Positions 1-64,000 of a DNA stretch of 64,000 nt are shown here, piece after piece. The DNA lies in contig NZ_FOIB01000005.1 in NCBI RefSeq assembly GCF_900111765.1, positions 124,001 to 188,000 of the forward strand, in the 5' to 3' direction. The translations under genes and the position numbers were made by a program. The notes below the pieces were generated by a model, which saw nothing but the letters and a program-made list of their open reading frames with translations, had not been told where the DNA came from and made no database searches. Numbering within the stretch: the stretch's first letter is position 1; every line of letters starts with the position of its first letter. This DNA comes from Myxococcus fulvus (GTDB lineage Bacteria > Myxococcota > Myxococcia > Myxococcales > Myxococcaceae).

Positions 1-1067
1 CTCGTGCCCAACCCGGCGGCCGGACGCAGACCCGACGCGATGCCCGGCTTGATGTGGTGACGCAGGTCCACCGCCACGTCCGTCTTCAGGTGCGTGCCCA
101 CGCCCGCCGCGGCATTCACATCCGCCGACTGCTTGAAGAAGCCATTCTCCAAGCCAATCTTGCCGCCCGCCTGCGCCGCCGCGCCCGCCACCACGCCGCC
201 CGTGACGGAGCCGTGCAGCCGGCCCAGGTGCCCGCCCGCCGTGCCGTACGCACCCGCCGTGGCCGCCGCGCCCACCTGACCGGAGAGCATCGCCGTCGCC
301 GTCCTCGGGTCCAGGCTCGCCACGCCCTCGGCGTACGCCGTCGCCGACGCCTTCGCCTCGCCCTTCACATAGCCGCCCACGTGCCGGTTGAAGTCGTGGC
401 TCGCGCTCGCCGTCACGCCCACGCCCGTCTCCGCCTTGCCCGTCAGCGCGGCCGTGTATGCGTGATCGTTCCGGTCGTACGAAAGACCCGCCTGCCCCTG
501 CGCCTTGAAGCTGTTCGCCTCACCGGTGATCTGACCGCTCGTCACGCCGAACCGGCCCGCGTGCGTCTTCTGCAGCTCGAACGCCGCGTTGGGCCCGTTC
601 ACCTCGGCCTGCGCCGAGTAATGGTGCACGCCCGGAGCGTCGTACCGCGTGGTCGAGGCCTGCACCGAGCCCGTCCCACCACTCAGCGAACCGCCACCGA
701 AGGTGTCCTTCTGGAACGTCTTCCCAGGTCGGTCCACGAGCATGTTCGGCTGCGCGCCCGCCGGAGCCGTGAGCTTGTTGTCCCCGCCGCTCACCATGAT
801 GTCCGAGGCTTGGCCCGTGGTCTTCTCGTAGGGGCTGTACGACGGCTGGCCCTCCACCATGCCCGGGTGCTTCAACGGCCTGGGATCCACAGAGGGCTGC
901 GCGCCCGCCGTCGGCTGCGTCGTCACGGGCTTCGTCACCTGCGAGGACGGCGCCGAGGCCGGCAGCGTGTTCGCCCGACCCAGCGGCTTCGGCTGGGACA
1001 CCTTCGGGGTGGAGGAGGACGGCAGCGTGTTGGAGCGGGGCAGCTTCTTACCGATGCGGGGGGACAT
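1..1067 (-). CDS. Ala/Gly-rich hypothetical protein (C-terminus cut by window edge)
   Basis: The frame is open from an ATG at 1067 to the window edge, so at least 355 residues are visible and the stop lies outside. A GGAG Shine-Dalgarno sits just upstream of the ATG. The first ~110 residues are Pro/Ser/Thr-rich and look disordered. The rest is a regular Ala/Gly-rich stretch of alternating small and polar residues (for example GVGVTASASHDFNRHVGGY), which suggests a repetitive beta-structured or amphipathic region. There is no signal peptide or lipobox. The family is not recognised. Codon use is typical of the window. The upstream gap carries two dyads (1224-1261) that could control it. Confidence 0.6.
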   Translation of the reverse strand, partial: MSPRIGKKLPRSNTLPSSSTPKVSQPKPLGRANTLPASAPSSQVTKPVTTQPTAGAQPSVDPRPLKHPGMVEGQPSYSPYEKTTGQASDIMVSGGDNKLTAPAGAQPNMLVDRPGKTFQKDTFGGGSLSGGTGSVQASTTRYDAPGVHHYSAQAEVNGPNAAFELQKTHAGRFGVTSGQITGEANSFKAQGQAGLSYDRNDHAYTAALTGKAETGVGVTASASHDFNRHVGGYVKGEAKASATAYAEGVASLDPRTATAMLSGQVGAAATAGAYGTAGGHLGRLHGSVTGGVVAGAAAQAGGKIGLENGFFKQSADVNAAAGVGTHLKTDVAVDLRHHIKPGIASGLRPAAGLGT

Positions 1068-1223
1068 GGGAGGCTCCTTCGAAGTACGGCGGATGGGGTC
1101 GTTCCAGCGATGCCCCTCCCCACTGCACCCGATATGCCATGCCCATGTCGCTCCAGGTGGTCGCGACGTCTTCCTGATTTCAAGCGGTTGGAGGGAACCC
1201 TGCCACCAGCCCTCCCCTACCCC

Positions 1224-1261
1224 CTGATGACGGCAGTCATCAGCCCCATGACAGCCGTCAT
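1224..1261. promoter_or_regulatory. Tandem dyad operator pair, ATGAC-N4-GTCAT
   Basis: Two dyads lie head to tail. The first, 1224-1243, is a perfect palindrome with 8-bp arms (CTGATGAC-ggca-GTCATCAG). The second, 1248-1261, is ATGAC-agcc-GTCAT. Their centres are 21 bp apart, two helical turns, as expected for two dimers of one regulator on the same DNA face. Together they could also fold into a 14-bp hairpin (one mismatch, 7-nt loop), but no T tract follows on either strand, so an operator for the gene starting at 1067 is preferred over a terminator of the gene ending at 1289. Confidence 0.5.
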
Positions 1262-1288
1262 CGTCACCCGTCGCCGTGAGCCCTCGGG

Positions 1289-2092
1289 CTACTCGGCGCA
1301 GTCCTTGTCGTAGTTCAGCTCCCGCTTCTCGATGACCTTGTCCTCCTCGACCAGCTTCTGCCCGTCCCACTTCACGACGGTGCGCGTGGTGTCGCTCGGC
1401 AGGAAGTTGCACGCGGCCCCCACCGCGTAGGTGCAGCGCCGGGTCACCACGAAGGCCGTCTTGCGAGAGGGCTCCAGCGTCGTGTCGCAGCCCTCCATCC
1501 CCATGCCCGTCGGGGAGTGCTCGTCCTCCATGCTCACCTTGCCCAGGTACTTGCCCGTCGCGTCGCGCGCCACCACGTCCAGCCACAGCACCACGCGGCC
1601 ATCCCCCAACGACACCGGCGGCTTCAGCTGGGAGACGATGCGCGTCAGCGTCACGCCACCCGCCCCCACCTTCAACATCGCCGGCTCCTGGAGCACGCGC
1701 TCGCCCCCCGCCTCCTTCCACTTCGGACACGCGGACACCGACTGCGTCACCGGCCGCTCGTAGATGAACGGGTGATACGCCTTCAACAGGCGGCGCTGCA
1801 CCGCGGCCTCGTCACTCCGACAGAACCCCAGCAACACGACCTCGAAACCCGGGTTGAGCCCCGGCACCGAGCCGCTCGACACCGTCTTCGGAAAGCCTTC
1901 CGCCAGCACGAGCGCCTGCGCGAGCAGCTCCCGCTCCGACTCCCACTTCGCCACCGAGGCCTTCGCGGCCTCCGCGTCCTTGCCGCCTCCCCAGATGACC
2001 GCCACGTACTCCCCACCCTGCACCTCCGGGGCTGGCGTGGATGCGACAGCGGCAGTCGCGGAGAGCAGCACGAACGGGACGACGAAACGCAT
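1289..2092 (-). CDS. Secreted/periplasmic hypothetical protein
   Basis: 267 residues starting with a clear Sec signal peptide (MRFVVPFVLLSATAAVAS, cleavage probably after AVAS). A GGGGGAA Shine-Dalgarno precedes the ATG. The mature part has about six cysteines, two of them in CRSDEAAV and TRRCTYAVGAAC contexts, so disulfides are possible. No catalytic motif or known domain was recognised. It is likely a periplasmic or outer-membrane associated protein. It is read in the same direction as the following gene, from which it is separated by 221 bp containing the dyad pair. Confidence 0.65.
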   Translation of the reverse strand: MRFVVPFVLLSATAAVASTPAPEVQGGEYVAVIWGGGKDAEAAKASVAKWESERELLAQALVLAEGFPKTVSSGSVPGLNPGFEVVLLGFCRSDEAAVQRRLLKAYHPFIYERPVTQSVSACPKWKEAGGERVLQEPAMLKVGAGGVTLTRIVSQLKPPVSLGDGRVVLWLDVVARDATGKYLGKVSMEDEHSPTGMGMEGCDTTLEPSRKTAFVVTRRCTYAVGAACNFLPSDTTRTVVKWDGQKLVEEDKVIEKRELNYDKDCAE

Positions 2093-2182
2093 GGAGTTCC
2101 CCCTTCACACGAGGGGCCTCCCCTCGCTCGCGCCCGAGGCTACTCCACGACTCCAGGAACACACCGACCGACGGGCGGCGGC

Positions 2183-2452
2183 GTGACGGACATCATCCAG
2201 CTCACGGACACCAGCGGAGGCAGGGTCCACAACAGCGTGGCGAAGCTGGACCACTCGGGCAACCTGCCGTGGGGCGTCCAGCAGGAGACGGCGACGCGCG
2301 ACAACCCGCCGCAGGACGTGCGCGGCATGGGCGTCGTCGTGGACGCGACGGGCAATCTCTACCTCGGCGGCTACGTGGACGGAAACGACCCGGGCAATAC
2401 CTTGCCAGGTGCCCCGGATACATTCCTGTCCAAGAGTGTCAGTTCCCTCTGA
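2183..2452 (+). pseudogene. Fragment of an SBBP-repeat beta-propeller protein
   Basis: An 89-codon plus-strand segment (possible GTG at 2183, stop at 2450-2452) reads like part of an SBBP beta-propeller lipoprotein: VAKLDHSGNLPWGVQQ followed by GMGVVVDATGNLYLGGY and LPGAPDTFLSKS. These match the conserved 'FvaKldasGnl.W..q' and 'vavDa.GnvYv.Gyt' phrases of one blade. There is no signal peptide, no preceding blades and no following blades, so it is a relic rather than an intact gene. It sits between two minus-strand genes and opposite the promoter region of the gene at 2092. Confidence 0.6.
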
Positions 2453-2517
2453 GCCCACCCTCCGGGAGTGACACGAAGCGCGTGTGTCAAGCCCACCCGG
2501 GTCCACCCCGAAGAGAC

Positions 2518-2548
2518 GTCGCCCGCGGCAAACACCACCGCAGGCGAC
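2518..2548 (-). terminator. Hairpin downstream of the Ser/Thr kinase gene
   Basis: GTCGCC/GGCGAC (2518-2523 and 2543-2548) encloses GCGG/CCGC (2525-2528 and 2538-2541), with a single mismatch and a 9-nt loop. It lies about 60 nt after the kinase stop. There is no real U tract, so the assignment is tentative. Confidence 0.35.
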
Positions 2549-2610
2549 TGAAGACAGCTCACGCGAATCGGGATGATTCCTGGCGGTCCAGCCGAGACAG
2601 CCATGATGCC

Positions 2611-5028
2611 TCAACGCGTCTTGGAATACTCCTCGAGGAGTCGACGCACCCTGGCGGCCTCGGGGTGGGCGGGATAGCGCTTCACGAACGTCCGATAGCG
2701 CTCGCGAGCGCCATCCATCCGGTTCAGCCGAGCCTGCATGGCGCCCGAAAGGAGCAGACAGCTCGCCTGTTCCGAGACGATGGAGAGGCAGTCCTCCGCG
2801 AGCAGGAAGGCGTCATGGGCCTTGCCCGCGCGGGACAACCGCTGGGCCTCGGCGTACAGCCGGGCCGCCTCTTCATCGGGAGCGGAGGACGTGGGGATCG
2901 GGCTCTTGGGCCGCCGCGCATCCGCCGAGCTCACCCGCACCTCGACCTCACCTTCGTTATCCGAGACATCGTCGTCGAGCAGGCCGCAGCGCAGCCCCTG
3001 GATGCCTCGGACCTTCACCTCGCGCGTCCCCGACAGGAAGAAGCGCACGGGCTGCACACGGACGGTGTCGCCGTACCGGTCCAGCCTCGGCGGGGCAGTG
3101 CTTGGAGACCACTCGACGCAGGCGGCATGGTTGGCGGGCCCCATCGCGCGCCCCCGCGGGAAGACGCCCTCCCCCACGGGCGCCAGGGACACGGTGTACG
3201 TCTGCCGGACATCCAGCCCCCGGAGCAGGAAGCCCTGGGCCGTGGAGACACGCATGGGCTCCGGATGGAAGACGAAGCGCCGCTCGAAGCGCTCGCGCGG
3301 CTCGCGCAGGGACACGTTCTGCTGGCGGAGGTCTTCCTTGGTGGGCTCCCCCAGCGTGAACAGGGAGATGGACCGGATGCCCTTGAGCGCCACGGGACGC
3401 CGAGGAACGACGCCCTGGCGCTGGGCGACGGGGACTGCGTCTCCAGCGAGCAGATAGAAGATGGGCTGCACGGCATACAGCCCCGGCTCCAGGACGGCGC
3501 GCGGCGCGTCCCGGCTCGAGAAGCCCGGCTCCCAGAGGGAGTACGTCGCGGACACGTCCAGGTGGAAGAAGGCCACCATGTCCACCGGCACGAGGAAGAC
3601 ATGCCGACGTGAGTCCAGGCGGATGGAGGTCGCGTCGGGATGGTCCGCGACGGACTCGGTCTCCGCCACGGTCGCGGGCTGGACCTCTGAGGTCGAGCCC
3701 GCGGCCTCCGGGACACTCCCGCTCCCGGCGGGGACCTCGGAGCCACCCTCCCCCAGGGGCGCCAGGGGCCCCGGCGGCGGGGGCGGCGCGGGTGGCGGCC
3801 CGTCATCGAGCACCCAGGGAAGGATGGCCAGCGCAACCATCGCCACCAATCCTCCAGCGGCGAGGAGCCCCCAGCGCCAGGACCGACCCGGCGGCTCCTG
3901 GGGCGCGGACGGAGGCGGCTCGGGGGCGTCCTTGGCCTTGCCCCTGCCGGGCAGCGGCGTCGTGGGCACGACGTCCTGGCGAACGCGGGTCGGCTTCGCG
4001 GGCGCGCGCGTCGGAGGATGCTCCGTGCCTCGCCACGCGCTCAGCTCCTCGACGAACGAGGCCGGCACCGCGAGGTCCCTCCCCTGCTGCAGCAGGTCCT
4101 CGCGGAACAGCTCGCGGACGAGATACGCCAGGTTGGACATCCCGAAGCGGGGCGCGAAGGAATGGAGGAATGCGGCCAGCGCGTCGCCGAAGGCGTTCGC
4201 CGACTCGTAGCGGAACGAGGCGTCCACGGACAGCGCCCGCATGACAATCTCATCCAGCGCGTTCGGCAGCTCCTTGCGCACCTGCCGGGGCGAGGGGAAC
4301 TCCCCGTGCGCCAGCTTCGACATGACCAGGGCCTCCGAGCCGGAGACCGGAGCCTGACCACAGAGCATCTCGTACAGCACCAGGCCCGTGGCCCAGACGT
4401 CCGTGCGCGCGTCCACCTCCTGGCCCCGGGCCTGCTCGGGCGAGAAGTAGAGATACTTCCCCCGGACGATGCCCGGCTCGGTGTGGAAGCTGCGCAGCAT
4501 GCGCGCCTTGGCGATGCCGAAGTCGACGATCTTGACCTGGCCCTCGTAGCTGATGAGGACGTTGTCGGGGGAGATGTCGCGGTGGACGATGTGCAGGGGC
4601 ACGCCCTGGTCGTCCGTGCGCGAGTGCGCGTAGTGCAGCCCGCGGCACATCTCCATCGCGATGTACGTGGCCAGCGGGATGGGCATCGACGCGAGGCCCG
4701 TCTTCGCCGCGCGCCTCAACACGCGGTGCAGCGGCTGGCCATCCACCAGCTCCATGGCCAGGAAGTACTGGCCATCCATCCGACCGAAGTCGAAGACCTG
4801 CGCGATGTTCCCGTGGGAAAGCGTGGCGGAGATGCGCGCCTCGCTGATGAACATCGCGATGAAGGCCTCGTCGTTCGCGTGCTCCGGAAGCACCTTCTTG
4901 ATGAGGACCGGCTTGGTGACTCCGGCGGCGCCCACCAGCCGCGCGCGCCACGTCTCCGCCATGCCTCCCCTGCCCAGTTGGGCGAGGAGCTCATAACGTC
5001 CGAGGCTCTGCTGCGGCTCCTGGGTCAT
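2611..5028 (-). CDS. Membrane-anchored Ser/Thr protein kinase (PknB/Hanks type)
   Basis: Eukaryotic-type kinase of about 805 residues. The start is placed at ATG 5028 because the open frame upstream is not kinase-like. Kinase domain at residues ~11-285: Gly loop GRGGMAE (19-25), VLIKK lysine (44-45), catalytic HRDISPDN (149-156), DFG (169-171), and an SPEQ activation-segment motif typical of myxobacterial kinases. A linker rich in Pro follows, then one membrane span (GLLAAGGLVAMVALAILPWV) near residue 400, a Pro/Gly-rich periplasmic linker, a beta-rich module, and a C-terminal TPR-like helical segment (~ last 90 residues). There are no PASTA or FHA domains. It presumably phosphorylates cytoplasmic proteins in response to an envelope cue; substrates are unknown. 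Confidence 0.9.
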   Translation of the reverse strand: MTQEPQQSLGRYELLAQLGRGGMAETWRARLVGAAGVTKPVLIKKVLPEHANDEAFIAMFISEARISATLSHGNIAQVFDFGRMDGQYFLAMELVDGQPLHRVLRRAAKTGLASMPIPLATYIAMEMCRGLHYAHSRTDDQGVPLHIVHRDISPDNVLISYEGQVKIVDFGIAKARMLRSFHTEPGIVRGKYLYFSPEQARGQEVDARTDVWATGLVLYEMLCGQAPVSGSEALVMSKLAHGEFPSPRQVRKELPNALDEIVMRALSVDASFRYESANAFGDALAAFLHSFAPRFGMSNLAYLVRELFREDLLQQGRDLAVPASFVEELSAWRGTEHPPTRAPAKPTRVRQDVVPTTPLPGRGKAKDAPEPPPSAPQEPPGRSWRWGLLAAGGLVAMVALAILPWVLDDGPPPAPPPPPGPLAPLGEGGSEVPAGSGSVPEAAGSTSEVQPATVAETESVADHPDATSIRLDSRRHVFLVPVDMVAFFHLDVSATYSLWEPGFSSRDAPRAVLEPGLYAVQPIFYLLAGDAVPVAQRQGVVPRRPVALKGIRSISLFTLGEPTKEDLRQQNVSLREPRERFERRFVFHPEPMRVSTAQGFLLRGLDVRQTYTVSLAPVGEGVFPRGRAMGPANHAACVEWSPSTAPPRLDRYGDTVRVQPVRFFLSGTREVKVRGIQGLRCGLLDDDVSDNEGEVEVRVSSADARRPKSPIPTSSAPDEEAARLYAEAQRLSRAGKAHDAFLLAEDCLSIVSEQASCLLLSGAMQARLNRMDGARERYRTFVKRYPAHPEAARVRRLLEEYSKTR

Positions 5029-5243
5029 CGGGCAACCCGTCCTGGACGCTCGAGGCGCATCGAAGTGGCACTTCGCGGGGCCACACGATGTCTGTTTGCG
5101 GGGCGTCTGGGTAGGGGGATGGCGGCAATCCCAGGTGTGGCACCCACGCCCACCCGCACGACAGACACCTCCAACAGCACACACCCACGCCTCACGCGGC
5201 GCAATGGCAGTCAATGGAAGGCGTCCAGCCGCATCACACCGGC

Positions 5244-5263
5244 GCCCGCCCAGGATGGCGGGC
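5244..5263 (-). terminator. GC hairpin downstream of the lipoprotein gene ending at 5322
   Basis: GCCCGCC (5244-5250) and GGCGGGC (5257-5263) form a perfect 7-bp stem with a 6-nt loop, about 60 nt after the stop of the minus-strand lipoprotein gene. No U tract follows. The rest of the 5029-5321 gap shows nothing convincing. Confidence 0.3.
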
Positions 5264-5321
5264 ACCGGCGGAACCTCGCGTCGCTCGAGCACTCATCAGA
5301 GCGCCCGAGCGGCGCGGCGAA

Positions 5322-6086
5322 TCACTCCGAGTAGGAGTAGTTGTAGACGAGCTGCCAGCCGCGGTTGTAGCGGCGGGTCACGGTGAACCAGCCGCTGTGG
5401 CAGCTGCCCGTGTTGCTGGCGGAGTAGCCGTAGACGAAGCCGTTGTTCACGCGCGCCACGAGCTCGGGGGTGCCGGGCTGCTCGCAGGGCTGGGTGACGC
5501 GCACGGACTGGTAGGCGGCCTCGGCGTTGACCTGCTCCTGGCCCTCGAAGTCGTAGATGGAGTGGACCCGGACGGCGGTGAAGCCACCCAGCTGGGCGCC
5601 CTGCGTCGCGGTGGGCTGCGCGAGGAACGCGTTGAGGCTGGCCAGGGCCGCGGCCTCGTTGGTGATGGAGCCGACGACGCGGTGCACGGCGCCGTTCGAG
5701 TCGGACAGCGCGGCGCGGATGGAGGCGATGCCAGCGGAGCCCTGGTAGACGGACGTGTCGCCCCACGTGAAGCTCAGGGCGGAGCCGGCCGTGTACCCAC
5801 TCAGCGCGCAGGAGCCGTTGGCGGCGGCGGGCGCCACCAGGATGACCTTGCGCAGGCGGTGCTCGGGGTTCAGGAGGGCGACACACTCGTTGCCCGCGAC
5901 GCCGTCATAGTTGCCGGCGGGCAGCACGGACTCGACGATGTTGTAGACGCGGAAGTTGGGGTCCGTGGCCTCCTGCTCCTGGGTGGCCTGGACGGGCTCG
6001 GGCGTCGGCTCCGCCTCGGGACCGAGGCAACCAACGATGAAGGACGACGCAAGGACGAGGGAAGACAGCCGAAGGGAAGTGCGCAT
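5322..6086 (-). CDS. Lipoprotein of unknown function
   Basis: About 254 residues from the ATG at 6086. The N-terminus is a lipoprotein signal: MRTSLRLSSLVLASSFIVGC, with the lipobox IVGC making the cysteine at residue 20 the lipidation site. An acidic, Pro/Glu/Gln-rich tether follows, and then a domain of mixed alpha/beta character with several cysteines. The C-terminus (SGWFTVTRRYNRGWQLVYNYSYSE) is rich in aromatic residues and looks beta-stranded. An alternative in-frame start is ATG 6104, but neither start has a strong Shine-Dalgarno. The family is not recognised. Confidence 0.65.
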   Translation of the reverse strand: MRTSLRLSSLVLASSFIVGCLGPEAEPTPEPVQATQEQEATDPNFRVYNIVESVLPAGNYDGVAGNECVALLNPEHRLRKVILVAPAAANGSCALSGYTAGSALSFTWGDTSVYQGSAGIASIRAALSDSNGAVHRVVGSITNEAAALASLNAFLAQPTATQGAQLGGFTAVRVHSIYDFEGQEQVNAEAAYQSVRVTQPCEQPGTPELVARVNNGFVYGYSASNTGSCHSGWFTVTRRYNRGWQLVYNYSYSE

Positions 6087-6232
6087 GGGCGCGCTACCTA
6101 TCATGCGGGGGTCGATTGATCCCGCATATTCATGATTTGTTGCAAGGACGATACATGCGGAAAGGGCTGCTCTCACTGGACCTCCGCTCTCTACGGACTA
6201 CGCAGATCCAGGACTTTTTTTCATGTGCCTGT

Positions 6233-6270
6233 GAAAACAAAAAGGCCCCGCCAGCAAAAGCAGGGCCTTC
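6233..6270 (-). terminator. Intrinsic terminator of the 6318-7829 gene
   Basis: On the minus strand AAGGCCC (6263-6269) pairs with GGGCCTT (6242-6248), and the stem runs straight into TTTTTGTTTT. It lies about 50 nt after the stop codon at 6318. This is one of only two classic U-tract terminators in the window. Confidence 0.85.
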
Positions 6271-6317
6271 TTGCTCCCAATCACATCACTCTCGCGCTGA
6301 GCGTGAAGGCAACCAGC

Positions 6318-7829
6318 TCAGGGCAGCCTGAAGACACGCAGGTTCTCCTCGCCCTTGCGCACATAGACGAGGGCGTCGTGCGTGGCCTGGTAGAAGAAGC
6401 GGTTCTTGACCAGGTCATGCCAGCCGCCAAAGGCGCCCGCCTCCCACTGGGGTGCCTCGCGCAGGGTGCGGGCCTCGGCGTCGACCTCGTAGGTGCGGTA
6501 CTCGAAGGAGCCGTCCCCGTCGCGGTCATACCGGAACGCGGCGATGTAGCGATTGAGCGGAGGCACGTGGGCGAAGACCATGCCCTCGAAGTATTCGGTG
6601 TAGCAGCGCGCGCGCACGAGGTCGCTCTGGAGTGGAATGTCGTTCCACTTCGTCGTGTCCAGGTCGTAGGTGATCAACCGCGGCATCTGCACGTGCGGCT
6701 CCTCGTGCCCCGGGGCGGGGAAGCTCACGAGGACGCGGCCCACGCGGGCCATCTGCGCGAAGTGCCAGGCTGGAGGCGTGACGACCTCCCACTTCCAGGA
6801 CGTGTCCTCGGGGCCGAAGGACCACCACTGTGAATAGTTGTAGTTCTCCGTGGGGCCGAACATGTAGCGCCCGCGCACCTCGTCCCAGAACGTCCAGCCC
6901 GCGGCGCCACCGTAGCCCTTGGAGCCGTCATACGAGGCGCCCGGCGTGTTGAACGGATTGTGGCGCGTCCAAGTGCGCGTCTTCAGGCTGTAGCGCCACA
7001 TGCGCCGCACGCCAGTGGCCACCTCGTCGAGGTCCGGGTTGTAGACGAGCCCGTTGTACGTGTGGCGCGCGGTGGGGTTGCGCGTCGACGCGGCGGGACG
7101 ATCCGGGTCGAAGAACTCGTCCGAGTAGACGTCGCTGTCCGGATGCGACTTGGCGTACGCCTCCGCGGGGGGATAGCCGCTGTACGAGATGCCCCAGGGG
7201 ACGTTCGTCCAGTTCGCCGAGTTGTCCGGCAGTTGCTCGATGCTCCAGCGCATCCGCGCCATGTCGAAGCGATAGAGGCCGTTGTTGGAGCTGTCTGCGT
7301 GGCCACCGCCGAAGGCCCACCAGCGCGCCCTCGGCGCATCCAGCGCGATGCCCGAATACGCGTTGATGACGCCGGCGATGCCCTGTGAGCCCAGGTCCCT
7401 GAAACCGGGGAGCGCGGCCTTGACCTCCGCGTCGAGCGTGGTGAGCGGCGTCCCCGCGACCTCAATCCAGCGGCCCTTGGGCACCAGCGCCCATGAGGCC
7501 TGGTTCACCAGACCCGTCGAGTCACGCCCCGGCGTCCACACGTCTCCCGAGATGGAGCCCGTCTCCGGCCCGCTTCCCCAGGTGAACGGAGGCAGCGGGC
7601 GCGGTCCACCATCCGGCATGGATGAGCCACCGTCGGAGCCGGTCGGCCCCGCGTCGGGAGTGCCTCCCGCGTCGGAGCCCGTGCCGCCGTCGGCGCTCGT
7701 GCCCGCGTCGGGCCTGGGGTTCCCCTCGTCGGGGTCATCGGAGGAGCAGCCCGTGAGCACACTCGCGACGCCGAGCGCGAGGAAGAGAACCCAAGGTGAC
7801 GAACGTCGGCCCGGCCGGACTGCTCGCAT
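6318..7829 (-). CDS. Large lipoprotein, kelch/galactose-oxidase-like propeller
   Basis: 503 residues. Signal peptide ending in the lipobox LTGC (about residue 28), then an Asp/Gly/Ser-rich flexible tether (residues ~30-78, PDAG/DGG repeats), a very common design in myxobacterial surface lipoproteins. The remaining ~420 residues contain WWAFGGGHADSSNNGLYRFD and similar blade-like phrases (W-rich strands, GG turns), resembling a kelch or galactose-oxidase-type beta-propeller. A copper site cannot be confirmed by eye. A GAGGAG Shine-Dalgarno precedes ATG 7829. It is probably exposed on the outer membrane, possibly binding or modifying carbohydrate. Confidence 0.7.
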   Translation of the reverse strand: MRAVRPGRRSSPWVLFLALGVASVLTGCSSDDPDEGNPRPDAGTSADGGTGSDAGGTPDAGPTGSDGGSSMPDGGPRPLPPFTWGSGPETGSISGDVWTPGRDSTGLVNQASWALVPKGRWIEVAGTPLTTLDAEVKAALPGFRDLGSQGIAGVINAYSGIALDAPRARWWAFGGGHADSSNNGLYRFDMARMRWSIEQLPDNSANWTNVPWGISYSGYPPAEAYAKSHPDSDVYSDEFFDPDRPAASTRNPTARHTYNGLVYNPDLDEVATGVRRMWRYSLKTRTWTRHNPFNTPGASYDGSKGYGGAAGWTFWDEVRGRYMFGPTENYNYSQWWSFGPEDTSWKWEVVTPPAWHFAQMARVGRVLVSFPAPGHEEPHVQMPRLITYDLDTTKWNDIPLQSDLVRARCYTEYFEGMVFAHVPPLNRYIAAFRYDRDGDGSFEYRTYEVDAEARTLREAPQWEAGAFGGWHDLVKNRFFYQATHDALVYVRKGEENLRVFRLP

Positions 7830-8009
7830 GCTCCACTCCTCGACAAGATGACTGTGCGCACACGCGTCGTGTGTTCACGCCCTCAAGGCAAGTGACATGC
7901 CATGGGGCGCTCGCACGGAGTCACCTGGGAGCAGGTGTCGCCGTCACAGTTGTAGCCGCGTGGATTCAGGGGGGACCACCCCACATCGTGTGGCCCACCT
8001 GCCCCACAT

Positions 8010-8041
8010 CCCGCGCGGCGAGCGACTGTCGCTCGCGCGGG
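8010..8041 (-). terminator. Hairpin immediately after rnr
   Basis: The inverted repeat CCCGCGC-(ggc bulge)-GAGCGA / TCGCTC-GCGCGGG has a 3-nt loop (8026-8028) and lies directly after the rnr stop at 8049. The 13-bp stem is very stable but has no U tract. Confidence 0.45.
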
Positions 8042-8048
8042 CCGGCGC

Positions 8049-11000
8049 TCAGCGCTTCGACCGAGGCTTGCTCGTACTGCCGCGAGGCTTGCTCGGGGAC
8101 GCGGACTTCTTGGCCTTTTTCGCGGCGGGCTTCGTCGGAGCGCGGGCCGTCTTGGACTTCGCGGGCACGGCCTTGGCCTTCGCCGGCTTCGATTTGGGCG
8201 TCGTGACCTTGGCCTTGGCGGGCTTGGACTTGGGCGTCGGGGTCTTCGCCTTGGCCGACTTCGCCTTGGGCGTCTTCTTCGCGGCCACGGGCTTCTTCGC
8301 GGACTTCTTCGTGGCGGCGGGCCTGGTGGCCGTCTTCCGCGCGCTCGCAGTGGAGGACTCGCGCTTCGGCTTCGCACGCGGGGAGCGCTTCTTCGCGGGT
8401 GCCTCGCCCACGACCTCCGCGTCCATCACGTCCGCCGGACGGACCCGCGAAGCAGGCTGCGTCACCGGGCGGGTGACCGCTTCCGGAGAGGACGTCACCA
8501 CGGGCTCCGCGGTCAGCACCACCTCTGGCGTCGCACGAGCCGGCGGCTCCACGTGCGTCGTCACGTCGTGCGACTCACGGGCCACTGGCGGCTTCGCGGG
8601 AGGCTCTGCGGGAACGGAGGGCTGCCAGTTCTCGGGCGAGAACGCGGCGTCCGTCTCCTCACGAGGCTTCGGCGGTTCGAACTTCGGCGGCGGCCGGTTG
8701 TGGAAGCGCGCGTCCTTCGAGGCGGGCTTCCCGCCATGCCCGTGCTTCTGCGGCGCGTGCGGACGCCCGCCCTTGGCACCACTGGCACCGCCACCCCGCT
8801 GCCCCTGCGCGGCCAGGGCACGGAGCCGGTCGAAGCCGGGATGCGGCGAGCCGCCCGTCGCCTCGGGCGCGGAGGGGGCCTCCCACGTCTTCACGGCGGA
8901 GGACTCCTGCTCCACCGGCTGTTCGCCTCGCGCCTCGGCGCCCTGCTGCTCGGGCCGCACGAAGACCCGACGCTTCTCGCCGTGGCCCTCCTGTCCGTGG
9001 GGCTTGTTCGCGGACTCGTCGCGCCAGGGCTGCTTGAGCTTCTCCTCGCCCCGCGCGGGCTCCTCACGGCGCCCTTCCCGCACGAACCGACCGCGGGGAC
9101 TCGCGGGCTCCTCGCGCGCGGCCCAGCCACGGGCGGAGCCCTGCTTCTTCTCGTCGCGCTCCGAGCGTCCCGGCCGATCCGCCCGATGCTTGCCGTGCGC
9201 CACCTGCTCGCGGCGCTCGGGACGACGGTGCGAGAACGTCCCGCCCTCGCGACGCGCCAGCGGTGCCTCGCCGTCGAACTGGAGCGCCTCGAAATCAATC
9301 TTCCGCGCCGTCGGGTTCGCCGACAGCAGCCGCACGCGCAGCTTCTGGCCCACGCGGACGCGGCGCCCGTTCGGATACACCAGCGCGTGCGTCTGCTTGT
9401 CCAGCTTCGAGCCCGGCCCCAGCGTCTCCGCCTTCACCAGGCCCTCGACGTGCACCTCGTCCAGCTCGACGAAGAAGCCGAAGTCGGTGATGGCCGCGAT
9501 GGTGGCCGCGAACTCCTCGCCGACGCGGTCCTTCATCATCAGGGCCGCGTAGAAGGAGACCACCTCGCGCTCCACCTGCATGGCCGCGCGCTCGCGATCC
9601 GAGCACTGCATCGCCATGTCCTCGAGCTTCTCCTCCTCGCGCTCGAGCACGGCCTCCGACGGCTTGCGGCCCTGCCGCGCCCAGTGGGCCTTGAGCAGCC
9701 GGTGCACCAGCAGGTCCGGGTAGCGACGGATGGGCGAGGTGAAGTGCAGGTAGTGCTCGGCCGCGAGCCCGTAGTGCCCCACCTTCGAGGCCGTGTACAC
9801 GGCCTGCATCATCGAGCGCAGCAGCAGCTGGTTCAGCGCCCGCTGCTCTGGGTGGCCCGAAAGCTGGCTGATGAACGCGTCCAGCTCCTTCGACGACACC
9901 CCGTCCTCGAAGCGCAGCTTGAAGCCATACGCCTGCGCCAGCGCCGCGAAGGCCGCCAGCTTCTCCTCGTCCGGCTCGCCGTGGAACCGGTACACCGTGG
10001 GCAGGCCCTCGTCCTGGAAGAAGCGCGCCACCGCCTCGTTGGCGGCGAGCATGCACTCCTCGATGAGACGGTGGCTGTCCTTGCGCTCGCGCTTGTCCAT
10101 GCGCTCGGGCAGGCCGTCCTTGCCCACTACGACCTTGTGCTCGGGCAGGTCGAAGTCGATGGCGCCGCGCTCCTTGCGCATCTTCATCAGCGCCCGCGCC
10201 AGCGACATCATCCGCTCGAAGTGCGGCTTGAAGGCGTTGCGGTGCGGCACGTCCTTGCCCTCGAGGACGTCCTGCACCTCGTTGTACGTGCACCGCGCCT
10301 GGCTGCGCATCACCGCCGGGTACAGCGTGGACGAGCGCCGCTGGCCCTGGGTGTCGAACGTCATGTCCGCCACCATGCACAGCCGGTCCTCGTCCGGACG
10401 CAGCGAGCAGATGCCGTTGCTCAGCCGCTCCGGGAGCATCGGCAGCACCCGGTCCGGCAGGTACACGGACGTCGCGCGCCGGAGCGCCTCCGAGTCCAGC
10501 GCGCTGCGCTCGCGCACGTAGTGCGTCACGTCCGCGATGGCCACCACCAGCCGCCAGCCACCCGGCTGCTCCTCCACGTACACCGCGTCGTCGAAGTCGC
10601 GCGCGTCCTCGCCGTCGATGGTGACCAGCGCCATCGCGCGCAAGTCCCTGCGCTGCTCGCCGCGCGCCTCGTCCTCGGACACCGTGACGGCGTAGCGGTC
10701 CGCCTCGTCCATGACCTCTGGCGGGAACTCATCCGAGAAGCCCTGCGAGTAGGCGATGCCAATCACCTCGGAGCTGGGCGTGCCGGGCTTGCCGAGCGAG
10801 CCGGCCACCTCGCCGATCAGCCCGCGCCCTGGATCCAACAGGTTCGCGCCCACGCCCAGCCGCACCTTCACCAGGTCGCCCTCCTGGGCCATCTGGGTGA
10901 AGGGCACGCGGATGGGCCCCGGCAGGCTCGTGTCCGTCGGCAGCACCAGCGCGTGACGCCCGTGCGCGGTGTAGACGCCCACCGCCAGCTCGCGGCGTCG

Positions 11001-11648
11001 GTCCACCACCTGCACCAGCCGACCCTCGTACCGTCCGGGCCGCCCCGCCACCTCCACCACCACCCGATCATTGTCGAGCGCGCGCTGCGCCTCGCCCGGC
11101 GGCAGGAAGATGTTCTCGCCCTCACCCGACACCGGGTGCACGAAGCCGAAGCCGTTCTGGTGCACGTGGAGGATGCCCTCCACCGTGTCGAGCACCTCGC
11201 CGAAGCGCCGCTCCCTCCGGCCTCGCTGCCCGGAGCGCTCACGCCACTCCTCGCGCCGGCCACCGCCATGGCGTCCGGCGTCGCGGGCGCCGGGTGAAGA
11301 AGCACCACGGCCCTGGAAACCGCCGCCTTCCTGGCCGCGCCCTCCATGCCCCTGGAAGCGGGCGCGGGAGTCGTTCGAGTGGGCCTTGCCGAAGCGGGGC
11401 GCGTCCGGACGCGCTTGCTCATGGACCGCGGGGGGAGGACGCGCGGCCTCGTCACGACGGGGGCCGGGGCGCAGGAAGCGCTTGCCCTCCTTGACGATGG
11501 TGCCCTGACGGACCAGCTCGCGCAGGGCGCGCTTGAGGTCGGTCTGCTGGCCAGGATGCAGGCCCGCGAGGCGCAGGAGCTCCTTGATGCCCAGCGGGTG
11601 GTCTGCGTCGGAGAGAATCTGCTGGAGAAGGTCGGGAGGAATGCTCAC
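8049..11648 (-). CDS. rnr: Ribonuclease R with a 400-residue basic tail
   Basis: A 3'-5' exoribonuclease of the RNB family that degrades structured RNA. Residues 1-60 form the N-terminal winged helix. Cold-shock domains follow at ~150-320, then the RNB catalytic domain (~335-660) with the conserved acidic cluster DGEDARDFDDAVYVEE, and an S1 RNA-binding domain (~705-790, ITDFGFFVELDEVHVEGLV). The last ~400 residues are unusual: a charged, low-complexity Arg/Glu/Gly-rich linker, then Ala/Lys/Pro repeats like a histone H1 tail. Typical RNase R is about 750-850 residues, so this is 1.4 times larger. The tail could bind RNA or ribosomes. The gene follows the H1-like gene at 11757, separated by two hairpins. 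Confidence 0.95.
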   Translation of the reverse strand: MSIPPDLLQQILSDADHPLGIKELLRLAGLHPGQQTDLKRALRELVRQGTIVKEGKRFLRPGPRRDEAARPPPAVHEQARPDAPRFGKAHSNDSRARFQGHGGRGQEGGGFQGRGASSPGARDAGRHGGGRREEWRERSGQRGRRERRFGEVLDTVEGILHVHQNGFGFVHPVSGEGENIFLPPGEAQRALDNDRVVVEVAGRPGRYEGRLVQVVDRRRELAVGVYTAHGRHALVLPTDTSLPGPIRVPFTQMAQEGDLVKVRLGVGANLLDPGRGLIGEVAGSLGKPGTPSSEVIGIAYSQGFSDEFPPEVMDEADRYAVTVSEDEARGEQRRDLRAMALVTIDGEDARDFDDAVYVEEQPGGWRLVVAIADVTHYVRERSALDSEALRRATSVYLPDRVLPMLPERLSNGICSLRPDEDRLCMVADMTFDTQGQRRSSTLYPAVMRSQARCTYNEVQDVLEGKDVPHRNAFKPHFERMMSLARALMKMRKERGAIDFDLPEHKVVVGKDGLPERMDKRERKDSHRLIEECMLAANEAVARFFQDEGLPTVYRFHGEPDEEKLAAFAALAQAYGFKLRFEDGVSSKELDAFISQLSGHPEQRALNQLLLRSMMQAVYTASKVGHYGLAAEHYLHFTSPIRRYPDLLVHRLLKAHWARQGRKPSEAVLEREEEKLEDMAMQCSDRERAAMQVEREVVSFYAALMMKDRVGEEFAATIAAITDFGFFVELDEVHVEGLVKAETLGPGSKLDKQTHALVYPNGRRVRVGQKLRVRLLSANPTARKIDFEALQFDGEAPLARREGGTFSHRRPERREQVAHGKHRADRPGRSERDEKKQGSARGWAAREEPASPRGRFVREGRREEPARGEEKLKQPWRDESANKPHGQEGHGEKRRVFVRPEQQGAEARGEQPVEQESSAVKTWEAPSAPEATGGSPHPGFDRLRALAAQGQRGGGASGAKGGRPHAPQKHGHGGKPASKDARFHNRPPPKFEPPKPREETDAAFSPENWQPSVPAEPPAKPPVARESHDVTTHVEPPARATPEVVLTAEPVVTSSPEAVTRPVTQPASRVRPADVMDAEVVGEAPAKKRSPRAKPKRESSTASARKTATRPAATKKSAKKPVAAKKTPKAKSAKAKTPTPKSKPAKAKVTTPKSKPAKAKAVPAKSKTARAPTKPAAKKAKKSASPSKPRGSTSKPRSKR

Positions 11649-11663
11649 GGTGGGGTCGCGGCT

Positions 11664-11699
11664 CGGCCGCTACGGGAACGGGTAAGCCCGAAGCGGCCG
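11664..11699. other. Hairpin in the rnr 5' leader
   Basis: CGGCCGCT (11664-11671) pairs perfectly with AGCGGCCG (11692-11699), with an inner CGGG-taag-CCCG stem. It ends 16 nt before the rnr ATG, so in the mRNA it would sit next to or over the ribosome binding region, which shows no strong Shine-Dalgarno. It may limit rnr translation; this is inferred from position only. Confidence 0.35.
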
Positions 11700-11724
11700 G
11701 GCGGGAACCCCCCGGCGACCGACT

Positions 11725-11751
11725 GCTTCCCGGAGTCCTCCTCCGGGAAGC
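11725..11751 (-). terminator. Perfect 11-bp hairpin after the H1-like gene
   Basis: GCTTCCCGGAG (11725-11735) and CTCCGGGAAGC (11741-11751) form an uninterrupted 11-bp stem with a 5-nt loop, only 6 nt after the stop codon at 11757. It lacks a U tract but its placement fits a terminator or a 3'-end stabiliser between this gene and rnr. Confidence 0.5.
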
Positions 11752-11756
11752 GACTT

Positions 11757-13172
11757 TCAGGGCTTGACCGTGACGTTGATCTTGAAGGAGCGGTCCACCA
11801 GGCCCGGCGCGAGCGCCTTGGCCAGGAAGAACTCCACCTCGGATGTCCCCGGGTTGCGGGGGGTGAAGAAGAACTCTCGAGTGGCCGGTCCCCCATTGAG
11901 ACCTGGCTCGAAGTTGGCCTCGCGCAGACCCACGCGCTTGGCGGCGGTGGGCTCGATGGCCCAGGTGAAGCCCGGCTGCTCGGGCAGGCGCACGGTGAGG
12001 CCGTGGTTGAGCTTCACGTCCACGCTCGTGGGCACCTCGCCCTCGATGTGGACCAGCTCCATCTCGTCGCGGGAGACCGCGCGCGCCTCGGACGGACGGG
12101 GCTCCACGTTCTCCGCGCCGATGCGGCCGCCCCAGCCGGACGTCTTGTCCACCACGCCCATGACCTGCAGCGTGTGACCCACGAACTTGCGCAGCCCCTT
12201 CACGGCGGCCTTGCCCTCGATGAGGAACGAGACCTGCTGACGGGTGCCGCCGTTGGACACGACGAGCACGAACTCCTCGCCCGTCATCTCGAGGTTGCCG
12301 CGCACCGCCGCGAAGCCCTTGATGCCCGCGCCCATGCCGGCCGCCGTCACCATGGAGACCTCGCCGGGCGACAGGTAGCGCAGCCGCGGCTCGGTGTCCG
12401 CGGGGGGCGCCTCCACCACCTCGGCCTCCGGCTTCTTGGCGGAGTACTTGCGCACGTCCACCACGCCGCCGTGATTGGTCGTCTTGCGGATCAACCCGCT
12501 GACGGAGACCTTGTGGTTCACGTACGCCGGGAGGACCTCCTGGTCCGGTCCCTGGAGCAGGAAGGTGAGCTCTCGCTTGTCGCGTCCCACCACCACCAGG
12601 TTGGGCATCTCGTTGAGGACGACCAGGCGGCCCTTGAGGCTGCCCTCGCCCGTCACGCCGCGGCCCTCGCCGGCGGTGAGAAGCTGCTCCATCTCGCGCT
12701 TGGTGAGCGGCTCGCCCGGGGGCGGCAGCTTGGTGGCGCGGGGACGGGGCTTCTCCACGGCGGGGATGACGGGCGCGGAGGTCTTGGAGCCCGCCTTGCC
12801 ACCGGCGGACTTGCCAGCGGGCGCCTTCGCCGCGGGGGCGGCCGGAGCCTTGGCCGTGGCGGACTTCGCGGCGGGAGCGGGCTTGGCGGCGGACTTCTTG
12901 GTCGCGGCGACCTTCTCGGTCTTCTCCACCTTCTCGGCGGCCTTGCCCTTCTCGGGGGCCACCTCCGCGGCCACCTTCTTCGCGGCGGACTTCGCGCCCT
13001 TGGCCACCGTCTCCGCGACGGCCTTGACCACCTTCGTCGTCGAGGTGGCGACGCGCTTGGACGCGTTCTTGATCAGATCCAGCCGGGCGGATTTATCCTT
13101 CTTCGCGGCGGGCTTCGCGCCAGTCTTTCCAGCGGGAGTCGCCTTCTTGGCCCCGGACTTGGGCTTGGCCAT
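11757..13172 (-). CDS. Histone-H1-like protein with chagasin-like C-terminal domain
   Basis: 471 residues. Residues ~1-145 are Ala/Lys/Pro-rich repeats (AAKK, PAAKSATAKAPAAPAAK) typical of bacterial H1-like DNA-binding tails. The middle (~150-360) holds two beta-rich modules of similar pattern (LTFLLQGPDQEVLPAYVNHK... and VSFLIEGKAAVKGLRKFVGH...), perhaps OB-like folds. The last ~100 residues resemble the I42/chagasin protease-inhibitor fold: LPEQPGFTWAI in the place of the NPTTG loop, GLNGG, and a terminal FKINVTV strand. A good Shine-Dalgarno (AAGGAGA) precedes ATG 13172, and a sigma-70-like promoter lies at 13262-13290. No signal peptide, so it is cytoplasmic. It may be a nucleoid protein; the domain assignments beyond the tail are tentative. 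Confidence 0.7.
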   Translation of the reverse strand: MAKPKSGAKKATPAGKTGAKPAAKKDKSARLDLIKNASKRVATSTTKVVKAVAETVAKGAKSAAKKVAAEVAPEKGKAAEKVEKTEKVAATKKSAAKPAPAAKSATAKAPAAPAAKAPAGKSAGGKAGSKTSAPVIPAVEKPRPRATKLPPPGEPLTKREMEQLLTAGEGRGVTGEGSLKGRLVVLNEMPNLVVVGRDKRELTFLLQGPDQEVLPAYVNHKVSVSGLIRKTTNHGGVVDVRKYSAKKPEAEVVEAPPADTEPRLRYLSPGEVSMVTAAGMGAGIKGFAAVRGNLEMTGEEFVLVVSNGGTRQQVSFLIEGKAAVKGLRKFVGHTLQVMGVVDKTSGWGGRIGAENVEPRPSEARAVSRDEMELVHIEGEVPTSVDVKLNHGLTVRLPEQPGFTWAIEPTAAKRVGLREANFEPGLNGGPATREFFFTPRNPGTSEVEFFLAKALAPGLVDRSFKINVTVKP

Positions 13173-13261
13173 CGACGCTGTCTCCTTGAGAGTTCCCGTG
13201 TACTTTCAACGGGTTGCCAAGCCACCCCCAGGAGGACTGGCAGGCTTCGCGATGATTGGAG

Positions 13262-13290
13262 CTTGTAACGATGATCAGCAGGGCTGTCAA
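13262..13290 (-). promoter_or_regulatory. Sigma-70-type promoter of the H1-like gene
   Basis: Minus-strand TTGACA (13290-13285), 17-bp spacer, TACAAG (13267-13262). The expected start point near 13255 would give an ~80-nt leader to ATG 13172. It is divergent from moeA. Confidence 0.5.
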
Positions 13291-13347
13291 ACTAACACTT
13301 GATTTTCTCTCGGACTTTGGGTGCGAACGGCCCTGGAGAACACGCGC

Positions 13348-14580
13348 ATGAACGACGCCGCGACACTGCTGCCGGAGGACGAGGCCCGGGCCCGGGTGCT
13401 GGCCCTCGTTCCCCCCCTGGCCACCGAGTGGGTGTCCCTGGACGAGGGCCTGGGCCGGACGCTGGCGGAGGACGTGATGGCTCAGCGCACCCTGCCCCCC
13501 TGGGACAACTCGGCCATGGACGGCTACGCGGTGCGCGCCTCCGACCTCACGGGTCCGCTGCCGGTGAGACTGCCCGTGTTGGAGACGGTCTACGCGGGCG
13601 CCATGCCCCGGCACGAGGTCCGCCCGGGCACCTGCGTGCGGATCATGACCGGCGCGCCCCTGCCCGACGGCGCGGACGCGGTGGTGATGCGCGAGCGCGC
13701 CCGCCCCGTCCCCAACGGCGGCGCGGATCAGGTGGACATCCTGGAGGCGGTGGAGTCCGGCCAGTTCGTGCGGCCCCGGGGCGAGGACGCCCACGAGGGG
13801 GCCCTGCTGCTCGGCCGGGGCACGCCCCTGGGCATCCCCGAGCTGGGGCTGTTGTGGGGCCAGGGCCAGCTGTCCATCCCCGTCCCCCGCGCGCCCCGGG
13901 TGGCCATCCTCTCCACCGGGGACGAGCTGTGCCGGGCCGACGAGCCCCCCAAGGGCCGCATCGTCGACACCAACGCCCCGTCCCTGGCGCTCGCGGTGCG
14001 CCGCGCGGGCGGGCTGCCGTCCCTGCTGGGCATCGCGCAGGACACGCGGGACTCGGTGAGCGAGGCCCTGTCTCGCGCCCACGGCTTCGACGTGGTGCTC
14101 ACCAGCGCGGGCGTGTCCGTGGGCGAGCGGGACTACGTGAAGGAGGTCCTCGCGGCCCTGGGCGTGGAGCAGCACCTGTGGCGCGTGGCCATCAAGCCCG
14201 GCAAGCCGCTGGTGGTGGGCAAGCGGGGCAGCACGCTGTTCTTCGGCCTGCCGGGCAACCCCACGTCGTCCCTGGTGACGTTCGAGCTGTTCGTCCGGCC
14301 CGCGCTGCGCCGCCTGCTGGGACACGCGGACGTGGCCCCCGCCCGGGTGTCCGGGCGGTTGGACGGCCGCCTGTCCAAGAGCCCAGGGCTGGCCCATTTC
14401 GTGCGGGTGACGGCCACCTGGCGGGAAGGAAGCTTGTGGGCACGGCCGTTGTCCACCCAGACGTCCGGAGCGCTGCGCTCCGCGGCCTCCGCGACGCACC
14501 TGCTGCACTTCCCGAGGGACGCCAGCAGCTTGTCTCATGGGGACGGTGTCGAGTTGCTACCGGTCTCCTGGGGGGCTTGA
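13348..14580 (+). CDS. moeA: Molybdopterin molybdenumtransferase MoeA
   Basis: 410 residues. MoeA inserts molybdate into adenylylated molybdopterin, the last step of Mo-cofactor synthesis. Recognised by PWDNSAMDGYAVR near the N-terminus, GEDAHEGALLL, STGDELC followed by GRIVDTNAPSL (MPT-binding domain), TSAGVSVGERDYV, and GLPGNPTSSLV. The length matches the family (~400). The start is ATG 13348, preceded by GGAG at good spacing; an in-frame GTG at 13321 lacks one. moaA lies separately at 36.1 kb, so the pathway is scattered. The gene is followed by ribA on the same strand after a 125-bp gap. Confidence 0.95.
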   Translation: MNDAATLLPEDEARARVLALVPPLATEWVSLDEGLGRTLAEDVMAQRTLPPWDNSAMDGYAVRASDLTGPLPVRLPVLETVYAGAMPRHEVRPGTCVRIMTGAPLPDGADAVVMRERARPVPNGGADQVDILEAVESGQFVRPRGEDAHEGALLLGRGTPLGIPELGLLWGQGQLSIPVPRAPRVAILSTGDELCRADEPPKGRIVDTNAPSLALAVRRAGGLPSLLGIAQDTRDSVSEALSRAHGFDVVLTSAGVSVGERDYVKEVLAALGVEQHLWRVAIKPGKPLVVGKRGSTLFFGLPGNPTSSLVTFELFVRPALRRLLGHADVAPARVSGRLDGRLSKSPGLAHFVRVTATWREGSLWARPLSTQTSGALRSAASATHLLHFPRDASSLSHGDGVELLPVSWGA

Positions 14581-14705
14581 GAAACCGAAGGCGTCCTTCA
14601 CGCATCCTTCCCGCGATTCCGGGTGGGCTCCGTTGGTGAGTCCGCCTTGACTTGCGTTCCGTGGGGCACCAAACAGGGAGCCTCGCAGCCGGAGAACAGA
14701 ACACC

Positions 14706-15380
14706 ATGTCGGATACTCGCTCACCCCAGGTCCTTCCGACCCGAAAGCCCACCCAGCATCTGGAGCGCTTCTCGGAGGCGGACGTCCCCACGGGGCGTGG
14801 ACCGCTGAGGACCATCGTCTTCCGGGACAAGCGCAACGGCCGGGAGCACGTGGCGCTCGTGGCGGGGAACGTGTCGGGCGTGGAGGGGGTGCCGGTGCGC
14901 ATCCACTCCGAGTGCCTGACGAGCGAGGTCTTCGGCAGCCTCAAGTGCGACTGCCGCGAGCAGTTGGACCGGGCGCTGGACTTCATCACCCAGCAGGGCC
15001 TGGGCGTGGTGCTCTACCTGCGGCAGGAGGGCCGGGGCATCGGCCTGGGGAACAAGATCAAGGCGTACGCGCTGCAGGCCAAGGGGCTGGACACGTACGA
15101 GGCGAACCGGCAGCTGGGCTTCGCGGACGACCTGCGCAGCTACGACATCGCCGCGGAGATGCTGCGCTCGCTGGACGTACGCTCGGTGGACCTCATCACC
15201 AACAACCCGCTGAAGATCGCCGGGATGGTGGAGGAAGGGATTCCGGTCCTGCGTCGAATCCCTTCCCGGACCGAGCACAATCCGCATAACGTCGACTACC
15301 TGAGGACGAAGCGCGAGCGTACGGGGCACCTGATTGAGCTCTTCGCCGAGGACGACGACACGGAAGCCAAGGCCGGCTGA
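14706..15380 (+). CDS. ribA: GTP cyclohydrolase II (riboflavin synthesis)
   Basis: 224 residues. It converts GTP to 2,5-diamino-6-ribosylamino-4-pyrimidinone phosphate, formate and pyrophosphate, the first riboflavin step. Zinc ligands are seen in CLTSEVFGSLKCDC, the active-site arginine and GTP-binding motif in LRQEGRGIGL, and the family end motif NPHNVDYLRTK. It is the stand-alone form, without a fused RibB domain. Start chosen at ATG 14706, with GGAG 11 nt upstream; upstream in-frame codons are not conserved-looking. Its 3' end overlaps the next gene by up to 47 nt. Confidence 0.95.
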   Translation: MSDTRSPQVLPTRKPTQHLERFSEADVPTGRGPLRTIVFRDKRNGREHVALVAGNVSGVEGVPVRIHSECLTSEVFGSLKCDCREQLDRALDFITQQGLGVVLYLRQEGRGIGLGNKIKAYALQAKGLDTYEANRQLGFADDLRSYDIAAEMLRSLDVRSVDLITNNPLKIAGMVEEGIPVLRRIPSRTEHNPHNVDYLRTKRERTGHLIELFAEDDDTEAKAG

Positions 15381-16266
15381 GAAGACGCCCGCGCGGCGGC
15401 GCAACACCGCCGTGCGCAATCAGGCGCGCGTGCCGTTCGAGGTGCGCTTCTGGGGTGTGCGCGGTTCCATCCCCGCCCCGGGTCCGCAGACGAAGCGCTA
15501 CGGTGGCAACACGCCGTGCGTGGAGGTGCGGTGTGGGGACGAGCTGCTCATCTTCGACCTGGGCTCCGGCGCGAGAGCGCTGGGTGACTCGCTGCTGGCG
15601 TCGGGCACGTCGCCGGTGCGCGGCAACATCTTCATCTCGCACTACCACTACGACCACCTGCAGGGGCTGCCCTTCTTCGCGCCCATCTTCATCCCGACGA
15701 GCGAGCTGACGGTGAACGGGCCCGCGCGCAACGGGCGCAGCACGCGCGAGCTGCTCAGCGGGCAGATGGTGCAGCCCTACTTCCCGGTGACGGCCGAGGG
15801 CGCGTTCCGCGCGAAGCTGACGTATCGGGACCTGGCGCCCGGGGACACGCTGCAGGTGGGCCCCGCGAAGGTGCGGTGGCTGGAGCTGAACCACCCGGGT
15901 GGCAACCTGGGCTACCGCGTGGAGTGCGGCGACAAGTCCGTGGTGTACGCGACGGACGTGGAGCACGGCAGCGAGCTGGACGCGGCGATGTTCGAGTTCG
16001 CGCGCGGCGCGGACCTGTTCATCTACGACTCCATGTACACGGAGGACGAGTACCACGGCCGCTGTGGGCCGGCGCGCACGGGCTGGGGGCACTCGACGTG
16101 GCAGGCCGCCGTGGCCGCCGCGGACGCGGCCGAGGTCAAGACGCTGGTGCTCTTCCACCACGACCCTTCGCGCGACGACGCGGCCATGGACAAGCTGCTG
16201 CGTCAGGTGCGCAAGCACCGCCCGGAGGCCATCGCCGCCAAGGAGGCGATGGTCCTCACGCTGTAG
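15334..16266 (+). CDS. Metallo-beta-lactamase-fold hydrolase
   Basis: Up to 310 residues. The MBL signature is HYHYDHLQG (HxHxDH), followed by a metal-ligand His (LNHPGG), an Asp (ATDVEHG) and a terminal His (FHHDPSRDD). The opening FWGVRGSIPAPG...RYGGNTPC is typical of the subgroup annotated near PqsE-like and cyclic-nucleotide phosphodiesterase-like MBL proteins. The substrate is unknown. The first start in the frame is TTG 15334 (GGGG upstream), giving a 47-nt overlap with ribA; a GTG at 15412 would remove the overlap and most of a basic, poorly conserved N-terminus. It ends 1 bp before the converging lipB stop. Confidence 0.8.
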   Translation: MSSSPRTTTRKPRPAEKTPARRRNTAVRNQARVPFEVRFWGVRGSIPAPGPQTKRYGGNTPCVEVRCGDELLIFDLGSGARALGDSLLASGTSPVRGNIFISHYHYDHLQGLPFFAPIFIPTSELTVNGPARNGRSTRELLSGQMVQPYFPVTAEGAFRAKLTYRDLAPGDTLQVGPAKVRWLELNHPGGNLGYRVECGDKSVVYATDVEHGSELDAAMFEFARGADLFIYDSMYTEDEYHGRCGPARTGWGHSTWQAAVAAADAAEVKTLVLFHHDPSRDDAAMDKLLRQVRKHRPEAIAAKEAMVLTL

Positions 16267-16267
16267 C

Positions 16268-17356
16268 TCAGGCGCCGCGCTGGCGGGCCACCGCGCGCTT
16301 CACCGTCTCGCGAAGTCCGACGAAGGGAAGGCGCTCAAGGGCGGTGGGCACGTCCACCCATTCGAAGGTGTCGTGCTCGGGGCCCAGGCGGACCTCCGTA
16401 TCGGGAGGGGCCTGGATCGCGAAGCCATTCTCCCGCGCGAGCACGGGGGGCAGCGTCTCGCCGATGGCGAAGGCGTGCTGGTAGTGGAGGTCCTCGGGAG
16501 CGAGGCGCAGTCCGGTCTCCTCCTCGAGCTCTCGGGCGGCGGCCTGGGCGGGTGATTCACCGGGCTCCACGCGGCCCGTGAGGATCTGCCAGAAGCCTCC
16601 GCGCTCGGGGCGGCGGCGCACGAGCAGGACGCGGGCCTCGGGGCCGTGTCCGCGCACCACGGCGACGCTGACGGTGGACATGGGCGGCGGCGCATCGACG
16701 CGCTCGCTGTCGAACACGGCGCAGAAGCTGCGCGCGAGGGCCTCTTCCACGTCGGGCACGGGGATGGCGTTGCCACGCTCGCGCTGCATGGACGTGACGC
16801 CGGCCTCGCGGATGCCGCACGGGACGATGAAGCGGAAGTGCTCCATCTTCGTGTTCACGTTGAGCGCGAAGCCGTGCGTGGTGAGCCAGCGGGAGATGTG
16901 GACACCGATGGCGGCGATCTTCCGCGCGTCCGGGGCGCCCTCCTCGCCAATCCACACGCCGGGCCACTTGGGGATGGGACCGGCGGTGATGCCCCACTCG
17001 GACAGCACCTGCATGATGGAGCGCTCCACGTCGCGCACGTAGCGACGGACGTCACGACGCGACTCGGGGAGCAGGAAGATGGGGTAGCCGACGATCTGCC
17101 CGGGGCCGTGGTAGGTGACGTCGCCGCCGCGGTTGGTCTCGAAGACCTGTACGCCCTCGGCGGAGAGGCTCGCGTCGGAGGCGGTGATGTTCTCGCGCTT
17201 CGCGCCTCGGCCCAGGGTCAGCACGGGCGGGTGCTCCAGGAGGAGCAGTGCGTCGGAGCAGAGCCCCTCGCGACGCGCGTCGCCGAAGAGGCGCATGAGC
17301 TTGAGGCCGTCCTCGTACTCCACCCGGCCGAGCCGGTAGACGGTGATGGTGTTCAC
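16268..17356 (-). CDS. lipB: Octanoyltransferase LipB fused to a Nudix hydrolase
   Basis: 362 residues. Residues ~1-220 are LipB, which moves octanoyl from acyl carrier protein to lipoyl domains: RGGDVTYHGPGQIVGYPI, catalytic lysine in RKIAAIGVHI and catalytic cysteine in PCGIREAGVTS. Residues ~225-362 are a Nudix domain with the box GRVEPGESPAQAAARELEEE plus TGL (GX5EX7REUXEEXGU intact). LipB alone is normally 200-230 residues, so this is a genuine fusion with no stop between. The Nudix substrate is unknown. The GTG start at 17356 overlaps the upstream stop (GTGA), implying translational coupling to the ClpX-finger/AAA+ gene. Its product should serve the E2 protein encoded just upstream. Confidence 0.93.
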   Translation of the reverse strand: MNTITVYRLGRVEYEDGLKLMRLFGDARREGLCSDALLLLEHPPVLTLGRGAKRENITASDASLSAEGVQVFETNRGGDVTYHGPGQIVGYPIFLLPESRRDVRRYVRDVERSIMQVLSEWGITAGPIPKWPGVWIGEEGAPDARKIAAIGVHISRWLTTHGFALNVNTKMEHFRFIVPCGIREAGVTSMQRERGNAIPVPDVEEALARSFCAVFDSERVDAPPPMSTVSVAVVRGHGPEARVLLVRRRPERGGFWQILTGRVEPGESPAQAAARELEEETGLRLAPEDLHYQHAFAIGETLPPVLARENGFAIQAPPDTEVRLGPEHDTFEWVDVPTALERLPFVGLRETVKRAVARQRGA

Positions 17357-19692
17357 GACGTTCCCTTCTTGCGCCGCCCCTTGCGAGCAGGGGCTGGCTT
17401 CGTGACTTTGTCGAGGTCCCAGGTGCCTGGGGGGATGCGCTGGAGGAGCGCCTGGAGTTCATGGCCCGCGCGCGGGGAACGCGCGGCTTCCGCCACGAGC
17501 ACGGACAGGGCCGTCTCGGACAACGTCGTCGCGGGCTCACGCGCGGCGAGGTGGGCTCGAGCCAGGTCCCTGTATTCGGCGGGAGTGGGCTGACGCAGGG
17601 CCACGAGGCGCTGGACGTGCTCCAGGATGCCGACGGTGAGGGTGCCGCGCACGGCACGAGACAGTGAGTCCGTGGTGGGGACGTTGAGGCGGACACCATC
17701 TCCACGCAGCGCGAGCTTGCTCGACGTGGGTGCCTTGCCCCTCGCGCTGAGTACCACCGTGGGTCTCGCTGCCTGGCCCAGGAAGGCGCTGAGCGTGAGC
17801 TGGTGTTCGGTGCTCAGCCGGTCGACGTCCTCGATGAACAGCGGTGTGGAGGATGGAGCCTCCGCGAGCGCGTCGACCGTGGTGAGCGCGCCCTGCCCTT
17901 CTCGCCGGAGCATCCGGAGCAAGGTGCTCTTCCCACAGCCCTCCGCACCGATGAGCAGCACACAACGGACGCCTGTGCGGAGTGCATCGATCAGCGCGCG
18001 TCGCGACTCCGATTGGCCGATGAAGTCCGGTGCGCTCGGAGTCGGTGTCTCGACGCGAGGACGGACCGGGAGCGACACCGGGCTCACGGCGTCACCGAAC
18101 AGGGATGCGGAGGCCGTGAGGCACGACTTGCAAATGAACGCCCCCGCCGGTCCCGCGACGAGCTCGCCAATCTCAGCGCGAGGGCGGCAGCAGAACGAGC
18201 ACCACGCGTCCAGCGTCGCGTCCGCGCGGGTGGGGCCACGCTCGATGATGCGCGGCTTGCGTCGACGCAGGGGCGGCGTGTCCTCCGCTTCGTGAGGCGC
18301 GCGCGCGGCCACGTCGTCACCGCCTTCGAGTTCGTCAGACGGCTCTCGCCGCGGCGCTCCGAACAAACGGGTTCCCGTCATACCCAAGAGGTGGAGTTGG
18401 CTCTCCTCGGCGCTCGCGGACTCACTCGGGTCCCCGAGAAGCCAGGTCTCATCCTCGACCTCGGATGCACCTTCTGCCCCCTCCGCGCCCGACGGCTCAT
18501 CGGATCCGGTCACGATACCCGCCGGGCCATCCCACTCATCGAGCAGCCCTGGACTCCAGGACGCATCGTCGGAGCCACCGCCACCCGTGAATCGCTCGCC
18601 GCCGAAGCTTCGTGCTCGGCTTCGCGCACCTGCGCTCCGGGCCATGAATCGGAAGTCTGGCGACGCTCCGGCGGTCACGCTCGGCGCCTCGCCACGCGTC
18701 ACACAAGAACTCGCGCTGTCGTCAGCGTCCAGTTCCCAGTCCCACGGCGATGGTCCGGCCCCATCCCTTTCGGTCTCCGCTCGCGAGGCTCGCGACACCC
18801 TGGCTGTCACGCTCGACGCCTCGCCACGTGTCGAGCCAGAGCTCGCGCTGTCGTCAGCGTCCAGTTCCCAGTCCCACGGCGATGGTCCCGCCCCATCCCT
18901 TTCGGTCTCCACTCGCGAGGCTCGCGACACTCCGGCTGTCACGCTCGACGCCTCGCCACGTGTCCAGCCAGAGCTCGCGCTGTCCGCCCCGACCATGCTC
19001 CGGGCTCGCGACGCGGGTCCAGCATGCTCGGGAAATGCCCTTCCCCTGTCGTCGTCCGCTGGTGCGCGAGGCGAAGCTCCGGCTGTCACGCGCGCCGCCT
19101 CGCCTCGCGTCACGCCAGCGCTTACGCTGTCGTTCGCATCGAGGGTCCAGCCCTGTCGAGGCGACCCGGTCCCTTCCGAAGAGGCCGCTCCACTTTCGCC
19201 CTTCGGAGCGAGCGCATCAGCTCGCGGCCCCTCGACTGCGAACGAGTCGCCTCCTCGCGACAGCTCGGCCTCCAGGCGCTGAAGATCTTCACTCACCTCC
19301 GAGTCCAGTTCCCAGGCGGTGACTTCGACATGCGCATCCGCGGACCGAGGCTCTGCCTCCTCACGCAGCGCGGCTTCGATGAGTCGCTGCCTCAGCGCCA
19401 GCTCCGACGACGAGACACCCTCCTCGCCTCCCGCCATCAAGGTCGCCGGGCGAGCAGTCTCGTCAGCGTCCGGCGCCGACATCCGCTCGAGCCGCGCCAC
19501 CTCATCGGCGATATCCGCACGGCACTCATCCAGCCGGCACGCATGGCGCAGCAACTGGAGCGCCCGAGGTGCGTTCCCCGCGCGCTGGAAGAGCGTCGCG
19601 GCCTGGAACAACAGCTCCACCGCACGAGGCGCGTCACCGCTCAGCTCGGCGGACTGCGCGGCGCGGATCAGCTCGCGAGGGTTCTCGGCCAT
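17353..19692 (-). CDS. TPR / ClpX-type zinc finger / AAA+ ATPase protein
   Basis: 779 residues from ATG 19692. Residues 1-75 form a TPR-like helical segment. A long acidic, low-complexity middle (~80-480) contains tandem 44-residue repeats built around SPWDWELDADDS. At ~495-525 is a ClpX-type C4 zinc finger (CSFC, then 19 residues with LVAGPAGAF, then CKSC). The C-terminal ~220 residues are an AAA+ domain: Walker A GAEGCGKST (~580), Walker B PLFIEDVD. It is not ClpX itself: the order, the repeats and the missing pore loops argue for a substrate- or partner-specific ATPase. It is coupled by a GTGA overlap to lipB and lies 142 bp after the E2 gene, so a role in lipoylated-complex handling is possible but unproven. 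Confidence 0.75.
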   Translation of the reverse strand: MAENPRELIRAAQSAELSGDAPRAVELLFQAATLFQRAGNAPRALQLLRHACRLDECRADIADEVARLERMSAPDADETARPATLMAGGEEGVSSSELALRQRLIEAALREEAEPRSADAHVEVTAWELDSEVSEDLQRLEAELSRGGDSFAVEGPRADALAPKGESGAASSEGTGSPRQGWTLDANDSVSAGVTRGEAARVTAGASPRAPADDDRGRAFPEHAGPASRARSMVGADSASSGWTRGEASSVTAGVSRASRVETERDGAGPSPWDWELDADDSASSGSTRGEASSVTARVSRASRAETERDGAGPSPWDWELDADDSASSCVTRGEAPSVTAGASPDFRFMARSAGARSRARSFGGERFTGGGGSDDASWSPGLLDEWDGPAGIVTGSDEPSGAEGAEGASEVEDETWLLGDPSESASAEESQLHLLGMTGTRLFGAPRREPSDELEGGDDVAARAPHEAEDTPPLRRRKPRIIERGPTRADATLDAWCSFCCRPRAEIGELVAGPAGAFICKSCLTASASLFGDAVSPVSLPVRPRVETPTPSAPDFIGQSESRRALIDALRTGVRCVLLIGAEGCGKSTLLRMLRREGQGALTTVDALAEAPSSTPLFIEDVDRLSTEHQLTLSAFLGQAARPTVVLSARGKAPTSSKLALRGDGVRLNVPTTDSLSRAVRGTLTVGILEHVQRLVALRQPTPAEYRDLARAHLAAREPATTLSETALSVLVAEAARSPRAGHELQALLQRIPPGTWDLDKVTKPAPARKGRRKKGTS
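18674..19160. repeat. 132-bp in-frame tandem repeat
   Basis: Copies begin at 18674, 18806 and 18938 (exact 132-bp period) with a degraded fourth at 19084. A 30-40 bp core is nearly identical in copies 1-3. The period is 44 codons, so the protein keeps frame. It lies in the acidic linker of the ClpX-finger/AAA+ protein. Confidence 0.85.
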
Positions 19693-19834
19693 ACCGACAG
19701 AGCCTAACCGTCCTGGAGGACCACCGCCCGACCTCCGTCGAGCGGGCGGTCCGTCCCCTGGCAACCCCATGGAATGCCCTACGGTGGACACAAAGCCCGG
19801 GAGCCTTCGCTCACCGGGCCCGCATCCAGGAACC

Positions 19835-21094
19835 TCAGGTCATCGCCAGGAACAGCATGTCCGGCTTCTCGAGGTACTTGATGACTTCGTACACGAAGTC
19901 CGCGGCCACCGAGCCGTCGATGACGCGGTGGTCGCACGACAGCGACAGGTTCATCATGTCGCGGACCACGACCTGGTCCTTCACCACCGCCGGGCGCTTC
20001 TTGAGCTTGTGCACGCCCATGATGCCCACCTCGGGGTGGTTGATGATGGGCGTGGCGAACAGGCCGCCCGTCTGCCCCAGCGAGGTGATGGTGAAGGTGC
20101 CGCCCGTCAGCTCCTCCATCTTCAGCTTGCGCTCACGCGCCGCCACACCCAGCCGCGACGTCTCACGCGCCAGCTCGGCCAGCGTCAGCCGGTCCGCGTC
20201 CTTCACCACCGCCACCGTCAGGCCATCCGGCGTCGCCACCGCCATGCCGATGTTGTACTCGCCGCGCACCACCAACTCCTGCGCCGCCTCGTCGAAGTTG
20301 GCGTTCAGGTGCGGGAAGCGCTTCAGCGCGGCGATGGTCGCCTTGATGATGAACGGCAGGTAGTTGATCTTCGTGTTGTCGCCCACCGCCGCCAACTGCG
20401 CGTTGAGCCGGGCACGCAGCGCCACCAGCTCCGTCGCGTCCACTTCCTCCACGAAGGCGAAGTGCGGCATCGTGAACTTCGAGCGCACCATCTTCTCGGC
20501 GATCTTCTTGCGCAGCCCCCGCAGCGGCACGCGCTCGTCCGACCGACCCGTCGACACGGAGGGCGCCGCGGGACGCGCCTGGGCCGGCGCCGCCACCACC
20601 ACGTTCTTCTGCTCGCCGCCACCCTCCAGCGCCGCCACCACGTCCGCCTTCGTCACCCGCCCCTGCGGGCCACTGCCGGAGATGGTCGTCAAATCCAGCC
20701 CGTGCTCACGCGCCATCCGACGCGTCACCGGCGTGGCCAGCACCTTCGTCGCCTGCGCGGGAGCCGCCGCGGCGGCAGCGGCCTGAGCGGGAGCCGCCGC
20801 CTGCGCGGCCGGAGCGGGAGCCCCGTGGCCCGCGGCCTGGACCGGCGCGGCGCCTTCGATCTCCATCGTCACCAGCGGGTGGTGCACCTTCGCGATGTCG
20901 CCTTCCTTGCCGTGCGTCTGGATGACGCGACCGGCCTTCGGGCTGGGGACGGTGACGGTGGCCTTGTCCGTCATCACCTCGGCGAGCACCTGGTCTTCCT
21001 TGACGACGTCGCCGGCCTTGACGTGCCACTTGACCAGCTCGCCCTCCATCACGCCTTCACCGAGGTCGGGGAGCTTGAATTCGAAGGTTGCCAT
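19835..21094 (-). CDS. Dihydrolipoamide acyltransferase (E2) of a 2-oxoacid dehydrogenase
   Basis: 419 residues. One N-terminal lipoyl domain (residues ~2-77) with the lipoylated lysine in VMTDKATVTV, an Ala/Pro hinge, a peripheral-subunit-binding domain (~125-160, TRRMAREHGLDL...GRVTKADV), another hinge, and the catalytic domain with SCDHRVIDGS (His/Asp active site). The single lipoyl domain and the VMTDKATV form point to a branched-chain-type or hybrid E2 rather than the three-lipoyl PdhB of enterobacteria. E1 genes are not in the window. Start at ATG 21094; ATG 21130 is less likely. 54 bp follow lipA. It uses LpdA as E3 and is lipoylated by LipB/LipA. Confidence 0.93.
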   Translation of the reverse strand: MATFEFKLPDLGEGVMEGELVKWHVKAGDVVKEDQVLAEVMTDKATVTVPSPKAGRVIQTHGKEGDIAKVHHPLVTMEIEGAAPVQAAGHGAPAPAAQAAAPAQAAAAAAAPAQATKVLATPVTRRMAREHGLDLTTISGSGPQGRVTKADVVAALEGGGEQKNVVVAAPAQARPAAPSVSTGRSDERVPLRGLRKKIAEKMVRSKFTMPHFAFVEEVDATELVALRARLNAQLAAVGDNTKINYLPFIIKATIAALKRFPHLNANFDEAAQELVVRGEYNIGMAVATPDGLTVAVVKDADRLTLAELARETSRLGVAARERKLKMEELTGGTFTITSLGQTGGLFATPIINHPEVGIMGVHKLKKRPAVVKDQVVVRDMMNLSLSCDHRVIDGSVAADFVYEVIKYLEKPDMLFLAMT

Positions 21095-21148
21095 GGGGTG
21101 TCTTTCCGAGAGGAACGGGGGTTGCGTCAAGGCTCGAATCGGGCCCGC

Positions 21149-22078
21149 TCAGCCGAGCCGCTCCAGGCGCTCGCGCTCCATCAGGCCCTTCATGAAGAAC
21201 TCGGCGGCGCGATAGCTGGAACGAACCAGCGGACCCGAGGCCACGTAGAGGAAACCGTAGGACTCGGCCAGCTTCTTGTACGACTCGAACTGCGCCGGAG
21301 TGACGAAGCGCTCCACGCGCAGGTGGTACTGCGAGGGCTGCAGGTACTGTCCCAGCGTGAGCACGTCCACGCCCACGTTGCGCAGATCCTTGAAGGTCTG
21401 CTCCAGCTCGGCGTCCGTCTCGCCCAGGCCCACCATGACCGACGTCTTGGTGTAGATGCCCTCGGGACGGTGCTTCAGGTACTCGAGCACGCGCAGCGAC
21501 TGGGCGTACTTCGCGCGGCGGTCTCTCACCGTCGGCGTCAGCCGCTCCACCGTCTCCACGTTGTGCGCGACGACGTGCGGCCGGGCCTCGGCCACCGTGG
21601 CCAGGTCCTTCTCCACGCCCTTGAAGTCGGGGATGAGCACCTCGACGATGGTGCGCGGGCTCTCGCGGCGCAGCTCGCGAATCGCGGAGGCGAAGTGGCT
21701 GGCGCCACCGTCGGGCCGGTCATCCCGGTTCACCGACGTGACGACGATGTACTCCAGGTCCATCTCCTTGACGGCCTGGGCCAGGTGGATGGGCTCCATC
21801 GGATCCAACGGCGGCGGAGCGCCCACCTTCACGTGGCAGAAGCGGCACGCGCGCGTGCAGACCTCGCCCATCAGCATCACCGTGGCCGTGCCACCGCCCC
21901 AGCACTCGGCGATGTTCGGGCAGCGGGCCTCCTCGCAGACGGTGGCCAGCTTCGTGCGCTTCACGATGGCCTTGACCCGCTCGTACCCCTCGCCGTGAGG
22001 CAAGCGCACCTTCAGCCAGTCCGGCTTGCGGGTCGTCTCTGTCACCTGGGGGAGAGGGAACCGGTCAGGAGTCGCCAT
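21149..22078 (-). CDS. lipA: Lipoyl synthase
   Basis: 309 residues. Radical-SAM enzyme inserting two sulfurs into octanoyl-lysine on E2 and GcvH. Seen are the auxiliary-cluster motif VCEEARCPNIAEC, the radical-SAM CTRACRFC, and the C-terminal RSSY that ligates the auxiliary cluster. Length is usual for the family. ATG 22078 lies about 12 nt below a sigma-70-like promoter (22090-22118), with a perfect dyad at 22130-22146 just above. Together with E2, LpdA and LipB it makes this a lipoate-dependent dehydrogenase locus. Confidence 0.97.
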   Translation of the reverse strand: MATPDRFPLPQVTETTRKPDWLKVRLPHGEGYERVKAIVKRTKLATVCEEARCPNIAECWGGGTATVMLMGEVCTRACRFCHVKVGAPPPLDPMEPIHLAQAVKEMDLEYIVVTSVNRDDRPDGGASHFASAIRELRRESPRTIVEVLIPDFKGVEKDLATVAEARPHVVAHNVETVERLTPTVRDRRAKYAQSLRVLEYLKHRPEGIYTKTSVMVGLGETDAELEQTFKDLRNVGVDVLTLGQYLQPSQYHLRVERFVTPAQFESYKKLAESYGFLYVASGPLVRSSYRAAEFFMKGLMERERLERLG

Positions 22079-22089
22079 GGGTCGCGGGC

Positions 22090-22118
22090 CTTCTATGGTT
22101 TGGGCGGAAGACGTTCAA
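22090..22118 (-). promoter_or_regulatory. Putative lipA promoter
   Basis: TTGAAC (22118-22113), 17-bp spacer, TAGAAG (22095-22090) on the minus strand; a start point near 22083 would give a very short leader to ATG 22078. Matches to consensus are moderate. Confidence 0.4.
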
Positions 22119-22129
22119 GCGGGAAGCCT

Positions 22130-22146
22130 CTAACGCGAGGCGTTAG
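22130..22146. promoter_or_regulatory. Perfect dyad above the lipA promoter
   Basis: CTAACGC-gag-GCGTTAG, 7-bp arms around a 3-bp centre, 52 bp upstream of lipA and just upstream of its -35 box. The size and symmetry fit a dimeric helix-turn-helix regulator. The rest of the 308-bp gap 22079-22386 is GC-rich and shows only the lpdA hairpin. Confidence 0.5.
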
Positions 22147-22334
22147 CACCCGCAGGGCCTTCGCGCACGTCGTCTCCCTACTAATGCCCGCGCCCCGGCC
22201 GGGCAGCCCCTGTCGGCGAGCCCGAGCCCCCGCCCCGGCCCTCCAGCGGCCCGTCCGCCCCGCCGCTGGCCCTCCTGGCGAGTCGTCCCCATCCCCCTGA
22301 AACGCACGAGGCCGCCCTCGAAGCTCGCGCTCCG

Positions 22335-22372
22335 GGACGGCCCCAGCGGGCACCCGTGAGGGGCGCCCGTCC
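22335..22372 (-). terminator. Hairpin after lpdA
   Basis: GGACGG-CCCC (22335-22344) can pair with GGGG-CGC-CCGTCC (22360-22372), 10 bp with a 3-nt bulge, about 15 nt beyond the lpdA stop. No U tract. Confidence 0.35.
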
Positions 22373-22386
22373 TCCACCCTCGCCGA

Positions 22387-23784
22387 CTAGAAGTGGCGCG
22401 GGTGACCCAGCGTGGCCTCGGCGCCCTCGTGGACGATCTCCGAGAGCGTCGGGTGGGCGTGGATGGTGCCCGCCAGCTCCTCGGTGGTGATCTCCAGCTT
22501 CAGCGCGACGCAGGCCTCGGCCAAGAGCTCCGTGGCGTGCGGACCGATGATGTGGATGCCCAGCACCTCGTCGTACTTCTTGTCGGAGACGATCTTGATG
22601 AGGCCCGTGGACTCGTTGGTGATGGCGGACTTCGTCACCGCGCCGAACGGGGCGTTGCCGATCTTGACGTCGTAGCCGCGCTCCTTGGCCTTCTTCTCCG
22701 TCAGGCCCACCGAGGCGACCTCGGGGTAGCAGTACGTGGCGGACGGGGTGAGGTCGTAGTTGATGGGCTGCGGGTTCTTCCCCGCGATGTGCTCCACCGC
22801 GACCACGCACTCGGAGCTCGCCATGTGGGCCAGCATCGGGGTGGGGATGACGTCGCCCACGGCGTAGACGTTGGGCTCGCTGGTGCGCAGCATCGAGTCG
22901 ACCTTGATGTAGCCGCGGTCGGTCTTGATGGACGTCTTGTCCAGGCCCACGTCGTCCGTCACCGGCGAGCGACCCACGGCCGACAGGAGGATCTCCGCCT
23001 CCAGCGTCTTGGTCTCGTTGCCGACCTTCATGGTGACGCGCACGCCGTCCGCCGTGTGCTCCACCTTCTCCACCGCGGAGCCCGTGTGCACGTCGATGCC
23101 GCGGCGGCGGAAGATCTTCTCCAGCTCCTTGGAGATGTCCGCGTCCTCGATGGGCAGGAGCGCCGGCAGGTACTCCACGATGGCCGTCTTGCTGCCCACG
23201 TGGTTGAAGATGGACGCGAACTCACAGCCGACCGCGCCCGCGCCCAGGACGATGATGCTCTTGGGGATGCGCTCGATCTGCAGGATGGAGTCGCTGTTGA
23301 GCACGCGCTTGTGGTCCACCGGCACGTTCGGCAGGGACTTGGGGACCGAGCCCGTCGCGATGATGACGTTCTTGGCGTCCAGCACCTGCTTGGTGCCGTC
23401 GGCGGCGGTGACCTCCACCTTGCCCTTGCCCGCGATGCGGCCGTGGCCCTTGATGACCGTCACCTTGTTCTTCTTCATCAAGAAGTCGATGCCGTTGGCA
23501 CCCTTGGTGACGACCTTGTCCTTGTGCTTCATCGCGTTCGGCCAGTTGACCGTCGGGCTCGACAGGTCGATGCCGAAGTCCCCGGCCTCCTTGACGTGGT
23601 GGAACAGCTCCGCCGTCCACAGCAGGGACTTGGTGGGGATGCACCCGCGGTGGAGGCACGTGCCACCCAGACGCTTGTCCTTCTCGATGATGGCCGTCTT
23701 CAGCCCGAGTTGCCCCGCGCGGATGGCGCCCACGTAGCCGCCAGGGCCCGAACCGATGATCACCACGTCGAACGTCTCAGCCAC
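22387..23784 (-). CDS. lpdA: Dihydrolipoyl dehydrogenase (E3)
   Basis: 465 residues. FAD enzyme reoxidising dihydrolipoamide on E2/GcvH with NAD. N-terminal FAD loop GSGPGGYVGAI, redox disulfide GGTCLHRGCIPTKS, NAD-binding GAGAVGCEFASIF, and catalytic His-Glu in HAHPTLSEIVHEG. Start chosen at GTG 23784 because GGAGG lies 5 nt upstream; the ATG at 23799 has no ribosome binding site and adds five residues. It is transcribed first in the lipoate cluster but is 308 bp from lipA, which seems to have its own promoter. Confidence 0.96.
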   Translation of the reverse strand: MAETFDVVIIGSGPGGYVGAIRAGQLGLKTAIIEKDKRLGGTCLHRGCIPTKSLLWTAELFHHVKEAGDFGIDLSSPTVNWPNAMKHKDKVVTKGANGIDFLMKKNKVTVIKGHGRIAGKGKVEVTAADGTKQVLDAKNVIIATGSVPKSLPNVPVDHKRVLNSDSILQIERIPKSIIVLGAGAVGCEFASIFNHVGSKTAIVEYLPALLPIEDADISKELEKIFRRRGIDVHTGSAVEKVEHTADGVRVTMKVGNETKTLEAEILLSAVGRSPVTDDVGLDKTSIKTDRGYIKVDSMLRTSEPNVYAVGDVIPTPMLAHMASSECVVAVEHIAGKNPQPINYDLTPSATYCYPEVASVGLTEKKAKERGYDVKIGNAPFGAVTKSAITNESTGLIKIVSDKKYDEVLGIHIIGPHATELLAEACVALKLEITTEELAGTIHAHPTLSEIVHEGAEATLGHPRHF

Positions 23785-23865
23785 GCACGCCTCCGTCATT
23801 ATTTGCGGATGGAACCCGGTGGGGCTGATAACCCCCGCTCCCGGTTGGAATCAAGGAGATTGCTC

Positions 23866-24999
23866 GTGCGCCGTTTCCCGCTCAGGACCCTCCTGCTGAT
23901 GCTCGTGGGGCTCATCGCCTTCGGCCGTCTGTGGTGCGTGACGCACCCGGATGTGACGAGCGCTGCCCCGCCCGAGCGCCCCCCCGCCCGGGCCGCCGCC
24001 TCCCCGGCCGCCCCCGTCACGCTCGGCTCGCCCGACTGTCTCGCCCTGGAGCGGGCCCTGGACGCCGCCCTGCGCGCCCCCGAGGTCCCCAGCGTCCTGG
24101 ACGACGCCCGGGCCCGCCTGAAGGCCTGCGCCCAGCCCACCGCGCGCGCCTGCGAGCTGGGGCCGGCCCTGAATGCCCGGGCCCCGTTCAGCCAGGGAGT
24201 GGACACTCCGCTGCGGGGCCTGCTGGCCACGCTGTGCGAGCAGTGCCCGGGCCGGGTGAACCCCTGCGCGCAGCGCGTGGGCCAGGCCCTGCTGGACGCC
24301 ACCGTGGGCCGCTCGCCGGAGGTCCCGGAGCTGCTGTGGAACCTGGAGCACGCGGGGCCGGGCACGGCGGGCGCCTGTGACACCCTCGTCCGGTTGGGCC
24401 TGGCCCCGGCCGCCCAGGCGGAGGTCGCCCTGCCCGCGACGGTGCTCCCGCTGCTGGAGGGGCTTGTTCCCCGCTGCCAGGGGGCCGGGCACGTTCCCGT
24501 GTCCGTGCTGCGCGCGGCGGCGCTCCAGCAGGGGGACAAGGTGCCCACGCTCCGCACGCTCGCCAGCGCGACGCGCGTGGAGACCGCGCCGGTGAAGCCG
24601 GATCAGGTCACCGGGGCCCAGCCCGGCTTCCAGGCCTTCGACGGGGACGAGAACACGCGCGTCGCGGTGAGCAACGCGGCGAGGACCTCCCGCTGGACGG
24701 CGGATGGGGCGCTGCGCGCGGGCTATGCGCCCACCCTCAAGCACCTGGTGGGCGTGCGCGTCCGGGCGAAGGGCGCGGGCACGCTGCGCGCAATCGTCCG
24801 CACCCCGAAGGGCGTGGGGCTCGAGGACCCGGAGGGAGGTTTCTCGTTCGTGAATCCCACGGTGTGCCGCTACCAGGGCACGGGCGCGTGGGAGAGCTGC
24901 GTGCTGACCGTGCCGCAGGTGGACGTGGACGCGGTCAGCGTGTTCCCCGAGAGCGCGGACGGCCAGCTCGTGGACCTGGAGATACTCGGCGCCCGGTGA
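23866..24999 (+). CDS. Exported hypothetical protein with possible discoidin-like C-terminus
   Basis: 377 residues starting at GTG 23866, with AAGGAG 7 nt upstream. One N-terminal hydrophobic segment (PLRTLLLMLVGLIAFGRLW) is a signal anchor or uncleaved signal. Residues ~45-190 are helical with many cysteines (about eight in CEQCPGRVNPC-like spacing). The last ~130 residues (QAFDGDENTRVAVSNAARTS, strand-rich, ending LVDLEILGAR) resemble an F5/8 type C (discoidin) jelly roll; this is a weak impression. Divergent from lpdA across 81 bp. Function unknown. Confidence 0.65.
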   Translation: MRRFPLRTLLLMLVGLIAFGRLWCVTHPDVTSAAPPERPPARAAASPAAPVTLGSPDCLALERALDAALRAPEVPSVLDDARARLKACAQPTARACELGPALNARAPFSQGVDTPLRGLLATLCEQCPGRVNPCAQRVGQALLDATVGRSPEVPELLWNLEHAGPGTAGACDTLVRLGLAPAAQAEVALPATVLPLLEGLVPRCQGAGHVPVSVLRAAALQQGDKVPTLRTLASATRVETAPVKPDQVTGAQPGFQAFDGDENTRVAVSNAARTSRWTADGALRAGYAPTLKHLVGVRVRAKGAGTLRAIVRTPKGVGLEDPEGGFSFVNPTVCRYQGTGAWESCVLTVPQVDVDAVSVFPESADGQLVDLEILGAR

Positions 25000-25017
25000 G
25001 CCGGCGCCGGGGCGGCC

Positions 25018-25572
25018 TCAGGCGACGAGGCCGCGCTCCTTGGCGAGCTGGAAGATGGGCGCCGCGTCCTTCTTCAGGACGGTGCTCACGTCCTTGACGA
25101 TGGACTCGCCCGACTTCGCCACCGACAGGAAGTTGTCGAAGGTGCGGGTGAGGATGAGCACGCCGGAGATGATGACGCGCTGGAGGTTGTGCTGCAGGTC
25201 CGTGCCCTCGTAGATGAGCCACGCCTGCTCGACACACTTCTTGCGCGCGTCCACCAGGAAGTTGTTGAGGATGGTGCGCTCGTTCGCGTCGGGCACCTTG
25301 GACTTCGGGCTCACGGAGCCGATGTAGATGAGGCGCGTGTTGAGGCTCGTCGCCGCCTCTTCCATCTGAGCCAGGATCGCCGCGACGTCCTCCTTGGTCG
25401 GAGGATTCTGCCAGCGGGAGAAGATGACTCGGTCGATGAGCTCTGCCTTGTACGTGGTGGGGCCGTTCACGATGCCTCCGGTGAGGCGGACGGTTTCGAT
25501 GCCACGAAGCGCCCGGCCGGCGTTCTCCACTGCGCCGCGCGTCTGGATGTGTAGCAGGAACACTCCTTTCAT
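25018..25572 (-). CDS. Conserved-looking hypothetical protein, cytoplasmic
   Basis: 184 residues, no signal peptide, no membrane segment. The composition is that of a folded alpha/beta protein (MKGVFLLHIQTRGAVENAGR; YKAELIDRVIFSRWQNPPTK; NERTILNNFLVDARKKC). No family is recognised. The ATG at 25572 has no clear Shine-Dalgarno. It follows the histidine operon on the same strand after 171 bp that hold a hairpin, so it is probably a separate transcription unit. Confidence 0.6.
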   Translation of the reverse strand: MKGVFLLHIQTRGAVENAGRALRGIETVRLTGGIVNGPTTYKAELIDRVIFSRWQNPPTKEDVAAILAQMEEAATSLNTRLIYIGSVSPKSKVPDANERTILNNFLVDARKKCVEQAWLIYEGTDLQHNLQRVIISGVLILTRTFDNFLSVAKSGESIVKDVSTVLKKDAAPIFQLAKERGLVA

Positions 25573-25682
25573 TGAAGAGAGTCACTGCTGGGTGCGATCA
25601 CCTCTTCGTCGCAGTGCGACTGTGAGGATGCAGCCGTGACGGACAAATCCTGCTGGGTCGACGCTGACACGTCCGGAATTCG

Positions 25683-25714
25683 GGGGCTGATACGTGGAAT
25701 GTCCGGACAGCCCC
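25683..25714 (-). terminator. Hairpin at the end of the his operon
   Basis: GGGGCTG (25683-25689) pairs with CAGCCCC (25708-25714); the loop includes most of the palindrome TGTCCGGACA (25700-25709). It lies 30 nt past the hisI stop. There is no U tract, so it could equally be an operator for the gene starting at 25572. Confidence 0.3.
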
Positions 25715-25743
25715 GCGTGGATTTCACGTGAAGTGCGACGGCC

Positions 25744-26370
25744 TCATCTCGTGTTGCTTGAAGCCGGAGGCGTCGCGCGACGCGCGAGGACAGCCTTCAC
25801 GTCCTCGAGCGAGAGGCCCAGCGGCTTGATGGCGACGAGCAGGTGGTAGAGCAGGTCCGCGGCCTCCTCCGCCGCGCGGCTCGCGTCCGCGTCCGCGCAG
25901 GCCGTCACCAGCTCCGCGGCCTCTTCTCCCAGTTTCTTGAGGCGCAGGTTCCTGTCGCCGAGCAGGCGTCGCGTGTAGCCGGGCTTCTCGTCTTGCGCGG
26001 GGGCGTGTGAGGCGCGCTCGGTGAGCGTGGCGTCGAGCGCGGCGAGCGCGTCCCAGCGGCCGGTGCCGAAGCAGGTCTCCTCGCCGGTGTGACAGGCGGG
26101 GCCGGCCTTGTGGACGCGGGCGAGCACCGCGTCCCTGTCGCAGTCCGCGCGCAGCGAGACGACGCGTTGGGTGTTCCCGCTGGTGGCGCCCTTGTGCCAG
26201 AGACCTCGCGAGCGGGAGCGGTAGTGCATCTCGCCGGTGGCGAGTGTGCGCTCGAGTGCCTCGCGGTCCGCGTGCGCGACCATCAACACGTCGCCGGTGG
26301 CAGCGTCCTGGGTCACCACCGTGACGAGCCCGTTGCCCTTGGTGAAGTCCAGTGTGTCCAGGTCCAGCAT
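25744..26370 (-). CDS. hisI: Bifunctional PR-AMP cyclohydrolase / PR-ATP pyrophosphatase
   Basis: 208 residues, HisIE type, catalysing histidine steps 2 and 3. The N-terminal HisI half has [19 protein letters not shown], the metal-binding CDRDAVL and [12 protein letters not shown]. The C-terminal HisE half (~125-208) has [13 protein letters not shown] and [11 protein letters not shown], the all-alpha NTP pyrophosphatase motifs. ATG 26370 shares its A with the hisN stop (TGATG). It is the last gene of the operon. Confidence 0.96.
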
Positions 26371-27146
26371 CAGGGGGTCCTCGTCGCGCCCAGGCGCTCG
26401 CGAGTGATGCGGGCCAGGGCCGCGTTGGTGGCGATGCCGTTGCCGCCGAAGGCGGTGCGCTGGCCGGTCCAATCGGTGAAGACGCCGCCGGATTCCTCGA
26501 TGATGGGTTGGAGCGCGGCCGCGTCCCAGGGGGAGAGCAGCTCGTCCACCATCACCTCGGCGCGTCCGGTGGCGACGAGCAGATAGCCGTAACAGTCGCC
26601 CCAGGTGCGTGACACGGCGGCGTCACGTGTGAAGCGGCGCCAGGCCTCGCCTCGCTCGGGGAACTGGGAGAAGCGCTCGTCGGTGGAGAGGACCACCGCG
26701 CGGGAGAGGTCGGATTGTGCGGAGACGCGGGCACGCTGTCCGTTCCAGAAGCAGCCTTCACCGGGAGCGGCGACGAGCAGCTCGCCCACCGCGGGGAAGT
26801 AGGCCGCGCCCACGAGGATGCGCTCTCCTTCGGCCAGTGCGACGAGCGTGCCCCACAGGGGCACTCCGCGGATGAAGGTCTTGGTGCCGTCGATGGGGTC
26901 GAGGATCCAGCGGCGCTTCGCGCCGGGGCGTGTCTCACCGAACTCCTCGCCGAGGATGCCGTCCTCGGGGAAGCGTTGTTCCAGCCACTCGCGTGCCGTC
27001 TGCTCCGCGGTGCGGTCCGCCACGGTGACGGGTGTGCCGTCGCTCTTGGTGTCCACCGCGATGCCTCCGCGGAAGAACTTCAGCGCGACGTCACCTGCCG
27101 CGCGCGCGACTTGCTCCGCCGCCTGCATCAGCCCCTGGGTCGTCAT
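26370..27146 (-). CDS. hisN: Histidinol-phosphatase, inositol-monophosphatase family
   Basis: 258 residues. Dephosphorylates histidinol phosphate. IMPase-family metal ligands are visible: [15 protein letters not shown], and the late SPWDAAAL. Since HisB here is only the dehydratase, this gene supplies the missing phosphatase activity; position in the operon supports HisN over a generic inositol phosphatase. ATG 27146 overlaps the stop of small ORF B by ATGA and has GGAG 6 nt upstream. Confidence 0.92.
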
Positions 27147-27271
27147 GTCGTGCTCCTGTTTCCCACGGTGTTCATCCGAAGCGACCGGAGGGGCTCGAGC
27201 GAAGCACCGTCGCTGGCGGGCAGCCCTCGGCGCTCGGACACGCGCATCGCGCAGTGAAGATTCCGGGTCAT
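27143..27271 (-). CDS. Small ORF B of a duplicated pair in the his operon
   Basis: 42 residues (ATG 27271, stop 27145-27143). It begins [13 protein letters not shown] and ends in STT. It is homologous to small ORF A just upstream: the first 13 residues differ at one position, and the rest keeps R-LP--D-AS--P. Ribosome binding site GGGG with a 6-nt spacer. Its start overlaps the ORF A stop (ATGA) and its stop overlaps the hisN start (ATGA). No membrane segment. No known small histidine-operon protein was recognised. Confidence 0.55.
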   Translation of the reverse strand: MTRNLHCAMRVSERRGLPASDGASLEPLRSLRMNTVGNRSTT

Positions 27272-27280
27272 GTCGTGCCC
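27233..27280. repeat. Direct repeat, copy B (partner at 27359-27406)
   Basis: About 45 bp including ctcggacacgcgcatcgcgc recur at 27361-27380 with few differences; the copies are 128 bp apart. They correspond to the shared N-terminal codons and ribosome binding sites of the two small ORFs. Confidence 0.85.
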
Positions 27281-27399
27281 CCGTTCTTTGCGGCGCTCGC
27301 GCGGCGCAACCGGGTGATGGGGTTCCTCGATGCGGCATCGAGGTCGGGAAGCCATCGCGCCTCGGACACGCGCATCGCGCAGTGAAGGGTCCGTGTCAT
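27268..27399 (-). CDS. Small ORF A of a duplicated pair in the his operon
   Basis: 43 residues (ATG 27399, stop 27270-27268), beginning [18 protein letters not shown] and ending GGTT. Its ATG overlaps the hisF stop by ATGA, and GGAG lies 6 nt upstream, inside hisF. The C-terminal half is basic (RLRRASAAK). Differences from ORF B outside the DNA-identical core include synonymous changes (CTT/CTG, GAT/GAC, GCA/GCT) at conserved residues, which points to selection on the peptide. Function unknown; possibilities are a regulator or assembly factor of the His enzymes, or purely a coupling device that carries ribosomes from hisF to hisN. Confidence 0.55.
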
Positions 27400-28157
27400 G
27401 GCGTGCTCCGAATCGGCAGGCCGCTCGAGCGCAGGAGCGACTTGATGGCGCCCACCGTCGTGAGCCCATCGTGGAGGATGCCCGCCACCAGCGCCGCGTC
27501 CGCGCCGCCTCGCGTGAGCCCGTCCCTTATGTGCTCCGCGCTGCCCGCGCCACCCGACGCGATGACGGGCACGGCGACCGCGTCCGCCACCCTTCGCGTC
27601 AGCTCCAGGTCGTAGCCCGAGCGCGCGCCGTCCTGGTCGATGCTCGTGAGCAGCACCTCCCCTGCCCCACGGGCCACGCACACCTGGGCCCAGGTCACCG
27701 CGTCCAGTTCGGTCGGCTTTCGCCCGCCATGCGTGTAGACGCGGTAGCGCTCCCCCTCCTTGCGGGCATCGATGCTCGCCACCACGCACTGTGCCCCGAA
27801 GCGCTCGGCACACTCGGTCAGCAGCTCGGGCCGGGCCACCGCCGCCGAGTTGATGCTCACCTTGTCCGCACCCGCGCGCAGCGCCCGACCCACGTCCTCC
27901 ACCGTGCGCACGCCGCCTCCCACCGTCAGCGGGATGAACAGCCGCTCCGCCGTGCGTCGCACCAGGTCCCAGAGCGTCTCTCGCTCCTCCGCGCTCGCGG
28001 AGATGTCGAGGAACGTCACCTCGTCCGCGCCCTCCCGTTCGTAGCGCTGCGCCAGCTCCACCGGGTCTCCGACATCGCGAAGCCCCTCGAAGCGGACACC
28101 CTTCACCACGCGCCCGCCCTTCACATCCAGGCAGACGATGAGTCGTCGCGTGAGCAT
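27396..28157 (-). CDS. hisF: Imidazole glycerol phosphate synthase, cyclase subunit
   Basis: 253 residues. TIM barrel joining PRFAR with ammonia from HisH to form IGP and AICAR. Catalytic aspartates in [14 protein letters not shown] and [15 protein letters not shown]; phosphate loops VGGGVRT and [10 protein letters not shown] 28157 overlaps the hisB stop (TGATG). Its stop overlaps small ORF A. Confidence 0.97.
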
Positions 28158-28693
28158 CACGTCACCTCCAGGGCCACGGAGCCCTTCATGCTGAACACCG
28201 TGCCGCCATCCACCATCGCGTCCCGCAGCGCGAGCCCCAGCGCCTTGAACGCCGCCTCCGTCACGTGGTGACGGTCCTTCCCGCGCAGCACCCGCAGGTG
28301 CAGCGTCACCTTCGCGTGCTCGCAGAACGAGCGCATCCAGTGTTCGTACAACCGGTTCTTCAGCGGACCCTCGTAGAAGAAGCGTCCCCCGGCATCCAGG
28401 CACGCCTGCACCAGCGCGTCGTCCATGGGAATGGTCCGCTCCGCGAAGCGCGCCGCCGTCGCGGGAATCACCCGCTGCACCGCCGTCCCCAACGTGATCG
28501 CCACGTCCTCCATCAGGTGGTGCTTGAGGTCGCCGCGCGCATGCACCTTCAGGTCGAGCCCCGCGTAGCGCCCGAAGGTGGAGAGCATGTGGTCGAAGAA
28601 CACCAGCCCCGTGTCCACCTGCGTCGCCCCGCGACCGAGCGACACCTCCACGCGCACCTGTGTCTCCTTCGTCTCCCGTGTGACGAGGGTCAT
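28157..28693 (-). CDS. hisB: Imidazoleglycerol-phosphate dehydratase
   Basis: 178 residues, the monofunctional form without an N-terminal phosphatase. Manganese-binding His/Glu motifs [25 protein letters not shown] and [12 protein letters not shown] are all present. ATG 28693 overlaps the hisA stop (ATGA). Confidence 0.97.
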
Positions 28694-29406
28694 TCCGCGA
28701 ACTCCCGCGCGACTTCGCGCGCATCCAGTCGTCCCGTGTACAGCGCCATGCCGATGACCGCTCCGTACGCACCCGCGGCGGCCAACGCGCGCAAGTCGTC
28801 CATCGTCGTCACACCTCCCGATGCGTAGAGCCGATGACGACTGCGCTTCACCACCTCGCGCATCAGCGACAGGTCCACACCTTCCAACTGCCCCTCCTTG
28901 TGGACCGCCGTCACCAACAACCCACCGAGCGCCAGGGGCTCCAACACCGCGAGGACCTGATCCAGCGTCCTGCCACTCCCCGCTGTCCACCCTCGCGTCA
29001 CCACCTCCCGCCCGCGCACGTCCGCCGCCACCACCACGCGCCCCGGAAAGCGCTCCGTCACCTCCGCCAACCACCCCGCGTCCTCGATGGCGCGCGTGCC
29101 CACCACCACCCCCGAGGCACCTCCCTCCAGCAGCGCCGTCACCCGCGCGGTATCCCGGACACCCCCTCCCACCGTGAAGGCGAGCCCTGGCTCGTGCGAC
29201 GTGAGCCGCGTCACCACCTGAGCGTTGGAGCCGCGCCCCAGCGCCGCGTCCAGGTCGACGACGTGAAAGGAACGGAAGCCGAAGCCGCGCCAGTGTCGAA
29301 GCGCGTCGAGCGGGTCATCCACTCGCACCCGCTCCGCGTCATACGAGCCTCCGACGAGCTGCACGCAGGCCCCCTCGCGCAGGTCGATGGCGGGGATGGC
29401 CCTCAT
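28690..29406 (-). CDS. hisA: ProFAR isomerase
   Basis: 238 residues. TIM-barrel Amadori isomerase converting ProFAR to PRFAR. Catalytic aspartates in [12 protein letters not shown] and [13 protein letters not shown]; phosphate-binding TVGGGVRD and ASGGVTT. The start at 29406 overlaps the hisH stop by 4 nt. Confidence 0.97.
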
Positions 29407-29996
29407 GAGCGCACCTCACGGAGGAACGCTCGCGCGAAGGCCACTCCCGAAGTCGACGACTTCTCGGGGTGGAACTGCACGCCCACCACCTTCCCCCGAC
29501 GCACCGCCGCGGGGAAGCGGTCCTCCTCATGCGTCGTCCACGCGGTGACGAGCGACGGGTCCGCCACCCGGCACACGAAGCTGTGCGCGTAGTACACGGT
29601 CTCCAGCTTCGCTCCGGACAACGTGCTGTCCTCGTCCACCTGATTCCAACCGATGTGCGGCACCCGCCGGGCCGCGAGTCGCTGCACGTGGCCCGCGAAG
29701 AAGCCCAGCCCCTTCCCCGCCCCCTCTTCGCTCGAGTCGAACAGGAGCTGCATCCCCAGGCAGATGCCCAGGCACGGCAGCCCTCGCTCCAGCGCCAGAC
29801 GCATCGTGTTCCGTCCCGGTGCCAATCGCGCCGCCGCGAGACCGAACGCCCCCACGCCGGGCAACACGAGCACATCCGTGTCCACCGCCCTGAGAGGGTC
29901 CTCCTCGACGTGAACCTCCACGCCCGGCTCCGTGGCCAGGGCCTTCGAGAGCGAGTGCAGGTTTCCAGCGCCGTAATCGAACAGGGTGACTCTCAT
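29403..29996 (-). CDS. hisH: Imidazole glycerol phosphate synthase, glutaminase subunit
   Basis: 197 residues. Class I glutamine amidotransferase feeding ammonia to HisF. Nucleophile in CLGICLGMQLLF; His/Glu of the triad in GVQFHPEKS; N-terminal LFDYGAGNLHSL. ATG 29996 overlaps the hisC stop (ATGA). Confidence 0.97.
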   Translation of the reverse strand: MRVTLFDYGAGNLHSLSKALATEPGVEVHVEEDPLRAVDTDVLVLPGVGAFGLAAARLAPGRNTMRLALERGLPCLGICLGMQLLFDSSEEGAGKGLGFFAGHVQRLAARRVPHIGWNQVDEDSTLSGAKLETVYYAHSFVCRVADPSLVTAWTTHEEDRFPAAVRRGKVVGVQFHPEKSSTSGVAFARAFLREVRS

Positions 29997-31033
29997 CGCA
30001 AGGACTCCCGCAGCGCCGCGAGCGCCGCCTCGAGCATGGGCCACGGTCCACTGCCGATCCGGAGCGCATCCCCCACGCCGGTCAGCCCCTGGAAGGCCCT
30101 CACGTTCACATCCCGCTCACGCATCCGCTGTGCCACCCCCAGCGCGTCCGGCATCGGCACCATCAGGAAGTTGCCCTCCGAGGGCAGCGGCGACAGCCCC
30201 ATCGACATCAATTCCGCGCGGAGATGTTCACGATTCCTCCGCGCCTCGACCACCTGGACCTCGACCCACATCGGGTCCTCGCGCAGGACGGCGACGGCCA
30301 TCGACTCCGCCAACGTGGTGAGCTTGTACGGTCCACGCGCCTTCTCCACCTCCGCGATGAGCGCCAGGCTGCCCACGCCCCAGCCCACCCGCATGCCCGC
30401 GAGCCCGTAGGCCTTGGAGAACGTCCGCGTCACCAGCACGTTCTGCCGCGTGCGCGCCAGGTCCATGAAGTCCGGCGCCGAGGAGAACTCCACGTAGGCC
30501 TCGTCGATGATGACGATGCCCGGCGCCTTCTCCACCACGTGTTCCACCGCCGCGCGCGACAGCGGCGTACCCGTGGGGTTGTTCGGCGAGCAGAGGTAGA
30601 TGACCTTCGCCCCCGTGGCGAGCAGCGCCTCCGGGTCCACGTCGAAGTCCGCGCGCAGGGGCACCGGCGCCGTCTTCAGGCCGTTCACCTTCGCGAACAG
30701 CGGCATCATCACGAACGTCGGGTCCTGGAACGCGAGCACCTCGCCCGGCTCCAGGAACGCGCGAAGCGCGCTGTCCAATACGTCGTCCGAGCCACAGCCC
30801 GTCGTCACGCACGCGGCGCCGACACCGAGCCGTGAAGCGAGGACGTTGCGCAGGTCGGGCGCATAGCCGCGTGGATAGCGGGACAGTGACTCCGGACGGG
30901 ACTCGCGCAGCACCCGCTCCGCCGCGGGAGGCACGCCGAAGAGGTTCGTGTTGTCGCTCAGGTCCACGCGACACGGCCGCTTCGGCGGTGAATACAAGGG
31001 GATGTCCCGGAAGGACTCGCGCAGGGGAATCAT
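29993..31033 (-). CDS. hisC: Histidinol-phosphate aminotransferase
   Basis: 346 residues. Fold-type I PLP enzyme. PLP lysine in TRTFSKAYGLAGMRVG; SPNNPTGTPL and DEAYVEF are also conserved. The start is ATG 31033, overlapping the hisD stop (ATGA). Confidence 0.96.
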   Translation of the reverse strand: MIPLRESFRDIPLYSPPKRPCRVDLSDNTNLFGVPPAAERVLRESRPESLSRYPRGYAPDLRNVLASRLGVGAACVTTGCGSDDVLDSALRAFLEPGEVLAFQDPTFVMMPLFAKVNGLKTAPVPLRADFDVDPEALLATGAKVIYLCSPNNPTGTPLSRAAVEHVVEKAPGIVIIDEAYVEFSSAPDFMDLARTRQNVLVTRTFSKAYGLAGMRVGWGVGSLALIAEVEKARGPYKLTTLAESMAVAVLREDPMWVEVQVVEARRNREHLRAELMSMGLSPLPSEGNFLMVPMPDALGVAQRMRERDVNVRAFQGLTGVGDALRIGSGPWPMLEAALAALRESLR

Positions 31034-32337
31034 GCGCCCCTCCAGGCACGCGCGGCGTCCGCGTGCGCGAAGAGCCCCTCGCTGTCGGCGAGCAGCCCCA
31101 CGTCCTCCGCGAGCGCCTCGGAGGCCGCGCGCTCGACGCGCTGGTAGGTGGTCCACCGGTAGAAGTCGAGCAGGTTCAGCCCCGAATACGCCCGCGCCAG
31201 CCCCGCCGTGGGCAGCACGTGATTGGAGCCCGTCATGTAGTCGCCATACGCCACCGACGAGCGCTCGCCGAGGAAGACGGTGCCCGCGTTGCGGACCCTC
31301 GCCAGGTCCGCGGAGGGCGCGGCCGTGGCGAGCAACAGGTGCTCCGGCGCGAAGTCCGCCACGAAGGGCCACGCCTCCTCCAGCGAGGCGACACTCAGCA
31401 CCGCGCCCCGTGAGCGCAGCGCCGCGGCGACAATCTCCTGCCGCTTCGCATCCTCCGCCAGCCGGCGCACCTGCTCCGCGATGGCCTCCGCCACACCCTC
31501 ACCCCGCGCCACCGTCACGCACGCGGCATCCGGGTCGTGCTCGGCCTGCGCCAACATCTCCCGAGCCACCGCCTCGGGACTCGCCGTCTCGTCGGCGACG
31601 ACGAGGATCTCACTCGGCCCCGCCGGCGCCTCGATGGCCACCGCGCCCACCACCTGGAGCTTGGCCTCCGCCACGTACGCGTTGCCCGGCCCGACGATGC
31701 GGTCCACCCGGGGCACGCTCTCCGTGCCGTACGCCATGGCCGCCACCGCGCCCGCGCCCCCCAACGCGAAGACCCGGTCCGCGCCCGCGAGCACCGCCGC
31801 CGCCAGCACGCTCGGGTGTGGAAACCCATCCGGCCCCGGCGGCGAGCAGACGATGACCTCCCCCACTCCCGCCACCTTCGCGGGCACCACGCCCATCAAC
31901 ACGCTGCTCGGGTACACCGCTCGCCCACCGGGCGCATACACGCCCACGCGGCCCAGCGGGTCGGGCCTGCGCCCCACCAACACCCCCGGCTCCGTCTCCA
32001 CCTCCACCGCGCGAGGCTTCTGCGCCTCGTGGGCCCGAGCGATGTTGCGCGCCGCGCGCCCCAATGCCCGCGCCACCGAGGGCGAAAGCGACGCGAGCGC
32101 CTGCTCACAGCGCGCCCGGGGCACCTCCAACGAGGACAGCTCCGCCCGGTCGAACTGCCGCGCCATCTCGAACAGCGCCCAGTCCCCATCCAAGCGGACC
32201 TTCGCGATGAGCTCCCGCACCCGCGCGGCGATGCGCGTGTCCACGTCCCCACCGCGCTCCAACAACCGCTGACGGTCCTGACGCGAGAGGCTGGCCAGCG
32301 GCCCCCGGTACCGCAGGAACGAAGGAAGCGACATCAT
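31030..32337 (-). CDS. hisD: Histidinol dehydrogenase
   Basis: 435 residues. Zinc enzyme oxidising histidinol to histidine in two NAD steps. Zinc and substrate motifs include AEHDPDAACVTV, GPSEILVVAD and SNHVLPTAGLAR; also VGVYAPGGRAVYPSSVLMG. ATG 32337 shares one base with the hisG stop (TGATG); the next codon is also ATG, so either could be used. Confidence 0.97.
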   Translation of the reverse strand: MMSLPSFLRYRGPLASLSRQDRQRLLERGGDVDTRIAARVRELIAKVRLDGDWALFEMARQFDRAELSSLEVPRARCEQALASLSPSVARALGRAARNIARAHEAQKPRAVEVETEPGVLVGRRPDPLGRVGVYAPGGRAVYPSSVLMGVVPAKVAGVGEVIVCSPPGPDGFPHPSVLAAAVLAGADRVFALGGAGAVAAMAYGTESVPRVDRIVGPGNAYVAEAKLQVVGAVAIEAPAGPSEILVVADETASPEAVAREMLAQAEHDPDAACVTVARGEGVAEAIAEQVRRLAEDAKRQEIVAAALRSRGAVLSVASLEEAWPFVADFAPEHLLLATAAPSADLARVRNAGTVFLGERSSVAYGDYMTGSNHVLPTAGLARAYSGLNLLDFYRWTTYQRVERAASEALAEDVGLLADSEGLFAHADAARAWRGA

Positions 32338-33197
32338 CACGCCACCAGCCTTTCGATGCGCGTGACGAGGATGCCCTCGCAGCCCAGCGTCTTCAGGGCG
32401 TTGACGGTGCGGTAGATGGTCTTCGCCGGCACCACCGCGTGCACCGCCACGAACCGGCCTCCGTCCAGCACGTCCACCACGGTGGGACCGTTGAGTCCCG
32501 GCAGCACCTCGCGCACCCGGGGCAGCTCGTCCTTCGGCACGTTCGCCATCAGGTAGCGCTTGCCCCTCGCCGCGAGCACCGAGCCGAGCGCGAGCTTCAG
32601 CTCCTCCAGCTTCCTCTGCGCCTCCGGCACGTTCGACTGGCACGCCACCAGTCGCGCGCTGGACTCCAGCACGGTGGCCACCTCGCGCAGGCCGTTCATC
32701 TTCAACGTGGAGCCGGTGGACGTCAGGTCCACGACGATGTCCGCGATGCCCAGGTGCGGCGCAATCTCCGCCGCGCCCGAGACGGGCACCACCGTGACGC
32801 TCTGCCCCCGGCGCGCGAAGTAGTCCTGCGTCAGCCGAGGGAAGCAGGATGCGACGCGCATGCCGTCACGCACGTCGTTGGCGTGGCCGATTCCACTCTC
32901 CTCGCGCGCGGCCACCACCAACCGGCAGCGGCCGAACTCCAGGTCCATCAGGTGCTCGAGCTCGCGGCCCGCCTCGTTCACCAGATCCCAGCCGGTGACG
33001 CCCGCGTGCGCCGCGCCGTCCGCGACGAACTCCGGGATGTCCTGCGCGCGGACGAAGATGGCCTCGAACTCACCGCCGAGCGACGCGGTGAGCGCGCGCT
33101 CTCCTCGGGCGCGGACCTCCAGGCCCGCATCGTTGAAAAGCTCACGGACCTCTTCGGAGAGGCGGCCTTTGTTGGGAAGAGCGATCTTCAGCAACAT
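32337..33197 (-). CDS. hisG: ATP phosphoribosyltransferase, long form
   Basis: 286 residues. First and feedback-controlled enzyme of the pathway. Catalytic part includes LPNKGRLSEE and the PRPP loop DLTSTGSTLKMN. The C-terminal ~75 residues form the ACT-like regulatory domain (VREVLPGLNGPTV...VHAVVPAKTIYRTVNALK) that binds histidine, so no HisZ is needed. It is the first structural gene, 49 nt after the attenuator U tract. Confidence 0.97.
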   Translation of the reverse strand: MLLKIALPNKGRLSEEVRELFNDAGLEVRARGERALTASLGGEFEAIFVRAQDIPEFVADGAAHAGVTGWDLVNEAGRELEHLMDLEFGRCRLVVAAREESGIGHANDVRDGMRVASCFPRLTQDYFARRGQSVTVVPVSGAAEIAPHLGIADIVVDLTSTGSTLKMNGLREVATVLESSARLVACQSNVPEAQRKLEELKLALGSVLAARGKRYLMANVPKDELPRVREVLPGLNGPTVVDVLDGGRFVAVHAVVPAKTIYRTVNALKTLGCEGILVTRIERLVA

Positions 33198-33243
33198 GGT
33201 GGGACCTGCGGGGGACTGCGGGGGAACGGTGGCCGCGCGGAAA

Positions 33244-33277
33244 CGAAAAAAGGCCCGTCCGGGGGGGACGGGCCTTC
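33244..33277 (-). terminator. Intrinsic terminator in the his leader (attenuator)
   Basis: On the minus strand AAGGCCCGTCC (33276-33266) pairs perfectly with GGACGGGCCTT (33260-33250), 11 bp with a C5 loop, followed directly by a T tract and CGTTT. It lies between a His-rich leader ORF and hisG, so it should act as an attenuator and not as an operon end. GACGGG in the leader coding region (33353-33348) can pair with CCCGTC of the terminator 5' arm, a candidate antiterminator. Confidence 0.9.
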
Positions 33278-33311
33278 GGTCGCTGCGGCAGGTGCCGGGA
33301 GGGTGGTGCGT

Positions 33312-33404
33312 CTAGTGGCTCACCCAGGCATGCGCATGGCGAACGGTCCCGTCGGGGCCGAGCCGATGATGCGCATGATGGGGATGCACGGAAGAGAAAC
33401 GCAC
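33312..33404 (-). CDS. hisL: his operon leader peptide, His-rich
   Basis: Reading minus-strand from GTG 33404 to TAG 33314-33312 gives 30 residues with eight histidines: HPHHAHHR at residues 7-14 and RHAHAWVSH at the end. Five His codons fall in a seven-codon run. In classic attenuation, ribosome stalling at such codons when charged tRNA-His is short favours the antiterminator. The start is uncertain: GTG 33404 has GGAG only 2 nt away, GTG 33389 has none; if a weak promoter (TTGACG at 33441-33436) is real, GTG 33404 could be close to leaderless. An ATG at 33412 belongs to another frame without histidines. Confidence 0.7.
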   Translation of the reverse strand: MRFSSVHPHHAHHRLGPDGTVRHAHAWVSH

Positions 33405-33498
33405 GGCTCCATCAGTAATGGCAAAGGTGCCCCGCCGTCAACTCGGCCTGCGTCATGCCGCTTGCAAACCCTCGACGGGGCGAGCAGGAAGCAAGGCC

Positions 33499-34617
33499 AT
33501 GCGAGTCTCGGACGTCATCATCGTGGGCGGGGGCATCATGGGCTGCGGCATCGCCCTGCGCCTGCGGCAGGCGGGCGCGCGCGTCACCGTCCTGGAGCGC
33601 TCCATCCCCGGCGCCGAGGCCAGCAGCGCCGCTGCGGGCATGCTCGCTCCCCAGATGGAGTCGGACGGTCCGGGCCCCTTCCTCGACCTGTGCCTGCGCA
33701 GCCGCGGCCTCTACCCCGCCTTCGCCGAGGAGCTGCGCGAGCTGTCCGGCGTGGACATCGCCTACAAGCCCTGCGGCATCCTCAAGGTCGCCTTCGCCGA
33801 CACCGGCGTCCATCACCTGGAGGCCACCGTCCTGTGGCAGCGCGGCATGGGCCTGCGCGCGGAGCTGCTCGACGGAGAGCAGGCGCGAGCGCTCGAGCCG
33901 AAGCTGTCCGCCCGGGCCGTGGCCGCCGCGCACTTCCCGGATGACCACCAGGTGGACAACCGGCTCCTGGTGCGCGCGCTGACGATGGCCGCCGCGCGCG
34001 TGGGCGCCGAGTTCCGCAGCGGCTACGTGCGCGGCATCGTCCACGAGGACGGCCGCGCGGTGGGCGTGGACCTGGATGGCGAGGTGCTGCGCGCGGACGC
34101 CATCGTCCTCGCCGCGGGCTCCTGGTCCTCCCTGGTCCAGGGCGCGGGCGTGGAGGCGAAGTCGGTGCGCCCCGCGCGAGGGCAGATGATCCAGCTCCAG
34201 ACGCGCCTGCCGTTGCTGCAGCGCGTCCTCACCTCGGAGAAGGGCTACGTCGTGCCGCGCGCGGACGGGCGCGTCATCGCCGGCAGCACCATGGAGCTGG
34301 TGGGCTTCGACAAGCAGGTGACGGCGGCGGGGCTGGCGCGCATCCTCGACATGGCCCTGGAGCTGTGCCCGGAGCTGGGCTCGGCCCCCATCACGGAGAC
34401 GTGGGCCGGCTTCCGTCCCTGGACGGAGGACAAGCGGCCCTACCTGGGCGAGGGGCCCACGCCCGGCCTCTTCCTCGCCACCGGCCACTTCCGCAACGGC
34501 ATCCTCCTGGCCCCCATCACCGCGAAGCTCGTGGCCCAGGCCGTCCTCGGGGAGCGCACCACCCTGGACCTCGCCCCCTTCCGCTATGACCGGGGAGCCG
34601 CCCGGGCCCGCGCCTGA
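33499..34617 (+). CDS. thiO: Glycine oxidase ThiO (FAD-dependent)
   Basis: 372 residues. Oxidises glycine to dehydroglycine for the thiazole of thiamine. FAD-binding GGGIMGCGIALRLRQAGA at the N-terminus, the ERSIPGAEASSAAAGMLAPQ motif typical of ThiO, and a C-terminal GHFRNGILLAPITAK. The start is ATG 33499 (AGGA upstream); an in-frame upstream ATG at 33418 would run through the his leader. Divergent from the his operon. thiC lies 3 kb away, other thi genes are not in the window. Confidence 0.9.
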   Translation: MRVSDVIIVGGGIMGCGIALRLRQAGARVTVLERSIPGAEASSAAAGMLAPQMESDGPGPFLDLCLRSRGLYPAFAEELRELSGVDIAYKPCGILKVAFADTGVHHLEATVLWQRGMGLRAELLDGEQARALEPKLSARAVAAAHFPDDHQVDNRLLVRALTMAAARVGAEFRSGYVRGIVHEDGRAVGVDLDGEVLRADAIVLAAGSWSSLVQGAGVEAKSVRPARGQMIQLQTRLPLLQRVLTSEKGYVVPRADGRVIAGSTMELVGFDKQVTAAGLARILDMALELCPELGSAPITETWAGFRPWTEDKRPYLGEGPTPGLFLATGHFRNGILLAPITAKLVAQAVLGERTTLDLAPFRYDRGAARARA

Positions 34618-34785
34618 ACACCTTGCATCCCACCTGCCCCATGGGCTCCGCCCGCCTGCCCGCTCTGCCTGCCAGGGTCGCCTTCTGGACCGCCGCACTG
34701 GACTGTCAACCTGCAAGTGGAGGAAGGTGGTAATTTCCCTGACTCATTCGCCATTGAAACCCGGAAACCTCTAGAATCTCCCGCC

Positions 34786-36027
34786 GTGGAAGCCATCCCC
34801 CCTGCACCACCCCGAATCCTCATCGTCGACGATGACGACTCCGTGCGAGACGTCATCTCGGTCCTCTTGCGTGAAGAGGGCTACAACTGCGTCGTCGCGA
34901 GCGGCGCCGAGATGGCGCTGGACGTGGCGGGCGAAGAGGACACCCCGCTCGTCATCAGCGACATGAAGATGCCGGGCAAGGACGGCCTCTGGCTCCTGGA
35001 GAACCTGCGGGAGCGACTGCCGGACACGTCCGTCATCATGCTCACCGGCTACGGGGACACGGAGTCCGCGGTGGACTGTCTGCGCCGTGGCGCGGTGGAC
35101 TACCTGCTCAAGCCACCGAAGCTGACGGACCTCATCCGGGCCATCGAGCGGGCGCTCGCCAAGCGCCGCATCGAGATGGCGAGGAAGCGCTACCAGAAGA
35201 AGCTGGAGCGCAAGGTGCGTGACCGCACCGCGGAGCTGCGAAGCGCGCTGCACAACATCGCCAACACCTACCAGAACACGCTCCTGGCCCTGGTCGCCGC
35301 GCTGGACGCGCGCGAGCACGAGACGAGCGACCACTCGCAGCGCGTGGTCAGCTACACGTCCGCCATCGCCGGGCGCATGGGCATCCAGGGCAAGGAGCTG
35401 GAGGAGATCGGCCGCGGCGCGCTGCTGCACGACATCGGCAAGATTGGCGTGCCGGACGCGGTGCTGCTCAAGCCGGGCAAGCTGACGCCGGACGAGTGGC
35501 TGGAGATGCGCAAGCATCCGGAGATCGGCTTCCAGATGATCCAGGCCATCCCGTTCCTGTCCACGCCGTCCGCCATCGTGCTGTCGCACCAGGAGCGCTG
35601 GGATGGCGCGGGCTATCCGCGCAACCTGTCGCGGCAGGAGATCCACATCGGCGCGCGCATCTTCGCCGTGGCGGACACGCTGGACGCGATGACGAGCGAC
35701 CGGCCGTACCGCAAGGGCACGACGTTCGCCAACGCCATCCAGGAGATCCGCCGCTGCGCGAACACGCAGTTCGATCCGGAGGTGGTGCGCGCGTTCCTCG
35801 ACATCGGCGAGGAAGGGCTCATCCACATCAAGGAGGAGATGAAGAAGAAGAAGCTCCAGCTCCCCGTGGCCGAGCAGGAGGCGAACGAGGCCGAGGCGGA
35901 GCTCGCCCGCCTGACGGACCTGGACGACGAGCTGGAGACCGTCCCCGCCGCCCCGCGCTCGGGCCCGAGCGAGCCGACCGAGCCGAAGGTCACCGCCATC
36001 CGTTCGGCGACGGGCAGTGAAGGCTGA
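34786..36027 (+). CDS. HD-GYP response regulator (c-di-GMP phosphodiesterase)
   Basis: 413 residues from GTG 34786. REC domain (~10-125) with VISDMKMPGKDG (phospho-Asp) and the KPP end; a coiled linker; HD-GYP domain (~170-340) with HDIGKIGVPDAVLLKPGKL and HQERWDGAGYP, so both the metal site and the GYP motif are intact. A Glu-rich tail (~70 residues) follows. Predicted to hydrolyse c-di-GMP on phosphorylation. No kinase gene is adjacent. The start is not certain: GTG 34717 lies in frame, but TAGAAT at 34772-34777 could be a -10 box placing transcription just before 34786. Confidence 0.9.
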   Translation: MEAIPPAPPRILIVDDDDSVRDVISVLLREEGYNCVVASGAEMALDVAGEEDTPLVISDMKMPGKDGLWLLENLRERLPDTSVIMLTGYGDTESAVDCLRRGAVDYLLKPPKLTDLIRAIERALAKRRIEMARKRYQKKLERKVRDRTAELRSALHNIANTYQNTLLALVAALDAREHETSDHSQRVVSYTSAIAGRMGIQGKELEEIGRGALLHDIGKIGVPDAVLLKPGKLTPDEWLEMRKHPEIGFQMIQAIPFLSTPSAIVLSHQERWDGAGYPRNLSRQEIHIGARIFAVADTLDAMTSDRPYRKGTTFANAIQEIRRCANTQFDPEVVRAFLDIGEEGLIHIKEEMKKKKLQLPVAEQEANEAEAELARLTDLDDELETVPAAPRSGPSEPTEPKVTAIRSATGSEG

Positions 36028-36088
36028 GCCCGTCGTCGGGGATTGAGATGAACAGCCGCCAGCCGGCTGTTAAGAGGTCAGGCCGCCC

Positions 36089-37102
36089 GTGACGATGCCC
36101 GCCCTCCAGACGGATCCACTCGCTCCGCCCCTGCTGGACGCGCAGGGGCGCCGCATGACGTACCTGCGGCTGAGCATCACGGACCGCTGCAACTTCCGCT
36201 GCACGTACTGCTCTCCCGCGTCGTGGGGCGGGAAGAAGGACCTGCTCGACGCGCAGGAGCTGGGGCGCATCGCCTCCCTCTTCGCCGCCCTGGGCATCCG
36301 CCGCGTGCGGCTCACCGGCGGCGAGCCGCTCATCCGCCCGGACATCCTGGAGGTCGCCCGGCGCATCTCCAGCATCCCCGGCATCCAGCACCTGGCCATC
36401 ACCACCAACGCCAGCCATCTGGAGTCGCTGGCCGCGCCGCTGCGCGAGGCGGGCGTGGACCAGCTCAACCTCAGCCTGGACACGCTGTCCCCGGAGACGT
36501 TCCGGCGCATCTCCAAGCAGGGTGACTTCGACGCGGTGCTGCGCGGCATCGACCGCGCGGCCCAGGTCGGCTACGGCTCGCTCAAGCTCAACGTCGTGGT
36601 GATGCGCGGGGTGAACGACGACGAGGCGCGCGCGCTGGTGGAGTACGCGCATGCGCGGGGAATCACGCCGCGCTTCATCGAGCTGATGCCCTTCGGACAG
36701 GGCAAGCCCGTGCCCACCGCGGAGCTCATCGAGCGGCTGCGCGGCGAGGGCCTCGAGCTGTCACCGGAGCCCGAGGAGACGGGCGCGGCCGCGGACTCCG
36801 TCACCTCCGGCCCGGCGCGGTACTGGCGCGCGCCAGGGGGCCGCGTGGGCTTCATCTCACCGCTCACGCAGAACTTCTGCGGCGGCTGCAACCGCGTGCG
36901 TGTGGCCTCCAACGGGGACTTGAGGAGCTGCCTGGGAGGACGCGCGCAGGCGCCGCTGCACCAGCTCATCCGCGGCGGCGCCACAGACGTGGAGCTGGCG
37001 CGCGCCATCCGCGCCGCGCTGGGTGACAAGCCGGAGGGCCACCGCTTCACCGAGCCCGGCAACGGCGCCACGCTGCTGTCGATGATGGGCATCGGCGGCT
37101 GA
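36089..37102 (+). CDS. moaA: GTP 3',8-cyclase MoaA
   Basis: 337 residues. Radical-SAM enzyme of Mo-cofactor synthesis. CNFRCTYC cluster near the N-terminus, RLTGGEPLIR, the second cluster FCGGCNRVRVASNGDLRSC, and the terminal GG essential for activity. GTG 36089 and ATG 36095 are both possible starts; the difference is two residues. It follows the HD-GYP gene by 61 bp and could be co-transcribed. Confidence 0.96.
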   Translation: MTMPALQTDPLAPPLLDAQGRRMTYLRLSITDRCNFRCTYCSPASWGGKKDLLDAQELGRIASLFAALGIRRVRLTGGEPLIRPDILEVARRISSIPGIQHLAITTNASHLESLAAPLREAGVDQLNLSLDTLSPETFRRISKQGDFDAVLRGIDRAAQVGYGSLKLNVVVMRGVNDDEARALVEYAHARGITPRFIELMPFGQGKPVPTAELIERLRGEGLELSPEPEETGAAADSVTSGPARYWRAPGGRVGFISPLTQNFCGGCNRVRVASNGDLRSCLGGRAQAPLHQLIRGGATDVELARAIRAALGDKPEGHRFTEPGNGATLLSMMGIGG

Positions 37103-37172
37103 AGCCGCGTGCCCCAGACACACGACGGGCGGGCCCGCGCGACTCGCGCATGACCCGCCCGGGTGCAACCGG

Positions 37173-37191
37173 AGCTCCCGTGGAGGGAGCT
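37173..37191. terminator. Hairpin between converging moaA and DUF4870 gene
   Basis: AGCTCCC (37173-37179) and GGGAGCT (37185-37191), perfect 7-bp stem with a 5-nt loop, in the 100-bp gap between converging genes. No U tract on either side. Confidence 0.4.
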
Positions 37192-37202
37192 GCCGTGCTG
37201 GA

Positions 37203-37592
37203 CTACTTCACCAACCGGATGGCGAACGGGTACTTGTACAGCTGACCCTCGTTCGCCTTGAGGCCGGCGATGATGGAGAACACCAGCGCCACCACGCCGA
37301 CGATGGGCAGCAGGACGAAGCCGATGCCCACGCACAGGGTGATGGAGGCCACCACCGCCGCGATGAAGATGGTGATCTGGAAGTTCAGCGACTCCACCGC
37401 GTGCTCACGGATGAAGGACGACTCCTTGCCCTTCGTCAGCATCAGCACCAGCGGAACGGCGAAGCCCAGTCCCACGAAGTTGCCCAGGATGGTGCCCATA
37501 TGGGCAATCAGCGCCATCGTCTTCTCGTCCTGGGTCGGCATCGGCGTGCCGGTGATGTACGAACCCACTTGTTCCCGCGGCGGAGTCTCCAT
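37203..37592 (-). CDS. DUF4870 small membrane protein
   Basis: 129 residues from ATG 37592, which has a strong GGGAGGGGAG Shine-Dalgarno. Three hydrophobic segments (NFVGLGFAVPLVLML, then FIAAVVASITLCVGIGFVLL and IVGVVALVFSIIAGL). The pattern ALIAHMGTILGNFVG, FIREHAVESLNFQIT and YKYPFAIRLVK is that of DUF4870 (Tic20-like). Function unknown. Confidence 0.85.
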   Translation of the reverse strand: METPPREQVGSYITGTPMPTQDEKTMALIAHMGTILGNFVGLGFAVPLVLMLTKGKESSFIREHAVESLNFQITIFIAAVVASITLCVGIGFVLLPIVGVVALVFSIIAGLKANEGQLYKYPFAIRLVK

Positions 37593-37695
37593 GAAGTCTC
37601 CCCTCCCGATCATCGAGGGCGCGAACACCGCGCCCATGCCCACCTACCATGGCATGCACACACTCTGATTGTCACGTCTCGGACAGGTGAGGCCT

Positions 37696-37711
37696 GGCGT
37701 CGTTTGACGCC
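37696..37711 (-). terminator. Small hairpin after thiC
   Basis: GGCGTC-gttt-GACGCC, 6-bp stem, 21 nt after the thiC stop. No U tract; weak. Confidence 0.3.
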
Positions 37712-37731
37712 CTCGATTCCGGGTTTCTTGC

Positions 37732-39760
<2,029 letters not shown>

Positions 39761-39842
39761 TGGGTGAGCATCTAGCGCACATGGGGACGGGGTTCAACCC
39801 GGCCCGAGGGCGGGGGCGAGCGCGGACCGGCGAACAGTCAGG

Positions 39843-39884
39843 CGCAAGGAATGCGGGGCGACCCCTCGACGCGCAAACCTTGCG
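39843..39884 (+). promoter_or_regulatory. Two CGCA-N5-TGCG dyads upstream of a sigma-54 promoter
   Basis: CGCAAGGAATGCG (39843-39855) and CGCAAACCTTGCG (39872-39884), 29 bp start to start. A matching pair occurs at 49744-49795. They lie 45-86 bp above the -24 box at 39928, the usual place for activator sites of NtrC-family proteins. Confidence 0.6.
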
Positions 39885-39927
39885 CGCGCCACAGGCCGCA
39901 ATCACCGTTGCCCGAGGGAACCGGGGC

Positions 39928-39942
39928 TGGCCCCCGTCCTGC
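39928..39942 (+). promoter_or_regulatory. Sigma-54 promoter of the CBS-domain gene
   Basis: TGGCCCCCGTCCTGC: GG and GC separated by exactly 10 bp. The start point should be near 39953, 34 nt before ATG 39987. Confidence 0.6.
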
Positions 39943-39986
39943 AATGCCTCCCCGAGGCATCCACCCTCACCCGGAGAGAGCGCCAC

Positions 39987-40418
39987 ATGCAAATCGTCGG
40001 AGAGCTGATGACACGCGAGGTGGTCACGCTCAAGGAGACACAGAACCTGGGCAAGGCGGAAGAGCTGCTGCGGCTGCACCGCATCCGTCACCTGCCCGTG
40101 GTGCGCCAGGGGAAGCTCGTGGGGCTCATCACCCACCGCGACCTGCTGCGGGCGGCGGCCACGAGCGCGAATGATCCGGCCGCGCAGCCGCTGTGGGCCG
40201 CGGACATCATGACGCGCGAGGTGACGACGGTCGCGCCCGAGGCGTCCCTGCGCGACGCGGTGGTGATGATGCTGCGCAACAAGTTCGGCTGCCTGCCGGT
40301 GGTGAGCAGCGACGGCACGCTGCTGGGCCTCATCACGGAGGCGGACCTGGTGCGCTACGCGCAGCACCTCATCGAGGACAAGGACCGCCGCGAGCTCGCG
40401 CGCGAGTTCAACGCCTGA
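39987..40418 (+). CDS. Two-CBS-domain protein
   Basis: 143 residues made of a CBS pair (residues ~8-60 and ~78-133): MTREVVTLKETQNLGKAEEL, IRHLPVVRQGKLVGLITHRD, and the second repeat IMTREVTTVAPEASLRDAV ... GCLPVVSSDGTLLGLITEAD. Such Bateman modules bind adenine nucleotides and sense energy state. No effector domain is attached. GGAGAG upstream of ATG 39987. The upstream sigma-54 promoter and paired dyads suggest control shared with the globin-coupled kinase operon. Confidence 0.92.
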   Translation: MQIVGELMTREVVTLKETQNLGKAEELLRLHRIRHLPVVRQGKLVGLITHRDLLRAAATSANDPAAQPLWAADIMTREVTTVAPEASLRDAVVMMLRNKFGCLPVVSSDGTLLGLITEADLVRYAQHLIEDKDRRELAREFNA

Positions 40419-40534
40419 GTTCTTCGACGTGGGGGCTGACTACCCCACGTCGGACGATCCCTCGCGGGGCGCCTGCCAGGTCGGACGAAACTCCCTCGCG
40501 TCGGTGGGCCCTCGGCCACGAACGCGCCCCCGAC

Positions 40535-40728
40535 GCAGGGAGGTCTCGCTCCGCGACATCACGGAGCCCTGACTTGTACCTGCCTCGATGCAGGGCCCCT
40601 CGCCTCCGCGTCACTGAACCCGAGACGAACTCACTCCGACGCAGGGCCCTTCGCTGCCGCGTCACTGAACCCGAGACGAACACGCACCGGCGCGGGCCCC
40701 CTCCCCACCGCGTCACTGAATCCCCGCC
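40535..40728. repeat. 51-bp tandem repeats upstream of the DASS transporter
   Basis: Copies start at 40590, 40641 and 40692 (exact 51-bp period), with a degraded copy from 40535 and still fainter traces back to about 40437. Copies 1 and 2 share an identical 25-bp core (40606-40630 and 40657-40681) containing cgtcactgaacccgagacga. The last copy runs into the start codon at 40729. This array fills the 310-bp gap 40419-40728; no convincing promoter or Shine-Dalgarno is visible in it. Confidence 0.9.
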
Positions 40729-42135
40729 ATGAACGCCCCCTTTGCCTCGATGCGTGAAGCCGAGGCCCTCACCTCCCCGGCGCCCGACCTGGCGCCCTCG
40801 CCTCCCGGGCGCCGCTGGGTGCGGTCCGCGCTGGCACTGGTGGGGCTGGGTGCGGTGGCGTGGCTGTCCGCGTTCGGCGTGCAGGGCGAGGTCGCGTCGC
40901 GCACGGTGCTGGTGGCCGGCGTCTGCCTGGTGCTGTGGCTCACGGAGCTGGTCCCGCCGTTCGTCCCCACCCTCCTGCTCCTCGGGGCTACGCCGGTGGT
41001 GCTCGGCCCACTGGGGAAGGACTACGCACTCTCGTCCGTGCTCACCTGGTGCGCGGACCCCGTGCTCATCCTCTTCCTCGGCGGCTTCACGCTCGAGGTC
41101 GCGGCGATGCGCCACGGACTCGACTCCGCCGTGGCGGGCCACGTGGTGCGCCTGTCGCGCGGACGTCCCCGCCTGCTCCTCCTGTTCGTCATGGGCGGCG
41201 TGGCGTTCCTCTCCATGTGGATGTCCAACGTCGCCGCGGCGGCGATGATGCTCGCGGCGCTCCGGCCCGTCCTCCTCGCCTCGCCTCCCGACACATCCCT
41301 GCGGCCCGCGCTGCTCGCGGGCGTCGCGCTCGGCGCGAACCTGGGCGGCATGGCCACGCCCGTGGGCAGCGGCCCCAACGCGCTCGCGGTGTCCGCCGCG
41401 AGCGCCTACGCGCACGTCACCTTCGCGGGCTGGATGGCGTTCGCCCTGCCCCTCACGGCGCTGATGCTGGTGCTGGGCTTCGGCCTGGTGCTGCTGCGCT
41501 TCCGCCTGGGCGGCACCCTCTCCTTGCCCGCACAGGTGACGCGCGCGCTGGATGGCCGCGGCCGCAAGGTCCTCTGGGTGAGCGCCGCCTGCGTGGTGGC
41601 CTGGCTGTCGGAGCCCGTGCACGGCGTGCCCGCTCCCGTGGTCGCCCTGGGAGCCACCGCGCTGCTCTTCGGCACGGGCCTGCTCGAGCGCGAGGACCTC
41701 AAGAAGCTGGACTGGTCCACCCTGCTGCTCATCGCCGGAGGACTGGCGCTGGGGAAACTCCTGGAGCACTCGGGGCTGGTGGCCCACGCGCTCGACGGCG
41801 CGAGCCTGGAGACCTGGCCCCAGTCGGCCCGACTCGGCGCGCTCGTCGTCGTCGCCGCGGCGCTGTCCGCGCTCATGAGCAACACCGGCACCGCCGCGCT
41901 CCTCATGCCGCTGGCCCTCAGCGTGGAGCCCTCCGCGTCCACGCCCATCCTCGTCGCCATGGGGTGCGCCTTCGGCATCCCCTTCGCCATCAGCACACCT
42001 CCCAACGCCATGGCCGCGGGAGAGGGATTGGCGACCTCGGAGCTGTTGCGGTTGGGACTTCCACTCATGGTGGCCGGTTGTCTGCTGGTCAGCGCGACAG
42101 GCCCCTGGGTCCTGCGAATCTTCGGGCTGCCATGA
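40729..42135 (+). CDS. DASS/SLC13-family anion transporter
   Basis: 468 residues, about eleven membrane segments. Inner-membrane sodium-coupled carrier of di- or tricarboxylates, sulfate or similar anions. The two family signatures are present: SMWMSNVAAAAMM in the first half and ALMSNTGTAALLMPLA in the second, each part of a sodium/substrate-binding SNT loop; STPPNAMAAG also fits. Substrate cannot be told from sequence. The start ATG 40729 has no Shine-Dalgarno because the tandem repeats abut it; ATG 40750 is another in-frame option. Confidence 0.9.
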   Translation: MNAPFASMREAEALTSPAPDLAPSPPGRRWVRSALALVGLGAVAWLSAFGVQGEVASRTVLVAGVCLVLWLTELVPPFVPTLLLLGATPVVLGPLGKDYALSSVLTWCADPVLILFLGGFTLEVAAMRHGLDSAVAGHVVRLSRGRPRLLLLFVMGGVAFLSMWMSNVAAAAMMLAALRPVLLASPPDTSLRPALLAGVALGANLGGMATPVGSGPNALAVSAASAYAHVTFAGWMAFALPLTALMLVLGFGLVLLRFRLGGTLSLPAQVTRALDGRGRKVLWVSAACVVAWLSEPVHGVPAPVVALGATALLFGTGLLEREDLKKLDWSTLLLIAGGLALGKLLEHSGLVAHALDGASLETWPQSARLGALVVVAAALSALMSNTGTAALLMPLALSVEPSASTPILVAMGCAFGIPFAISTPPNAMAAGEGLATSELLRLGLPLMVAGCLLVSATGPWVLRIFGLP

Positions 42136-42254
42136 GCTTCCCTCGCCCGCACATCCCGGACTCCAGGGCAAAGTCTGGGTCCACCATGAAGCACCGCCGC
42201 GGCACATGGGTTGAAAGGGCAATGCCGGCACAAGGCTCGGCGGAGGGAGCGCCC

Positions 42255-42755
42255 ATGACGTCCGTTACCGTCACAGAGTACGAAACGCGCCTCTACTGGC
42301 AAGGCGACCACGGTGCCGTCCTGACGAGCGACCGTGCGCCACCCGTTCCCATCGGCCTGCCCCTGGTGGAGCCGGGCGCGACGGAGGCCGGCCGCTGGGC
42401 CCCGGAGACGCTGCTGGTGGGCGCCGTCGAGGGCCGCACACTCCTGGCCTTCCTGGAGCGCGCTCGCGAGGCGGAGGTGTCCATCCTCTTCTACCAGAGC
42501 TGCGCGGTGGCCCGACTGGTGGCGAGCCCCGGCCAGACGCCGCACCTCACCGACATCATCGTCCGCCCCCACGTGGCCGTGGCCACCGATGCGGAGGCGG
42601 AGGTGGTACGCCGCATCTTCTCGGAGCTGCCCGCGCACTGCTTCCCCAGCTCCGTCATCCAGATATCCCCGCGCATCGAGCCCGTGGTGGAGACGTGGCA
42701 CGCCCGCGCCGCCCGCCCCGTCGTTCGCGAACACCCCAGTCTCGCACTCCCCTGA
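42255..42755 (+). CDS. OsmC-like protein lacking the first cysteine
   Basis: 166 residues from ATG 42255, with a strong GGAGGGAG site. The order of elements matches OsmC: an N-terminal beta sheet, WAPETLLVGAVEGRTLLAFL as the central helix, and LPAHCFPSSVI near the C-terminus. In OsmC/Ohr the central helix has the peroxidatic cysteine (AAC...); here that position is Glu/Gly, while the second Cys is kept. Peroxidase activity is therefore doubtful. The NtrC-type gene follows after 16 bp and is probably co-transcribed. Confidence 0.65.
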   Translation: MTSVTVTEYETRLYWQGDHGAVLTSDRAPPVPIGLPLVEPGATEAGRWAPETLLVGAVEGRTLLAFLERAREAEVSILFYQSCAVARLVASPGQTPHLTDIIVRPHVAVATDAEAEVVRRIFSELPAHCFPSSVIQISPRIEPVVETWHARAARPVVREHPSLALP

Positions 42756-42771
42756 CCCCGAGCCCCCGCCC

Positions 42772-44196
<1,425 letters not shown>

Positions 44197-44251
44197 GCCG
44201 CGGCCCGGGCACCCGTCCTCTCCACTGACGCGGTGTCCCGTCCCGGGCATC

Positions 44252-44289
44252 TACGACGAGCGTCGTTGACAGATACGACATACGTCGTA
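44252..44289. promoter_or_regulatory. Two BlaI/MecI-type operators
   Basis: TACGACGAGCGTCGTT (44252-44267) and TACGACATACGTCGTA (44274-44289). The second matches the form of the staphylococcal mec operator, TACTACATATGTAGTA, with TACGAC/GTCGTA half-sites. Centres are 22 bp apart. They cover the -35 and spacer of the promoter at 44266-44294. Confidence 0.85.
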
Positions 44290-44294
44290 ATACT
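44266..44294 (+). promoter_or_regulatory. blaI promoter, sigma-70 type
   Basis: TTGACA (44266-44271), 17-bp spacer, AATACT (44289-44294). The predicted start point coincides with ATG 44302 and no Shine-Dalgarno is seen, so the mRNA is probably leaderless. The operators overlap it, which predicts autorepression. Confidence 0.75.
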
Positions 44295-44301
44295 TTCGCG
44301 A

Positions 44302-44694
44302 ATGACGCCCGTTCCACCGCAGCCGACGCGCGCCGAGCTGGCCATCCTCCGAGTCCTCTGGCAGTTGGGGCCCAGCACCGTGCGGCAGGTGCATGAGTCC
44401 CTCCGAGGCACGCAGGAGAAGGACACCGGCTACACCACCGTCCTGAAGCTCCTCCAGAACATGACGGAGAAGGGGCTCGTGCAGCGCGACGAGAGCGAGC
44501 GCACGCACGTCTACGAGGCGGCCCTCAGCCAGAAGCGCACGCAGCGCGACCTGCTGCGTGACCTGATGGACCGCGCCTTCGGGGGCTCGGCGTCGAGCGT
44601 CGTCGCCCAGGCCCTGTCGATGAAGCGGGCCTCGGCGCAGGAGCTGGCGGAGATCCGGAAGCTGCTGGACGAGCACGAGAGGCGGGGGAAGTGA
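44302..44694 (+). CDS. blaI: BlaI/MecI-family repressor
   Basis: 130 residues. Winged-helix repressor: N-terminal TRAELAILRVLWQLGPSTVRQV with VLKLLQNMTEKGLVQRD as the recognition and wing region, and a C-terminal dimerisation helix. In staphylococci the partner BlaR1 triggers its cleavage. Here the targets are presumably its own operon through the twin operators upstream. No beta-lactamase gene is in the window, so 'bla' describes the family only. Confidence 0.93.
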   Translation: MTPVPPQPTRAELAILRVLWQLGPSTVRQVHESLRGTQEKDTGYTTVLKLLQNMTEKGLVQRDESERTHVYEAALSQKRTQRDLLRDLMDRAFGGSASSVVAQALSMKRASAQELAEIRKLLDEHERRGK

Positions 44695-46628
44695 TGCACG
44701 TGCTGGACGCGCTGGAACAGGCCCTCATCGACTTCGTCTGGCAGGGCGGCGCGGTGGCCCTCGTCGTGGCGGGGCTGCTGGCGATGATGTCGCGACGCTC
44801 GGCGAAGGGGCGCTATGTCGTCGCGTGCCTGGGGCTCGCGACCATGGCGGTGTTGCCGCTCGTGACCTTCCTGAGGGCCCTCATGGACGGGCCGGCCGCG
44901 GCGGCATCGGCGGGCCTCGCCCCCCAGACGCTCGCTCCGATGGCGGTGGCCCGGGAGGTCGTGGTGGTGGACCTGGCGCCCACGGCCGAGGTCACGGTGA
45001 CCTGGCTGGAGCTGTTGCGTCCCTGGCTGCTGCCGGCGTGGTGTGTCGGCGTGCTGCTGTTGTCGGCCCGGACGCTCGTCTCCTGGTACGCGGCGCAGCG
45101 GCTGTCGCGGCTGCACACCCGCGAGCCCGACAGCGTCTGGCGCGAGGCACTGGAGCGCGCGCTCGCGAAGCTGCGGATGTCGCGCCCCGTGCGGCTGATG
45201 GCGTCCACGCGCATCGACGTGCCCCAGGTCATCGGGCTGTGGCGTCCGCTCATCCTCGTCCCCGCGGGGGCCATCACCGGGCTGTCGCCGCAGCAACTGG
45301 AGGCGGTGCTCTCCCACGAGCTCGCGCACATCCAGCGGCACGACTACCTGGTCAACCTGCTCCAGGCGCTGGTGGAGACGTTCTTGTTCTACCACCCGGC
45401 CGTCTGGTGGCTGTCCCACCGCATCCGCGAGGAGCGCGAGCACTGCGCCGATGACCAGGCCGTGCAGTCGTGTGGCGACGCGGTCCTCTACGCCCGCGCG
45501 CTGGCGCACATCGAGCAACTGCGCGCGCCGCCGTCCGCGCTGCTCGCGCTGGGCGCGGATGGGGGCTCGCTGCTGGGCCGCATCCGACGGCTGCTGTCGG
45601 TCCCCGACACGCGGGCGCCTCGTCGCTCGTGGCGGCTGGTGAGTGGACTGGGTGGCGCGGCGCTCGCCGTGGCGCTGGGCTCCTCGCAGGTGCCGATGAC
45701 GGCGATGGCCGTGGCGCCCCAGGCCCTGGACGTGGCGCCGGTGGCGAAGCACGAGCGCGCCTTCACGGAGGTCACCCCACCCGTGCATCGTCCCCTGGTG
45801 GCTCCGGCGCCCCGCATCCTCCCGCTCGACCTGACCTCCAAGACGCCCAGCCGCCCGACGCGCGTGCTCCACAAGGTCTCGACCACGCCTCGCAAGGCGC
45901 GCGAGCCCAGCCCCCGGCCGCTGCTCATCCCGGACACGCAGGGGATTGCGCGCACGCAGCTTCCCCGGACGCCCTACCCGCTCGACGCGGAGCCCGCCGT
46001 CCCCTCCGAGGCCGTGGCCGTGGAGAGCCACGAGGCCCCGGTGGACGAAGCCCCGGTGGACGAAGCGCAGGTGGAGCACGACAGCATCTCGATGCAGGTG
46101 ATGGCCGCGGCGCTGCCCGCGCTCGCCCCCGCCGTGACGCCGCCCACCGCGCCGACGCCGCCCCGCCCCCAACCGGAGGAGGACGGCGTCTTCTCGCTGG
46201 GGCCCGGCATCACCCCGCCCCGCTTCGTGTCCGGGCAGCGGCTCGCCTTCCAGGACATCACCCAGAACCTGCGCTCGCGCATCTCCGCCGTCCCCAAGGG
46301 CTCCATCGTCACCCGGTGCACCATCACCACCGAGGGCAACGTCACCAACTGCAAGTCGCTGCAGAGCCTCTCCGGGCTGGAGGAAGGCGTCATCCGCACC
46401 CTGACGACGTGGCGCTACGAGCCCGCCACGCTCGACGGCAAGCCGGTGCCCGTGCACTACGTGTTCGACGTATGGTTCACCAACGAGCCCGGTGGCGGCA
46501 GGGACCAGCAGCTCGCCAGCGCGGACAAGCCCGGCAAGCGCGCTGACGGCTCCAGCCAGAGCGCCTGCATCCTCTGCGCGAGCGTCTCCTCGTCCAGCGT
46601 GGTGACGCCTCCCGTCGCCGGCTTCTGA
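44694..46628 (+). CDS. BlaR1/MecR1-type M56 peptidase fused to a TonB C-terminal domain
   Basis: 644 residues. N-terminal membrane domain with about four spans; M56 metalloprotease motif HELAHIQRHD (zinc) at ~205-215, with downstream EREHCADDQAV supplying the third ligand. After a last span (LGGAALAVALGSSQ) comes a Pro-rich periplasmic linker, and at ~545-610 a TonB C-terminal domain: GNVTNCKSLQSLSGLEEGV ... TWRYEPATLDGKPVPVHYVF. There is no penicillin-binding sensor domain, so the input is not a beta-lactam as in BlaR1. ATG 44694 overlaps the blaI stop (TGATG). Likely it senses an envelope signal and cleaves BlaI. Confidence 0.88.
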   Translation: MHVLDALEQALIDFVWQGGAVALVVAGLLAMMSRRSAKGRYVVACLGLATMAVLPLVTFLRALMDGPAAAASAGLAPQTLAPMAVAREVVVVDLAPTAEVTVTWLELLRPWLLPAWCVGVLLLSARTLVSWYAAQRLSRLHTREPDSVWREALERALAKLRMSRPVRLMASTRIDVPQVIGLWRPLILVPAGAITGLSPQQLEAVLSHELAHIQRHDYLVNLLQALVETFLFYHPAVWWLSHRIREEREHCADDQAVQSCGDAVLYARALAHIEQLRAPPSALLALGADGGSLLGRIRRLLSVPDTRAPRRSWRLVSGLGGAALAVALGSSQVPMTAMAVAPQALDVAPVAKHERAFTEVTPPVHRPLVAPAPRILPLDLTSKTPSRPTRVLHKVSTTPRKAREPSPRPLLIPDTQGIARTQLPRTPYPLDAEPAVPSEAVAVESHEAPVDEAPVDEAQVEHDSISMQVMAAALPALAPAVTPPTAPTPPRPQPEEDGVFSLGPGITPPRFVSGQRLAFQDITQNLRSRISAVPKGSIVTRCTITTEGNVTNCKSLQSLSGLEEGVIRTLTTWRYEPATLDGKPVPVHYVFDVWFTNEPGGGRDQQLASADKPGKRADGSSQSACILCASVSSSSVVTPPVAGF

Positions 46629-46659
46629 CGTGACGTGAAGCCTCCGGTGGCGCGTCGTC

Positions 46660-47762
<1,103 letters not shown>

Positions 47763-47766
<4 letters not shown>

Positions 47767-48476
47767 GGAGAGGGCATGGGGCGCGCGGCGTGCGCGGTCT
47801 CCAGCGCGCCCATGAGTGCGCCGGTGTCGAAGGGCTTCGAGTAGACGTCCACGCCCTCGCCGAGGGGCGCCAGGTCTGGCCAGGCCGTCATGACGAAGGT
47901 GGACAGACGGGGGAAGCGCGCGCGCAGGCGACGCAGCGCCTCGCCGTCCGGGCCTCCCGGCATGCGCAGGTCCACCAGCGCGGCGAACGGCGTCGCGCAC
48001 GAGAGCAGGTCCGCGTCCAGCGCCGAGCTCACCGTCACGCAGGAGAAGCCCCGCTCGCGCAAGAGCTCGGAGAGGTTGTCGCTGAGCGCCGGGTCGTCCT
48101 CGGCCACCACCACCAGCCCATCGCGTCGCGCGTTGGCGAGCAGCTCCATCAGCGTGGAGATGGGCACGGGCTTGGGCAGCACCGCGAGCAGGCCCTCGCG
48201 CCGCGCCGTCTCCAAGTCATCCTCGCGGGGATAGGCCGTCATGACGACGGTGGCGATGCCCGGGTCCACGCGCCGGATGCAGCGCACCGCGTCCGCGCCG
48301 CTCATCCCCGGCATGCGCATGTCCGTCACCAGCGCGTCGAAGCGCGTGGCGCCCACCGCGCGCAGGGCCTCGGCTCCCGTGGAGACGACGGTGGCCTGGT
48401 GGCCCTCGTCGCGGAGGATTTCGGCGAGGTTCTCCGCCAACGCGCGGTTGTCATCCAGCAGGAGGTAGCGTCGCAC
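47763..48476 (-). CDS. Double-receiver protein
   Basis: 237 residues, two REC domains in tandem: first with [13 protein letters not shown] and the KPV loop, second (~120-235) with [13 protein letters not shown] and SKPFD. Both phospho-Asp residues are retained. No output domain, as in phosphate sinks or relay proteins. Overlaps the globin-coupled kinase by 26 nt and the REC-kinase by 4 nt, so the three genes are translationally linked. Confidence 0.93.
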
Positions 48477-49644
48477 GCGTGCCCTCCTCGGGGGATTTGG
48501 GCAGCTGGATGACGAACCGGGCGCCCGCGCCGGCCCGGGGCGCGTGGGTGATGGAGCCGCCGTGCCGCTCCAGGATGCGGCGCACGAGCGGCAAGCCCAG
48601 GCCGATGCCCCGCGCCTTCGTGGTCATCAGCGGCTCGAAGAGGCGCTCGCGGATGCCCTCGCTGAGGCCGGGCCCGGAGTCCTCCAGCACCAGCTCCACG
48701 TGACCGGCGTCGCTCGTCGAGCCCTGGAGCGAGATGTCCCCGCCGGACTCCTCGAGCGCCTGCACCGCGTTCTCCAGCAGGTTGACGAACACCTGGCGCA
48801 GCTGCCCCGCGTCGCCGTGCACCGCCGGCAGGGACACCAGGCCCTCCGCGCGGACGCGGACGTTCTCGGGGCGGGCCACGGCCTTGAGGGCCTCCTGCCA
48901 GACCTCGTCCAGCCAGACCTCCTGCCGCTGGAGCGGGCGGTCGCGAATCATGTCGAGCAGGTCGGACACGATGTGGTTGGCGATGCCCACCTGCTCGCCG
49001 ATGCGGTCCAGGTGCTTGGCGGTGCGCTCGTCCACCGTGGCGCCCTGACGGCTGCGCAGGATGTAGAGCGAGGTCTCGATGACGCCCAGCGGGTTGCGCA
49101 GCTCGTGGCCGATGGAGCCCACGAGCTGACCGAAGGTGGCCAGGCGCTCGGTGCGCGCCTGCTGCGCGAGCAGGTCCTCGCGGTAGGTGTGGAGCATGAT
49201 GGCCAGCTCCAGGTCCAGGATGCGGCCGAGCGCCGCGCGCGTGTCGTGGAGCACCTGGGGCTGGGTGGTGAACGCCGTGTCGATGATGGCGTTGAGTTCC
49301 TGGCGCAGCACGTTCATCGCGCCGAACATGTAGTGCTGCTCCAGGGAGATGCGCACGTGCATGCGGCCGATGCGGCAGCGCAGCGCGAAGTACGCCTCGT
49401 CCCACGGGCCGCGCAGCAGCTGGTCCATCCACACCTGCAGCGTGCCTCGCAGGTGGCCCACCTGGCTCTCGCCGCCCTCGAGCGCCTGGCGGGCGCCCTC
49501 GTGCTCCAGGATGCGGTCGTAGAAGACGCGCGCGATGCGGGGGAAGTGCGGCTTCGCGAGGGAGTGGAGGCCGACGAGCGACAGCTCGTCCCGCGCTCCG
49601 AACCCCACGTACCGCTTCAGCTCCTCGAACAAGGTTTCCGCCAT
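48451..49644 (-). CDS. Globin-coupled histidine kinase
   Basis: 397 residues, soluble. Residues ~5-165 are a globin-coupled-sensor (protoglobin-like) domain: [20 protein letters not shown] at the N-terminal helices and [19 protein letters not shown] holding the proximal heme histidine. HisKA (~190-250) with [19 protein letters not shown]; HATPase (~285-390) with [32 protein letters not shown]. Predicted to sense oxygen, NO or CO through heme. Start ATG 49644; a sigma-54 promoter lies 54-68 bp upstream. Confidence 0.9.
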
Positions 49645-49697
49645 GGTTTCGGGGCGGACATTAACCGCTCGCCCCACATCGGACGAGCAACTCCGCA

Positions 49698-49712
49698 GCA
49701 AGCACCGCGCCA
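49698..49712 (-). promoter_or_regulatory. Sigma-54 promoter of the globin-coupled kinase operon
   Basis: Minus-strand TGGCGCGGTGCTTGC, with GG and GC 10 bp apart and TTGCT at -12. It matches the TGGCACG-N4-TTGCW consensus at all but one position. The start point is near 49687. Confidence 0.8.
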
Positions 49713-49743
49713 GCCCGCAGCGGGTCCGGGCGACCCGGTGGTG

Positions 49744-49795
49744 CGCAAGAAATGCGCGCCTCGGAGTTCATGTCCCGGGACGCGCAAATCCTGCG
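49744..49795 (-). promoter_or_regulatory. Two CGCA-N5-TGCG dyads upstream of a sigma-54 promoter
   Basis: CGCAAGAAATGCG (49744-49756) and CGCAAATCCTGCG (49783-49795), 39 bp start to start. The surrounding 14- and 17-bp blocks match those at 39842-39884 with one and two differences. Position is 33-84 bp above the -24 box. Confidence 0.65.
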
Positions 49796-49808
49796 TGACG
49801 ACGTCGCC

Positions 49809-50984
49809 TCAGTGCATCAGTGAGGGCCGCCCGCTCTGGTTCGGGGCCAGGGACTCGCGCGTCACCGTCTCGTGGCCCGTGGCCTTGCCGCGCTCGAGCA
49901 GGGACTTGAAGCGCAGGAGGTCGTCGTCCATCTGCCGCTTGGGGTCCACGCCCAGCAGCCGGGCGAAGGCGTGGCCGATGGCGCCGGCCGGCGGGTTGTA
50001 TGACAGGCGGATGTCCACGCGGGTGCCGCCCTTCGCGGTGGGCTCGAAGTGGATGACGCCGGAGTTCTCCACCGAGGTGCCCTTCACGCTCTTCCAGGCG
50101 AGGAGCTGGTTGGGCACGCGACGGGTGACGACGGCTTCCCATTCGAAGTGGAGGCCGGCGGGGCCACGGACCTTCCAGTACGAGCGACCGCGCTCGTCGA
50201 CGCGCACCTCATCCACGTGGGTCATGAAGCGCGGGAAGTTCTGCATCGCATCCCAGAAGGCGAAGACCTCCTCCACGGGCGCGTTCACGGTGATGTCCTT
50301 GTGCAACGTGATTGCGCGAGGCCCCACGCCGATGCCCGTGAGCCGCCGCAGCTCCATGTTGCTGAGCGCGCGGATGCCGAGGACCGCGCCGCCGAGTCCC
50401 AAGAGCGAGCCCAGGACACCTCGTTGCTGGAGCGCCCAGGATGCGAGGGAGAGACCTCCGAGCGCGCCGAAGAAGCGTGACGAGGGGGACCAGTGCTTGG
50501 AGCCGAAGGGGCGTCGTCGCGCGATGCCGCCCTGCAGCTCGGACTGACGGCCGGACTGGGCGAAGGGGAGCAGCCGGTTGTCCATGCCTCGCACGCCTCG
50601 GACGCGGCCGAGGTAGGGCACGGCGTGCTTGAGCTCCTCGAGCAGGATGGAGCCCTCGAGCGTGACGATGCCGTCCCGGGCGGACACCTTCACGGAGCCC
50701 GGATGCGAGCAGACCCTGCCGAGTGCCGCGCGGACGCGCTCGGTGAGCGTGACGTCGTCGACGGGCTCCGAGCGGAAGCGACTGACGGACTCGAAGAACA
50801 GGCCGCGCGAGCGCTGGGCCAGGTCGCGGCGGACGACGTCGACCGCGGAGCCGGCCTCGTGGGCGGCGTGCACGGCCCTGCCCTGCAGATGAGACCTGCG
50901 CCAGCGGCCGCTGCGCGGATCGCTCCAGTACATCAGCCCCACGCCCAGCCCCAATCCCCCGAGCCCCCAAATGGCTGCCTTCAT
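49809..50984 (-). CDS. BON domain plus SRPBCC (polyketide cyclase-like) protein
   Basis: 391 residues from ATG 50984, with GGAGG 6 nt upstream. Short N-terminal hydrophobic segment (AAIWGLGGLGLGVGLMYW). BON domain at ~80-150: LTERVRAALGRV, VKVSARDGIVTLEGSI, VRGVRGMDNRL. A Gly-rich membrane segment near 195-225. SRPBCC/START-like domain at ~245-365: ITVNAPVEEVFAFWDAMQNF, SYWKVRGP, VDIRLSYNPPAG. This combination is frequent in stress-induced membrane-associated proteins, often with hydrophobic ligand binding; the ligand is unknown. Confidence 0.85.
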   Translation of the reverse strand: MKAAIWGLGGLGLGVGLMYWSDPRSGRWRRSHLQGRAVHAAHEAGSAVDVVRRDLAQRSRGLFFESVSRFRSEPVDDVTLTERVRAALGRVCSHPGSVKVSARDGIVTLEGSILLEELKHAVPYLGRVRGVRGMDNRLLPFAQSGRQSELQGGIARRRPFGSKHWSPSSRFFGALGGLSLASWALQQRGVLGSLLGLGGAVLGIRALSNMELRRLTGIGVGPRAITLHKDITVNAPVEEVFAFWDAMQNFPRFMTHVDEVRVDERGRSYWKVRGPAGLHFEWEAVVTRRVPNQLLAWKSVKGTSVENSGVIHFEPTAKGGTRVDIRLSYNPPAGAIGHAFARLLGVDPKRQMDDDLLRFKSLLERGKATGHETVTRESLAPNQSGRPSLMH

Positions 50985-51221
50985 GAAGTGCCTCCTGTTG
51001 GGTTGTCGATAAGTCCCATCGGGAGAACCTGAAGGCGGCCATGCCGCGATGCAGCAGCCACGGGACGTCCGAGCCGGGCCCCGTGAGCACGGCCCCCGCG
51101 CGAGAGGGCCCCGAGTGCCTGGGTGGCCCACGCGAGCGTGTGCGGGAAGGTGCCCGCATGGCCGGGCGTGCACACCTTGAGCGGGCAGACGGACCGAATC
51201 CCTTCAAGGAGCGCCGCAAGA

Positions 51222-51482
51222 ATGCCCACGCAGCAGCCGCCGATCCCCGGGACTCCGCACCCGACGCCCCTGCCTCCCGAGCCCGAGCCCAACGCGCCGG
51301 TCAAGGAGCCGGACCCTCGGCAGCCTCAGCACGAGCCGCCCTTCCGGCAGCCTCCCGCCGAGGAGCCGCCGCGCAAGCAGCCGCCGGAGATCGAGCCTCC
51401 CCTGCCTCCCGACATCTCGCCGCCGGGGATTCACGATCCGCCGCCTCCCGGGCAGCCGGGCAAGCCGAACATCATCGCTTAG
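51222..51482 (+). CDS. Small proline-rich protein
   Basis: 86 residues from ATG 51222 (AGGAG 10 nt upstream), about 40% proline with many Glu, no signal peptide or hydrophobic segment. Fully disordered in appearance. A longer in-frame extension is open but lacks a start signal. The opposite strand also has an open frame, but that frame is arginine-rich and has no signals. Function unknown. Confidence 0.5.
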   Translation: MPTQQPPIPGTPHPTPLPPEPEPNAPVKEPDPRQPQHEPPFRQPPAEEPPRKQPPEIEPPLPPDISPPGIHDPPPPGQPGKPNIIA

Positions 51483-51494
51483 AGACGCTCACGG

Positions 51495-52115
51495 CTACCA
51501 CGGGTCGCCCGCGCGCACGTCCGATGCGCGCTGGGCGATGGTCAGCCAGGAGAACCGGGCCGCGAGAGCGTCGAGCACTTCGTCCGAGTGCACGTGCGCT
51601 CTCGCGGCTTCATCGAAGAACAGGGGGTCCAGTTCGAACACGACGCGCGAGCCGTTCGACGGACCCGTTGTCGAATCTCGCAAGGGAGAGATGAGTCCTC
51701 CTCGGGAGTAGAAGCTCTCCCGGCGCGAAGCTCCGCTCGAGGTCTGTAGGAGGACTCGCGATGACAGCGCGTTGAGGATCACGCCTGGAGCCAGGATGAG
51801 AGCCCACGTCGACGGTCCGCCCACGGGCAGCGTCAGCATCCTCGTATCGATGAAGGCGAGGGGTGAGCCTGGGCGGCTCAGGAACTCTGACTGAGCAACC
51901 TGCCAGGGACAGGTCAGCTCGAACACAGGACCGGGCCAGATCCGAAACACGACCGGTAGCCGCCCGGGGCCATCGCCGGTGGTGGCCATGCTCTCGACGG
52001 TCAACCGGAGCAATGCCTCCGCCTGCTCGCGACCATCCGTCCCCTCCAGGAACATCCTCGTACGAGTTCTGATGACCTCATGAGGCCAGAGACCTCGGTT
52101 GTGCAGAGTCGTCAT
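51495..52115 (-). CDS. Possible degenerate GyrB-like (GHKL) domain protein
   Basis: 206 residues. The order of motifs suggests the N-terminal ATPase region of GyrB/ParE without its ATP site: VIRTRTRMFLEGTDG aligns by eye to GyrB 'VRKRPGMYIGDTD', GVILNALSSRVLL to 'GVGVSVVNALS..L', and GSRVVFELDPLFF to 'GTTVRFWPDPEIF', with a later LAARFSWL like 'LRELAFLN'. The DN of the Bergerat fold and the GRGIPV motif are absent, so it would not bind ATP in the usual way. The match is by eye only. Divergent from the gene at 52118, start codons 2 bp apart. Confidence 0.5.
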   Translation of the reverse strand: MTTLHNRGLWPHEVIRTRTRMFLEGTDGREQAEALLRLTVESMATTGDGPGRLPVVFRIWPGPVFELTCPWQVAQSEFLSRPGSPLAFIDTRMLTLPVGGPSTWALILAPGVILNALSSRVLLQTSSGASRRESFYSRGGLISPLRDSTTGPSNGSRVVFELDPLFFDEAARAHVHSDEVLDALAARFSWLTIAQRASDVRAGDPW

Positions 52116-52117
52116 GG

Positions 52118-52594
52118 ATGCCCTTCAATCCCTGCGAGCAGTGTCATCAACGGCGACACCCGGTGGCAACTCCGTTGTCGGAAACACGCGTCACACGCAT
52201 GGGCTCCCTCTGCATGAGCGCGGGCATGCGGTTTGCCAATCAGCCGTGCATGCCCCCTGACACGCATCAACGAGTCCTCCGTGAGAACGCACGGCGCAGC
52301 AAACTTCTCGGGCAGCTCTGCCTGGTCATCGCCGTGTTCTCGAGTCTGTGCACGGACACATCGACGCTTCGCTACACCATCGTCCTGCTGGTCTTCATGA
52401 TTCCGCTTCTCCTGGCGACAGTGGCCTGCGCGCTCGACGGATTGTCCTCCGATGACGCGCCCCCCGCGCGGATAGGGCTGCTGCTCGTCGTCGTCACGCT
52501 CCTTGTGCTTCCCTTGGGAATGACCTTCAAGCGTGAGCAGACCGAACGCCCTTCATCGAATTGCACGCAGGTCATCCAGGCCTGTCCGCCGTGA
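52118..52594 (+). CDS. Small membrane protein of unknown function
   Basis: 158 residues at most. Two to three hydrophobic segments (LCLVIAVFSSLC; TIVLLVFMIPLLLATVACAL; IGLLLVVVTLLVLPLGM) and a Cys-containing C-terminus. Several internal ATGs (52199, 52216, 52250) could be the true start; none has a clear Shine-Dalgarno. No family recognised. Downstream gene follows after 125 bp. Confidence 0.45.
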   Translation: MPFNPCEQCHQRRHPVATPLSETRVTRMGSLCMSAGMRFANQPCMPPDTHQRVLRENARRSKLLGQLCLVIAVFSSLCTDTSTLRYTIVLLVFMIPLLLATVACALDGLSSDDAPPARIGLLLVVVTLLVLPLGMTFKREQTERPSSNCTQVIQACPP

Positions 52595-52719
52595 GGAGCC
52601 ACACCACCACTCCCGACACATTGCGCATGAAGCCGAGGGACTCGACCGTTCACAGCCCTGGCATCCGTGCCCACGTTGAGACGTGGAGGCATGTGCCCCC
52701 ACGCACCAAGGAGCCACGC

Positions 52720-53391
52720 ATGCAAGGACCCGTGTTCCAGGATCGCTTCACGGCGGGCCGGGCCCTCGCGCGACTCCTTGTCCGTCACGCCCACCGTCCC
52801 GACACCCGCGTGCTCGCGCTTCCGCGCGGCGGTGTCCCCGTCGCCTACGAAGTCGCCCGCGCGCTCGGCGCACCGCTGGACGTCTTCATCGTCCGCAAGC
52901 TGGGCACGCCCGGCCATGAAGAACTCGCCATGGGGGCCATCGCCACCGGCGGCACACGCGTCCTCAACCCCGAGGTCATCGACGAGCTCGGCATCACCGC
53001 CGTGCAACTCGACGCCGTCACCGCACACGAGACCCGCGAACTCCAGCGTCGCGAGCTCAGCTACCGCCAGGGCCGCCCCGCCCTCGATGTCCACGGATGC
53101 GGCGTCATCCTCGTCGACGACGGCCTCGCCACCGGCTCCACGATGCGCGCCGCCCTCGCCGCCCTGCGCCTGCAACACCCTTCCCGAATCACCGTCGCCG
53201 TCCCCGTCGCCCCTCCCGACACCTGCGAAGCCCTGGCCCCGCTCGTCGACGAGATGGTGTGCGCCCGGACCCCAAGGCCCTTCGACGCCGTGGGCCTGTG
53301 GTACCGGCACTTCGACCAGACCTCCGACGAAGAGGTCCAGGACCTCCTCGCTCGCTCGGCCCACCAAGCCGCACCGCAGCCAGGAGTCTGA
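52720..53391 (+). CDS. Phosphoribosyltransferase-family protein
   Basis: 223 residues from ATG 52720, AAGGAG upstream. Type I PRTase fold: LPRGGVPVAYEVARALGAPL near the N-terminus and the PRPP-binding loop VILVDDGLATGSTMRAAL (~120-137). This family ('FQDRxxAGRxLA...RKLGTPGHEELAMGAIA') is common in stress loci and may be fused to alpha/beta-hydrolase domains elsewhere; here it stands alone. The nucleobase substrate is unknown. Confidence 0.9.
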   Translation: MQGPVFQDRFTAGRALARLLVRHAHRPDTRVLALPRGGVPVAYEVARALGAPLDVFIVRKLGTPGHEELAMGAIATGGTRVLNPEVIDELGITAVQLDAVTAHETRELQRRELSYRQGRPALDVHGCGVILVDDGLATGSTMRAALAALRLQHPSRITVAVPVAPPDTCEALAPLVDEMVCARTPRPFDAVGLWYRHFDQTSDEEVQDLLARSAHQAAPQPGV

Positions 53392-53478
53392 GCCGCCCCG
53401 CGGGCGCACCCCGGACCCGCCCCCTTGCCCACCAGACGACGAGAGCACCCGTCCCTGGGCCTCGATGCACGGCGCGCC

Positions 53479-53491
53479 CCTGGATTCCAGG
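53479..53491. promoter_or_regulatory. CTGGATTCCAG dyad, copy 1
   Basis: CCTGGATTCCAGG, 5-bp arms about a 3-bp centre, 24 bp upstream of the kinase ATG at 53516. The 11-bp core CTGGATTCCAG recurs at 56972-56982. Confidence 0.5.
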
Positions 53492-53515
53492 TAGGCTCGC
53501 GCGGCCCACGCCCCC

Positions 53516-55635
<2,120 letters not shown>

Positions 55636-55639
<4 letters not shown>

Positions 55640-56997
55640 CCCGTACCCGCATCCTCCTCGTGGACGACGAGCCCGGCGTCCGGCTCGGCATGAGGGGCTA
55701 CCTCACCGCCCACGGCTTCGACGTGGACGAAGCCCAGAGCCTCGCCGAGGCCCAGGAGGTCTTCCGCACGCACCGCCCGGACGTGGCCGTGGTGGACTAC
55801 CGCCTCACGGACGGCACCGCCCTGGAGCTGCTCCCGCGCCTCAAGGAGATCGACGCGGCCGTGCCCCTGGTCGTCCTCACCGGCCACGGCTCCATCGAAC
55901 TGGCCGTGCAGGCCGTGAAGGAGGGCGCCGAGCAGTTCCTCACCAAGCCCGTGGAGCTCGCCGTCCTCAAGGTCGTGCTGGAGCGCCTGGTCGCCCAGCG
56001 CCGCGAGCGTCAGCGCCTGCGCGCGGACCTGTCGCGCACCGCGCGCGCCTCGGTGGACCCGTTCCTGGGCCAGAGCGTCGCCATCCAGAACCTGCGCGCC
56101 GAGGCCGAGCGCATGCAGCACAGCGACAGCCCCGTGCTCGTCACTGGCGAGACGGGCAGCGGCAAGAGCGTGCTCGCGCGCTGGCTGCACGAAGGCGGCC
56201 CCCGCGCCGACGCGCCCTTCGTCGACCTCAACTGCGCGGCCTTGTCGCGAGATTTGCTCGACTCGGAGCTGTTCGGTCACGAGAAGGGCGCCTTCACGGG
56301 CGCGGTGGCGAACAAGCAGGGCCTCTTGGAGGTCGCCGACCGGGGCACCCTCTTCCTCGACGAGATTGGCGACATGGACCTCACCGTCCAGCCCAAGCTC
56401 CTCAAGGTGCTGGAGGAGAAGCGCTTCCGGAGGCTGGGCGACGTGCGCGACAGGCGCGTCGACGTGCGCCTCATCGCCGCCACCCACCAGGACCTGGGCA
56501 CCGCCACCCGCGAGAAGCGCTTCCGCAGCGATTTGTACTTCCGCGTCAGCACCCTCATCCTCCACGTGCCCGCCCTGCGCGAGCGCCCCGAGGACATCTC
56601 CGTGCTGGCCCGGAGCTTCCTCGCGGAGATGGGCACGGCGCGCGGACGCGGCGGCGTGGGCCTCCAGCCGGACGCCGAGACGGCCCTCATGCGCTACGCC
56701 TGGCCCGGCAACATCCGCGAGCTGCGCAACGTCCTGGAGCGCGCCGTGCTGCTCTCCGGCGGCGGCGCCCTATCCCGCGGCGACTTGCGCTTCGAGTCCT
56801 CCCCCGACGAGCCCACCGCCGAGGACGACCTCACCCTGGAGGAGCTGGAGCGCCGCCACATCGAGCGCGTGCTTCGCCGGGAGAACGGCCACGTCGAGCG
56901 CGCCGCCGTCCGACTGGGCATCCCCCGCTCCTCCCTCTACGAGCGCCTCAAGCGTTTGGGAATCAACAGATCTGGATTCCAGAAATCGGATCCGTGA
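55636..56997 (+). CDS. NtrC-family sigma-54 response regulator, partner of the PAS kinase
   Basis: 453 residues. REC (~5-118) with VAVVDYRLTDGTA (phospho-Asp) and TKPVE; AAA+ (~140-375) with GETGSGKS, GHEKGAFTGAVAN (sigma-54 contact) and GTLFLDEIGD; C-terminal Fis-type helix-turn-helix (GHVERAAVRLGIPRSSLYER). The dyad CTGGATTCCAG upstream of the kinase and again at this gene's 3' end is a candidate binding site, the second placed above a sigma-54 promoter for the next gene. Confidence 0.95.
56971..56983 (+). promoter_or_regulatory. CTGGATTCCAG dyad, copy 2
   Basis: TCTGGATTCCAGA, within the last codons of the NtrC-type gene and about 97 bp above the sigma-54 -24 box at 57079; a TCTGG half-site follows near 56998. 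Confidence 0.5.
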
Positions 56998-57078
56998 TCT
57001 GGACGCAAGGTCGGCGGGGCACCGGGCGAGAGCCCGCAAGTATCGGAAAAGTCGTCGTGCCGGGGGCCTGAGTACGGT

Positions 57079-57093
57079 TGGCCCCAGGCTTGC
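57079..57093 (+). promoter_or_regulatory. Sigma-54 promoter of the receiver gene
   Basis: TGGCCCCAGGCTTGC, GG and GC separated by 10 bp, TTGCT at -12. The start point near 57105 leaves only a few nucleotides before GTG 57108. Confidence 0.65.
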
Positions 57094-57107
57094 TCTCCGG
57101 CGGCCCC

Positions 57108-57482
57108 GTGTCTCAGAACCTCCTCATCGTCGATGACGAATCCACCCTGTGCTGGGTGTTGGGGCAGTTCTTCTCGGGGGCGGGCTACCGCGTGGACTCG
57201 GCGCAGGCGCTCGATGAGGCGCTGGGGCTGATGACGACGGGCCGCTACGACCTGGTCATCAGCGACTTGCGGCTGAGCGGCACGCAGTCCGAGGAGGGGC
57301 TGGTGCTGGCGGACTTCGTGCGCCGCTTCACCCCGGACACCCGCGTGGTGCTGCTCACGGCCTTCGCGTCTCCGGAGCTGACGGCCCGGGCCCGTGAGCT
57401 CGGCGTCGACCTGGTCTTGCCCAAGCCGCAACCCCTGCCTTCCCTGGCCCAGCACGTGTCGCAATTGTTGGCGGCACGTTGA
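57108..57482 (+). CDS. Single-domain response regulator
   Basis: 124 residues from GTG 57108. REC fold only: LLIVDDESTLCWVLG, phospho-Asp in LVISDLRLSGTQ, LLTAF and PKPQP. No output domain. Start has no strong Shine-Dalgarno. Placed by its own sigma-54 promoter just after the PAS kinase/NtrC pair, so it is a probable target of that pair; the following envelope genes may be co-transcribed (TGATG overlap with the OmpA gene). Confidence 0.88.
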   Translation: MSQNLLIVDDESTLCWVLGQFFSGAGYRVDSAQALDEALGLMTTGRYDLVISDLRLSGTQSEEGLVLADFVRRFTPDTRVVLLTAFASPELTARARELGVDLVLPKPQPLPSLAQHVSQLLAAR

Positions 57483-59293
57483 TGTGGGTGGTGCCCTTCT
57501 GGCACCGTCGGAGCATGAGAGTGCTTTTTCCTCCCACCCGCCCGTGGGCGTGGTTCGCGCTGGCGCTGTTGATGGCGAGCGGCGCCCAGGCGCAGATTCC
57601 CGCCTCCCAGGCCATCGACGTGCAGCAGTACAAGCCCGGCCCGGGCGCCTATGACGTGCTGGGACTGCACGGCGCGCGCGTGGGCCGACACCTCGACTGG
57701 AACCTGGGGCTGTCGGTCAACTACGCGGATGATCCACTGAACCTGTTGGACCCGAGGCGGGACGCGTTCGTCTACCGCATCGTCGACAGCCAGCTCACCG
57801 TGGACCTCATGGGCGCGCTGGCGCTGTTCGACTGGCTGGAGGTCGGCGTGGCGCTGCCCATCTCCACCACCACGTCGCAGCCCGCGGGTGAGGTGGCCCC
57901 GTCGCTGGCGCAGGGCGTGGACGCGACGGGCATCGGGGATTTGCGGCTGGTCCCCAAGGCGCGCTTGCTGTCGACGGACGGAGGCCTGCATCTGGCGGTG
58001 GCCGCGTCGGTGACGATTCCCACCTCGGGAGGCGACGAGTTCCTGGGCTCCGACGGGCTCACCTTCCAGCCGAGGCTCGTCGCCGAGTGGGCCACCGAGC
58101 GCGTGCGCCTGCTCGCCAACGTGGGCGTGAATCTGCGCGGCGAGGAGCGGCTGCGCAACCTGCGCGTGGGCCACGAATTCGCGTACGGAATCGGCGCCGA
58201 GGTGCCGCTCACCGAGAAGCTCTCGGTGGCCGCGACGCTCGCGGGCGCGCTGGGGTTGAAGGAGACGAACACCGAGGAGCGGCCCCTGGAGGCGCTCGGC
58301 GCGGTGAAGTACCGCTTCACCCGCGAGCTCGCGGCCCACGTGGGCGCGGGCCCCGGCCTCACCCGGGGCTACGGCACCCCGAGCTTCCGCGTACTCGGCG
58401 GACTGAGCTGGACGGCGTCCTCCGCGCCCTCGTCGGCGCCCGCGTGCGCGCTCGGCCCCGAGGACCATGACGGCTTCCAGGACGACGACAACTGCCTGGA
58501 CCCGGACGACGACAACGATGGCATCCTCGACGGACCGGACGTGTGCCCCGGCGAGCCGGAGACCTTCAACGGCTATCAGGACGAGGACGGCTGCCCCGAC
58601 TCGCCCAGCGAGCACGTGCCCGCGGCCGAGGACGCGCCGTCGCAGGCCCCCGAGGCGAGCGCGCCGATGACGCTGCCGCCCGCTCCCGTGGACACGGACA
58701 AGGACGGCATCGTCGACAGCGAGGACCGCTGCCCGAACGAGCCCGAGGACCTGGACGGCTTCGAGGACGCGGACGGCTGCCCGGACCCGGACAACGACAG
58801 GGACGGCATCCCCGACACGGCCGACGCGTGCCCGCTGGAGGCGGAGACCATCAACGGCGTGAAGGACGAGGACGGCTGCCCCGACCAGGGCACGTCGAGC
58901 GTGCGCCTGGAGGGCTCGCGCATCGTCATCCTGGAGAAGGTCTACTTCGCCACGAGCAAGGACGTCATCCTGCCCAAGTCGTTCGGCCTGCTCGCGCAGG
59001 TGGCCTCGGTGCTCAAGGCGAACCCGCAGCTCCAGTTGGTGCGCGTGGAGGGCCACACGGACAGCCAGGGCTCGGACGCGAAGAACCTGGACCTGTCGCA
59101 GCGCCGCGCCAACAACGTGAAGGCCTTCCTGGTGAAGTCCGGCATCGCGCCGGAGCGCCTGGAGGCGGTGGGCTTCGGCGAGACGAAGCCGGTGGACACC
59201 AACAAGACGCCCAAGGGACGCGAGAACAACCGCCGCGTCGAGTTCAACATCGTGAAGACCGCCGACTCCTCGGCGGAGGAGGCCACGCCATGA
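57482..59293 (+). CDS. OmpA-family protein with thrombospondin type-3 repeats
   Basis: About 603 residues. Signal peptide (WAWFALALLMASGAQA). An N-terminal beta-barrel-like domain (~60-320), then an acidic calcium-binding stretch of thrombospondin type-3 repeats (DDDNDGILDGPDVCPGEPET; DTDKDGIVDSEDRCPNEPED; DNDRDGIPDTADACPLEAET), and a C-terminal OmpA peptidoglycan-binding domain (~470-595: EGHTDSQGSDAKNLDLSQRR, GFGETKPV). Outer-membrane protein tied to the cell wall. Start: ATG 57482 overlaps the receiver stop; ATG 57515 is a good alternative and gives a more typical signal peptide. Confidence 0.93.
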   Translation: MWVVPFWHRRSMRVLFPPTRPWAWFALALLMASGAQAQIPASQAIDVQQYKPGPGAYDVLGLHGARVGRHLDWNLGLSVNYADDPLNLLDPRRDAFVYRIVDSQLTVDLMGALALFDWLEVGVALPISTTTSQPAGEVAPSLAQGVDATGIGDLRLVPKARLLSTDGGLHLAVAASVTIPTSGGDEFLGSDGLTFQPRLVAEWATERVRLLANVGVNLRGEERLRNLRVGHEFAYGIGAEVPLTEKLSVAATLAGALGLKETNTEERPLEALGAVKYRFTRELAAHVGAGPGLTRGYGTPSFRVLGGLSWTASSAPSSAPACALGPEDHDGFQDDDNCLDPDDDNDGILDGPDVCPGEPETFNGYQDEDGCPDSPSEHVPAAEDAPSQAPEASAPMTLPPAPVDTDKDGIVDSEDRCPNEPEDLDGFEDADGCPDPDNDRDGIPDTADACPLEAETINGVKDEDGCPDQGTSSVRLEGSRIVILEKVYFATSKDVILPKSFGLLAQVASVLKANPQLQLVRVEGHTDSQGSDAKNLDLSQRRANNVKAFLVKSGIAPERLEAVGFGETKPVDTNKTPKGRENNRRVEFNIVKTADSSAEEATP

Positions 59294-60462
59294 GTCGGTC
59301 CACTTCCTGGCTGATGGTGGTGACGCTCGCCAGCTCGCCCGTGCTCGCGCAGTCGCAGGGCGCGGAGCCGTGCGGCGGCGTGCGCTTCAACAATGGCCGC
59401 GTGGAGCTGGGCCGCACGCTCGCGCCCCAGGGCCCCGAGACGGAGCAGTGCCTGAGGCACGTGGGTCAGGCGCTCGTGGCCCGCCCCGCCATCCGCTCGG
59501 TGACGGTGGCCGCCAGGCTGCCCGACGCGGAGCGGCTGGGCGGCCAGGGCCTGGCGGTGGCGAAGGCGGCGGCGCAGGTGCTGGTGGCGGCGGGCGTGCC
59601 CGCGACGCGCGTGTCCGTGGTGGCGCCCCCCGCGGTGCCGGGACAGCCGGGACAGCTGCAGCTCGCCTACGTCGAGCGCCCCGCGCAGCCTCGGGTTGCA
59701 CGCGTGCGCGCGGCGGGGGGAAGCATCCTGGCGGGAGCTTCGGAGGACGCGCTGCAGCCGCGCGCCGTCGGTGACTCGCTCCACACGGGCGAGCTGTTCC
59801 AGACGGCCGGTGACGCGAGCGCGGAGCTGGAGCTGGCGGACGCGAGCCGGGTCCGCGTGCAGCCCGACACCCTCTTGCGGCTGGGCACCCTCGAGCTGAG
59901 CGCCCAGGGCACGCGCGTGGTCCGCCTGGAGCTGCTGAAGGGCTCGGTGGAGACGGTGGCCGCGCCGGGGGGCGAGGGCTCCGTGTTCGAGGTGCGCACG
60001 CGCGGCGCGGTGGCCGGTGTCCGCGGCACGCAGTTCCGCGTGACGGCCAAGGAGGACGGCGCCAGTCGCCTGGAGACGCTCGAGGGCAAGGTGGCGCTCG
60101 GCGCGCAGGGGGCGGAGGTCGACGTGGGCGCGGGTCAGGGTTCGCGCGTGCTGCCGGGTGTCGCGCCCGAGGCGCCCCGTGCGCTGCTCGCGGCGCCGCG
60201 TCTCGACGGCCCTCGCGGTGGGACGTTCGCCACGCCGCCCACGCTGAAGTGGTTCGAGGTGAAGGCGGCGAAGCACTACCGCGTGGAGCTGGCGCGGACG
60301 GCGGACTTCGCCGCGGGCGTGCGGACCCACGAGGTCTCCGGGCTCACGCTGACGGTGCCCGGGGAGCACACGGGCAAGTGGTTCTGGCGCGTGTTGCCGG
60401 TGGACAAGGACGACTTCATCGGCTTCCCTTCCAAAATCCATGCGTTCGAACTGAGGCCCTGA
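59290..60462 (+). CDS. FecR-domain protein, exported
   Basis: 390 residues. Signal peptide (MSRSTSWLMVVTLASSPVLA). The first ~130 residues have an OmpA-like or helical pattern (VRFNNGRVELGRTLAP). FecR domain at ~160-290: LHTGELFQTAGDASAELELA, then VFEVRTRGAVAGVRGTQFRV, the typical FecR phrase. A last ~90-residue beta domain (ATPPTLKWFEVKAAKHYRVE, KWFWRVLPVDKDDFIG). ATG 59290 overlaps the OmpA stop (ATGA). Confidence 0.9.
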   Translation: MSRSTSWLMVVTLASSPVLAQSQGAEPCGGVRFNNGRVELGRTLAPQGPETEQCLRHVGQALVARPAIRSVTVAARLPDAERLGGQGLAVAKAAAQVLVAAGVPATRVSVVAPPAVPGQPGQLQLAYVERPAQPRVARVRAAGGSILAGASEDALQPRAVGDSLHTGELFQTAGDASAELELADASRVRVQPDTLLRLGTLELSAQGTRVVRLELLKGSVETVAAPGGEGSVFEVRTRGAVAGVRGTQFRVTAKEDGASRLETLEGKVALGAQGAEVDVGAGQGSRVLPGVAPEAPRALLAAPRLDGPRGGTFATPPTLKWFEVKAAKHYRVELARTADFAAGVRTHEVSGLTLTVPGEHTGKWFWRVLPVDKDDFIGFPSKIHAFELRP

Positions 60463-60471
60463 GACGCGCCG

Positions 60472-61899
60472 ATGAACCCGAGCCCCGACACGCCTCCGCG
60501 AGGCCCCTGGCTTCCCCGCCCCTCTCCGGGGCTGCTTCGCGTGGTGGCGGCGGGAGTCGGCGTGGCGCTGGCGTGCGTGACGGCGGCGACGGGCGGAGCG
60601 CCGGGGCCCCTGGAGCGCTCGCTCTATGACCAGGTCGTCAGCCGGCTCCTGCCGGGGGTCCCGCGCAGCGCGGACCTGGTGCTGGTGGAGGTGGATGACC
60701 GAGCGCTGATGGCGCTGGGTGAGCGCTGGCCCCTGTCCCGGGCCACGTGGGCGCGGGCCTTCAAGGCCCTGGCGGCCCAGCGTCCGGCGGCGGTGGCGGT
60801 GGACGTGGTGTTCGACCAGCCCGGCTCGCGCGACGCGCTGGAGCTGGGCGAGGACGTGCTGGCGGCGCTGCGGGAGTCGGGGCTCGCCGAGCAGCCCGCG
60901 GGCGCGGCGCTGGTGGCGGACCTGGAGGACCGGCTGCGCGAGCAGGACGGCGACGCGCGACTGGCGGAGGCGCTCGGGGAGAACGGCGCCGTCATCCTGG
61001 GCGCCGCGGCGTTGATGGACGAGGTCTCGATGATGGCGCCGCTCGAGGACACCGCGGCCGCCGATTCGGTGTCGATGCCCGTGGACCGGCTGCGGCTCCA
61101 GGCCCGGGGCGTCGCGGGCAGCATCGCCCCGCTGCGGATGGCGGCGCACGGCAGCGGCACCTTGAACATGCTGGTGGACGCGGATGGCGTCATCCGGCGC
61201 TATCCGTTCGCCGTCGACGTGGACGGCCGGAGGTGGCCTTCGCTGGCGCTGGCGACGGCGCTCAAGCTGATGCCGGAGCAGTCGGAGTCCCTGCTGCGCC
61301 GGGCGAGCGTGGACCAGGGCGCCCCACTGATGCGGCTGCCGTCACCCGACTGGCTGCCGAGGGTGAGCCTGGCGGACGTGCTCCAGGCGGACCCGCGCTC
61401 GGTGGGGCTGGACCTGGCGCTGCGGGGCAAGACGCTCTTCGTCGGCGTCACCGCGACGGGGCTGCACGGACAGAGCACGCTGCCCGGACAGGTGGCGGTG
61501 CCGGGAGTGGAGATCCACGCCTTCGCGCTGGACAACCTCCGCGCGGACCGGCTGATGCGCTCGTCGGGCGGGGTGGCGCTCGTGGGCCTGCTGGAGACGG
61601 TGGCCCTGCTGTGGCTCTTCGGCTGGCGCTGTCGCCGCGTCCGGACGCTGGGGGCGGTGGGGAGCACGGCGCTGGTGCTCGGCGTGCTGCACGTGGCGCT
61701 GGTGGGGTGGCTGGCGGCGGACCTGGGCTGGGTGTTGCCGCTGATGCCCGGGTGCCTGGGGTTGGGGTTGATGCTGCTGGTGGACTCGGCGCTCCGGGCG
61801 GAGGAGCTGGGCCGTCAGCGTGGCGCCCTGCGCCGGCTCTTCGTGCGCTATCCCCAGTCCGCGCCGGGGACGTCGGCGCCGCCGGGCGAGGGCCGGTAG
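60472..61899 (+). CDS. CHASE2 sensor protein without its usual cyclase or kinase domain
   Basis: 475 residues. One N-terminal span (~20-40), a periplasmic CHASE2 domain (~45-355: LVLVEVDDRALMALGERWPL, AVAVDVVFDQPG, LRGKTLFVGVTATGLHGQ), and three C-terminal membrane spans (~370-450). In complete members the last span leads via 'LRR.F.RY.SPEVV' into an adenylate cyclase, GGDEF or kinase domain. Here the chain ends just after GALRRLFVRYPQS followed by a short Pro/Ser tail, so the output domain is missing. FecR-CHASE2 gene pairs are a known arrangement. Confidence 0.88.
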   Translation: MNPSPDTPPRGPWLPRPSPGLLRVVAAGVGVALACVTAATGGAPGPLERSLYDQVVSRLLPGVPRSADLVLVEVDDRALMALGERWPLSRATWARAFKALAAQRPAAVAVDVVFDQPGSRDALELGEDVLAALRESGLAEQPAGAALVADLEDRLREQDGDARLAEALGENGAVILGAAALMDEVSMMAPLEDTAAADSVSMPVDRLRLQARGVAGSIAPLRMAAHGSGTLNMLVDADGVIRRYPFAVDVDGRRWPSLALATALKLMPEQSESLLRRASVDQGAPLMRLPSPDWLPRVSLADVLQADPRSVGLDLALRGKTLFVGVTATGLHGQSTLPGQVAVPGVEIHAFALDNLRADRLMRSSGGVALVGLLETVALLWLFGWRCRRVRTLGAVGSTALVLGVLHVALVGWLAADLGWVLPLMPGCLGLGLMLLVDSALRAEELGRQRGALRRLFVRYPQSAPGTSAPPGEGR

Positions 61900-61986
61900 C
61901 GGCCAGGCGGGCAGCGTTGCCCGAACAACCTCGCGCGGTGGCGACCATCCCCGGTGCGAGCCCATCCGTGGCAGCATCCGCGGGAC

Positions 61987-63780
61987 ATGGCCCGCTACGC
62001 CCTCATCGCCGAGCCCGACCCCCACCGCGCCGCCAGCCTGCTCACCCTCGTCGCGGGGGAAGGGCTCGAGGGCGTCCTGGCCCGGGATGGCGCGGAGGCC
62101 CAGGAAGTGGTCCGCCAGCGCAGCGCCCCTGCCCTGCTGCTCACGGACCTGGCCTTGCCGCGCGTGGATGGCTTCACGTTGCTGTCGTGGCTGCGCGAGC
62201 GACAGGACGCGGGCGGCACGCAGGTGGTGGTGGTGACGGCGTTCGACGAGCTGCGGGTGCGCGCGTGGCAGCTCAAGGAGGCGCTCGGCATCCACTCGTT
62301 GCTCAGCCGACGCGCGCCGACGGAGACGGTGCGGGACACCGTGCGCCGGGTCCTCGCGGGACAGCGTCCCCTGCCCGCCACGCCCACGGAGAGCGGCCCC
62401 GACGACGAGCACCAGCGGCTGGCGCACATCGACGCGCTGCATCTGGTGGACGACGGCCCTCCGGAGGCGGAGCTGCAGGAGCTCGTCACGGAGGTGGCGC
62501 AGGCCTTCGGCGTGCCCGTGGCGTTGCTGACGTTGGTGCTGGGGGACAGGCAGTGGTTCAAGGCGCACGTGGGGCTGCCGCACGCGCTGGCGAGGGACCG
62601 GGGCACGCCCCGCGACTGGGCCTTCTGTCACCACGTGGTGATGGGGCGCGAGTCGTTGGTCGTCCCGGACGCCACGCGGCACCCGGTGTTCAAGGACAAC
62701 CCCCTGGTGCGCGACGGCATCGTCGGCAGCTACGCGGGCGCGCCGCTGGTGACGCCGAGCGGTGAGGTGCTGGGCACGCTGTGTGTCATCGACACGCGGC
62801 CCCTGGTGCTCGGCACCGAGGACATGGCGGCGCTGCGGGAGCTGGCCCGGCGCGTGGCTGGGGACCTGGAGCTGAGGTCCCGGGCGAGGACGGAGGCGAG
62901 GGATTGGAGCCGCTCGCGGCAGGAGCCCTCGCGCTCGGAGCTGGCCGCGCTGACGCAGGTGCGGGACGCGATCCAGGCGCTCGACGTGGCCACGCTGCTG
63001 GTGGCTCCGGGCCGACAGCCCTTCGCGGGCAACGCCGCGCTGGCGGAGCTGCTGGGGCTCTCGTTGGAGGGCATTCCCAAGCTGAGCTTCGACACCTTCC
63101 GGCAGCATGTCGCCAGCCTGACGGCGGACCCGACGGGGCACTCGCCGTTGCTCGACCTGGCGTCGGACACGTCGCGGGGGCTGCACCTGTCGCTGACACT
63201 GGAGCATCCACGTCCCCGTCGCATCCGGTGGGTGGCGCGGCCGTTCGCCATCCCGGGCGGCATGGCGCAGCTGCTGACGCTCTCGGAGCCAGGGGGCGTG
63301 TCTCCGCGAGACGAGCGCGAGCGGATGCTGCGAGTGGATGCGCTGACGGGACTGGCCACGCGGCGCACGGGAGAGGAGCGCCTGCTGCGCGAGATTGGCC
63401 GCTGCCGGAGGGACGGCGCGCCCTGCGGCGTGTTGCTGGTGGACCTGGTGGGGCTCGGTCGGCTCAACCTGCGGCACGGGTTCGACGCGGGCGACACGGC
63501 GCTGCGTGATGTGGCGCGACATCTGGAGCCGGTGGGCGCGCCCACGGGCTTCGCGGTGCGATGGGAGGGCGGCACGCTGCTGGTGGCCCTGCCGGGGTTG
63601 GACGCGGGTGCCACCGAGGCGCTGCGGGAGCACCTGCTCTCCGAGCTGGAGACGTTCGAGGTCCACACCGTCGCCGTGGCGGTGGAGGGTGAAGAGGACC
63701 CGGGGCAGATGCTCGCCAGGGCCCATGCGGCGCTTGCGCGGGTGAAGGCGGAGCATCGCGCCCGGAGCACCGCGGGCTGA
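61987..63780 (+). CDS. REC-GAF protein with degenerate GGDEF domain
   Basis: 597 residues. REC-like domain (~3-120, LLLTDLALPRVDG keeps the Asp; the Lys/Pro end is changed to SRRAPTE). GAF domain (~150-290, CHHVVMGRESLVVPDAT, GAPLVTPSGEVLGTLCVID). A PAS-like segment (~330-430). C-terminal ~160 residues are GGDEF-like (VDALTGLATRRTGEERL, DAGDTALRDVARHL), but the signature is RWEGGTLLV in place of RYGGDEF. Catalysis is therefore unlikely; nucleotide or c-di-GMP sensing is possible. Start ATG 61987. Confidence 0.85.
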   Translation: MARYALIAEPDPHRAASLLTLVAGEGLEGVLARDGAEAQEVVRQRSAPALLLTDLALPRVDGFTLLSWLRERQDAGGTQVVVVTAFDELRVRAWQLKEALGIHSLLSRRAPTETVRDTVRRVLAGQRPLPATPTESGPDDEHQRLAHIDALHLVDDGPPEAELQELVTEVAQAFGVPVALLTLVLGDRQWFKAHVGLPHALARDRGTPRDWAFCHHVVMGRESLVVPDATRHPVFKDNPLVRDGIVGSYAGAPLVTPSGEVLGTLCVIDTRPLVLGTEDMAALRELARRVAGDLELRSRARTEARDWSRSRQEPSRSELAALTQVRDAIQALDVATLLVAPGRQPFAGNAALAELLGLSLEGIPKLSFDTFRQHVASLTADPTGHSPLLDLASDTSRGLHLSLTLEHPRPRRIRWVARPFAIPGGMAQLLTLSEPGGVSPRDERERMLRVDALTGLATRRTGEERLLREIGRCRRDGAPCGVLLVDLVGLGRLNLRHGFDAGDTALRDVARHLEPVGAPTGFAVRWEGGTLLVALPGLDAGATEALREHLLSELETFEVHTVAVAVEGEEDPGQMLARAHAALARVKAEHRARSTAG

Positions 63781-63800
63781 ACGGTGTAGAACAGGGACTC

Positions 63801-64000
63801 ATGGCCCTGTCCTCCGTGCCCGACCGGCTGCGCTTGCCTCTGAGCTTCGACGTGAGCCGTCTCCAGGAGGAGCTGGCGCGCGTGCCCGCGGAGGCATGGG
63901 TGCCGCACTTCAACACCCGCTTCTACGAGGGCGAGTGGAGCGGCGTCCCGCTGCGCTCGGTGGGAGGGATGGAGGGGCGCATCTACCCCGACCCCACGGC
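63801..64000 (+). CDS. Asp/Asn beta-hydroxylase-like protein (start only)
   Basis: The first 66 residues from ATG 63801 are visible; the rest lies beyond the window. LPLSFDVSRLQEELARVPAE and WVPHFNTRFYEGEWSGVPLR match the N-terminus of the aspartyl/asparaginyl beta-hydroxylase family (2-oxoglutarate/iron oxygenases). The catalytic HxD/H residues are not in view. Confidence 0.7.
   Translation, partial: MALSSVPDRLRLPLSFDVSRLQEELARVPAEAWVPHFNTRFYEGEWSGVPLRSVGGMEGRIYPDPT

Follow-up and report, generated by a model that had tools for sequence, protein, structure and literature searches.

A ClpX-type zinc finger protein with a TPR-like head and an AAA+ part encoded beside lipB in Myxococcaceae, and its possible role in lipoylation

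The window, a stretch of 64,000 nucleotides from Myxococcus fulvus, carries on the same strand the genes E3-lipA-E2-Q-lipB/Nudix, in this order, where Q is the name used here for the product of the ORF 17353..19692 (–). This ORF, with a Met start codon and 779 encoded amino acids, is a genuine gene, and the anatomy assigned to it in a preliminary description is confirmed in large part. The features of the locus are the following:

16268..17356, minus strand: LipB octanoyltransferase-NUDIX fusion (profile matches; start overlaps the Q stop, GTGA)
17353..19692, minus strand: Q, with TPR-like head, acidic linker, ClpX-type C4 zinc finger and AAA+ part (ORF calling, Pfam; homologues in 94 of 96 family genomes)
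17356..17400, minus strand: basic C-terminal tail of Q, ARKGRRKKGTS (K/R count across homologues)
17407..18036, minus strand: compact AAA+ domain, about aa 553-762, P-loop G582..K588 (AF2, Foldseek, VIA-align)
18109..18246, minus strand: RGPxxADxxLxAW motif and ClpX-type C4 finger (zf-C4_ClpX above cut-off; invariant alignment columns)
18247..19476, minus strand: variable net-acidic linker, aa 73-482 (charge count; low pLDDT in the L108 linker)
18660..18984, no strand assigned: 132-bp tandem repeat, 2.5 copies, within the linker (repeat search)
19477..19692, minus strand: TPR-like helical head, aa 1-72 (alignment, L108 model, Pfam TPR_12 below cut-off)
19835..21130, minus strand: 2-oxoacid dehydrogenase E2 (profile matches; PDH and OGDH equivalog models below cut-offs)
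21149..22078, minus strand: lipoyl synthase LipA (TIGR00510 above cut-off)
22387..23799, minus strand: dihydrolipoyl dehydrogenase E3 (TIGR01350 above cut-off)

The stop of Q and the start of lipB overlap as GTGA, in agreement with the coupling described beforehand, and because of this overlap Q and LipB are probably made together; a promoter/terminator scan gave no signal above chance. The head, initially read as a TPR segment, can be called TPR-like, since three confident helices are found there in the structure model of a short homologue (L108), but its TPR_12 score in the window protein (16.6 bits) is below the Pfam cut-off of 30.1, and the TPR Pfam score is under cut-off in the four reduced Q versions too. 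Its invariant residues (R, AQ, AE, A, L, A, R) come from alignment A2 of 18 homologues (A2 and A3 hold 18 of the 47 named ORFs). The acidic repeat linker of about 400 residues was recovered as described, with 410 aa, 19% D+E, 10% K+R, a net charge of –37 and the 132-bp repeat, and it is probably disordered, as suggested by the L108 model, where most of the linker has pLDDT <50. Net charge is negative in 32 of 32 linkers measured (32 of 39 loci, the other seven being dropped as no start was found), with lengths ranging from 37 to 410 aa; since the window's linker is the longest of these, the 132-bp array is taken as local, and the repeat was ruled out as a functional element.

The ClpX-type zinc finger

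The ClpX-type C4 finger was borne out by the domain search, residues 497-528 of Q matching zf-C4_ClpX with E 3.3e-9 and 36.9 bits, versus a Pfam cut-off of 27. Its cysteines are at positions 498, 501, 521 and 524, with an extra Cys at 502 and, compared with ClpX, one additional residue between the cysteine pairs. A profile of finger and AAA+ part matches the solved ClpX zinc-binding domains 1ovx (E 3.6e-7) and 2ds5 (E 9.8e-7), and the profile match to 8e91 (E 4.1e-15) is collinear over finger and P-loop. Finger motifs served to find the named loci, and their ORFs were picked by the pattern CxxC..CxxC, so that the four Cys in 69 of 69 versions are there by construction and are not evidence. Window Q has the four Cys, as have the finger ORFs of 39 relatives, the latter being selected by the same pattern; when 40 relatives' loci were chosen by overall similarity, a finger ORF was found in 39, the 40th ending at a contig edge. 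As several genomes are present twice (L031-L070, L080-L127), distinct sequences were counted, 69 or, without L150-L157, 66. Outside the 69 are L069/L125 (contig end), L072, and L148 and L149, which were found by their head and carry neither the CSFCC motif nor a Pfam-recognised ClpX finger. Seven close pairs were compared: in five of them the finger is under stronger constraint than any other part of Q (dN/dS 0.00-0.10), and in two the constraint on it is weaker (dN/dS 0.25 and 0.98, over a stretch of only 45 codons). For the head, a dN/dS of 0.79 was obtained in the pair of window Q and its closest homologue.

Such a finger could act by competition in regulated proteolysis, either by pairing with the ClpX finger or by capturing adaptors or degrons, and LipB (or E2) would then be protected from, or exposed to, ClpXP in a POLDIP2-like manner. 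We consider this somewhat unlikely, although the Pfam recognition and the matches to 1ovx and 2ds5 fit it, as do the two true ClpX genes of the window genome and the nearly invariant AGP stretch of the finger alignment, which probably lies at the position of the adaptor-docking loop. The basic tail would fit as well, being presumably somewhat similar to a ClpX C-terminal signal; of 66 distinct homologues, 39 have at least five K/R among their 15 C-terminal residues. A precedent is offered by human POLDIP2, which docks on the CLPX finger (excerpt of PMC7647994) and controls lipoylation (excerpt of PMC9679015), but a search of open-licence PMC articles gave no example of ClpX controlling lipoylation in bacteria, and pairing between the fingers of Q and ClpX is only putative because of the extra residue and the extra Cys in Q.

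Linkage to lipB and distribution

Of the 48 named loci, 46 have lipB after Q, with a distance of no more than 12 nt in 43 (tblastn, with lipB starts taken as alignment starts); frequent separation of the two genes in relatives, proposed beforehand as the observation that would speak against their link, was not seen. One exception, L125, is cut at a contig end, and lipB of the same genome (G038) lies on a different contig, Q coming after lipA; the other, L121, is a 4.2-kb contig without a lip gene from a genome of the window's order (G057, 86% complete) that gave no lipB match. The E2 and lipA genes lie beside Q in most loci with enough sequence. In seven loci (L107, L108, L113, L114, L126, L127 and L148) no lipA, E1, E2 or E3 was detected by tblastn, with at least 5 kb upstream searched, and lipB adjoins Q in all seven, while in genomes of 2.3-2.7 Mb the head and a short C4 segment are retained beside lipB. 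The tie of Q to the lipoate genes is strongly supported, and the pattern of conservation speaks for LipB as the relevant partner more than for the 2-oxoacid dehydrogenase complex.

The window's family, the Myxococcaceae, is represented by 96 genomes, 94 of which encode a homologue of Q, recognised by the head alone in G135 and G136; the two family genomes without Q gave no lipB match either. Elsewhere in the order, none of the 17 lipB loci inspected in other families has Q in front of lipB; neighbouring families possess related operons that lack Q, and the same LipB-Nudix fusion is found in families where Q does not occur. Three of these 17 loci (L158, L160, L163) read E3-lipA-E1b-E2-E1a-lipB, so that Q was probably added to an older operon. 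The presence of Q outside Myxococcales was rejected after a contig scan with two peptide patterns, whose 48 loci were all traced to myxobacteria (L093, for example, to G024:C4, of the window's genus); weak matches (E 1e-9 to 1e-8) in G072, G083 and G184-G186 may be ClpX.

It is unlikely that Q has a job unrelated to lipoylation, for example as a regulatory scaffold, and sits in this operon only because the operon is conserved. Q and lipB are indeed linked by position only, no lip gene is found beside Q in G057, and the window genome encodes further proteins with a ClpX finger, L077 and L078, that are distinct from ClpX, but Q stays beside lipB even with E1, E2, E3 and lipA out of reach, also in reduced genomes, and in G038, where it does not precede lipB, it follows another lipoylation gene.

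The AAA+ part

The AF2 model of the C-terminal 297 residues of Q is confident (pLDDT 89.4) and matches AAA+ structures in VIA-align with Z up to 14.8, the top neighbour being ClpX (3hte_E, Z 14.8, rmsd 4.0, 198 aligned) and other matches ClpA (Z 14.4), Hsp104 (Z 14.0) and RFC (Z 13.8), while Foldseek gave RuvB (1in4, E 6.3e-8). Of the "different AAA+ domain" first proposed, the AAA+ fold therefore stands, whereas "different" is not established, because the fold is nearest to ClpX yet tied with other AAA+ families. The likeness to ClpX is one of fold only. Every AAA-type Pfam match of whole Q is under cut-off (AAA_16, 22.5 versus 32.6), and a PDB profile search with the AAA part only returned P-loop matches of many families, ClpX not being singled out. 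Assignments to a sequence family were rejected. AAA_16 matches 36 of 37 AAA segments (alignment A5, 37 of the 40 C-termini given below; best 5.9e-8), but the window segment scores 25.1 versus a cut-off of 32.6; the sigma-54 activator domain is weak in the window protein (Sigma54_activ_2, 17.7 versus 25 bits) and matches 15 of 37 segments with E no higher than 0.1, the best value being 1.8e-4; the Mg_chelatase cut-off is exceeded by the window segment alone (22.2 versus 20.3), in a match confined to 40 P-loop residues, but not by the whole protein (17.3).

Window Q has the Walker A sequence GAEGCGKS and the Walker B sequence LFIED, i.e. ED versus the DE of ClpX, and it lacks the GYVG pore-1 motif, the LGF/IGF ClpP loop, the DE Walker B and the GARxLR sensor 2. 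Among 40 aligned AAA+-bearing C-termini (A4, the window plus 39 of 43 AAA+-bearing named loci, with L101, L118, L119 and L122 left out), all of which have Walker A by selection, DE was found in 0, pore-1 in 1, the ClpP loop in 1 and the GAR sensor 2 in 0, whereas both ClpX copies of the window genome, used as positive control, carry all four. On these motifs Q was ruled out as a second ClpX, its NCBIfam ClpX score also being far below the cut-off (21.6 versus 359 bits), and because the pore and ClpP-loop motifs are absent it is predicted to be no ClpX-type threading unfoldase. The P-loop is present in 64 of the 69 distinct versions, so the AAA+ part is not trivial; it is missing in the other five, L148 and L149 are two further reduced versions, and L065/L119 has no Walker B. 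On a quick lipB tree with many weak branches, in which G057 is not included, the presence state of the AAA+ part needs four changes, the starred branches alone forcing only two.

That Q uses ATP to remodel the 2-oxoacid dehydrogenase complex or apo-lipoyl domains, as the preliminary description had suggested, is improbable: the confident fold, the widely kept P-loop, the E2 and lipA genes beside Q and the precedent of mitochondrial ClpX acting on ALA synthase (excerpt of PMC7077987) are consistent with it, but conservation does not favour a remodelling motor, because the AAA+ part can be missing and the ClpX loops are absent, and because Q is kept beside lipB without E2 in seven loci and the window Walker B reads ED. 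What is well supported in that suggestion is the link to the lipoate genes.

A possible accessory of LipB and the known systems

Our best reading, put forward tentatively, is that Q may be an accessory dedicated to LipB-dependent lipoylation with the TPR-like head and the ClpX-type finger as working core, in other words a scaffold or adaptor whose finger would dock partners and whose ATPase would be an optional extra. It is favoured because Q is found in 94 of 96 family genomes, with lipB next in 46 of 48 loci and seven Q-lipB pairs without PDH genes, because constraint in most pairs is strongest on the finger while the AAA+ part can be lost, and because none of the 17 lipB loci from other families carries Q while small genomes keep the head and short C4 segment. 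It is weakened because G038 and G057 break the Q-lipB pairing and other families have LipB-Nudix without Q, because finger or head constraint is weaker in some pairs and L148 and L149 have no recognised finger, and because most versions keep the AAA+ part, with only two changes forced by the starred branches. The head would hold LipB or a LipB substrate, the finger would dimerise and dock partner peptides like the ClpX zinc-binding domain, and the acidic, probably disordered linker would space the head and finger ends. In this way LipB could meet octanoyl-ACP and apo-lipoyl domains on Q, or have its access to them regulated by Q, and the AAA+ part, where present, might serve for ATP-dependent switching or release of bound partners.

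LipB is usually regarded as a self-sufficient housekeeping enzyme. In the window's family a partner gene is nearly universal, was probably inserted into an older operon and persists where the operon's other genes have disappeared from the vicinity, which suggests that octanoyl transfer has a helper or a regulator there. The ClpX zinc finger, a docking platform preferring net-negative peptides in ClpX (excerpt of PMC7647994), would here be a docking module away from the ClpX unfoldase, the function of which could be tested in a simple setting. A literature search in open-licence PMC articles found no paper on such a protein.

Among the known systems, mitochondrial ClpX is an AAA+ protein with a ClpX finger that aids a cofactor-dependent enzyme, partly unfolding ALA synthase and promoting cofactor binding (excerpt of PMC7077987), but it is a full unfoldase, while Q is without the ClpX loop motifs. 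ClpX in general shares with Q a C4 finger from one Pfam family that precedes an AAA+ domain, the two match collinearly by profile, and ClpX is the top structural neighbour of the AAA+ part; unlike ClpX, Q has a TPR-like head, a long acidic linker and an AAA+ part of about 210 aa, without the pore-1, ClpP-loop, DE Walker B and sensor 2 motifs and missing in some relatives. The AAA+ domains of RuvB, Clp D2 and RFC type are comparable to that of Q in fold, the sequence giving no clear family match. The original study on POLDIP2 and lipoylation is reportedly Paredes 2018. In the POLDIP2/PDIP38-CLPX system of human mitochondria a ClpX-type finger is likewise linked to 2-oxoacid dehydrogenase lipoylation: POLDIP2 is reported to raise lipoylation by binding the CLPX finger and sparing a lipoate-activating enzyme from CLPXP, a control of PDH/OGDH lipoylation reviewed in PMC9679015 (excerpt). 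POLDIP2, however, binds the finger and carries none, consisting of YccV-like and DUF525 domains (excerpt of PMC7647994), whereas in the window the finger is itself encoded beside LipB, as part of Q, so that the two are comparable by analogy only. It is quite doubtful that Q is a bacterial lipoylation regulator whose borrowed ClpX finger, accompanied or not by a stripped AAA+ domain, competes with ClpX for docking and thereby sets LipB lifetime or activity; if it were, bacteria would have evolved in Q, independently, an equivalent of the mitochondrial POLDIP2-CLPX control of lipoylation.

Domains of Q and the possible descent of its AAA+ part

Protein Q, encoded in the window (GC ~70%) of a 10.8-Mb host genome, and its downstream neighbour are as follows:

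17353-19692, (-): ORF of Q, 779 residues
16268..17356, (-): LipB with a C-terminal NUDIX domain fused to it

The ClpX-type C4 zinc finger named in the preliminary description was recovered by Pfam above cut-off (residues 497-528). The TPR head and AAA+ domain that it also named fell below cut-off when the whole protein was searched. AlphaFold2 gave a confident model of the last 297 residues (mean pLDDT 89.4). For a 375-residue homologue (L108, mean pLDDT 80.9) it shows three helices at the N-terminus, then a linker of low confidence, the finger and an AAA+ domain.

The best structural neighbour of the AAA+ part is ClpX (3hte_E, Z 14.8, rmsd 4.0, 198 aligned), tied with ClpA (Z 14.4) and Hsp104 (Z 14.0) and followed by RFC (Z 13.8), and the top Foldseek row is RuvB. 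A profile of finger plus AAA+ gives a collinear ClpX match (E 4.1e-15), with a second, weak and non-significant stretch in the lid region; a profile of the AAA+ part alone does not single out ClpX. Finger and AAA+ may possibly have descended together from a degraded ClpX.

The window protein has none of the pore-1, ClpP-loop, DE Walker B and GARxLR motifs, which rules out that Q is itself a ClpX; among 40 AAA+-bearing homologues they occur in 1, 1, 0 and 0, respectively. Judged from these sequences, Q is not expected to feed substrates into ClpP. All four motifs occur in the two true ClpX genes of the window's genome, L075 (contig C7) and L076 (contig C11); L075 lacks the RKH motif. Two further proteins there bear a ClpX-type finger: a 179-residue protein with the finger at its C-terminus and no P-loop (L077:1096-1635, (+), contig C14), and an 84-residue one encoded directly behind a gene that looks DnaK-like by eye (L078:1411-1665, (-), contig C4), another stand-alone use of the finger, perhaps beside a chaperone.

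Constancy of the finger

With the full window protein as the yardstick of similarity, 40 relatives' loci were chosen (L031-L070); 39 contain the finger ORF, and the remaining one is truncated by a contig end. A P-loop is found in 64/69 distinct versions of Q and is missing from five (L123/L067, L121/L070, L120, L124/L152 and L150). L148 and L149, from genomes of 2.3-2.7 Mb, have ahead of lipB a gene that encodes only the TPR-like head and a short CxxC..CxxC segment, for which Pfam gave no zf-C4_ClpX match. A quickly built lipB tree requires four changes of the AAA+ state, or two if only starred branches are counted. Of seven close pairs, five have a finger dN/dS of 0.00-0.10 and the other two have values of 0.25 and 0.98; the AAA+ part shows 0.20-0.54, the linker 0.37-0.63 and the head 0.05-0.79, the last maximum belonging to the window's own pair. 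These ratios, together with the P-loop-less versions, indicate that the AAA+ part is selected where present, yet dispensable in several lineages.

Linkage to lipB and history of the operon

On the strand of Q lie the genes for E3 (dihydrolipoyl dehydrogenase), LipA (lipoyl synthase), a 2-oxoacid dehydrogenase E2 (PDH or OGDH type), which scores under equivalog-model cut-offs, Q itself, and the LipB-NUDIX fusion. The stop TGA of Q and the start GTG of lipB do overlap as GTGA, as in the preliminary description, and the synteny that it put forward for checking holds in relatives: in a scan of a named genome collection, Q is succeeded by a co-oriented lipB in 46/48 loci, by alignment starts of tblastn with a 4-nt overlap in 28, within 12 nt in 43 and at 104 to 675 nt in three. 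The exceptions are L125, at a contig end, in whose genome (G038) Q follows lipA and lipB lies elsewhere, mid-contig; and L121 (also L070, genome G057), a 4.2-kb contig with no lip gene, where a head-finger protein (L070:2549-3205, (-)) has another C-terminus in place of AAA+. Among loci with 5 kb or more of available upstream sequence, seven distinct ones (L107, L108, L113, L114, L126, L127, L148) gave no detected lipA, E1, E2 or E3, and lipB still adjoins Q there at 0 to ~125 nt; gene order thus argues that Q is tied primarily to LipB.

The window protein is matched in 43/61 genomes (its own and 60 relatives), including 37/37 of the same family. The gene's named relatives are in Myxococcus, Corallococcus, Archangium and other Myxococcales. 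A head-to-finger profile matches 99/145 genomes of the order: 94/96 of the window's family (f1), three of two other families, f2 and f3 (G037, G038, G057) and two weakly (G072, G083), with G135 and G136 counted on the head alone. The two unmatched f1 genomes, G096 (79% complete) and G137 (2.1 Mb), also lack a lipB match. The operon also occurs in L093, from a public record labelled Comamonas sp. KCTC 72670; this label is probably wrong (compare G024, of the window's genus).

Q precedes lipB in 0/17 neighbourhoods from other families of the order (L158-L174, of which only L159 comes from a genome with a Q match). Three of these (L158, L160, L163) read E3-lipA-E1b-E2-E1a-lipB-nudix; the rest vary, some with E1a or E3 ahead of lipB and four with lipB-nudix only. 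A nudix match follows lipB in 16/17 (exception L164), so the LipB-nudix pairing is probably older than Q. Several Q-bearing loci (e.g., L111, L115-L117, L123) read lipA-E1b-E2-E1a-Q-lipB-nudix, and most Myxococcus loci E3-lipA-E2-Q-lipB-nudix, with E1 genes retained in L039/L083 and L047. The simplest account of these orders would be insertion of Q between E1a and lipB; alternatively, Q may have been lost from the other families. E1 genes, kept in the operon by other families, were undetected there in most Myxococcus loci (in the window, 19692-24600, (-)), and the sole E1a-like matches in the window's genome are distant (25-30% identity) and all beyond the window.

Proposed function

Since head and finger are the most constant parts and the gene overlaps lipB, the best, if tentative, reading is that Q serves octanoyl transfer as a scaffold or adaptor. 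In ClpX the finger is a platform for docking; that of the human protein binds the adaptor PDIP38 and favours net-negative peptides (PMC7647994). By analogy, Q may instead compete with ClpX: in human cells, POLDIP2-CLPX is reported to govern the lipoylation of PDH and OGDH (PMC9679015). That Q is a motor remodelling E2, in line with the suggestion in the preliminary description that it might target or remodel the 2-oxoacid dehydrogenase complex, is less likely, because its AAA+ motor is stripped and optional, being absent in several lineages. Compared with known systems, Q joins a domain combination, a tie to LipB and an evolutionary behaviour that a search of open-licence literature did not find to a finger, an AAA+ fold and an operon that are all of kinds already known.

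Follow-up and report, generated by a model that had tools for sequence, protein, structure and literature searches.

A candidate ribosome-mediated attenuator with a probably leaderless leader peptide upstream of the histidine operon in Myxococcaceae

Here we report the analysis of a 64,000-nucleotide stretch of DNA from Myxococcus fulvus (hereafter the window), in which the region preceding the histidine biosynthesis operon is very probably a ribosome-mediated transcription attenuator with a leader peptide that is probably translated from a leaderless message. The evidence taken from the sequence comprises the leader ORF, the intrinsic terminator, conservation, covariation of the terminator, partial covariation of the A:B pairing, promoter geometry, and the hisG tree. 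A sequence-only reading of the same DNA had proposed a his-operon attenuator in a myxobacterium, and conservation, covariation, and folding models lend support to this prediction.

Attenuators responding to histidine have been described in gamma-proteobacteria and predicted in some Firmicutes (PMC9413887), in a paper that makes no mention of Myxococcus. No published his attenuator from myxobacteria or Gemmatimonadota was found in the open-access literature, nor did the papers searched yield mapped 5' ends for Myxococcus, and the locus has no match to the Rfam family RF00514 (His_leader), even at E-values up to 5.

Results

Leader region of the his operon

The features of the locus, all on the minus strand, are as follows.

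33436..33441, minus: -35 element TTGACG, its TTGAC conserved in 64/64 Myxococcaceae
33411..33417, minus: -10 element TACTGAT (TAnnnT-like), assigned by consensus only
33312..33404, minus: His leader peptide ORF, GTG start, 30 codons, 8 His
33366..33386, minus: strand A, His cluster 1 (codons 7-13, HPHHAHH), proposed sensing codons on the basis of His conservation and codon exchange
33321..33353, minus: strand B, GACGGG...CATGCGCATGCC...GGGTG, common to the protector A:B and the antiterminator B:C, containing the second His cluster
33330..33338, minus: second His cluster HAH, CATGCGCAT, nucleotide-constrained
33267..33296, minus: strand C, GGCACCTGCCGCAGCGACCGAAGGCCCGTC, the antiterminator partner, overlapping the 5' arm of the terminator
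33246..33277, minus: intrinsic terminator from the terminator scan, 12-pair stem and U tract
32337..33197, minus: hisG, first gene of the operon (TIGR00070)
25744..32340, minus: rest of the operon, hisD, hisC, hisH, hisA, hisB, hisF, hisN-like, hisIE-like

The leader ORF extends from the GTG at 33404-33402 to the TAG stop at 33314-33312 and encodes the peptide VRFSSVHPHHAHHRLGPDGTVRHAHAWVSH (30 aa, 8 His), in agreement with the sequence-only reading, which had placed before hisG a minus-strand leader ORF with eight histidines in 30 codons. It is followed by the terminator sequence GAAGGCCCGTCC-CCCCC-GGACGGGCCTTT plus TTT (33277-33249), the single site found at the locus by the terminator scan, as compared with 0.3 +/- 0.5 in shuffles. 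The same reading had described an 11-bp stem with a U tract 49 nt before hisG; the terminator is present, but the scan gives it 12 pairs rather than 11, and the hisG ATG at 33197 lies 51 nt past the end of the stem and 48 nt past the end of the U tract, close to the distance first given. The pairing it had proposed between 33353-33348 and the 5' arm of the terminator is borne out by the complementarity of GACGGG to CCCGUC at 33272-33267. The adjoining upstream gene, thiO, is divergent from hisG, so the terminator can act only on transcription into hisG.

The leader RNA folds better than 200/200 shuffles (z -5.1). The peptide alone is weak proof and the case is carried by comparison, since the six frames of this GC-rich window contain 75 stretches with at least 8 His per 30 codons, in about 16 places.

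Among the downstream genes, hisD and hisC were assigned by family, and hisH, hisA, hisB, and hisF by reading and tblastn synteny, while the hisN-like and hisIE-like genes were assigned solely by reading their ORFs. A 121-nt direct repeat (27200-27320 and 27328-27448; 71% identical, spacing 128) lies between hisF and the hisN-like gene.

Conservation of the leader and the roles of the two His clusters

The upstream ORF and the terminator are present in all 64 distinct Myxococcaceae hisG upstream regions. A covariance model built from 42 rows matches 71/71 Myxococcaceae genomes with this hisG, each time at hisG; sequences in the model match by construction, and the tabulated hisG upstream regions therefore provide the independent view. 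Other matches of the model are weak, and those opened proved to be ordinary terminators or chance. The second match in the M. fulvus genome (C5:330953, 26 bits) was rejected as a His leader, similar ones that were opened being the terminators of other genes or chance. The combination of promoter, start codon, and His run occurs once in the 10.8-Mb genome. In other families of the order, no His leader was found before hisG, which there follows another long ORF. The sequence-only proposal thus stands when set against relatives: every member of the Myxococcaceae examined retains the His codons of cluster 1 as well as the terminator, the terminator covaries, and the element recurs in another phylum.

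The two His clusters differ in what is conserved. At six of the seven positions of cluster 1, His is kept in 54-64 of the 64 sequences, and at its first three His positions CAT and CAC exchange freely; retention of His despite synonymous exchange points to the amino acid as the target of selection. Cluster 2 has one position with R in 32 and H in 31 of the 64 sequences, and its other His is encoded by CAT in 63/64 and by CAC in none, a pattern that indicates selection on nucleotides and by which cluster 2 was rejected as a second sensor. The earlier description of His codons in two clusters is correct in that both are present, but cluster 2 is constrained as RNA and only cluster 1 is proposed as the sensor. 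Given the amino acid constraint in the one and the nucleotide constraint in the other, the two-cluster pattern is, judged from these substitutions, that of one sensor (cluster 1) and one RNA strand (cluster 2). The existence of the second His cluster would follow from strand B having two pairing partners, cluster 1 and the terminator side.

Alternative RNA pairings

With strand D denoting the 3' arm of the terminator, A:B, B:C, and C:D are in the folding models mutually alternative pairings. The C:D terminator covaries by G-C to A-U double changes, with 0/500 shuffles scoring as high. Covariation support for A:B is moderate, and relatedness alone can carry sequences past such shuffles in the absence of structure. 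For B:C, 89.6% of cells are paired, as compared with 24-44% when the strands are slid, and the B:C core is invariant, so covariation is silent there. In a partner-swap test with 14 diverse sequences, own B-C pairs were more stable than permuted ones (0/20000); with eight distant groups the value was 141/20000, and L059 and L104 individually show nothing.

A different terminator with a GGGCCC core is found upstream of hisG in the family members L099, L103, and L104. The leader strand of L099 and L103 carries changes that match those of the terminator (GGGCCCGUCGGG with CCCGACCGGGCCC), as expected if B:C is under selection; in all three, the contrast expected from the simple ribosome model is absent.

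Ribosome-block folding of the leader

For transcripts truncated after C, equilibrium folds were computed in which the nucleotides under an assumed ribosome footprint were blocked. The mean probability of pairing between C and the leader was 0.13 in unblocked RNA and 0.61 with a ribosome on the last cluster-1 His, and it exceeded 0.5 in 64/73 sequences with a ribosome on cluster 1 versus 7/73 unblocked. When the ribosome was moved codon by codon in 16 representatives, the value was 0.5-0.8 throughout cluster 1, at the A and P codons as well as at His, and in most of them it dropped close to 0 over the P-D-G codons that come next, with a second rise towards the stop codon in some. The E. coli hisL leader, a positive control treated by the same procedure, gave a peak at the early His codons. 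Synonymous-codon shuffles matched the contrast in 1/300 cases for the window, 0/300 for L023, and 16/300 for L033, and caused no loss of contrast for L011 and L047. In several relatives, namely L011 and most of the Gemmatimonadota, RNA without a ribosome is already biased towards the antiterminator; from the Gemmatimonadota result, the A:B protector looks stronger in Myxococcaceae. Compared with the terminator, B:C is the less stable end state, which means that the switch has to be under kinetic control.

Promoter geometry and a predicted leaderless start

In all 64 Myxococcaceae the first T of the invariant TTGAC lies 35-38 nt before the leader start codon, and among 8229 other upstream positions the motif is found at 2. 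A TA dinucleotide is found 12-14 nt before the start codon in 63/64, with the T of TANNNT not always in register. The start codon is GTG in 55 and ATG in nine of these leaders, that of M. xanthus being ATG, and Shine-Dalgarno-like 5-mers precede it in only 2/64. The published hallmark of bacterial leaderless genes is a TANNNT signal some 12 bp ahead of the start codon, detected in 8/33 delta-proteobacterial genomes of the survey concerned (PMC3160421), and the leader shows the combination used there, namely a TANNNT-like signal at about 12 bp and no Shine-Dalgarno sequence. It is thus quite probable that the leader message is leaderless, with the GTG at or within about 2 nt of the predicted transcript start. 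The sequence-only reading had noted a GTG start with no normal ribosome binding site; the Shine-Dalgarno-like motif is indeed absent, yet this does not appear to be simply a start without a binding site, since the fixed distance to TTGAC and the -10 element predicts a leaderless message, of which such an absence is expected. A pattern search for a leaderless Trp leader in the same genome gave 8+11 matches, no more than the reversed control (11+7).

Related leaders in Gemmatimonadota and other phyla

Among the best-scoring 30 hisG loci in a sample of 101 Gemmatimonadota genomes, 25 have a His-rich upstream ORF. With L059 added to these 25, 22 of the 26 Gemmatimonadota leaders have TTGAC 34-39 nt ahead of their start codon. 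A rule-based terminator follows 23 of the 25, most with a GGCCCGTC core, and in the remaining two a long GC stem is combined with a T run of reduced length. In the ribosome scan of these leaders, C is available to the leader while the ribosome occupies the His codons, and it is often masked at the codons after them.

In the hisG tree, the Myxococcaceae and four other rows of the same family nest inside Gemmatimonadota, behind several well-supported branches and apart from most other Myxococcota, and the order hisG-D-C-H-A-B-F is common to the window and the four other operons compared. Horizontal transfer is the simplest reading of this nesting, seen in a tree of hisG only, and of the shared gene order, and it is quite probable that the operon and its attenuator were acquired together from a Gemmatimonadota-like donor.

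Among spirochaete loci with the best-scoring HisG, a His leader was found in 0/30, and four spirochaetes with a long HisG (L063-L066) have or may have one. Short His leaders are also present in four other Myxococcota (L106, L140, L144, L146), whose HisG is only distantly related. By hand count, TTGAC stands 36-38 nt from the leader in these four, and 35-38 nt when L064-L066 are included. Leaderless His attenuators may be more widely spread.

Discussion

Several properties of an attenuator come together at this locus. A short His-rich leader ORF with synonymous exchange of its sensing codons precedes a biosynthetic operon, an intrinsic terminator separates it from hisG, and in silico a ribosome stalled on those codons frees an antiterminator that excludes the terminator and has an invariant core giving no covariation support. 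We infer from these data the transcript start, the stalling, the termination, and the read-through, as follows. Transcription would start no more than about 2 nt from the leader GTG, which means that the ribosome would have to load on a bare 5' end. When charged His-tRNA is plentiful, the ribosome would pass cluster 1 and then cover strand B; with B masked in this way or paired in A:B, the C:D terminator would form and the polymerase would stop before hisG. When it is scarce, the ribosome would stall on cluster 1, leaving strand A covered and B free. Strand B, which begins 12 nt past the last cluster-1 His codon, would then pair with C once C has been made, and with the terminator arm occupied in B:C, transcription would continue into hisG.

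The main competing explanation retains a His attenuator but places the promoter further upstream, with a normal 5' UTR and the GTG used without a ribosome binding site or replaced by another in-frame start. The transcript start is a prediction, and a sigma-70 promoter scan of the locus with E. coli criteria found none, the -10 boxes matching TATAAT weakly, all of which such an arrangement would accommodate. It is nevertheless unlikely, considering the fixed position of TTGAC, so rare elsewhere upstream, the scarcity of Shine-Dalgarno-like motifs, the GTG or ATG at the leader start position in 64/64, and the similar geometry in Gemmatimonadota; the reading frame is not constant from TTGAC to the start, ruling out a single conserved upstream start. 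An action in trans of the leader peptide or of the short terminated RNA, with attenuation secondary, has a precedent in Sinorhizobium meliloti, where the trpL peptide and the attenuator RNA act in trans (PMC7298713). Here the peptide outside cluster 1 is variable or accounted for by RNA pairing, nothing points to a target, and a trans role would be compatible with attenuation. This explanation is very improbable.

A His-sensing T-box or another riboswitch working without translation would be in line with the T-boxes that control his genes in Firmicutes and Actinobacteria (PMC9413887), but no curated family reaches threshold, no T-box appears even at E-values up to 5, and the synonymous variation of the His codons reflects coding constraint, so that this option has next to no probability. 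The same extremely low probability applies to a chance association of a His-rich frame with an unrelated terminator: such frames are common in the GC-rich window, but chance would hardly produce an element that is conserved in 71 genomes, covaries, and recurs in another phylum, or a terminator that, next to a divergent gene, can act on transcription into hisG alone.

The predicted attenuator resembles enterobacterial hisL in its leader ORF with His codons, its terminator, and its alternative pairing before hisG, and it behaves similarly in the ribosome-block model. E. coli hisL has seven consecutive His in a 16-residue peptide, whereas here 5-7 His form a cluster broken by A, P, or R and are joined by a second, RNA-constrained cluster; unlike this leader, hisL is without TTGAC 35-38 nt before its ATG. 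The predicted Firmicutes attenuators likewise have a His leader peptide, a terminator, and an antiterminator outside gamma-proteobacteria, but they belong to other lineages and have three to five His codons in a row (PMC9413887). Leader ORFs at the very 5' end of the message are known from S. meliloti trpL (PMC7298713) and Corynebacterium glutamicum ilvBNC (PMC11857589), which serve other amino acids in other phyla and whose 5' ends are experimental, where ours is predicted. Since leaderless attenuator ORFs are already known, this trait counts as a variant rather than as a principle of its own.

On balance, we consider it likely that the leaders of Gemmatimonadota and Myxococcaceae represent one distinct and deeply conserved class of his attenuators, leaderless, moved between phyla with the operon as a unit, and kept by selection. 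The prediction is directly testable, M. xanthus being tractable and its leader starting with ATG. If true, ribosome-mediated histidine attenuation would extend to two phyla for which we found no published case, outside the reach of the Rfam model; leaderless initiation would have been retained as a constant component of an attenuator across a great evolutionary distance; and the his locus would clearly exemplify the joint transfer of an operon and its own cis-acting RNA switch.
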